This document shows positions 1 through 32,173 of a stretch of DNA of 32,173 nt, in pieces. This DNA is from an uncultured Spirochaeta sp. GTDB lineage: Bacteria; Spirochaetota; Spirochaetia; DTKZ01. A model generated the notes under the pieces. The model saw only the letters and a list, made by a program, of their open reading frames with translations. It had not been told where the DNA came from and did not search any database. The translations under genes and the position numbers were made by a program. Where the stretch lies: NCBI GenBank assembly GCA_937140905.1, contig CAKZQO010000307.1, positions 1 through 32,173 on the forward strand, in the 5' to 3' direction. Within the stretch, counting starts at the first letter, position 1. Every line of letters starts with the position of its first letter.

Positions 1-423
1 TTTCCGGATATCGCCGAGGAAGATCTCCTTCTTTAAATCCTCCTCGAAAGACTCTACCGTCTTAGAAAGAATTCTCGATAACTCCTCCGCTTGAACCGGT
101 TTGATCAGATAGTCCACAGCACCCAACTGCAATGCCTTTCGGGCATATTCGAATTCATCGTACGCACTGAGAATGATGGTTTTTATCTGGGGAGCTTCCT
201 GGCGGATCAACTCGATCAGCCCTAATCCATCGAGGAATGGCATCCGAACATCTGTAAGAACGATATGCGGTTTCAGTTCTCGTACCAGTTCCAACGCATC
301 TCGGCCGTTCGATGCTGTTCCGACTACCCGGATGTGAAGCTCATCCCATGGGAGAGTCTCCATGATTCCTTCCCTTACCATCTTCTCGTCATCTACAATG
401 AGAACCCGCAGCTCATGACTCAT
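1..423 (-). CDS. Response regulator, YesN/AraC type (N-terminal part only)
   Basis: This is the N-terminal 141 codons of a response regulator; the rest lies beyond the left edge. The reading frame starts at the ATG at 423 and stays open to base 1. It encodes a CheY-like receiver domain: acidic pair D11-D12, phospho-acceptor D58 in LTDVRMP, the SAYDEFEYA stretch typical of YesN-type regulators, and the conserved lysine in DYLIKPV. Its start overlaps the last 11 bases of the sensor kinase gene upstream, so the two are translationally coupled and almost certainly cognate partners. By family, an AraC-type DNA-binding domain is expected at the missing C terminus. The inferred target is the ABC operon it belongs to. 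Confidence 0.88.
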   Translation of the reverse strand, partial: MSHELRVLIVDDEKMVREGIMETLPWDELHIRVVGTASNGRDALELVRELKPHIVLTDVRMPFLDGLGLIELIRQEAPQIKTIILSAYDEFEYARKALQLGAVDYLIKPVQAEELSRILSKTVESFEEDLKKEIFLGDIRK

Positions 424-2170
424 GGGGTTCCTCTTTCACAAAAGGGACCTCGATTCGAACTTCCGTTCCAGCTCCTGGAGTGCTATGGATCCGTACTCCG
501 AAAGCTTTACCGTGGTGGAGTTGGATCCGCTCGTGTACATTCCATATCCCATAGGAGGATTGCTGTCGTTCCTGTCCCCGAAAAATCTGTACGATCTTAT
601 CATTGTCCATCCCAATTCCATTATCCTTTACTAAGAAGACCACTCGTTGATCTTGCTTCAAAGCTCGAATCTCAATACGCCCAGGATGCTCTATCTCCGC
701 AATTCCATGAATAAAGGCGTTCTCTACGATCGGCTGTAGAATAAAGTGCAAGACATAGTATTCCTCTAGATCGGAGTCTACCTGAATAAAAACCTCCGGA
801 GGGTGATCATATCGCATACACTGGATGAGTACATAGTTACGGATGTGTTCCAGTTCGTTCCGGATCGTCGTAAATTCCTTTCCCCTATTCAAACCCAGTC
901 TAAAAAGCTTAGCCAAAGCACCGACCGCTATACTTGTTTTTTCCGCCTTCTCTAATCGTGCAGTCCAGTAAATCATGTCCAAGCTATTATACAAGAAATG
1001 AGGATGGATTTGCGCATAGAGAGAGCGTAATTCTGCTTCTTTCCTAGCAAGTTTGCTGACATAGACTTCCTGGATCATCCGTTTCAACTCAGAGGACATC
1101 CGATTGAATCCATCTGCTAGGGCACCTATTTCGTCCTTTCGATCGATGTTCACCTGGATCTCGAAGTTCCCTCTCTCGATTTGGAGTAATGCATCTGCCA
1201 AGACCTGCAAAGGCCGAGTTATTCGGAAGGAAAGGAAGGAATAGAGTAAGACAGCAGCACACAATGCTATAAGGAACACAACCATTAGGGTACGTTCGAG
1301 GATTTTGAGTTCATAGGTGAGTTCCTGAAAAGGAACACTCCCAATAAGGACCAGATTTCTATGTGGAGAAGTATGGTACGTAACAAGAAGTTCCATTCCC
1401 GGTTCTTGATTCCGATAGTATCCATCCCCCCCTTGGAATGCCTGCCTGTACCGTTCGGAGTTCCGGATATTCTTCCCAATCAATTCAGTATCGGTACTGG
1501 AAACAACATATCCTTCTTGATCGGTAATAAAGACATATCCGGTATATCCCAAGCGAAGATCACGGTATATCCGATTGATCTTTCTTTCATCTATGTCTAT
1601 TCTAAGAACTCCCAAACGGCTCGATAGATCATAGATATCTCTCAATTTTCTGTAAAAAGAGAGGATGTATTTTTCCCCATACTGCAAAAAATGCCTTTGA
1701 TACGTGGTAGAAACCACGTATCTACCATCGTCGGGAAGTGTCTCTTCTAAAATACGTACTCTCTCCAGATTTCCGACTCCTATGGAGGTGCCTGCGGTTT
1801 CGAACCGGAGTCCGTTATACCCATAGATATTGATGGAAAAAATATAGGAATCAGGATTGTTAGCGAGATTCGAAAACATTTCGATTGTATCCTGGATCTG
1901 TTTCGCTTCTTTCATCAACTGCGCTGGGGACAATTTACAGAACCTTCGAATGTCTGGATTAGATATGATGAATAGAGAAAGGTCCTCAATACCTGAGAGT
2001 ACTAAAGAAACGTTCTTGTGGATCTGCTTCAAAGTCTCTACTGCGGCTTCACTAACTCGTGCCTCTAAAATAGTGCGGATTCCTCTATAGGAGACAACCC
2101 ATACCATGAGCAGAGTGGAAACTATGACCAGAGAAAAGTATAGAATCAGCCGAGTTCGTAACCGGATCAT
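413..2170 (-). CDS. Membrane sensor histidine kinase, YesM family
   Basis: A 585-residue sensor kinase with a transmembrane helix at about residues 6-28, an extracytoplasmic sensor region of about 255 residues, a second helix near 290-312 and a HAMP linker. These are followed by the His_kinase domain with phospho-acceptor H391 in IHPHFLYN. A Bergerat ATPase domain follows, with N-box PIVENAFIHG and G1 box DNGIGMD. This is the YesM architecture that usually senses sugars or their binding proteins. The start ATG overlaps the stop of the preceding oxidoreductase (ATGA) and the 3' end overlaps the response regulator, so it sits inside the ABC transport operon. The ligand cannot be read from the sequence; a sugar carried by this ABC system is the natural inference. 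Confidence 0.93.
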   Translation of the reverse strand: MIRLRTRLILYFSLVIVSTLLMVWVVSYRGIRTILEARVSEAAVETLKQIHKNVSLVLSGIEDLSLFIISNPDIRRFCKLSPAQLMKEAKQIQDTIEMFSNLANNPDSYIFSINIYGYNGLRFETAGTSIGVGNLERVRILEETLPDDGRYVVSTTYQRHFLQYGEKYILSFYRKLRDIYDLSSRLGVLRIDIDERKINRIYRDLRLGYTGYVFITDQEGYVVSSTDTELIGKNIRNSERYRQAFQGGDGYYRNQEPGMELLVTYHTSPHRNLVLIGSVPFQELTYELKILERTLMVVFLIALCAAVLLYSFLSFRITRPLQVLADALLQIERGNFEIQVNIDRKDEIGALADGFNRMSSELKRMIQEVYVSKLARKEAELRSLYAQIHPHFLYNSLDMIYWTARLEKAEKTSIAVGALAKLFRLGLNRGKEFTTIRNELEHIRNYVLIQCMRYDHPPEVFIQVDSDLEEYYVLHFILQPIVENAFIHGIAEIEHPGRIEIRALKQDQRVVFLVKDNGIGMDNDKIVQIFRGQERQQSSYGIWNVHERIQLHHGKAFGVRIHSTPGAGTEVRIEVPFVKEEPHES

Positions 2171-3357
2171 TGAGGTTTTGACAGATAAACTTTCTTACCT
2201 TGTCGAGCCCAAGAGACTTTCAACTCAGAAGGTAACATACCCATTTGATAACAAGAAAGGAGTGTTTCGTTCAATCCTTCCACCCAGAGCAGTTCCCTGT
2301 CCCTGTGGACCCAACGAGCTGGGAAAAGCACAACCTCTGGCATGGATGTGTGCGCTCCATGGACGCAAACCGTATGAGCAAGAGCCGATTCGATAGGGCA
2401 AAGAATCGCGCCCCCATTTCTGATCGAATCTACCACAACCCATAATTTCTGGAGACTTGAATGAGAAGGAGTTCCATAGTCGATGATACGCCCCGAATGT
2501 GTTTTAAGCACCAACTTCTCTCGACTCTCAGGGACCAAAGGATCGTTGTAGAACACAGTTCCTCTTTCGAATTCAAACCGAAATAGGGGCCCTCTCTCCT
2601 CTATAACCGCATGACTTGCATAGAAACCAACTTCGACCCCTGTCTCGGTAACAAGTCGCATGGCTATCGTATCGAACGTCTCGATCTCATTTGCCCGATA
2701 CAGTTCTGCAATTAACTCCTGAGGAAACGAACTAGTTGTTTCTTCTGGGCCTATGAGGTGAAGCATGGCATGGAGGAAATGGGCAGCGGCGTTATTCGCC
2801 ACACTATCCAACACCCATTTGCCGTCTGTCGTTTTCATTCTCCCAGCCCAGGGTCGAGCAAAATATTTAGTACTCCTTGGCCAGAGCACCAGGCTGTACA
2901 AGCCGTTCGGCTTGCCCAACTTTCCTGCCAGCACATCCGCCTTTAATCGACGAAAGGCTGGATCGTAGGCCCATTGGAATCCTACGGCAAAGGTTCTTCC
3001 CGTTTGGTTCCGCACGTTTAGAAGGGTTTGAGCTTCTTGAATCGTTGCACATAATGGTTTCTCGCAGAGGACATGGCTTCCATGTTCCATAGCTAGAGTG
3101 CCTTGCTCTGCATGGTAATGAATCGGCGAACAGATTACTATCAAGTCGGCCTTGTTCTGTTCATTGAACTTCGCCAAAGAAGGGTAAATCGGTATGTGCC
3201 TTTTTTTTAACTCCTCAACATAGGGGCTCGTTTCTGGCATAGGATCGATCGCTCCGCTAAAGACAACTCCATGTTGTTCTCCAGCATCCAGAACGATCTC
3301 TACATACCTAGTTCCATATCCCCCGATTCCTACAATACCTATGTACATGGTACTCAT
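2167..3357 (-). CDS. Gfo/Idh/MocA family NAD(P)-dependent oxidoreductase
   Basis: A 396-residue cytoplasmic dehydrogenase. The N-terminal Rossmann fold shows the dinucleotide loop GIVGIGGYG. The family lysine motif CEKPL lies near residue 98, where the lysine is expected to take part in hydride transfer. The C-terminal half fits the GFO_IDH_MocA alpha/beta substrate domain. Such enzymes oxidise or reduce sugars and polyols with NAD(P). It lies between the second permease and the sensor kinase (4-base overlap with the kinase), so it probably processes the imported sugar. No Shine-Dalgarno sequence is visible before ATG 3357 or before the in-frame ATG at 3348, so the exact start is uncertain. 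The substrate is unknown. Confidence 0.9.
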   Translation of the reverse strand: MSTMYIGIVGIGGYGTRYVEIVLDAGEQHGVVFSGAIDPMPETSPYVEELKKRHIPIYPSLAKFNEQNKADLIVICSPIHYHAEQGTLAMEHGSHVLCEKPLCATIQEAQTLLNVRNQTGRTFAVGFQWAYDPAFRRLKADVLAGKLGKPNGLYSLVLWPRSTKYFARPWAGRMKTTDGKWVLDSVANNAAAHFLHAMLHLIGPEETTSSFPQELIAELYRANEIETFDTIAMRLVTETGVEVGFYASHAVIEERGPLFRFEFERGTVFYNDPLVPESREKLVLKTHSGRIIDYGTPSHSSLQKLWVVVDSIRNGGAILCPIESALAHTVCVHGAHTSMPEVVLFPARWVHRDRELLWVEGLNETLLSCYQMGMLPSELKVSWARQGKKVYLSKPQ

Positions 3358-3387
3358 TTCTATATGGTACTATAAAAGTGCAACTTG

Positions 3388-3407
3388 AGGGATATTGTAC
3401 TATCCCT
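3388..3407 (-). other. Intercistronic stem-loop after the second permease gene
   Basis: A perfect 7-bp inverted repeat (AGGGATA, 6-base loop, TATCCCT) spans the stop codon of the permease gene. No T-run follows on either strand, so it does not look like a strong intrinsic terminator. It could stabilise the transporter part of the operon mRNA or partly attenuate transcription into the oxidoreductase-kinase-regulator part. The repeat is visible; the role is inferred. Confidence 0.4.
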
Positions 3408-4257
3408 TCAGTCCAGTGGAAGCGATCCCCTGCGTCAGGTACCGCTGGAAACTCACGAAAAGGACCAGTACTGGCACCAACGAAAGGAACGACATGGCGA
3501 AAATGGCTCCCCAATCTGTCATCCCTCCTGGATCGGCGAAGGAACGCAAAGCCACGGAGAGGGTATAGAGTTTTGGATTGTTCAGGTAGATCAACGGGGC
3601 AAGGAAATCACCCCAGGACCAGTAAAAACTGAAGATAGCTGCGGTAAACATGGGAGGCTTTAACAGAGGCAGAAGAATGTGGGTGAAGGTATACAGCCTA
3701 CCACATCCATCGATCTCAGCCGCCTCATCCAGTTCCTTTGGAATTCCCCGGATGAACTGCATCATCATAAATATATAGAAAGCTTCCCCGAAAAGTTTCG
3801 GTACGATCAAAGGCAGGAACGTGTTGATCCATTTCAGATACCCGAAAAAGATATACTGAGGAATGATCTTGATCTGGACAGGCAGCATCAAGGTAGCTAG
3901 CATACAGGAAAACCAGAGGTTCTTACCTGGAAAGTCGATTCTGGCAAATCCATAGGCCACGATGGTTGATGAAGTTACCACAAAGAGAGTTTCGAGAGCA
4001 GCAATAATGAAAAAATTTTTAAAAAAAGTGCCGAAGGTTATGCCTCCGAAACCCTTCCATCCGTTCATATAATTTTCAAATGTTGGATGCTGTGGAATAA
4101 GGGAGAGAACTCGAGACCAAATCTCTCCTCCTGGCTTGAAGGAACTTGCCGCTAACCAGAGAATAGGGTAGATCATCAAGAAAGCGAAGGCTCCCACCGA
4201 GAGATGAAATAGCATCGTATGTATTTTTTTCTTGAAAGGTGTAGTTGCGTGTCCCAT
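3400..4257 (-). CDS. Carbohydrate ABC transporter permease, MalG/AraQ type
   Basis: A 285-residue inner-membrane permease with about six hydrophobic helices. The EAA loop that contacts the ATPase reads ELDEAAEIDGCG, the signature of the binding-protein-dependent MalG/LacG/UgpE class. A longer in-frame extension exists upstream to 4368, but it overlaps the previous permease gene. The ATG at 4257 lies one base after that gene's stop and gives the family-typical N terminus and length, so I chose it. It forms the translocation channel with the permease encoded immediately upstream. No ATP-binding subunit gene is present in the operon. Confidence 0.92.
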   Translation of the reverse strand: MGHATTPFKKKIHTMLFHLSVGAFAFLMIYPILWLAASSFKPGGEIWSRVLSLIPQHPTFENYMNGWKGFGGITFGTFFKNFFIIAALETLFVVTSSTIVAYGFARIDFPGKNLWFSCMLATLMLPVQIKIIPQYIFFGYLKWINTFLPLIVPKLFGEAFYIFMMMQFIRGIPKELDEAAEIDGCGRLYTFTHILLPLLKPPMFTAAIFSFYWSWGDFLAPLIYLNNPKLYTLSVALRSFADPGGMTDWGAIFAMSFLSLVPVLVLFVSFQRYLTQGIASTGLKG

Positions 4258-4258
4258 G

Positions 4259-5170
4259 CTATCGCCCTTTTTCTGCTTCGTAAAAAACCCACTGAGAAGA
4301 AGTCTTGAATATGATAAAGGTAAATAGAGCAATAACCACCAGTAGAACCCATGCCATTCCAGAAGCATACCCCATCTCGAAGGTCTCGAATCCCCTCCGG
4401 TAGAGGTACAACGCGTAAAAGTTGGTTGTATCGAGGGGTTGGCCTCCGGTAATGATGAGTGCGGGGGTAAATACGATCAACCCGTGGATCATCTGCATGA
4501 TCAGGTTGAACAGAATCACTGGGGAAAGAAGAGGTAGAGTGATTCGAAAGAATTTTCGTATTCCTGAAGCTCCATCGATCGAGGCGGATTCGTACAGTTC
4601 ATTGGGGATCTGCTTCAGCCCGGATAGGAATACGAGCATGGGAGAACCGAATTGCCAAGCTGCCAGCAAGATCAAAGTCCAGATGGCGAACCGCGGATCT
4701 CCCGTCCATGAGATATTGGACGGTATTCCTACTGCCCGTAAGAGAGCATTGAAAATTCCCTCGGTACCAAAGTATTGCCGCCACATGACCGCCACAGCCA
4801 CACTACTTCCCACAATAGAGGGTGCATAATAGAGAGCTCGATACAGGGAAACCCCTCTTCGATTCGTGTTGAGTATCATCGCTACCCCCAAAGCAACGAC
4901 AAGACGAAGAGGTACAGCAGCTATCGCATAGTAGAACGTGGCAAATACCGACTTCCAGTACCGCGGATCTTTCGTGAACATGGTCTTGAAATTATTCAGA
5001 CCGGACCAAACAGGAGGAGTTAGTAAGTCATAGTCTGTAAAGGATAGAAAGAAAGAAAACAATAAGGGGATCAATGTAAGCGCAAAGAATCCAAACAACC
5101 AGAGAGAGATGAATCCATAACCATCCCTCGCGTCTCTCGCCTTTCGAGTTTTCGATAAGGGGTCTCTCAT
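4259..5170 (-). CDS. Carbohydrate ABC transporter permease, MalF/UgpA type
   Basis: A 303-residue integral membrane protein with about six membrane segments. The first lies just after a basic N terminus (about residues 22-45). The EAA loop is ELYESASIDGAS, followed by a basic stretch and LPLLSP, diagnostic of the MalF/UgpA/LacF permease class (BPD_transp_1). It is the partner of the MalG-type permease, whose start lies one base beyond its stop codon. The upstream neighbour is the sugar-binding protein gene, 90 bases away, with a stem-loop in the gap. A purine-rich AGGTGTAGG precedes the ATG. Substrate specificity cannot be judged from the permease. Confidence 0.92.
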   Translation of the reverse strand: MRDPLSKTRKARDARDGYGFISLWLFGFFALTLIPLLFSFFLSFTDYDLLTPPVWSGLNNFKTMFTKDPRYWKSVFATFYYAIAAVPLRLVVALGVAMILNTNRRGVSLYRALYYAPSIVGSSVAVAVMWRQYFGTEGIFNALLRAVGIPSNISWTGDPRFAIWTLILLAAWQFGSPMLVFLSGLKQIPNELYESASIDGASGIRKFFRITLPLLSPVILFNLIMQMIHGLIVFTPALIITGGQPLDTTNFYALYLYRRGFETFEMGYASGMAWVLLVVIALFTFIIFKTSSQWVFYEAEKGR

Positions 5171-5217
5171 CCTACACCTTGGTTTTCACATTAGGATCAT
5201 TGAACGAAATAAGAACT

Positions 5218-5246
5218 GGAAGACCAGAATCAAAGTCTGGTCCTCC
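5218..5246 (-). other. Stem-loop between binding-protein and permease genes
   Basis: The 90-base gap holds a 7-bp inverted repeat (GACCAGA, 7-base loop, TCTGGTC), extended by three more pairs beyond a single mismatch. No run of T follows on the minus strand. Hairpins in this position are known in binding-protein-dependent transporter operons, where they raise the level of binding-protein mRNA over permease mRNA. That role is inferred here. Confidence 0.5.
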
Positions 5247-5260
5247 CAAACTTCTATTGC

Positions 5261-6568
5261 TTAGTTTTTAGAAAGAATAGCGTTTCCTCGTTCCCTAAGG
5301 ATCTTTGCCGCAGTAACAGGGTCAATGATATCGAACAACACTTTATCAACTACCTCAGGTTGATAAAGGTTATTGATTAGCTCACCATGTCTGGGAGCAT
5401 CTGGGGGTGGGCAGGGACTTCCCGTTTTGGAAATATACTCCACGAAACTGAACACTTCCTTCTGCACAGGAGGAAGCAGGGGCAGAAGAGCTTCCCGAAC
5501 CTTGGAAGAAATAGGAACTCCACGTTCAGCCATCAAAATCTTGTTCGCATCAATATCATTGGTGAAGAAACCGATGAATCGAGCCGCTTCCTCAGGGAAC
5601 TTGGATTGGGAAGAAACAGAGAAGTACTGTGAGGCTTTTATGTAGTTAGCGGATTTACCACCTTTGACCCTAGGCAACGGATAGAGAACAAAGTTTCTCT
5701 TTCCACCCGATGCTTTGTCTACTGCACTCAGCTGATTGCTCCACTGATGTTGCATGGCTGCTTTCCCGAAAATAATTGGCGTCTGTTCGGGTTGGGTTCC
5801 ACCCGCGTACTGGGATATTTCTTCCTGCCTCGGTGTCATGGCACCCGCTTTCACTAAACGTTTCATCATTTCCAGATACTGTATAAAGGGGGTGTCGTCC
5901 TTATACCCGATCGATTTGTTATCGGGAGCATAGATCCATTCCCCTCTCGAAATATAGATCGCTTTCCAGATCTGGTCGTTCCACATATGAACTCCGTATC
6001 CATAGATTCCCAATTTCTCGCGGAGCTGGAGGGCAATCTTTTCAAAATCTTCCCAGGTCCAATCCTTGGGTGGAAGAGGAATCCCTGCCTTTTTGAACAT
6101 GTCTGCATCCAGGATCATCGAATGGGAATTGGACCCAAGGTTGATAGCCCAGAGTTTCCCATCGATTCGCCCAGTGTCGATCAAAGATGGTTCGATATTT
6201 GTCGTATCGATGATCTTCTTTGTCACATACTCGTCCAATTGTACATGCAACCCTCTCTTTACCCATTCGGCTATCCGAGCGTAATCCTGTTGCATTACAT
6301 CCGGTAGCTGACCTCCTGCAGCCATGGTAGTAACCTTAGTCCAGTAGTCTGCCCAACTGGAAAATTCGTATGTAATGTCCACATTCGGGTGAGTCTTCTT
6401 GTACAGTTCGATCACCTTGATAGTCCCTTCATGGCGGGTCTGGGACCCCCACCAAATAATCTTGATCTCCGCTTTCCGCGGCTTAGCAGTTTCACTCTTG
6501 CCTGCTGCCATAGCTACCGAGCTCAGCACAAAGATAGAGATCAGTAGAAGTCCGATTTTTTTAACCAT
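5261..6568 (-). CDS. Sugar ABC transporter substrate-binding protein
   Basis: A 435-residue exported protein of the extracellular solute-binding family 1 (MalE/UgpB-like). It starts with a Sec signal peptide: lysines at 3-4, a hydrophobic core and cleavage probably near AMA-AG at residues 20-23. There is no lipobox cysteine. The mature part has the family pattern of a strand ending IIWWGSQT and a later LPDVMQQDYARIAEW stretch. It captures a carbohydrate in the periplasm and delivers it to the two permeases downstream. A strong Shine-Dalgarno GGGAGG lies 6 bases before the ATG, so this first gene has an ordinary leader, unlike several other unit-heading genes here. The ligand is unknown. Confidence 0.93.
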   Translation of the reverse strand: MVKKIGLLLISIFVLSSVAMAAGKSETAKPRKAEIKIIWWGSQTRHEGTIKVIELYKKTHPNVDITYEFSSWADYWTKVTTMAAGGQLPDVMQQDYARIAEWVKRGLHVQLDEYVTKKIIDTTNIEPSLIDTGRIDGKLWAINLGSNSHSMILDADMFKKAGIPLPPKDWTWEDFEKIALQLREKLGIYGYGVHMWNDQIWKAIYISRGEWIYAPDNKSIGYKDDTPFIQYLEMMKRLVKAGAMTPRQEEISQYAGGTQPEQTPIIFGKAAMQHQWSNQLSAVDKASGGKRNFVLYPLPRVKGGKSANYIKASQYFSVSSQSKFPEEAARFIGFFTNDIDANKILMAERGVPISSKVREALLPLLPPVQKEVFSFVEYISKTGSPCPPPDAPRHGELINNLYQPEVVDKVLFDIIDPVTAAKILRERGNAILSKN

Positions 6569-6604
6569 ATCACGCCTCCCTTACTAGAATCTTTTCAATC
6601 TTTG

Positions 6605-6634
6605 ATTGTATCTTCCCTTATTAGTAGCTGTAAG
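6605..6634 (-). promoter_or_regulatory. Possible promoter of the ABC operon
   Basis: On the minus strand, TACAAT (6605-6610) lies 18 bases downstream of CTTACA (6629-6634). Both are partial matches to sigma-70 elements. The predicted start near 6598 would give a leader of about 30 bases containing the GGGAGG ribosome binding site at 6575-6580. The assignment is moderate because the -35 box is weak. Confidence 0.4.
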
Positions 6635-6672
6635 GAATGAAACATTCAGAAAAGGTATCATTTCTTCAGGAT

Positions 6673-6701
6673 TTGACAGCCCTCATCTGTATCTCTATAC
6701 T
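6673..6701 (+). promoter_or_regulatory. Sigma-70 promoter of the REC-AraC regulator (leaderless start)
   Basis: TTGACA (6673-6678), a 17-base spacer and TATACT (6696-6701) form a near-perfect sigma-70 promoter. The ATG of the response regulator begins at 6708, only 6 bases after the -10 box, which is where transcription itself should begin. No Shine-Dalgarno sequence fits between them, so the mRNA is predicted to be leaderless. Confidence 0.8.
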
Positions 6702-6707
6702 TTCCCT

Positions 6708-7466
6708 ATGTATACCCTCCTCCTTGTAGATGACGAGCGAGATATTCTGACGAATCTTTCCACATACTTTCCCTGGGAAAAAGGAGGGTTCGTCGTAGCA
6801 GGACAGGTAGAAACAGGGCAGGAGGCTCTGCGATTCATCCAGCAACAACTAGTGGATCTGATCCTTTGTGATATCCGAATGCCCGGAATTTCCGGGCTAG
6901 AGTTTGCGAAGAAAGTACAAGAGCTATCTTTACCCACTCGTATGGTTTTTCTCAGTGCCTACCGAAAGTTCGAGTATGCAAAAGAAGCCTTTCGATATGG
7001 GGTCCGGGATTACCTCCTAAAACCTCCAAACTTTCAGGAACTGTTGGATTGTTTACACCGAATAAAAAATGAACTGGATGCTGAAAGGGAAACCTATTTT
7101 AAGAACGATGGAGCCCTCAACGGTACTCTGGATCCAACGATTCAAATGATTAGGACCTACCTGCAAGGGAACCTCGATCATGCTTGCCTCCAGAGAGTGG
7201 CATCTCTAGTAGGAATGAATCCCAATTACCTCAGTTCTTTCTTCAAAGAAAGAACTGGAGTTCCCTTTTCAGAATACTTAATGAAACTGCGAATGGAAAA
7301 GGCTAGACAACTTCTCATGGATCCTCAGTACTCTGTACAACGGGTAAGTAAAATCGTAGGGTATTCGAACGTAAAGAACTTTACCAGAGCTTTCAAGTAT
7401 TATTTCGGCTTTCCTCCCAGTGCTCTTTGGAAAAGAATCCAAATCACTTCTCAATTGGGATCTTGA
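6708..7466 (+). CDS. Short response regulator: receiver plus AraC-type DNA-binding domain
   Basis: A 252-residue regulator with an N-terminal CheY-like domain: D8-D9, phospho-acceptor D55 in CDIRMPG, and K near residue 105 in DYLLKPP. A C-terminal AraC/XylS double helix-turn-helix (about 155-250) includes the GYSNVKNFTRAFK recognition region. It lacks the long linker of classic YesN proteins. I reject an upstream TTG start at 6606, because the receiver fold begins right at ATG 6708 and the promoter ends 6 bases before it. It diverges from the ABC operon, a possible target. Its 3' end overlaps that of the opposing sensor kinase by 23 bases, and that kinase may be its partner. Confidence 0.9.
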   Translation: MYTLLLVDDERDILTNLSTYFPWEKGGFVVAGQVETGQEALRFIQQQLVDLILCDIRMPGISGLEFAKKVQELSLPTRMVFLSAYRKFEYAKEAFRYGVRDYLLKPPNFQELLDCLHRIKNELDAERETYFKNDGALNGTLDPTIQMIRTYLQGNLDHACLQRVASLVGMNPNYLSSFFKERTGVPFSEYLMKLRMEKARQLLMDPQYSVQRVSKIVGYSNVKNFTRAFKYYFGFPPSALWKRIQITSQLGS

Positions 7467-9225
7467 GATCTACTGTAGTTCCCTGATCCGGACTACTTTC
7501 TAGATGAAACTCTACCCTTTGCCCGAACATAAGGCGAACTCGCCGTACGGTATTTACCAAACCAATATGTTCCGAGGCAATTGAAGCATCTTCTATTCTT
7601 TGTAACACTTCCGACACTCGATCTCCTGTCATCCCTCTTCCATCATCTCTCACCGTAAGATGAAAAAAACCACCCTCCCGTTTTGCTTCGACACGAATGT
7701 GAAGTCTCCTATTAGAATCATCCCCTATCCCATGGTTGATCGAGTTTTCAAGAAGTGGTTGCAGGAGCAGTTTGATGACTTTACAGGCCAACAATTCCCG
7801 ATCTATGTCCCATCGTACGCGAAAACGATCGGGGTAACGCAACGATAGGATCTCCAGATAGTAACGGGTGAACCGCACCTCATCCTTTAACTGAACCTCT
7901 CGGTGGACTGAATCAAGCGTATAATCCAGGATGCGGGACAAGCGGTCTACCATATACGTCACATCATTGGGGCCTCCAGTATAGGCCATTGCACGAAGAG
8001 AAATGGAGGTAAGGGTATTGAAGAGGAAATGGGGATTTATCTGAGCCTGAAGAGCCTGGAGTTCCAAGGCCTGTTCCCTTACCTTCAAATAGTTCCGTTC
8101 CAGAAAGGTGCGAACTATCTCATGGGTCAGTGCATAGAAACTATCTTCCCCTCCTTTCTCGATGGGTGCTTGAATGGAAAGCCCCTTCTCTGCTGCTTCA
8201 ATCGTGTCCAACATATATGCGATATTACGAAAGCTTCTCCGGGTAAAATAGATCACTGTTCCCAGGCCTAACAACAACGCTCCAAACGAAAGAATCACCG
8301 TCAAAGTTAAAAGAGTATAGGAGAGATGGTAGAATGTATCTCTTGGCACTAGCGAAAGATACAGCAGGGGATACTGGGCAGAAACAAGGTAAGAAGCCAT
8401 GAAGGTTTTTCCCCCTGTTTCGATCGAGAATATGTCTCGAACATCTTTACGATTGGTGAGGGCAGGCAGAATGATATTTGCGGGATCAACTTCTGAAGAT
8501 GTATGTACCAGTGTACCTAGAGAGGGATGTACGACAGCGAACAGTTGTTCTTTTCTATTCGAAATGGATCTTAGGATAGAAACAAGGTATTCCAGTTTGA
8601 TGTTCACCACGATCAACCCTTGGCTCTCCAACGTATAGGGTTCTAGAATATTACGGAATAAGGTGAGCACTGGTTGGGAAAGCTTTAGAGAAGGGAAAAG
8701 TAGAATAGAACGTCGGTTCAACCAAAAGCGCAGTTCTTCTTTCTTCTCCTCTAACACTGACAGCCACTCGGTATCGTAGAACTTATCCATATCCACAATA
8801 CCTTCCTGATTCGTAATAAGTTTGGCTGGAACATACTTGTTGAAGACATAGAGTGAATAAAGGTACCGCCGCACGTTCATTGCCGTAAGGAGACTATCCA
8901 TGAAAATGCGGTACTGTTTCGCATCTTCCAGAGTTCGAATACCGCGTTCCAAAAGGTACCTGGAGATTTGATTGAATCCAGGATCCGTTGCCAGACTGAG
9001 AGCGAAAGAATCAGTTTCATTGAGAATCAACTCGAAAGTATCTCTAACCTGATTGAGATTCCGGTAACTAAGAGCAGAAAGTTCTTCAGATACATACTTC
9101 TGGGAAAAAAAGATTCCTATAGTTCCTAGCAACACGAAAAAAATAAACGGAACTGTTGAAACTCCTAAATACCGAAGATATAGATTCTTCTTTACTTTAC
9201 CACTGATTTTAGAACCTTGACTCAT
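7444..9225 (-). CDS. Membrane sensor histidine kinase, YesM family
   Basis: A 593-residue kinase with an N-terminal membrane helix (about 17-37), a large extracytoplasmic sensor region, a second helix at about 300-325, a HAMP-like linker and the His_kinase domain with H399 in INPHFLFN. The Bergerat ATPase has N-box LLENSINHG and G1 box DDGRGM. The start overlaps the stop of the AraC regulator by 4 bases (ATGA), so those two are co-expressed. No receiver gene lies in the same operon; the nearest is the convergent regulator at 6708-7466, which overlaps its 3' end. The signal is unknown; sugar or polyol sensing is suggested by context only. Confidence 0.92.
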   Translation of the reverse strand: MSQGSKISGKVKKNLYLRYLGVSTVPFIFFVLLGTIGIFFSQKYVSEELSALSYRNLNQVRDTFELILNETDSFALSLATDPGFNQISRYLLERGIRTLEDAKQYRIFMDSLLTAMNVRRYLYSLYVFNKYVPAKLITNQEGIVDMDKFYDTEWLSVLEEKKEELRFWLNRRSILLFPSLKLSQPVLTLFRNILEPYTLESQGLIVVNIKLEYLVSILRSISNRKEQLFAVVHPSLGTLVHTSSEVDPANIILPALTNRKDVRDIFSIETGGKTFMASYLVSAQYPLLYLSLVPRDTFYHLSYTLLTLTVILSFGALLLGLGTVIYFTRRSFRNIAYMLDTIEAAEKGLSIQAPIEKGGEDSFYALTHEIVRTFLERNYLKVREQALELQALQAQINPHFLFNTLTSISLRAMAYTGGPNDVTYMVDRLSRILDYTLDSVHREVQLKDEVRFTRYYLEILSLRYPDRFRVRWDIDRELLACKVIKLLLQPLLENSINHGIGDDSNRRLHIRVEAKREGGFFHLTVRDDGRGMTGDRVSEVLQRIEDASIASEHIGLVNTVRRVRLMFGQRVEFHLESSPDQGTTVDLKIPIEK

Positions 9226-10007
9226 TGACTGCTATACCGAAAATCTGTAGGAGTCATACCGTACTTCCTATGGAAAGCGCGTATGAAACCACTCCCTGAT
9301 TCAAAACCACAAACCTCCGCAATCCGTTCGATAGTATAATTTGTTTCTTTGAGCATTTCCTCTGCCCGATGAAATCGTTCCTCTTGAAATAGTCTACGAG
9401 GAGAAACCCCCTTTACCTTATGGAAGAGCCTCCGTAAATGGGATGGGGAAACGAAAACAGCTTCTGCCACCCGTTCAATGGATATTGCCTCATGCATATG
9501 GTCTCGAAAGTACGATATGGCTCCAAATACAACCCTTTCCTCACTGTCTAATAGCCTGGTTCTGCTACAGTTCAAGTCCTCGGGTAATAAAAGAATACTC
9601 AGCTCGATCAGTAACCGTTCTGCATGTAGTTCCAAGAGAGCCGAACTTTCCCGGTACGCTTTTCCTGTTTCATCGAAGATTCTTAAAAGTGTACCAATTT
9701 GATCTTCCTTCAACTCTTTTTGTAAGAAGCCATTTCGAGAACAGAATTCTCCTAGAGGTTCCCGAACCCGAGAAAAATGGATTACCCGGATTTCGCATTC
9801 ACTATTTGGATCTCCTCCCCATCCATGGGGAGTACTAGGTGGAAAGACCCACAGGGTTAATGGCCTTACAGGATCGGAAGATCCATCCGGTTTCAATACA
9901 TGGCAGGTACCGGAAAGAAAAAGTTGAAACTCCCATCCTACTCGTCGATAAACAGGAATAGGACTCTTTCCATACCACCGTTTTCCTTCGTTCCAGTAAA
10001 GTATCAT
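9222..10007 (-). CDS. AraC family transcriptional regulator with N-terminal cupin-like sensor
   Basis: A 261-residue regulator. The N-terminal part (about 1-130) fits the AraC-type cupin ligand-binding fold: it has the PSTPHGWGG stretch near residue 60, often a metal or ligand loop. The C-terminal AraC/XylS double helix-turn-helix spans about 160-258, ending with GFESGSGFIRAFHRKYG and TPTDFR. It is the first gene of a two-gene unit with the sensor kinase. It is transcribed away from the Gfo/Idh/MocA gene at 10116, with 108 bases between them, so it is a good candidate regulator of that oxidoreductase. A purine stretch sits unusually close to the ATG, so the start is likely but not certain. 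Confidence 0.9.
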   Translation of the reverse strand: MILYWNEGKRWYGKSPIPVYRRVGWEFQLFLSGTCHVLKPDGSSDPVRPLTLWVFPPSTPHGWGGDPNSECEIRVIHFSRVREPLGEFCSRNGFLQKELKEDQIGTLLRIFDETGKAYRESSALLELHAERLLIELSILLLPEDLNCSRTRLLDSEERVVFGAISYFRDHMHEAISIERVAEAVFVSPSHLRRLFHKVKGVSPRRLFQEERFHRAEEMLKETNYTIERIAEVCGFESGSGFIRAFHRKYGMTPTDFRYSSQ

Positions 10008-10102
10008 CCTTCCTCTTCAATGAGCGATTCTGCATATTTTCCGATCGAAGGGGTCATTGGTCAATTCCCCTTTGACAGGGTACAGTATCTTTCGATGTTT
10101 TT

Positions 10103-10110
10103 AGAGGAGG
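10103..10110 (+). promoter_or_regulatory. Ribosome binding site of the oxidoreductase at 10116
   Basis: AGAGGAGG lies 5 bases before the ATG and fixes the start of the downstream oxidoreductase. The gap upstream also holds an inverted repeat (GTCAA, 7-base spacer, TTGAC near 10061-10077) that could be an operator. No convincing promoter pair could be chosen here for either direction. Confidence 0.75.
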
Positions 10111-10115
10111 CATAG

Positions 10116-11450
10116 ATGAGCACTAAAAGCCAGAAACGATACGCCATCGTAGGGTTGGGCAGTCGCTCTCGTATCTACTGGGAGGCCTTAAGTCAAAAGG
10201 AGTATCAACCTTATGGAAGCCTTGTAGCCTTCTGCGATGTCAACCAGAAGAGAATGAAATATGCCAACGAACTCCGTAAGGAGAAATACGGTCTTCCCCC
10301 GGTTCCCTGTTACACAGAGGATCGGTTCCTGGAAATGATAAGAAACGAAAAAGTAGACACTGTAATTGTCACCACAATTGATCGAACCCACCATCGATAC
10401 ATCATTCAGTCTATGGAAGCGGGATGTGATGTAATCACAGAAAAGCCACTCACCACCACAGCAGAACGCTGCGAAGCAATCCTCCAAACGGTAGAAAGAA
10501 CAGGAAAGTGTCTTCGAGTAACCTTCAATTACCGGTATGCTCCCCGTAACCAACGAGTGAAAGAACTCCTATCCCAAGGTGTAATCGGAACTATACTTTC
10601 TGTTCATTTCGAATGGCTTCTAGATACAAGACATGGAGCTGATTACTTTAGACGTTGGCATAGGGACAAACGCAACTCTGGAGGATTGATGGTTCATAAG
10701 GCTACCCATCATTTCGATCTGGTAAACTGGTGGCTGGATACTCGTCCTGTTTCAGTCTATGCATCTGGGGGATTAAAATTTTATGGTAAGGAAAACGCAG
10801 AATTAAGAGGTGAACGGTATCCATACACCCGAACCACTGGTATTCCCGATGCAAAGGGAAACCCTTTCGCATTGGACCTATCCCAGGACCTAAATCTAAG
10901 CCGGCTCTACTTGGAAGCTGAAACAGAAGACGGATATCTAAGGGATCAGAACGTGTTCGGGGATGGGATTTCCATAGAAGATGATATAGCAGTGTTGGTG
11001 AACTATCAGAATGGTGCTTCTATGAGTTATCATTTAACCGCCTATTCCCCCTGGGAAGGTTTTCGAATTGCCTTCAATGGCACGAAAGGAAGGCTCGAAT
11101 ACGAAGTAGTGGAAACCTCCTATGTTTCCGGCGCAGAAGAAGATATCAATCGCCCCGATATTCGGGATGCCAAAGAAATCCAAATTCAGGAAGAAGCCAC
11201 CGTTATCCTGCGACCACTCTGGGGGAAGCCTCACGGCATCCCTCTTCCCTCTGGACGTGCAGGTGGTCATGGAGGCGCGGATACAATTCTACTACACGAT
11301 GTATTCATAGGAGATCGGGAAGATCCGCTTGGGTTGCGGGCCGATCATAAAGCAGGAGCCTGGTCGATCCTTACTGGTATTGCCGCTAACAAGAGTATGG
11401 AAGAAAAGCGTCTAGTCTTTATCAAAGAAATTGTACCAGCAACGCTATGA
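10116..11450 (+). CDS. Gfo/Idh/MocA family oxidoreductase
   Basis: A 444-residue NAD(P)-dependent dehydrogenase. The Rossmann loop is AIVGLGSRSR near residues 9-18 and the catalytic-lysine motif is TEKPL near residue 110. A conserved histidine pair follows in HKATHHFDLVNWW. That HKxxHxxD arrangement is common in family members acting on sugars, inositols or amino sugars. The length is above the usual 330-400 residues, with extra sequence in the C-terminal half. It diverges from the AraC-kinase unit and is convergent with the TRAP operon. It shares little obvious sequence with the oxidoreductase at 2167-3357 beyond the family motifs, so the two probably act on different substrates. Confidence 0.9.
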   Translation: MSTKSQKRYAIVGLGSRSRIYWEALSQKEYQPYGSLVAFCDVNQKRMKYANELRKEKYGLPPVPCYTEDRFLEMIRNEKVDTVIVTTIDRTHHRYIIQSMEAGCDVITEKPLTTTAERCEAILQTVERTGKCLRVTFNYRYAPRNQRVKELLSQGVIGTILSVHFEWLLDTRHGADYFRRWHRDKRNSGGLMVHKATHHFDLVNWWLDTRPVSVYASGGLKFYGKENAELRGERYPYTRTTGIPDAKGNPFALDLSQDLNLSRLYLEAETEDGYLRDQNVFGDGISIEDDIAVLVNYQNGASMSYHLTAYSPWEGFRIAFNGTKGRLEYEVVETSYVSGAEEDINRPDIRDAKEIQIQEEATVILRPLWGKPHGIPLPSGRAGGHGGADTILLHDVFIGDREDPLGLRADHKAGAWSILTGIAANKSMEEKRLVFIKEIVPATL

Positions 11451-11500
11451 CTATTGAAGTAATAAAGCTATTCTACCTCGATTCGATGAGCTTTTGCTGA

Positions 11501-12787
11501 TTATACATTCCCCATGAAAAGTTTAGGCAAGATCAGGGCAATATCGGGAACGTACATCACCAGGAAGAACACCACAATGAGGATGCACACCATCGGCAGA
11601 ATCGGTTTCGCGATCTTTCCCATTGGGAGACCCGTTATGGCCGATGCCACATAGATATCGATGGCTACCGGAGGCGTGGCCATCCCGATGGCAAGGCCAA
11701 TAGTCAGGACTACACCGAAATGGAGCAGGTTCCCGCCTACCCCCGTTACCGCGGGAATGAAGATGGGGGTAAGGATGATGAGAGCCGAGGCTGTCTCCAT
11801 GAACATGCCCGCTAAGAGAATAATGATCCCTATCACAAGGTATACCAGCACAGGGATGTTCCCTGTAATCCCCAGCAAGGCGGAAGCCACAGCCTGGGGA
11901 ATCTGATAGAACGCCAGGCCCCAACCGAATAGTTTTGCCGTAGCGATGATGAACATGATCAACGCGGAAGTAACACCCGAGCCGATCACCAGGCGATAGA
12001 ACTTTTTGAAGTCCAGCCCCCTATAGATGAACACAGCCACAAACACTGAGTACACCACCGCAACGGCCGCCGCTTCCGAGGGGGTGAAGATGCCCGAAAA
12101 AATACCCCCCAGGATGATCACGGGAGCCAGTAGTCCCCAGAAAGAATCGAGGAACTTCCTCCACACCTCTTTCACAGGGAAGGAAGTACCTTTAGGATAG
12201 TTCCGTACCTTAGCCTTATACAATGCCCAAGCGATGAGTCCCAACCCCATCATCGTCCCCGGAATAAAGCCCCCCACGAAGAGTTTCGCTACCGACTCGC
12301 CGGCGATAACCGCATACAGGACCATGGGGACGCTTGGGGGAATCACTACTCCTATTGTCCCTGCCGAGGCGATGAGGGCTGCGGAATCGGCTACATCGTA
12401 CCCCTTGTTCTTCATGTCAGGAAGCAGGGAAGCTCCTACCGCTGCGGTAGTAGCGGCTCCAGATCCGGAAATAGCTGCGATGAACATGGAAGCTAACACC
12501 GATACCACGGAAAGCCCTCCGCGAACTCGGCCTAAGGCTGCTTCAGCGAAGGATACGATCCGCTCGGAAATACCTCCCTTCGCTAGGATGTCTCCTGCCA
12601 ATACGAAAAAGGGTACTGCCACAAGGGCAAACGAATTGTTTCCCTCCAACAAGGTTTGCGGTACCATTTGTAACGGGATTCCCATGCTAATGAACACGAT
12701 TAGGGCGGATAACCCAATGGCCAACCCAATGGGTACACCGATCAGCATGAGAACAAAGAAAGCCCCGAAGAGTAAGTACCCCATCAA
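11501..12787 (-). CDS. dctM: TRAP transporter large permease, DctM family
   Basis: A 428-residue inner-membrane protein with about 12 hydrophobic segments. It has features of the DctM ion-transporter domain: ISGSGAATTAAVGASLLPDM near residue 110, then GTIGVVIPPSVPM. It is the substrate-translocating subunit and uses a sodium or proton gradient rather than ATP. Its start overlaps the stop of the small permease gene by 4 bases. The length matches the family norm (about 425). Substrate class cannot be fixed from DctM; TRAP systems commonly carry C4-dicarboxylates, keto acids or sugar acids. Confidence 0.95.
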   Translation of the reverse strand: MMGYLLFGAFFVLMLIGVPIGLAIGLSALIVFISMGIPLQMVPQTLLEGNNSFALVAVPFFVLAGDILAKGGISERIVSFAEAALGRVRGGLSVVSVLASMFIAAISGSGAATTAAVGASLLPDMKNKGYDVADSAALIASAGTIGVVIPPSVPMVLYAVIAGESVAKLFVGGFIPGTMMGLGLIAWALYKAKVRNYPKGTSFPVKEVWRKFLDSFWGLLAPVIILGGIFSGIFTPSEAAAVAVVYSVFVAVFIYRGLDFKKFYRLVIGSGVTSALIMFIIATAKLFGWGLAFYQIPQAVASALLGITGNIPVLVYLVIGIIILLAGMFMETASALIILTPIFIPAVTGVGGNLLHFGVVLTIGLAIGMATPPVAIDIYVASAITGLPMGKIAKPILPMVCILIVVFFLVMYVPDIALILPKLFMGNV

Positions 12788-13287
12788 TTCCCCCTTTCGA
12801 ACACGGCCACGATGGAATCAAAGATATGGAGAAGAGTCACCGCACCGGTTATGGGATACATCAGGTAAATCCACCGCATGGACAATCCCATCGCCGGGGT
12901 AACCTGAGTAGCTTCCGTATTCATCATCACCCAACCGAAATAGACAACGATTCCAAAAAAGATCAGGCCTAATACTGCAATGCACAATTGCAACCATTTT
13001 CGAATGGAGGAATCTAATTTTTCCAGGATAAAGGTGACGGCAATATGGCTTCCGCGCTTGAATCCGACTGCCATCCCTAGAAGGCTAACCCAAACGAGAA
13101 GAAAACTGGAGAGTTCCTCAGACCAGGTAAGGGCCGTAAAGAAGAATCGAAACACCACCTGCAGGAAGGTAACTCCCACAAGAACCAGAAGGGACACGAA
13201 GAGTGTCCCTTCCGTTATTGCATTTATTCTATCGCTCAAACGATGCAGAAAAGTTGCACCGCGCTGTCTACCTTCGAGCGACGCCAT
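12784..13287 (-). CDS. dctQ: TRAP transporter small permease, DctQ family
   Basis: A 167-residue membrane protein with four predicted helices, the DctQ layout. The second segment shows the family-typical WSEELSSFLLVWVSLLGMA stretch. It pairs with DctM in the membrane and helps dock the binding protein. It lies between dctP (9-base gap) and dctM (4-base overlap) in the standard gene order, which supports the call strongly. Confidence 0.93.
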   Translation of the reverse strand: MASLEGRQRGATFLHRLSDRINAITEGTLFVSLLVLVGVTFLQVVFRFFFTALTWSEELSSFLLVWVSLLGMAVGFKRGSHIAVTFILEKLDSSIRKWLQLCIAVLGLIFFGIVVYFGWVMMNTEATQVTPAMGLSMRWIYLMYPITGAVTLLHIFDSIVAVFERGN

Positions 13288-13296
13288 GCTCGTTGC

Positions 13297-14256
13297 CTAC
13301 TTCGTCTTTAGGATAGAGTCCAGTAGGTCTTTCCCGAACTTGCTTGCATAGGAGTCATACACGGGTTGCACGGCCTTGAGGAAGGCAGCAAGATCCGGCC
13401 GGGTGATCACCATCCCCTTGCTTTCCAGTTCCTTCAGCCAGGTGGCCTCGTTCCGATTGTCGTAATCCCGTTCGAACTGAGCAGCTTCCCTGGCAGCCTT
13501 TATCACAGCCTGTTGCTGGGCAGGGGTGAGTTTCTTCCAGGTAACGAGACTCATGATGATGGGCGCTGGGGCATAGGCATGTCGAGTAAGGGCAAGGTAT
13601 TTTTGGCTTTCATACAGTTTGAAGGCAACGATCACGTTGAGAGGATTCTCCTGCCCATCGATCGTCTTCTGCTGGAGAGCAGTCAACGCTTCTGTCCACG
13701 CCATGGGAACTGCGTTGGCTCCCAGAGCCTTGAAGGAATCCACGTAAATGGGATTCTGCATGAGGCGAATCTTCAGTCCCACCACATCCTCCGGTTTGTT
13801 CACCGGGCGTTTGTTGTTGGTAAGGTTCCGGAATCCTCGTTCAGCCCACGCTAGACCTTTCCAACCCTGGGATTCGAGGTCGGTAAACAATTTATCGCCG
13901 ATTTTACCATCCAATACCTTGTACGCATGTTCCGGATCTCGGAACAGGAAGGGCATGTCTACTACCCCAAACTGGGAAACAAAGTTTACGAAGGGACCCG
14001 AGGTAATGACTCCCGCGTCCACGATCCCCATCTTCATCCGTTCCAAAAGAGTTCGTTCATCCCCCAACACCGCGTTGGGGAAAATCGTTATCTTCACTTC
14101 CCCATTGGTATACTTTTCCGCGAGTTCCTTGAACTTGACAGCTGCTATATGAAAGGCATCCTGTTCGTTCACTACATGGGCAACTTTAATATCGATGGCA
14201 AGCAATGGGGACGCCAACACACCGATCAGTAACAAGACCGCACCGAAGCGTTTCAT
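13297..14256 (-). CDS. dctP: TRAP transporter substrate-binding protein, DctP family
   Basis: A 319-residue periplasmic protein with a signal peptide (basic start MKRFG, hydrophobic core, cleavage probably after LLA near residue 21). The mature protein opens with KVAHVVNEQDAFH and carries the DctP core stretch LKIRLMQNPIYVDSF, whose arginine usually binds the substrate carboxylate. It is followed by WTEALTALQQKTIDGQENP. I chose ATG 14256 over an upstream in-frame extension because it has a strong AGGAGGG ribosome binding site and begins the signal peptide. The carboxylate-binding arginine suggests an organic or sugar acid as ligand; this is inference from the family. Confidence 0.94.
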   Translation of the reverse strand: MKRFGAVLLLIGVLASPLLAIDIKVAHVVNEQDAFHIAAVKFKELAEKYTNGEVKITIFPNAVLGDERTLLERMKMGIVDAGVITSGPFVNFVSQFGVVDMPFLFRDPEHAYKVLDGKIGDKLFTDLESQGWKGLAWAERGFRNLTNNKRPVNKPEDVVGLKIRLMQNPIYVDSFKALGANAVPMAWTEALTALQQKTIDGQENPLNVIVAFKLYESQKYLALTRHAYAPAPIIMSLVTWKKLTPAQQQAVIKAAREAAQFERDYDNRNEATWLKELESKGMVITRPDLAAFLKAVQPVYDSYASKFGKDLLDSILKTK

Positions 14257-14290
14257 ACTAACCCTCCTATAAGTAAATAAATAGACTTTG

Positions 14291-14319
14291 ATTCTAAAGG
14301 GCTCTGACAGTACCGTCAA
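14291..14319 (-). promoter_or_regulatory. Sigma-70 promoter of the TRAP operon
   Basis: Read on the minus strand, TTGACG (14314-14319), a 17-base spacer and TAGAAT (14291-14296) form a good sigma-70 promoter. The expected start near 14284 gives a leader of about 28 bases that contains the AGGAGGG site before dctP. It lies back to back with the nrdR promoter, with 17 bases between the two -35 boxes. Confidence 0.75.
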
Positions 14320-14336
14320 GAGGCAGTTGATTCCTC

Positions 14337-14365
14337 TTGCAACCCAACCCATAGTGTGCTATACT
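14337..14365 (+). promoter_or_regulatory. Sigma-70 promoter of the nrd operon
   Basis: TTGCAA (14337-14342), a 17-base spacer and TATACT (14360-14365) form a strong promoter pointing into nrdR. The predicted start near 14372 lies inside a perfect 14-bp palindrome (14363-14376). A leader of about 34 bases follows, with AGGG just before the ATG. NrdR-like boxes overlap the spacer and the leader. Confidence 0.75.
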
Positions 14366-14400
14366 CAAATTTGAGTGTAAACAGCCACCATATATAGGGT
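14342..14400 (+). promoter_or_regulatory. Candidate NrdR operator pair
   Basis: Two 16-base segments resemble the NrdR box consensus (ACACWATATATWGTGT, from memory). The one at 14385-14400, CCACCATATATAGGGT, matches about 13 of 16. The one at 14342-14357, ACCCAACCCATAGTGT, matches about 12 of 16. Their centres are 43 bases apart, close to four helical turns. One covers the promoter spacer and the other the leader, which is the expected layout for NrdR autorepression. The box positions are seen; binding is inferred. Confidence 0.5.
14363..14376. promoter_or_regulatory. Perfect 14-bp palindrome at the nrd transcription start
   Basis: ACTCAAATTTGAGT is a perfect inverted repeat overlapping the end of the -10 box and the predicted start site. 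It does not match the NrdR consensus, so it may be an operator for another repressor, possibly one responding to oxygen or redox state. The palindrome is visible; the role is inferred. Confidence 0.4.
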
Positions 14401-14405
14401 GAAAA

Positions 14406-14885
14406 ATGCGTTGTCCGCATTGCGGTAGCTTAGAGGATAAAGTGTTGGAGTCCCGTACATTAGCCGGAGGAGAGAGCATTCGAAGGAGAAGGGAATGTCT
14501 ATCCTGCGGGTACCGATTCACTTCGTATGAACGGATCGAAGAAAAACAGTTAATGGTGATCAAGTCCGATGGCCGGAGGGAGCCCTTCGATCGGTCCAAG
14601 CTGGAACGGGGAATACAACGGGCCTGCGAGAAACGGAACATTTCCCAGAACACGATTGAAGAATTGATTAACCAGATAGAGGACGAAGCAGCCATGTTAG
14701 GGAAAACAACCCATGAAGTGTATTCCAGGCAATTGGGCGAAATGGTCCTCAACAAACTGCACGATCTAGACAAAGTGGCGTACGTACGGTTCGCTTCCGT
14801 GTACCGCAAATTCTCCGACGTGGATGAATTCATCCGAGAGATCGAATCTCTCGGAACAAGTTTTACCAAAGAGGAGGAAGCATGA
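14406..14885 (+). CDS. nrdR: Transcriptional repressor NrdR
   Basis: A 159-residue regulator of ribonucleotide reductase genes. The N-terminal zinc ribbon has C3, C6, C31 and C34 (CPHC and CLSC). An ATP-cone domain (about 49-139) follows, with VIKSDGRREPFDRSKLERGI at its start. NrdR senses ATP/dATP through the cone and represses nrd operons by binding paired boxes; candidate boxes lie in its own leader. It is the first gene of the operon and overlaps nrdD by 4 bases (ATGA). Length and all metal ligands are standard for the family. Confidence 0.97.
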   Translation: MRCPHCGSLEDKVLESRTLAGGESIRRRRECLSCGYRFTSYERIEEKQLMVIKSDGRREPFDRSKLERGIQRACEKRNISQNTIEELINQIEDEAAMLGKTTHEVYSRQLGEMVLNKLHDLDKVAYVRFASVYRKFSDVDEFIREIESLGTSFTKEEEA

Positions 14886-16975
14886 GTATCCAATGGCTGA
14901 AAGCCAGCGGTGTTCGGGATGAGTCTCCATCGGTGGGTGTCCGATTCGTGGTAAAGCGAAACGGGACTCTGGAAAAGTACAACCGGGAGAAGATCTTCAA
15001 CGCTATCCACAAGGCCATTCGGGCAGTGCGAAACCAGGAGGATCCAAAACTCGCAGAAGAGCTCACCCGGGAAGTGGAAAAGAAACTGATGGACTTCATG
15101 AAGGGCAGACATCCCAACTCTGCTCCCGCAATCGAAGAAATCCAAGATTTGGTGGAAACCGTTCTGATCGAAGCAAAACAGGTGGATATCGCCAAAGCGT
15201 ACATCCTGTATCGGGCGCGGCACGAGGTAATGCGGGATACCCAGAAATTGATGCTAGACATCAACAGCACGATGGATGGATACCTGAACCAGACGGACTG
15301 GAGGGTGAATGAGAATGCGAATGTCAATTTTTCACTGGGAGGTCTCATTCTCCATAACTCCGGCACCATCACAGCCAACTATTGGCTAAAGAACATCTAT
15401 CCCGAACCCATAGCCGAAGCCCATCGGAATGCAGATTTTCATATCCACGATCTTTCCATGTTTTCCGGGTACTGCGCCGGCTGGTCATTGCGTCAGCTCA
15501 TAGAGGAAGGACTGGGAGGAGTGCCTGACAAGATTACCAGTAAACCGGCGCGTCACCTTTCCACGTTGATCCAGCAGATCGTGAATTTCCTGGGCATCAT
15601 GCAGAACGAATGGGCAGGAGCACAGGCGTTTTCCAGCTTCGACACCTACCTAGCTCCTTTCGTTAAGGCGGATGGGCTAGATGAGGATGAGGTCACCCAA
15701 TGCATCCAGAGTTTCGTTTTTGGGGTAAACACTCCCTCCCGATGGGGAAGTCAGGCTCCTTTCACCAACATCACCCTCGACTGGACAGTGCCGGAAGACC
15801 TCCTGGACAAGCCCGCCATCGTAGGAGGAAAACCTGCCCCATTTACTTATGGGGAGTGCCAGAACGAGATGGACATGATCAACCGGGCTTTCATCAAACT
15901 AATGCTCCAGGGGGATGCCAATGGACGGGGATTCCAGTACCCCATACCTACGTACAACATCACCCGCACCTTCGACTGGGAAAGCGAGAACGCTCGCCTG
16001 CTCTTCGAAATGACTTCCAAGTATGGAACGCCCTACTTCCAGAATTTCATCAATTCGGACTTGCGGCCTGGAGACGTACGTTCTATGTGCTGCCGGTTGC
16101 AACTGGACAAGCGAGAATTACGGAAACGGGGAGGAGGGCTGTTCGGTTCGGATGAACTTACCGGATCCATCGGAGTGGTAACCATCAATCTGCCCAGGAT
16201 CGGGTATCTAGCGGAATCTCGAAGGGACTTTTTCCAGAAGTTGGACCACCTGATGGATCTGGCTGCTGAGTCTCTCACAATCAAACGAAAAGTGATCGGT
16301 AGGCTTCTGGAAGCGGGGCTATTTCCCTACACGAGAAGGTACTTGAAAACCCTCAACAACCATTTCTCCACCATCGGAATCTGCGGGATGAACGAATGTT
16401 TGCTGAACTTCCTGGGTAAAGATATCGTTTCCAACGAGGGAAAACAGTTCGCCCTAGAGGTTCTCGAGCATATGCGGGAACGACTGGTACTCTACCAAAC
16501 CGACACGGGAGATCTCTTCAACCTGGAGGCTACTCCCGCAGAAAGCACTTCGTACCGGTTAGCGAAACACGACAAAGAAAAGTTTGCCGACATCATTACC
16601 GCTGGCGAACGGGAACCCTACTACACCAACTCCACCCAGATTCCAGTGAACTACCGTATGGACATCTTCGATGCCCTGGACCATCAAGAAGAAATCCAAA
16701 CGAAATACACGGGAGGGACCGTGTTCCACGCCTTCATTGGGGAGGCGATCGAGGATTGGAGGGCTTGTAGGAATCTGGTACGGGCGATAGCCGAAAACTA
16801 CCGTATTCCCTATTTCACCATTACCCCAACCTTCTCCATCTGTCCTGTTCATGGATACCTTTCGGGAGAACACATGACCTGTCCCAAATGCGAAGCGGAA
16901 TTAAAGGAAGCCCTGCAAAGGAAGATCAGGGACCTAGAAAAAGAACGGGAACTTATTTTGATCAATGCCAAATAA
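14882..16975 (+). CDS. nrdD: Anaerobic (class III) ribonucleotide reductase, catalytic chain without the glycyl-radical segment
   Basis: A 697-residue NrdD chain. An ATP cone (about 20-110, RFVVKRNGTLEKYN) is followed by the ten-stranded barrel with YCAGWSLRQLIEEG (C198) and the active-site loop RSMCCRLQLD (C403/C404; the thiyl-radical cysteine is expected here). A C-terminal metal site of C654, H657, C667 and C670 follows, in CPVHGYLSGEHMTCPKC. The enzyme reduces ribonucleotides to deoxyribonucleotides without oxygen. The chain then ends in a charged 27-residue helix-like tail. The RxxGY(Y/L) glycyl-radical motif that normally follows the zinc site is absent and is instead encoded by the next gene. 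Alone, this chain should be inactive. Confidence 0.95.
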   Translation: MSIQWLKASGVRDESPSVGVRFVVKRNGTLEKYNREKIFNAIHKAIRAVRNQEDPKLAEELTREVEKKLMDFMKGRHPNSAPAIEEIQDLVETVLIEAKQVDIAKAYILYRARHEVMRDTQKLMLDINSTMDGYLNQTDWRVNENANVNFSLGGLILHNSGTITANYWLKNIYPEPIAEAHRNADFHIHDLSMFSGYCAGWSLRQLIEEGLGGVPDKITSKPARHLSTLIQQIVNFLGIMQNEWAGAQAFSSFDTYLAPFVKADGLDEDEVTQCIQSFVFGVNTPSRWGSQAPFTNITLDWTVPEDLLDKPAIVGGKPAPFTYGECQNEMDMINRAFIKLMLQGDANGRGFQYPIPTYNITRTFDWESENARLLFEMTSKYGTPYFQNFINSDLRPGDVRSMCCRLQLDKRELRKRGGGLFGSDELTGSIGVVTINLPRIGYLAESRRDFFQKLDHLMDLAAESLTIKRKVIGRLLEAGLFPYTRRYLKTLNNHFSTIGICGMNECLLNFLGKDIVSNEGKQFALEVLEHMRERLVLYQTDTGDLFNLEATPAESTSYRLAKHDKEKFADIITAGEREPYYTNSTQIPVNYRMDIFDALDHQEEIQTKYTGGTVFHAFIGEAIEDWRACRNLVRAIAENYRIPYFTITPTFSICPVHGYLSGEHMTCPKCEAELKEALQRKIRDLEKERELILINAK

Positions 16976-16978
16976 CCT

Positions 16979-16986
16979 AGGAGGAG
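16979..16986 (+). promoter_or_regulatory. Ribosome binding site of the glycyl-radical gene
   Basis: TAGGAGGA lies 7 bases before ATG 16994, inside the 18-base gap after the nrdD stop. A site this close to consensus argues that the glycyl-radical protein is made by fresh initiation rather than only by readthrough of the nrdD stop codon. Confidence 0.8.
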
Positions 16987-16993
16987 TACACAC

Positions 16994-17470
16994 ATGAGGA
17001 CCCTACAGGAAATAGATGCGGAACTTGCCCAATTGAGGGCACAGATGGAATCGGTACAGGGAACGGAGTGTGAAGTGTATACCCGGATTGTGGGTTACTA
17101 CCGTTCCCTTAGGAATTGGAACAAAGGAAAGAAGGAAGAGTATCGATTACGGGTAACCTTTGATCCACCAAAAGAAGAAGATCCGAATAAGGCCAGCCGG
17201 CAAGTTGCCGAATATCGGTACTTCTATCGAAAGACATGCCCCAATTGTCCTCCGGTGAAAGAGTATGTTTCCCAGTTGCCCCTGTCCGGTAAACAGGTGG
17301 ATGTGGATACGGAAGAGGGGTTGTCGGAAGCGCAAATGTATCAGATCCTCTCAACTCCCACGGTCCTTTTCTTCGACAAGAATGGCCGCCCCATCCATGA
17401 GGCGCATACGGTAGATCAACTGGAGGATCTTCGACCTCGATTGTCTATGCAATGGTCCGATTCGCATTAG
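16994..17470 (+). CDS. Separate glycyl-radical subunit of class III ribonucleotide reductase fused to a thioredoxin/glutaredoxin-like domain
   Basis: A 158-residue protein in three parts. Residues 1-23 are a charged, probably coiled-coil helix (LQEIDAELAQLRAQMESV). Residues 25-56 are the C-terminal segment of NrdD, with the radical glycine G34 in TRIVGYYRSLRNWNKGKKEEY. Residues about 70-155 look like a thioredoxin/glutaredoxin fold, with redox motif CPNC (C82, C85) and the cis-proline region STPTVLFF near residue 120. It should insert G34 into the NrdD active site, be activated by NrdG, and perhaps also supply electrons through C82/C85. It is in the same frame as nrdD, one TAA and six codons downstream, and overlaps nrdG by 19 bases. 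The domain reading is firm; the joint function is inferred. Confidence 0.88.
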   Translation: MRTLQEIDAELAQLRAQMESVQGTECEVYTRIVGYYRSLRNWNKGKKEEYRLRVTFDPPKEEDPNKASRQVAEYRYFYRKTCPNCPPVKEYVSQLPLSGKQVDVDTEEGLSEAQMYQILSTPTVLFFDKNGRPIHEAHTVDQLEDLRPRLSMQWSDSH

Positions 17471-18177
17471 AAAAAACGAGTCTTATCGATTATCCGGGAT
17501 TGGTAGCTGCCATTCTCTTCGCGCGGGGATGTAACCTCCGGTGTCCCTACTGTCACAACCCAGAACTTGTGGAAGGCCCAGAACCAGAAGGGATGGAGAG
17601 CTGGGAAACCATCCTGCGGTTCCTCGAAAAGAGAAGATCCGTCCTACAAGGGGTTTGCATTTCCGGCGGAGAACCCCTTCTCGTTTCCGAATTGCAGTGT
17701 TTCATTAAGGATATCCAGAAATTAGGGTACAAGGTGAAGGTCGATACCAATGGCACCAAGCCGGAAGCTCTCGAAGAGCTTCAGCCGGATTACATCGCGA
17801 TGGATGTGAAAACCTCTCCAAATAAATATACCCTTGTAGGGGGAGGTAAAGGAACGGGCATTGCGGTGCTGGAATCGGCCCGTTTACTCATTCGTCGGAG
17901 TATTCCCCATGAGTTTCGGATCACGGTGGCACCGGAAATTTTCGACCTCTCCGATGCCAGAGAGTGGGCAACTTATTTGAAGGGAACCATGCAGGTAGTA
18001 CTTAGCGGGGTACGCTTGCAGCATGTCCTAGATCCAGATTATGGGCGCAGGGTAACCCCCTACCCTGATTCTTTCCTTCAGGAAGTAAAGGATCAGTTTC
18101 AAAAAGCGGGTATTCCTTGTCGAATCCGAGGAGAAACGAGTAGGGAATCCGCTCAAACGTTGAAGGATCTTTTTTAG
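17452..18177 (+). CDS. nrdG: Anaerobic ribonucleotide reductase activating enzyme (radical SAM, NrdG2 type)
   Basis: A 241-residue radical S-adenosylmethionine enzyme. The [4Fe-4S] motif is C27, C31 and C34 (CNLRCPYC), preceded by KTSLIDYPG and followed by HNPELV, the pattern of the NrdG2-type activase. The SGGEPL motif near residue 72 contacts SAM. It generates the glycyl radical, here presumably on G34 of the neighbouring small protein rather than on NrdD itself. The start lies inside the end of the preceding gene (19-base overlap), implying translational coupling. The TAG stop coincides with the last three bases of the tRNA gene on the other strand. Confidence 0.95.
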   Translation: MVRFALEKTSLIDYPGLVAAILFARGCNLRCPYCHNPELVEGPEPEGMESWETILRFLEKRRSVLQGVCISGGEPLLVSELQCFIKDIQKLGYKVKVDTNGTKPEALEELQPDYIAMDVKTSPNKYTLVGGGKGTGIAVLESARLLIRRSIPHEFRITVAPEIFDLSDAREWATYLKGTMQVVLSGVRLQHVLDPDYGRRVTPYPDSFLQEVKDQFQKAGIPCRIRGETSRESAQTLKDLF

Positions 18178-18247
18178 TGGCGAAGGGACTTGAACCCCTG
18201 ACCAAGCGGATATGAGCCGCTTGCTCTACCGACTGAGCTACGCCACC
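18175..18247 (-). tRNA. tRNA-Met (anticodon CAT)
   Basis: Read on the minus strand, 73 bases fold into a full cloverleaf: acceptor GGTGGCG/CGCCACT with a G1-U72 wobble, and D arm GCTC/GAGC. The anticodon arm is AGCGG/CCGCT with loop CTCATAT, and the T arm has loop TTCAAGT. The anticodon is CAT. The 1-72 pair and the lack of three G-C pairs in the anticodon stem argue against initiator tRNA. An Ile2 tRNA (lysidine-modified CAT) cannot be excluded by eye. The 3' CCA is not encoded. Its last three bases overlap the nrdG stop codon. Confidence 0.93.
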
Positions 18248-18265
18248 TTGGTTGAAAGCATAGGA

Positions 18266-18295
18266 ACTATACCAATAGGGCTAAATCTCTGTCAA
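18266..18295 (-). promoter_or_regulatory. Promoter of the tRNA-Met gene
   Basis: On the minus strand, TTGACA (18290-18295), an 18-base spacer and TATAGT (18266-18271) form a strong sigma-70 promoter. The -10 box ends 18 bases before the mature tRNA 5' end, so a short 5' leader is expected, to be removed by RNase P. Confidence 0.8.
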
Positions 18296-18312
18296 GAGTT
18301 GAGGTTGCAAAG

Positions 18313-18711
18313 ATGAAACACACCTGTACATTAACGGTTCGGAGTTATGAATGTGATAGTTACGGCCACGTGAACAATGCGGTATACCTCCAGTATCTAG
18401 AGTATGCCCGAATGGAATTTTTAAAAGACCTAGGATTCGACTATACGTCCTTTCGAAAGGCAGGTTTAGGGTTAGTGGTCGCCCGAGTGTGCATCACATA
18501 TAAACTACCTGCTCTATATGGGGATCAGCTTACAATCGTTACCGAACCAATTCGCTTTAGAGGAGCTTTCGGTGTGTTCCGGCAAGAGGTTTTTCGAGAA
18601 AAGACCCTCCTAGCAACGGCTGAAGTAAGTTGGTTTTGTGTGAATGGGGAAGGGAAACCCACTCCCCTTCCGCCAGAGTTTGCTTTGAAAGAATTGAAAC
18701 CTTCCCCCTGA
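18313..18711 (+). CDS. Acyl-CoA thioesterase, YbgC/FadM-like (4-hydroxybenzoyl-CoA thioesterase superfamily)
   Basis: A 132-residue hot-dog-fold thioesterase. The signature RSYECDSYGHVNNAVYLQYL (residues about 9-28) carries the catalytic aspartate and the HVNN stretch of YbgC/FadM-type enzymes that hydrolyse acyl-CoA thioesters. The length is typical (about 130-140). Its physiological substrate is unknown. It is a single gene divergent from the tRNA. GAGG lies 8 bases before the ATG. A 6-bp hairpin (18719-18735) follows the stop without a T-run. Confidence 0.9.
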   Translation: MKHTCTLTVRSYECDSYGHVNNAVYLQYLEYARMEFLKDLGFDYTSFRKAGLGLVVARVCITYKLPALYGDQLTIVTEPIRFRGAFGVFRQEVFREKTLLATAEVSWFCVNGEGKPTPLPPEFALKELKPSP

Positions 18712-18718
18712 AGGGTGC

Positions 18719-18735
18719 TTCTCATAACCTGAGAA
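18719..18735 (+). terminator. Weak hairpin after the thioesterase gene
   Basis: TTCTCA, a 5-base loop and TGAGAA form a perfect 6-bp stem starting 8 bases after the stop codon. No run of T follows, so if it terminates transcription it is weak or factor-dependent. It may only protect the mRNA 3' end. Confidence 0.25.
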
Positions 18736-18742
18736 TTCCTCC

Positions 18743-18771
18743 TCGCAAAATTCTATCAACTACGGTATAAT
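18743..18771 (+). promoter_or_regulatory. Promoter of the ATPase-PilZ unit (leaderless start)
   Basis: A perfect -10 box TATAAT (18766-18771) ends 8 bases before the ATG at 18780. The -35 region (TCGCAA at 18743-18748, 17-base spacer) is weak. No Shine-Dalgarno sequence lies before the ATG, so transcription probably begins at or within two bases of the start codon. Confidence 0.65.
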
Positions 18772-18779
18772 AGGGTTCG

Positions 18780-19328
18780 ATGGCAACTCCGAGCTGCTCT
18801 ATCCTATTCAGGAAAAAACGTCTACGCGAGCTTCGCTTCAACATTCTACCCCACTGTAGAATTCACCAAATCGTTCCAGTTCTTAATGCCATCTCCTTTT
18901 ACCCAGCTTTAGCCAATAGAGATCATATTGCCTATGCCCTGTTGGAACTTATCAACAATTCCCTCCGCGCCCATAGGGAAAAGGGTGTAAACGATCCCAT
19001 TCTAGTCAAACTCAACGCAGGGAAATCGCACCTTCGAATCGAAGTAAAAGACAAGGGAGGGGGATTCGATCCCCACAAACTGCCCTACGACCTATTTGAC
19101 ACGAACATTCCAGAAAACTTGAATACCGATCCATTTTTACAGTATCGAAGGATCCATGAAAACAAACGGTTTGGCATGGGTTTGATCATCGCAAAGCGAG
19201 TTTTCCATCGTTTTACTCTTCAGTTCGTAGATCAGGAAGGGCAACCGCGTCCGTGGGGGGATCCCAACATCGTGGGAACGCATATCCTTGCAGATTTTAG
19301 CCCCTGTGACACGGAACACATCATCTAG
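18780..19328 (+). CDS. Stand-alone histidine-kinase-like (Bergerat) ATPase domain protein
   Basis: A 182-residue soluble protein made almost entirely of one GHKL/HATPase domain. The N-box is LLELINNSLRAH (N59-N60), the G1 box DKGGGFDP and the G2 box FGMGLIIAKRV. There is no dimerisation/phospho-acceptor histidine domain and no sensor, so it is not a complete kinase. Similar free domains act as anti-sigma kinases (RsbW/SpoIIAB) or partner with separate receivers; which applies here is unknown. It is followed 16 bases later by a PilZ gene in the same direction, so the two are likely co-transcribed and may work together. Confidence 0.8.
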   Translation: MATPSCSILFRKKRLRELRFNILPHCRIHQIVPVLNAISFYPALANRDHIAYALLELINNSLRAHREKGVNDPILVKLNAGKSHLRIEVKDKGGGFDPHKLPYDLFDTNIPENLNTDPFLQYRRIHENKRFGMGLIIAKRVFHRFTLQFVDQEGQPRPWGDPNIVGTHILADFSPCDTEHII

Positions 19329-19344
19329 AGCGAGGCAGGAACCT

Positions 19345-19698
19345 ATGGGTAAAAACAAACGAAAAGAAAAGAGAGAACCCTGTTATGGAAAGTTGATTTT
19401 CCTGGCTAACGATGTTCCTGCCTATATCCGGGATATCAGTGAACAGGGAATGCGGATCGACGTTCCGGTACCCTTCGAACCCTGTGTGAATCCCCAGGAT
19501 ACTTGCACCGTGAAGATCCTTCCGGAAGGAGATGCGGTATTCGAACCCTTCATTGCGGAAATCGAGATCCGCTGGATCCGCACAGATCCTGTCTTCACCA
19601 GTATCGGAGCAAAACTAAACCGTTTCGAAGAAGGGAAGAAAGGAGCCTATGATATCCTCCTCTCCCTCTATAGATCCCACTCTTCCGATGATGGGTAA
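19345..19698 (+). CDS. Small PilZ domain protein
   Basis: A 117-residue protein with a basic N terminus followed by a single PilZ-like beta-barrel. The second c-di-GMP motif, D-x-S-x-x-G, is clear in RDISEQGMRI. The first motif (RxxxR) is degenerate: KREPCYGK has only one suitable arginine, so c-di-GMP binding is uncertain. I chose ATG 19345 because AGGA lies 4 bases upstream and the product begins with the PilZ region. An upstream in-frame start at 19288 would overlap the ATPase gene. Its 3' end overlaps that of the opposing PilZ gene by 31 bases. Confidence 0.75.
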   Translation: MGKNKRKEKREPCYGKLIFLANDVPAYIRDISEQGMRIDVPVPFEPCVNPQDTCTVKILPEGDAVFEPFIAEIEIRWIRTDPVFTSIGAKLNRFEEGKKGAYDILLSLYRSHSSDDG

Positions 19699-20909
19699 AA
19701 GTCCGGAACTTCAGTGGTTCCGTACAAGTATTCCATTAGGAAAAGCCGATCTGCCTCCTGGATGTCGAGGAACATAATCCCAATGTATAGATGAGTCTGG
19801 TCGGTGAACTTCCGCATCACCCGACCTCCGATCTTGAGATTCCGTCCTCCAATGGATAGGGTAAACTCCAGATCCATGAATAGCTGGAAAAGGGATTCGT
19901 ACGGTTCCCGCGGAAGGGCAAACAGGATTCCCGAAGCACTTATGTCAACGATCTCAGCGGTATCGACTTTCTCTTTTACTGGTTCTCCCTTGAAATACCC
20001 GTTTACCATGAGACTATAGGATAGCAAACGAGCAAACTGGCTTACGAACTCCACCACTTTCTGGTTATATCGCCCCCCTCCTTCTTTGAACATCCCAAGG
20101 TAGAGGTATCCTACCACATATTGGTGAAAGAGGATCGGACAGTACAGTTCCTGCAGGATCCCTTTCCGTTCTTTTTCTTTATTTACCGTAGCAATGGTTT
20201 GGAGAACATCGAACAGTTCTTTGCCTCGGTTCGTTTCCGAAAGGATCACCTCTTCCTGGGTCAGGATCTTGGCGGAGAGAATGAGATCCTTCTCTGGGAT
20301 ATTGGGATTGATGCTCTGGGGATAGAGGAATATCTTGCCTGTGTGAGCAATGAGTTGTTCTTCGAAGGTTTCCGGTTTGCGTTCCCGGAACATAACAATT
20401 TTATGTTCTGAAGATAGTTCTCTTGCCTTTTCCCTAAAGGCTTGAAGAAGGTTCGTGATCTTGGAAGCATCGAAATTGGCGGTTGCTGCGGGCTCTTCTG
20501 GGACGTCGTAGCTTTCCGACTTGGGAAAGTTTAACTCTACCTTTTCCCCTTGAACAAGAAAGGAGATACCCACGTCCCCTGGCGGGGTAACCCGTTCGTA
20601 CCCCCGGGAGAGATCCCGATAAATACCCTTTGGGAATGCTACCCTTACTTCTTCCTTATCAAAAGCGATCAAGTGGGAACGAAAGGTCATGCGGGCTCCT
20701 CGGAACTTGAAGAACAGATCCACCTTTTCCCCATTCCGTAAAGGTTCTTTGGGAATATCCACATATTTCAGCACGATATCTGAGGGATTTACTTCCTTCA
20801 GAGTACAAGAGATCCAATGGTTCCTATACCGCATTTCCATTGGCGCTGCTTTTTCCGAGAGTGATTTGAGGATGAATTCCTTCTCGATGCGGGATACTGC
20901 TGTACTCAT
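19668..20909 (-). CDS. PilZ protein with N-terminal YcgR/DUF1577-like region and GAF-like middle
   Basis: A 413-residue cytoplasmic protein. The N-terminal part (about 20-130) resembles the YcgR-N/PilZN barrel that precedes PilZ domains. The middle (about 160-300) looks GAF-like: it contains LYCPILFHQYVVGYLYLG. The C-terminal PilZ domain has D-x-S-x-x-G in EIVDISASGILF. This layout recalls spirochaetal DUF1577/PilZ proteins. I chose ATG 20909; the frame also opens at a TTG 27 bases upstream. TATTAT lies 8 bases before the ATG and no ribosome binding site is present, so this too may be leaderless, though the -35 box is poor. It is a probable c-di-GMP effector. Confidence 0.72.
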   Translation of the reverse strand: MSTAVSRIEKEFILKSLSEKAAPMEMRYRNHWISCTLKEVNPSDIVLKYVDIPKEPLRNGEKVDLFFKFRGARMTFRSHLIAFDKEEVRVAFPKGIYRDLSRGYERVTPPGDVGISFLVQGEKVELNFPKSESYDVPEEPAATANFDASKITNLLQAFREKARELSSEHKIVMFRERKPETFEEQLIAHTGKIFLYPQSINPNIPEKDLILSAKILTQEEVILSETNRGKELFDVLQTIATVNKEKERKGILQELYCPILFHQYVVGYLYLGMFKEGGGRYNQKVVEFVSQFARLLSYSLMVNGYFKGEPVKEKVDTAEIVDISASGILFALPREPYESLFQLFMDLEFTLSIGGRNLKIGGRVMRKFTDQTHLYIGIMFLDIQEADRLFLMEYLYGTTEVPDFYPSSEEWDL

Positions 20910-20942
20910 CGACTTAAATAATAGCAAAGATCCCAAAAAAAA

Positions 20943-21629
20943 TCATTCTTTGAAGGGATCGAAATTCTCTTTTCCCTTAGTAGCTTTTTGCGCTGATTGG
21001 GAAGAGGATCCCTTCAAGGCAAATTCGGTCCAATCGAGGAAGAAATCGGCTACATACCATTTTGTTTCTTGTTTCTCTAAAAGAATAGAACCCGTAAAAC
21101 TTCTTTCTTCCTGTAGTACTCGGAACGGAATCTCGATTACACCCAAAGGAGATTCACTCACCCTTCCAAACCGGATCTCCCTAAACGAGATCGATTTACC
21201 CTGCCACTGTTTCAAATCCTCTTCCAGAAACCAGCGGTTATCAGGATGGAGGAGTTCTATCAAGGAACTGCCCTGTTGGACTCGGGCAAAGAACTCTTCT
21301 ACCACCTTCACCGCATCTTGGACCGTGGAATCCAGGGGTTTGAGTTCCCCTAGTTCGAAATCCCTCGGATAGATTCTCTGAGTAGGTACTCCAAAGAGAG
21401 GATCCAGGGAAATGGGTTTTTCTTCGGTCAGCGGGGATGGAGGGGATGTTTTTTTGGCAGTATCTTTCTTTCCCACCATGGGAACCCTCTGTTCCTTTGA
21501 AGCGTCGGGTGTAGGTACGGGAACAGGTTGGGATGGAGGAGGGCTACTTTGGGAAGTTCTTCCCGAGCACCCGTCGAGTAAAAATAGGATGCATCCGAGT
21601 ATGACAAACCCCCTTATACTAATCCTCAT
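20943..21629 (-). CDS. Putative lipoprotein, unknown function
   Basis: A 228-residue exported protein. The N terminus has a basic start, a hydrophobic core and lipobox LLDGC (C21), so it should be lipidated and anchored in a membrane. A proline- and serine-rich linker (about 25-75) follows, then a compact domain (about 95-220) that I do not recognise; it holds WFLEEDL and a final WYVADFFLDW. It lies just upstream of the PilZ/GAF-like gene on the same strand. A promoter reads into the ATG with no leader, divergent from the HD hydrolase gene. Confidence 0.8.
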   Translation of the reverse strand: MRISIRGFVILGCILFLLDGCSGRTSQSSPPPSQPVPVPTPDASKEQRVPMVGKKDTAKKTSPPSPLTEEKPISLDPLFGVPTQRIYPRDFELGELKPLDSTVQDAVKVVEEFFARVQQGSSLIELLHPDNRWFLEEDLKQWQGKSISFREIRFGRVSESPLGVIEIPFRVLQEERSFTGSILLEKQETKWYVADFFLDWTEFALKGSSSQSAQKATKGKENFDPFKE

Positions 21630-21637
21630 CTATATGT

Positions 21638-21666
21638 ATGGTACTCATGTTCCCATGAAAGGTCAA
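21638..21666 (-). promoter_or_regulatory. Promoter of the lipoprotein gene (leaderless start)
   Basis: On the minus strand, TTGACC (21661-21666), a 17-base spacer and TACCAT (21638-21643) lie with the -10 box ending 8 bases before the ATG at 21629. No Shine-Dalgarno sequence is present. The -35 box is 6 bases from that of the divergent promoter for the HD gene. Confidence 0.6.
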
Positions 21667-21672
21667 AGCCTC

Positions 21673-21701
21673 TTGAAGAGGGGGAGCTGGCACGGTACAC
21701 T
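21673..21701 (+). promoter_or_regulatory. Promoter of the HD hydrolase gene (leaderless start)
   Basis: TTGAAG (21673-21678), a 17-base spacer and TACACT (21696-21701) end 8 bases before ATG 21710. An AGGA lies only 2 bases from the ATG, too close to act as a ribosome binding site. A leaderless transcript is predicted. Confidence 0.6.
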
Positions 21702-21709
21702 CCAGGACT

Positions 21710-22993
21710 ATGCAGGGGAATCAGATCATCCAGCACCTTGATCAGGACTATACCGAACCTATCCGCGATCCTCTATGGAAACACATCTATCTTTCCCCAC
21801 AGATGATGACCATTGTAGCTTCCGAACCCTTCCAGAAGCTCTATCGAATCAAGCAGCTAGGTATCACTCACCTCGTGTACCCGGGAGCCACTCATACCCG
21901 ATTCGTACACAGCCTTGGTGTATTCCACCTCTCCAAGCGGATCCTCCGAGGACTCCTTGCGTCTGAACATGCTCCTCCCTTGAGTCTAGAAGGAGTGAAA
22001 GCTTTCCTCTGTGCAGCCCTGCTCCACGATATCGGACACTTTCCCTTTACCCATTCTCTAAAGGAATTACCGCTTCGGGAACACGAATCCCTCACCGCAG
22101 ACTTGATCTATGCTCCTCCATTGGAGAATCTCTTGAAACATCAAGTAGGAACCGAACCCTGGATGGTTGCCGCCATAGTAGATCACCATTTGGATGATGA
22201 AGGGTGTTCCGAAATCCCCTTTTTCCGCAACCTCCTATCAGGAGTACTGGACCCGGACAAGCTCGACTATCTCAACAGAGATGCCTACTTCTGTGGAGTT
22301 CCCTACGGTATTCAGGACACGGACTTCGTGATCGGGAGGATCCACCCTCATCCCCAAAGGGGTATCTCGATAGATCTCACCGGCTTGCCCGCAGCGGAAA
22401 ATGTGCTGTTCTCTAAATACCTCATGTATAGAGCCGTTTACTGGCACCGAACAGTAAGGATCGCTACGTCCATGATCAAGAAGGCCGTGTTTCTCGGGCT
22501 TCGGGATGGAATGCTCAGTCCGGATGATCTATACGGGCTGGACGACGAAGAGTTCTTCCATACCACCGTGGAACAAACCTACCGCCCCTTTTCTCTCATT
22601 CGCCGTGTCGCCTCTCGAAGGCTATTGAAATCCGTTTGGGAAACCCCTTTTGATCCCTCATGCCCACCCATGAAGAAACTTCTGGACCTGGAGTATCGAA
22701 GTACAAAAGAGGAAGAAATCGCCCGTATCCTATCGAAAGAAATGGGTAATTCCATAGAGCCTGAGGATGTGGTAATAGACATTCCCGAACAAATCTCCTT
22801 CGAGATAGATATCCCCATCCTGTTACCCGGAGGGAATCTAGTGGAATATGAACATGCAGGTTCCGTATTTTCTCCACCCGTGGTAGAAGGATTCGTGAAA
22901 ACCCTCCGGGTTCTCCGGGTGGCGGTAATTCCCGAAGTACTCGATGCCCTCCCCCATGTGTCTACCCTACTGAAAGAGTTCCTCCGAACTTGA
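21710..22993 (+). CDS. HD-domain phosphohydrolase, dNTPase-like
   Basis: A 427-residue enzyme of the HD superfamily, close to the YwfO/SAMHD1-type deoxynucleotide triphosphohydrolases. Metal ligands: H67 in HTRFVHSLG, H106-D107 in LLHDIGHFPFTHS, and the later aspartate in DPDKLDYLNRDAYFCG near residue 185. Family members hydrolyse dNTPs to deoxynucleoside and triphosphate. It could therefore affect dNTP pools made by the nrd operon 4 kb away, but this is a context guess. The C-terminal third (about 280-427) is family-specific and unrecognised. It is transcribed alone or with the genes downstream, divergent from the lipoprotein. Confidence 0.88.
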   Translation: MQGNQIIQHLDQDYTEPIRDPLWKHIYLSPQMMTIVASEPFQKLYRIKQLGITHLVYPGATHTRFVHSLGVFHLSKRILRGLLASEHAPPLSLEGVKAFLCAALLHDIGHFPFTHSLKELPLREHESLTADLIYAPPLENLLKHQVGTEPWMVAAIVDHHLDDEGCSEIPFFRNLLSGVLDPDKLDYLNRDAYFCGVPYGIQDTDFVIGRIHPHPQRGISIDLTGLPAAENVLFSKYLMYRAVYWHRTVRIATSMIKKAVFLGLRDGMLSPDDLYGLDDEEFFHTTVEQTYRPFSLIRRVASRRLLKSVWETPFDPSCPPMKKLLDLEYRSTKEEEIARILSKEMGNSIEPEDVVIDIPEQISFEIDIPILLPGGNLVEYEHAGSVFSPPVVEGFVKTLRVLRVAVIPEVLDALPHVSTLLKEFLRT

Positions 22994-23018
22994 TCAGAAT
23001 AGGATTCTGGAATATGTT
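22990..23018 (+). promoter_or_regulatory. Promoter of the gene at 23025 (leaderless start)
   Basis: TTGATC (22990-22995), a 17-base spacer and TATGTT (23013-23018) end 6 bases before ATG 23025. The -35 box contains the stop codon of the HD gene. No Shine-Dalgarno sequence is present in the six bases TAAAGT, so a leaderless start is predicted. Confidence 0.55.
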
Positions 23019-23024
23019 TAAAGT

Positions 23025-23483
23025 ATGAAATACTCCAAGCTAATGAAAGAACGGATCCATCGAACTCAGATTCTTTTTAAGGAATTAGGGTATGAACTAT
23101 TCGACCCTGAGGAGAGCGATGGAGCCTTTACTGCATCCTTTCAAAACGAAGAAGGATACCAAGGAAGCTTCTTCATCGACGAGGATAGCAAGTTCCTCGA
23201 AATCGTGTATACCATCTCATTTTCCAACACCTTACAGGAATACCTTCGATCTAGAATAGGAGATATCTTTCGCACCTGTTATGAGTACGGATGCTACCTG
23301 AACATCCAATTCACCAAGCACGAGACATCCCTTTCGATCTTCACCAAGATCTACTATGCGGGTTTGAATTACTACTCTTTAAAAGAGACTTTGAGGGATT
23401 TCAGAGCAGCCGTACTGGAGATTCGGGAGTTGACGGAAATCAAGAGCGAATATCGCAAGGGAGATTCTCATGGAGATACATAA
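23025..23483 (+). CDS. Small acidic protein of unknown function
   Basis: A 152-residue soluble protein that I do not recognise. The pattern of alternating helices and strands (helix near 1-20, strands around FTASFQNEEGYQGSFFIDED, helix after SNTLQEY, strands YLNIQFTK) faintly resembles the YbjN/secretion-chaperone fold. That resemblance is by eye and weak. It overlaps the ComFB-like gene by 14 bases, so the two are translationally coupled and probably act in one process. Confidence 0.75.
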   Translation: MKYSKLMKERIHRTQILFKELGYELFDPEESDGAFTASFQNEEGYQGSFFIDEDSKFLEIVYTISFSNTLQEYLRSRIGDIFRTCYEYGCYLNIQFTKHETSLSIFTKIYYAGLNYYSLKETLRDFRAAVLEIRELTEIKSEYRKGDSHGDT

Positions 23484-24156
23484 CCTCATGGAAGATATTG
23501 TCCTCCGGATGGTGGATGAAGTGCTTCTGGAGGAATCAAAAAAGAAGGAGAAGGAGTATCTCTTAAGCCCGCAATGCAGGATGGATTTGGCCTGTTTTAT
23601 ATTGAACCGTATCCCTCAGTACTATGTTACCTCTGGTCGAGGGATGGCCCATACAGAACGCGCCCTCAAAGAAAACCCCCAGCTTAGGGTAGATATCGTC
23701 ACCCTCATCCATGAAGGCCTCAAACGAATCGAAACAGTTAGACGACCGTATTATGACTCCCCCTTGAAATCCCGGTCGATCGAGGGTCCGGCCTTCATTC
23801 TCCCTACCATCAAAGGGAAACTCCTCAACTGCACGAATTTCGAACCTATCCAGGGAGTATCCATAGAGTTACGCTGGGAAGACGATCTTCTTCCCATGAT
23901 CGACAACCGATGGCAGAATCCCTTCTATCTCGATGAAAAACTGGAAGGAACATTTCTATTCCTTCCCCATCCGATTCCTGCCTCAAAACCTGGAGAGCAG
24001 CGAACCTTCGAATTGGAAATCCGGGTTGAGGATGACCGATTCGAACCCTTTCATCACTACTTCAAACTCGAAATGGTAGCCGAAGAGGACATGGAAGCCA
24101 CCCCATGGAAGAATCCCGACCACAAGCTTCCCGAATTGTTCTTAATTCCCAAATAA
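23470..24156 (+). CDS. ComFB family protein with C-terminal beta-rich domain
   Basis: A 228-residue protein. Residues 1-95 match the ComFB pattern: start HNLMEDIVLRMVDEVL, then CRMDLACFILNRIPQYYVTSGRG. ComFB-type proteins have been reported as receptors of cyclic dinucleotides, so a signalling role is plausible. The usual paired cysteine motif for zinc is reduced to C36 and C42. Residues about 110-228 form a second, beta-rich part that begins IKGKLLNCTNFEPIQGVSIEL, reminiscent of a carboxypeptidase regulatory-like fold. That C-terminal addition is not part of classic short ComFB. It is co-translated with the small unknown gene before it and lies near two PilZ genes. Confidence 0.75.
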   Translation: MEIHNLMEDIVLRMVDEVLLEESKKKEKEYLLSPQCRMDLACFILNRIPQYYVTSGRGMAHTERALKENPQLRVDIVTLIHEGLKRIETVRRPYYDSPLKSRSIEGPAFILPTIKGKLLNCTNFEPIQGVSIELRWEDDLLPMIDNRWQNPFYLDEKLEGTFLFLPHPIPASKPGEQRTFELEIRVEDDRFEPFHHYFKLEMVAEEDMEATPWKNPDHKLPELFLIPK

Positions 24157-24163
24157 ACTCGAT

Positions 24164-24451
24164 TCAATAGATTTCCGAACGAATTTGAACGTCCTGAATC
24201 CTGCCTGGTACCTCGTTCTCCACAAAATTGAGAACTTTCATCATTACCTGTTCGCCGTACTGTTTCGAATTGGACACTACCGCACCCCCGATCTGGGAAA
24301 AACGAAGGGAATCCTGGAGATCTACTTCTGCAACGGAAATCTTGAATCGAACCCGCAGTTTTTCCCGAAGGGAGTTTACGATCCGCCTCTTTTCCTTGAT
24401 GGATCCAATGTCTGGTAGCTCGATGATTAATTGAATCATGGAGATCACCAT
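24164..24451 (-). CDS. DUF503 family protein
   Basis: A 95-residue protein with the DUF503 (YlxP-like) pattern: MIQLIIELPDIGSIKEKRRI, VNSLREKLRVRFKISVAEVD and later QIGGAVVSNS. DUF503 proteins are small, widespread and functionally ill-defined; some lie beside ribosome-binding factor A genes. AGGG seven bases before ATG 24451 supports that start over the internal ATG at 24439. It is the last gene of a three-gene minus-strand unit and converges on the ComFB-like gene, with 7 bases between the stops. Confidence 0.85.
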   Translation of the reverse strand: MVISMIQLIIELPDIGSIKEKRRIVNSLREKLRVRFKISVAEVDLQDSLRFSQIGGAVVSNSKQYGEQVMMKVLNFVENEVPGRIQDVQIRSEIY

Positions 24452-24455
24452 ACCG

Positions 24456-25568
24456 TTACCCTTTCTTGAACAGTTCGGAAACCGCCTCCCACTTTAAATC
24501 GGAGGTTTCCCCTTCTCCCATGCTCAAGTTCCTCTGTTTCAGAGGAAGGAACTCCTCATTGTACTGTTCTGCCAACTGGAATACTTCGTCCTCCTTAAAG
24601 TGAGGAGGGATCTTGACTTCCAAATTGTACGAGGGTTCTTTGAATCCTTTCAGCATCACAAAGAGAGGGTCTGTCACCGTGATGGCAAAGTGAGGAGCAT
24701 AATAGAGAAGGAGAACGAGGAGAAGACCCAGAACGATTATGAAGATCAGAAGACTCTGCTCTGCCTGGAGTCGAGTCAAGGGTCGATAATCGAAATACAA
24801 CTCTAAAGAGCCTCGTTGTTCGTAAAAATAGTCGTATGGACCAAATCTTGTGGCTAGATAAAAAGAATCGTGACGAAGGAAAATATCCTTTCCTTCTGCC
24901 TTGACTTTGAGGAGAAAAGGAAGGACTCGAGCAACTGTCTGAACAGTAGAATTCAACTCGGCAGAGGATGCTTTATTCAGGGTATCCGAAGTAGATTCCA
25001 CCGACTCCCAATACATTTGTTCGAAGGATTTTCCAGATACGCTTTGGAGTAAAAAGGATCCTACGGAAAAAACCAATATACAGGTGGTTAACACAGAAGT
25101 AGCAATCTTACCCACATGCCGCTGGGCCATTACCGAATTGGTTTGTTTCAGTTGCCTAACCACCTTCAGCATTCGAAGCACCCTGAGGATCCGGGCCACC
25201 CGAACGATCTTGACAGTTTTCAATAAATTGAGGGATCTGCCCAGCCCAAACACGGGGACTCCACCTGCTAAAAGCCCGTAGATCACGGGACCGGAACTGA
25301 ACAAAAGAAGCGGGATGGATGCTATCAGATCTATCCATCCATACCCGCGAAAAAAGTACGTCTTCGCCTCGCCATTCACATACGACAAGTATAAACGAAC
25401 CAAAAACTCTATGGTAAAGAATAGGTCGAATAGGAATCCAAGGTACAGGAATAGCCTTCGAATACTCCAGGGCCAATCCGCTAGAACTGCCACATCGTCG
25501 ACTACCGTCTGGAAGAGGACGAGGATGATGGCTCCTACGACCAGGTTTTCCAAGAAGGATCTTTTCAT
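24456..25568 (-). CDS. Voltage-sensor-like membrane protein with extracytoplasmic domain and HAMP-like tail
   Basis: A 370-residue membrane protein. Residues about 5-142 form a voltage-sensor module. The S2-like segment has the charge-transfer pattern FTIEFLVRLY and the S3-like segment has WIDLIASIP. The S4-like helix (about 112-142) carries a basic residue at nearly every third position (KIVRVARILRVLRMLKVVRQLK). No pore loop or TVGYG-type filter follows. Instead there is a helix (about 155-177), an extracytoplasmic stretch of about 90 residues, another helix (274-295) and a cytoplasmic part resembling HAMP (TVTDPLFVML to about residue 345). No kinase or methyl-accepting output is attached. 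It lies 3 bases after the preceding gene and 4 before DUF503. Annotation pipelines would likely call it an ion transporter. Confidence 0.8.
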   Translation of the reverse strand: MKRSFLENLVVGAIILVLFQTVVDDVAVLADWPWSIRRLFLYLGFLFDLFFTIEFLVRLYLSYVNGEAKTYFFRGYGWIDLIASIPLLLFSSGPVIYGLLAGGVPVFGLGRSLNLLKTVKIVRVARILRVLRMLKVVRQLKQTNSVMAQRHVGKIATSVLTTCILVFSVGSFLLQSVSGKSFEQMYWESVESTSDTLNKASSAELNSTVQTVARVLPFLLKVKAEGKDIFLRHDSFYLATRFGPYDYFYEQRGSLELYFDYRPLTRLQAEQSLLIFIIVLGLLLVLLLYYAPHFAITVTDPLFVMLKGFKEPSYNLEVKIPPHFKEDEVFQLAEQYNEEFLPLKQRNLSMGEGETSDLKWEAVSELFKKG

Positions 25569-25571
25569 ACC

Positions 25572-26501
25572 CTACCACCCCATTTCTGCAGCGATCATGT
25601 ACAGTTCATCCAGCATCTTGATATCGAAACCATAGAACTTGTAGTTCTTCCGTGCCACGTTGAACCAACTTTTATCTGGAGTATCCGCTCCCCGATCTAC
25701 CCTCAACCCGGCTCGAAAAGTCCGATACCGGGAAGCGAAAATACTAGCCAAGCGAGCCGTAGCTTCGATGAACCGATTCTCTCCAAAGGACATGTTGGCA
25801 TGAATGGCGCTTTCCACTATGGAAACAGGCAAGAGGGGAATCCGTTTCTGCAAGGCTCGGATCACCTTTTCGGCAAAAGGGCCTTGGATCACGCCAGCAA
25901 TTCGATCCGTGTACGTGTGCATGCCCTCCGAAATATAGAGGACGTAAGCGCTCTTTAATAAAAGGGTTACCGCCAAGATTCCTTTTATTTCCTCTTTGCT
26001 CATCCGTAATCGCTGTACTTTTGTGATTTCGAAGTGAATATAAGATTTACGTTCGAAGATCTCGTCAATGTATCGAAAGCACCCGCCCTGTTGGATCGCG
26101 GTCAAAGGCCCTGTAGACACCCTTCTTCCTTCAGGGGATTGGAGAATGTCCTTCAATAGAGCGATGAGCTGAGCCCTTACTTGAACTTCTGGAACAGCTT
26201 GCTTGGTGAGGAAGGAGAGAAAAGAAAGAGATAGATCAGACTGAAGGAAAGGTTCAAGAATGGCCCACAAATCTCGATCGGTAAGCTCGAAAAGAGCCTG
26301 AATCAGAATGGGAAGAAGGGTGGTCCAGCTCTTCCCGGGGAAGAACTCATTCGATTTTAAGAGAGGCGCCAGTTGAGAAGCATGAGTGGAAAAAAGTTGG
26401 AGGATCTGTTCTTCCCGTTGAAGGGGGGTGTATCCTTGTAACATCGGATTGGACAGAAGTCTCTCTAGAAAAAGCTTCGCCTTGTCGACTTCCGGTGGCA
26501 T
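25572..26501 (-). CDS. Conserved-looking protein of unknown function
   Basis: A 309-residue, mostly helical, soluble protein with no signal peptide or clear membrane segment; I do not recognise it. The N-terminal half looks like helical repeats rich in leucine (LPILIQALFELTDRDLWAIL). The C-terminal half ends with FYGFDIKMLDELYMIAAEMGW. ATG 26501 is preferred over a TTG at 26534 because a promoter-like pair ends 6 bases before it and TTG 26534 lies inside the -35 box. It heads a unit with the voltage-sensor-like gene (3-base gap), so the two products may interact at the membrane. Confidence 0.75.
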   Translation of the reverse strand: MPPEVDKAKLFLERLLSNPMLQGYTPLQREEQILQLFSTHASQLAPLLKSNEFFPGKSWTTLLPILIQALFELTDRDLWAILEPFLQSDLSLSFLSFLTKQAVPEVQVRAQLIALLKDILQSPEGRRVSTGPLTAIQQGGCFRYIDEIFERKSYIHFEITKVQRLRMSKEEIKGILAVTLLLKSAYVLYISEGMHTYTDRIAGVIQGPFAEKVIRALQKRIPLLPVSIVESAIHANMSFGENRFIEATARLASIFASRYRTFRAGLRVDRGADTPDKSWFNVARKNYKFYGFDIKMLDELYMIAAEMGW

Positions 26502-26507
26502 AGACAA

Positions 26508-26536
26508 AGTATTCTCATAATTTTTAATTTGCACAA
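26508..26536 (-). promoter_or_regulatory. Promoter of the unknown/voltage-sensor unit (leaderless start)
   Basis: On the minus strand, TTGTGC (26531-26536), a 17-base spacer and AATACT (26508-26513) end 6 bases before ATG 26501. Matches are partial (3 and 4 of 6). Its -35 box overlaps that of the divergent promoter for the large outer-membrane protein by four bases. Confidence 0.5.
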
Positions 26537-26557
26537 GGGGGAACTAGGGCATACTAT
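26529..26557 (+). promoter_or_regulatory. Promoter of the 1612-residue protein gene (leaderless start)
   Basis: TTGCAC (26529-26534), a 17-base spacer and TACTAT (26552-26557) end 7 bases before the GTG start at 26565. A GGGGG tract lies in the spacer, too far upstream to serve as a ribosome binding site. Transcription should start at or next to the GTG. Confidence 0.6.
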
Positions 26558-26564
26558 ATAGAAC

Positions 26565-29500
26565 GTGAAACGACTGACTCTCCAAGTTGTACTCCTCTGT
26601 TTCCTTCCCCACTTTCTCGCTGCGCAAACCCCGCCCAAAAATCCCGAGAAAGAAGCTCCAGAAACAGTATTTCAAACGAAAATGGGAGACACGGATGTTG
26701 ACCTACGATTGGATGGGTTTTGGGATGCATCCTTGAGTGGATCTATCGGTTTGGCGGTCGTTCCGGGAAAAGGGATTCAGTACCCTTCGGTATTTCCTGG
26801 ATTTGCGGATGGGCTAATCTACGAGCAAAAGCCAAACCTTATTCTGGCCCTTTGGTTGATGGATCGATACTTCTTTGAGACTACCCTTCAAGAAAAACGA
26901 CAGTTGAATAGCTATGTTCTCGGATACCAGGGAAAGGAGGGAGAAGTCCTCCAATCCATTCGAGCGGGAAACAAGGGGATCGAGATCTCTCCCTATCCCT
27001 ACATGGATTTTCCCGGAGGTAGCAGAAGTTCCCCTGGGATCGCCGCTCGCCTACAGACGGAACACACACAGCATGAGTTCCTTCTCCGATACGACCCTTC
27101 TCAACCGGTAAAAAAAACCTACGTGGGGAAAAACTCAGTCGAGGAGCTTCGGATCGATCCCTCTGCCTATGTCCAAGGCAGGTTCTTCATTTTGCCCGAC
27201 ACGGAAGTCGATTCAATAGAAGTGTATCTCGAAGACTATAAGGGTCCATTCCTGGGGAGCGATGGTCGCAGGTATCGGAGGGCTACCGAATTCGATGTTT
27301 CCCTATCCCGCACTGAAGGATTAGTGAGCTTGCAGAAACCGTCGGCGGGGAGAGTAGTAGTGTACTACGAGAAAGGAGGGTTACCGGTTGGTTCTTCCTC
27401 TCTTGGGAAAAAAGCCTTACCCTCCTTCGTAAAGAAAGATGCTAATGCTCCCTGGGAGGTAGATCCTCTGGGAGAAGGGGAAGACTTTTCCTGGGCTAGA
27501 GGTCCCTATTTGGATGCTCCCATCGATCGGTTTAAAGTCACCCTTAGGGGGAAACCTTCCCTCCTTCTGTACGATCCCGGCACCTTTTCTCCTTTTCAGG
27601 ATTATGGAGCGTACACAACCCAGAGCACCGCAGTTCCGACTGGATCGAACATTCAGGTTAGGATAGTGAAACGAGGATCCGACGTTACTGTTTCTCTGAG
27701 TTATCCTATACAACCCATCTACACAGCCAGTGAGTCCCTTCTACGAATGGTTCTTACTGAGGGCAGTCGCCGTTCCTTTCAAGCTCGGTTCCCCTTTGCC
27801 GAGGAAGCTCCCCTCCTATATGGACCCGATTCCCGGAAGTTGGGGAGCGCAGTAGACTTCGAAATCCTCATCCAAACGTACACTCCCGTTCAATCCTACA
27901 GCCTGTCAACCGACGTGATTCCGGGTTCTGTCCGGGTGTTTCGAAATGGACGGGAGGAAAAGCTATTCAGTGTAGATTACGAGAAAGGCACGGTTAGCCT
28001 TCCCTACGAGCCGGCAGCTTCGGATCGAATCGAGATCTACTACCGTACGGCATCTGGCCAAGGGGCAGGCGGAGATATCCTGTTTGGAATGGGAAGTTCC
28101 TTACGATGGAGCGAATCGTTGGAGGGCAAGTTCGCTTTAGGGGTACGATGGAATGTATTGAAAGGTAGTTACAGTACGGAACCTAACGACCACACGGGGA
28201 TCGTGGGATTATCTACGCAAGTGTCTTATAAAAATGAGAATCTAAAGCTCACCACCGATGGTGCCATTGTGTACTACAACCCAGATACTTCCGGTCTCCT
28301 CCGTCTATTAGGAATGGAGGGATACGATTTAACCCTGGAAATCTCGAAGAACAATGCCTTCCCCTCTTCTGTCCCCGACTCTTCTTTTTTCGCTGGGAAA
28401 CTGAATCAAGAGAACCGGGGTAAACTTTTCTTCAAGAATTACGAAACGGTGGATCTTTTGGGTGGAACTGTACTGAACCCCTATACCTGGAACCCTCCTC
28501 AGGGAGCCCAATTCCCCTATCAAAACGGTTCCCTTCCAGGCCCCTACACAGCATCCGCTTCTTCGGAAGGGTTCAATCGGGTGCTCGTACTGGACTACCA
28601 ATTTAGTAGCTCCGAGGAGTGGGTAGGGGCTCAGATGAATCTAAACACGGGTTTCGGTTCCTCTTTAGATCTATCCGAGGTGACAGCCATCCGGTTCGCC
28701 TACAAGGTAGTTGCCCATACAGGCTCCCAGACTTCTCTCAATTTCCAAATTGGTTCCATCAGTGAAGACCTGGACGGAGATGGAATTCTGGATGAAGAAG
28801 TCGGCTCTAGCTCTCGGGGATTTCCCTTCAACCAGGGAACGCTGACCTTGTACGTGGGGGCAGGACAGGAAGGTTTGGGAAACGATCAGCGGGATTCAGA
28901 GGACGCGAACCGAAACGGGATACTGGAAATAGACAATCCCGCCTTGATCTTTCCGGGACCAGGATCATCCGAAGGAAGCTTGCTCATAGATGAATCTTCG
29001 AAGGGAGGTTGGGAAACCGCCCTGATCCGTATTCCCTATACGGAACGGAGCCGGTTGAAGGCCGTACGGTCCATCCGGCTTATCGTCCGGAAGGAAGGCT
29101 CCGGTGAGGTGGAAGGGAAGATTCTGATTGGTCCCCTTGTGTTCGAAGGTTCTACCCTTCCCCATCAGGTGGTAGGAAGGGGGGAAATGGAAGTACGGGA
29201 GATCTACGAATCCCTGGCGGATATTTCTCCGCCAATTCCGTTGGAAAAGGTCGATCCCGACCGAATCAAGACCTTTCATTCGGGGGGCACAGACCAGAAG
29301 GTGTTGGAAGTAAAGTGGAAGAACCTTGGCGACGGTGACAAGTGGGCGTTGTATAGTCCTACCCGGGAAATCCCTCCTGAGCAGTATCGGGAGGTAAACC
29401 TGTACATCCGTACAGCTTCTCTAGGGGGCACTGGTTCGGAGGCACGGTACATATTCCAGTACACGGATCCGGAGGGAAAGGGAGCGTACGTAGAAATCCC

Positions 29501-31403
29501 CGCATTAGCGGAGAATCGATGGGAGAAGTTGACGGTAGATCTTACCCGAAAGAAGGCCTACTTAGGGGGAAGGGAACTTTCGAATGTTCGGGTAGATTCC
29601 AACTTTGGGAAGCTAAACCGTTTTTTATTTGCAGGTACAGGCGCTCAGGAAGGGACAGTGTACTTAGACGAACTCTACCTATCCAGCCCACAGGCAGGTT
29701 GGGGATTCGCGGGTTCTTTGGAAGGATCCTTCTCGATCCCTGGAACAATAGTAACGATTGGGGATATAGCTGTAATGAGAAATTTGATCATTTCACAAAA
29801 GCTCTCCGCCCGTACTCAAGCTTTCCAGGGAAGACTCGAGGAAGAAACCCCTAGTCTATTGAGTTCTTCCACGGAAGGATCCATAGACCTTCTAGGGGTT
29901 CTCCGAACAGAAGGTTCTTTTACTCTTGATCGTCTACCCGACCGAATCCAGTATGAAGGAGGTCATAGAATACAGTTTCCCGCAGAAGGCGGGATCGTAA
30001 CCGTACGGGATCAATTCAAACGGAGTTACCGTACTCAAGAAGCTTTTCTTAGTCGAATGAATCGGTTGGATTTGAACCTTGGCTCCCCTTTTACCCTTTC
30101 CCTAGGATCAGAGACAACCTTTTTCACTCAAACCCTGTCTCAGACCTGGGATGCGAATCTCTCCAGTGCCCCTACATCGGCATTCTCGCTTCGATTAGAT
30201 GGAAAACTTTCCCACTTCGCAGAGGGCTATTCCTTCGAAACAGAACCCTACGCCAGTTCCTGGATTCATTCCTACCAGTTAATCCTTCCCTACACCTCGG
30301 GAATCAACATCCAGCGGGAAGGCCTCTTTCGATGGGAAACTCGAGTCGAGGGTGAGGTAGTAGGAGTACGCATCACTCCCGAAGTGTCGTACGTGAACAC
30401 GGGGGAAAAAGATGGTCTTCAACGAACCGTGGAAAAGCTACTTCTGGAAGTTCCTCTCCGATTCGGCGGACAGGAAAAGAATCTTGGTAATTCTCTTACC
30501 TTCTCATACTTAAGACAAGGAACGAACACCCGATCCGTGCCTCAGTATGGGAACTTCCCATCGGATCTTTTCACGGTGAGAGATGCGATCTATGACCAAA
30601 CCTATTTCTACCGTTCCTACCCCTTCTATGAGTTGATGATTCCAGGCAGATGGTCGAATTTTTCCTCTGACACCTTAGGTCTTTCCTCTGCCGAGTATGT
30701 TTCACAATTCGGGGTTTCTTTCTCCCGTTCCTATGGTTCTTACTGGCGGGACCTTATCGTTCCCGCCCAAGGGGAGTGCTCTTTCAAAAAAACAATCTCA
30801 CGATCCAACGATACCCTTACCACAACGAACCAGTTGGACCTCTCCCTATTCGCCTCCGCTTTAAACCTCTTTGGACAGGCAGGATCGTATCCATCTACTC
30901 CCTTATGGTACACGGATGAGTACCAGCACAAGCATACTCTATCCATTTTACAGAAAGAAGAGGAATCCACCTGGGAGTGGAAGGTTTCTTCCCAACAGAA
31001 GGTCTTTCTATTCGGAGAAAAAGAACAGAAGGCTACATTGGAACACATGATCTACATCGAGCGCACCGATCGGTTCTCCTATTGGGGCTCTCTTGGGATA
31101 AGTTACACCTGGAAGGGTATCATCCTGAGGGATTTTGACACCTCTTACCTTCGTAGAGCCCGAGACCTGGGAGCCTTCTACCTGCATACGGAAAAGATAG
31201 AGTATCGGTACGAAGACAAGGAAGGCTGGAAACAGTACTTGGTGCTCGGGCACGAAACTGCGCTAACCTTTCCGAAGTACGGCTACATAAAAGCAGAGAT
31301 ACGTCTTGGGCTAGGATTCGAGGAAGATTACTCAGGTCTACCTCCAGGATATAGAATCCTCTTGGGTCTTTCGGGCGGCATCTCTGCTCATTTTACCTTC
31401 TGA
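26565..31403 (+). CDS. Very large SprA-like outer-membrane beta-barrel protein
   Basis: A 1612-residue exported protein starting at GTG. A signal peptide (MKRLTLQVVLLCFLPHFLAAQ) is followed by almost entirely beta-strand-like sequence. The N-terminal part resembles the Bacteroidota protein SprA: a stretch like GYQGKEGEVLQSIRAGNKGI near residues 119-138, followed by PGIAARLQTEHTQHEF, then a strand pattern ending EVYLEDYKG. Two calcium-loop-like motifs, DLDGDGILDEE (about 735) and DANRNGILEID (about 779), are also a SprA-like trait. The last residues, GLSGGISAHFTF, fit a barrel beta-signal ending in phenylalanine. SprA is the translocon of type IX secretion; no other such gene is nearby. The barrel call is firm; homology to SprA is from memory of its pattern. 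Confidence 0.75.
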   Translation: MKRLTLQVVLLCFLPHFLAAQTPPKNPEKEAPETVFQTKMGDTDVDLRLDGFWDASLSGSIGLAVVPGKGIQYPSVFPGFADGLIYEQKPNLILALWLMDRYFFETTLQEKRQLNSYVLGYQGKEGEVLQSIRAGNKGIEISPYPYMDFPGGSRSSPGIAARLQTEHTQHEFLLRYDPSQPVKKTYVGKNSVEELRIDPSAYVQGRFFILPDTEVDSIEVYLEDYKGPFLGSDGRRYRRATEFDVSLSRTEGLVSLQKPSAGRVVVYYEKGGLPVGSSSLGKKALPSFVKKDANAPWEVDPLGEGEDFSWARGPYLDAPIDRFKVTLRGKPSLLLYDPGTFSPFQDYGAYTTQSTAVPTGSNIQVRIVKRGSDVTVSLSYPIQPIYTASESLLRMVLTEGSRRSFQARFPFAEEAPLLYGPDSRKLGSAVDFEILIQTYTPVQSYSLSTDVIPGSVRVFRNGREEKLFSVDYEKGTVSLPYEPAASDRIEIYYRTASGQGAGGDILFGMGSSLRWSESLEGKFALGVRWNVLKGSYSTEPNDHTGIVGLSTQVSYKNENLKLTTDGAIVYYNPDTSGLLRLLGMEGYDLTLEISKNNAFPSSVPDSSFFAGKLNQENRGKLFFKNYETVDLLGGTVLNPYTWNPPQGAQFPYQNGSLPGPYTASASSEGFNRVLVLDYQFSSSEEWVGAQMNLNTGFGSSLDLSEVTAIRFAYKVVAHTGSQTSLNFQIGSISEDLDGDGILDEEVGSSSRGFPFNQGTLTLYVGAGQEGLGNDQRDSEDANRNGILEIDNPALIFPGPGSSEGSLLIDESSKGGWETALIRIPYTERSRLKAVRSIRLIVRKEGSGEVEGKILIGPLVFEGSTLPHQVVGRGEMEVREIYESLADISPPIPLEKVDPDRIKTFHSGGTDQKVLEVKWKNLGDGDKWALYSPTREIPPEQYREVNLYIRTASLGGTGSEARYIFQYTDPEGKGAYVEIPALAENRWEKLTVDLTRKKAYLGGRELSNVRVDSNFGKLNRFLFAGTGAQEGTVYLDELYLSSPQAGWGFAGSLEGSFSIPGTIVTIGDIAVMRNLIISQKLSARTQAFQGRLEEETPSLLSSSTEGSIDLLGVLRTEGSFTLDRLPDRIQYEGGHRIQFPAEGGIVTVRDQFKRSYRTQEAFLSRMNRLDLNLGSPFTLSLGSETTFFTQTLSQTWDANLSSAPTSAFSLRLDGKLSHFAEGYSFETEPYASSWIHSYQLILPYTSGINIQREGLFRWETRVEGEVVGVRITPEVSYVNTGEKDGLQRTVEKLLLEVPLRFGGQEKNLGNSLTFSYLRQGTNTRSVPQYGNFPSDLFTVRDAIYDQTYFYRSYPFYELMIPGRWSNFSSDTLGLSSAEYVSQFGVSFSRSYGSYWRDLIVPAQGECSFKKTISRSNDTLTTTNQLDLSLFASALNLFGQAGSYPSTPLWYTDEYQHKHTLSILQKEEESTWEWKVSSQQKVFLFGEKEQKATLEHMIYIERTDRFSYWGSLGISYTWKGIILRDFDTSYLRRARDLGAFYLHTEKIEYRYEDKEGWKQYLVLGHETALTFPKYGYIKAEIRLGLGFEEDYSGLPPGYRILLGLSGGISAHFTF

Positions 31404-31404
31404 C

Positions 31405-31428
31405 GAAGACTACCTCTTGGTAACCTTC
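31405..31428. other. Imperfect hairpin after the SprA-like gene
   Basis: GAAG-ac-TACC, loop TCTT, GGTA-ac-CTTC forms a stem of two 4-bp blocks around an internal loop, immediately after the stop codon. No T-run follows. It could be a weak terminator or mRNA 3' end structure. Confidence 0.25.
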
Positions 31429-31457
31429 ATTACATTTCCATGAGAATGCGGTATACT
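31429..31457 (+). promoter_or_regulatory. Promoter of the gene at 31486
   Basis: ATTACA (31429-31434), a 17-base spacer and TATACT (31452-31457) form a good promoter. The expected start near 31464 lies in a perfect 12-bp palindrome (31459-31470) that could be an operator. GGAAGGAGG (31472-31480) lies 5 bases before the ATG, so this transcript has a short leader with a strong ribosome binding site. Confidence 0.65.
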
Positions 31458-31485
31458 GTTCATATATGAATGGAAGGAGGACTCG

Positions 31486-32173
31486 ATGAAAAGCCGTCGC
31501 ATCCTATGGGTTATCGTTCTTCTCCTCTGTTCCTTCTGGATATACGCAGAACCCAAAGAAGGATCGGAGGCTTCTTTTTCATTTGGCTTGGGATTAGGGG
31601 TGGGAGTTCAGAACTTCCCTAATCCAAAGTATACAGGGATAGGCACCGAACCAGAGTTCATTACCTATCAGAGCTTGGCCTTGAGCCCAGAGTTCGGATG
31701 GGGAAAGTTCGCCATTGGTTTTTCCTTTGTCCTGAACTACCGGTTTACTGGCGGCAGCTCGGGGAATGAGTTCGAGGTTAGGCGAGAAGATTGGGAAGTG
31801 GGAACCTTCAAGGAGTTCCTGGAAACCTACCTACCGAAGATCAGTTACATTCGATATGGCTTAAAAGGAGATCCCCTCTACATAAAGATGGGAACCATCG
31901 AAGATGCTACCCTGGGGAATGGGTTCATTCTAGGGAACTACTCCAATGCTCTCTACCTTCCCGAAACCCGGATCTTTGGTCTAAGTTTCGATCTAGATGG
32001 CAGTATCCTTTCGGTTCCCTACATCGGGATAGAAACCTTTGTGTCCAATCTCGCCGCTTTCGATCTTGTGGCCGCTCGACTCTATACCCGGCCCTGGGCA
32101 GGGTCTGCTCTACCCCTTCTAAAAGACCTCCAAATTGGGGCCACGGTTGCCACCGATCAAGATCCAGGGTACT
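31486..32173 (+). CDS. Outer-membrane-type protein (N-terminal part only)
   Basis: The first 229 codons of a protein cut by the right edge. It begins with a signal peptide (basic MKSRR, hydrophobic core, cleavage probably near IYA-EP at residue 21). Glycine- and aromatic-rich strands such as FGLGLGVGVQNFP and FAIGFSFVLNYRF follow, as in outer-membrane barrels. A stretch LYIKMGTIEDATLGNGFILG near residue 127 is a possible family mark. I cannot name the family. It is the next gene after the large SprA-like protein on the same strand but has its own promoter, so the two may be related in function without being one operon. Confidence 0.8.
   Translation, partial: MKSRRILWVIVLLLCSFWIYAEPKEGSEASFSFGLGLGVGVQNFPNPKYTGIGTEPEFITYQSLALSPEFGWGKFAIGFSFVLNYRFTGGSSGNEFEVRREDWEVGTFKEFLETYLPKISYIRYGLKGDPLYIKMGTIEDATLGNGFILGNYSNALYLPETRIFGLSFDLDGSILSVPYIGIETFVSNLAAFDLVAARLYTRPWAGSALPLLKDLQIGATVATDQDPGY

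Follow-up and report, generated by a model that had tools for sequence, protein, structure and literature searches.

The stretch of DNA analyzed here (the window) comprises 32,173 nucleotides of contig CAKZQO010000307.1 from an uncultured Spirochaeta sp. (assembly GCA_937140905.1). Its minus strand encodes a 370-residue protein, which combines a voltage-sensor module with a receptor-like relay domain instead of a pore, in a tight two-gene unit with a soluble protein of unknown family. A third gene probably belongs to the same operon. The features of this locus are:

25572..26501, minus strand: partner protein of 309 aa (ATG start; the list of open reading frames gives 320 aa from an upstream GTG), predicted to be all-helical, no known family
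24456..25568, minus strand: pore-less voltage-sensor receptor of 370 aa (ATG start), with S1-S4 (residues 2-139), TM5 (146-177), outside domain (178-262), TM6 (262-297), HAMP-like tail (about 298-347) and a short acidic C-terminus
25143..25565, minus strand: voltage-sensor module S1-S4 of this receptor, residues 2-142
24783..25037, minus strand: outside (periplasmic) domain, residues 178-262, in place of the pore loop
24528..24677, minus strand: HAMP-like cytoplasmic tail, residues 298-347
24164..24451, minus strand: DUF503 protein of 95 aa (Pfam DUF503, E=6e-27), third gene of the probable operon with a 4-bp gap; the same family occurs in 15 of 21 loci compared

The N-terminal part is a true voltage-sensor module. 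The only Pfam match of the protein is Ion_trans (PF00520), which covers residues 15-190, i.e. S1-S4 and TM5 (E=3e-14; 53.2 bits against a cut-off of 25), and 33 of 34 family members match this profile at E<=10 (best 3e-16). S4 contains nine Lys/Arg residues at a spacing of three (K117, K120, R123, R126, R129, R132, K135, R138, K141), whereas the longest such run in 20,000 shuffles of the same protein was six; the first seven of these positions are conserved in 33-34 of 34 members. Furthermore, the positions of the charge-transfer centre according to our alignment to Shaker (F51 and E54 in S2, D80 in S3) are conserved in 33-34 of 34 members.

What follows the voltage sensor is not the pore of a canonical channel. 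The AlphaFold2 model, built from 34 relatives (mean pLDDT 78.9), predicts S1 at residues 2-29, S2 at 34-64, S3 at 77-100, S4 at 115-139, TM5 at 146-177, an outside domain at about 178-262 (helix, helix, two strands, helix, two strands), TM6 at 262-297, a short helix at 301-310, a helix at 328-350 and a disordered end at 351-370. The outside stretch of about 85 residues agrees with the estimate of about 90 in the sequence-only reading, which had proposed a voltage-sensor module joined to an extracytoplasmic sensor and a HAMP-like domain without a pore; this observation is confirmed. No TVGYG-like selectivity filter lies after S4 in any of 98 paired homologues. In the homologue at locus L205 (L numbers denote the loci compared, G numbers genomes), the link between TM5 and TM6 is reduced to about a dozen residues, which is too short for a pore helix and filter. 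Conservation points in the same direction: it is highest in S4 (0.79) and 0.67 in the HAMP-like tail, against 0.53 in TM5, 0.44 in TM6 and 0.39 in the outside domain, which is the reverse of a channel, where the pore would be among the best conserved parts. The top structural match is the sensor kinase WalK (TM-sensor-TM-HAMP; prob 0.98, E-value 0.05), and Kv1.2 is the next membrane protein (E-value 0.28); because these E-values are weak, we use them only as support for the layout.

What is more challenging is the classification of the tail after residue 296. None of 34 whole proteins matches the Pfam HAMP profile (PF00672), but when 15 tails were scanned alone, HAMP was the only recurring family (3 of 15, best E=0.028). 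In a profile-profile comparison (hhalign) with 19 HAMPs of the same genome, the tail scores 21.6, against at most 13.5 in 20 column shuffles and at most 9.1 for other parts of the protein. A second comparison aligns the tail over nearly the whole HAMP (positions 6-47 of 53) and right after a TM helix, with a gap of three in the first helix; yet the hhalign probability is only 34-44%, and the first helix (AS1) is short in the model. We call the tail HAMP-like rather than a certified HAMP. PDB sequence searches with profiles of the tail and the outside domain gave nothing significant. A fused output domain was not found either, since Ion_trans is the only widely recurrent Pfam family among 34 members.

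The gene of the 309-residue protein ends 3 bp before the receptor starts, and in 98 of 99 receptor-partner pairs both genes lie on one strand with a median gap of 4 nt. Among 126 complete homologues (identical sequences merged), 99 have both tail and partner, 17 have the tail without partner (two of them, L069 and L092, are cut by contig ends upstream), none has the partner without tail, and 10 have neither. A sensitive search found no partner in nine genomes whose homologue lacks the tail (G004-G008, G085, G095 and those of L134 and L135), although several of these are incomplete assemblies. On a tree built without the tail columns, the tail changed four times, and three independent tail differences stand on well-supported branches; the partner goes the same way or does not differ, never the other way. 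However, 3-4 independent losses cannot reach significance in a sign test, and we regard this as a pattern only. The dependence is moreover one-way, since the partner can be absent while the tail remains (L192-L204 except L194, L077, L137). Covariation in the paired alignment gave no usable contact signal. The predicted structure of the partner is confident (pLDDT 91) but matches no solved fold well (fold hits only at E>=1.2) and no known family; a kinship with HD-GYP or HDOD, suggested by weak fold hits, is rejected at the sequence level, because hhalign scores are no better than those of shuffles. In G111, an apparent fusion (a 685-aa open frame) is a 369-aa ORF beside its partner.

Borrelia-like genomes keep tail and partner, yet the first half of S4 is missing in L055 and L056, and only a short charge run is present in L218. 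L205-L207 lack the outside domain and keep tail and partner; L206 and L207 have also lost most S4 charges, while L205 keeps seven in a run. By contrast, L134 and L135 keep S4 but lack tail and partner. Thus, S4 and the outside domain are optional inputs in side lineages, while the partner follows the tail.

The family is widespread in Spirochaetota. In an even draw of 247 genomes of the phylum, 75 hold the receptor (E<=1e-10) and 65 the partner (E<=1e-3). All 79 loci kept from a scan of 84,980 species genomes carry spirochaete titles; because the remaining matches were not listed, occurrence outside Spirochaetota is not excluded. The genomes behind L055, L056 and L218 are unnamed, and we call them Borrelia-like from their size and from the flaA-cheA-cheR/cheW-cheX-response regulator row beside the pair, which in L055 (3131-11625) is convergent to the pair.

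We consider it more likely than not that the protein is a transmembrane receptor and not a channel: a voltage-sensor module is linked through TM5, a small periplasmic domain and TM6 to a HAMP-like cytoplasmic relay, which acts on a dedicated soluble partner. In this model, membrane potential, and perhaps a periplasmic cue as second input, shifts S4 and TM6, the HAMP-like relay changes packing, and the 309-residue protein binds the tail and passes the signal on. The architecture rests on sequence profiles and a predicted model, whereas voltage as the physiological signal, direct binding and the final output are inferred. The proposal of the sequence-only reading that the co-transcribed 309-residue protein is the first candidate for a partner is strongly supported, but its suggestion that membrane potential is converted into a conformational signal remains an inference; several lineages keep tail and partner with an eroded S4, so voltage input is not universal.

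Other interpretations are less likely but should be considered. An ion channel, with either a non-canonical pore formed by TM5 and TM6 or a voltage-gated proton path through S1-S4 as in Hv1, is improbable: S1-S4 is intact and followed by two membrane helices as in a 6TM channel, isolated voltage sensors such as Hv1 can apparently conduct protons, and acidic residues in S1 (E/D24 and D/E25) are conserved in all 34 members; but in addition to the missing filter, the low conservation of TM5 and TM6 and the short linker in L205, the Hv1 motif RxWRxxR occurs in none of 98 homologues. It is also doubtful that the protein is a membrane anchor or a sensor of a periplasmic ligand which merely inherited a channel scaffold, with voltage playing no part and the HAMP-like tail only docking the partner. 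In favor of such a role, S4 charges are eroded in Borrelia-like genomes, L206/L207 and L202 while the tail persists, and the modelled outside domain has a helix-strand arrangement reminiscent of small sensor domains; in the main clade, however, S4 is the most conserved segment and the outside domain among the least conserved, and the latter is dispensable in L205-L207.

Similarly, we think it unlikely that the 309-residue protein is only a chaperone or assembly factor and that the output is some unlinked protein. Its variable genomic neighbors give no output clue, and the tail is kept in several genomes without it; yet it is absent whenever the tail is absent although the membrane part remains, where a membrane-assembly factor would still be needed, and copies exist without an adjacent receptor (L209, L210).

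Voltage sensors without a classical pore and HAMP-containing receptors are each known. Voltage-sensing phosphatases (Ci-VSP/VSP) and Hv1 likewise appear to have an S1-S4 module not followed by a selectivity filter, and in VSP a cytoplasmic effector part would follow the sensor; in the spirochaete protein, TM5, a periplasmic domain and TM6 follow S4, the cytoplasmic part is HAMP-like, there is no enzyme in the chain, and the Hv1 motif is absent. Chemoreceptors and sensor kinases such as WalK share the order TM, periplasmic domain, TM and HAMP-like relay, but here this part is preceded by a whole voltage sensor, the HAMP-like region is sub-threshold and shortened, and there is no kinase or methyl-accepting output, but a separate soluble partner. 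With 6TM voltage-gated K+ channels (Kv family) the protein shares S1-S4 with regularly spaced charges and S2/S3 counter-charges, but it has no pore loop or filter, its S5-S6 part is poorly conserved, and it carries a HAMP-like tail. We found no description of a HAMP-linked voltage sensor among the open papers searched, which do not cover subscription journals. Bacteria use and vary their membrane potential, but to our knowledge no dedicated receptor that reads it through a voltage-sensor module and passes it to a soluble partner has been described; it is possible, though tentative, that the family represents a new class of bacterial signal receptor, in which a channel-type voltage sensor drives a HAMP-like relay and a cognate soluble partner, conserved across Spirochaetota.

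The genomic neighborhood is too variable outside the main clade to guide functional inference, and a promoter/terminator scan gave no more hits than shuffles. Within the window, a 1612-aa protein (26565-31403, plus strand) is divergent from the pair; it has a very weak match to the outer-membrane translocon SprA (E=0.006, far below cut-off), and its family is present in 19 of 21 loci compared. In L210, a second copy of the partner without a receptor beside it (6577-7503) stands divergent from a relative of this SprA-like gene (7643-12379). On the other side of the pair, a conserved row of an HD-domain protein, a 152-aa protein of no family and a ComFB-domain protein (21710-24156, plus strand) lies next to it in many Spirochaetia loci. 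Homologues with tail but no partner sit beside other genes, which are not shown to be partners: a caspase-like predicted lipoprotein of 285-310 aa just upstream in L193, L195, L197, L199 and L200 (Peptidase_C14 match tested in L195, L197 and L199), which at first resembled a diverged partner; a polysaccharide deacetylase downstream in L192 and L195; a cyclic-nucleotide-binding 6TM channel directly downstream in L203 (6114-7454); and a protein with a weak GGDEF match in L202. Finally, one homologue of 508 aa (L024:1468-2994 and L051:9641-11167, plus strand) has a long acidic, Asp/Ser-rich C-terminal extension after the tail.
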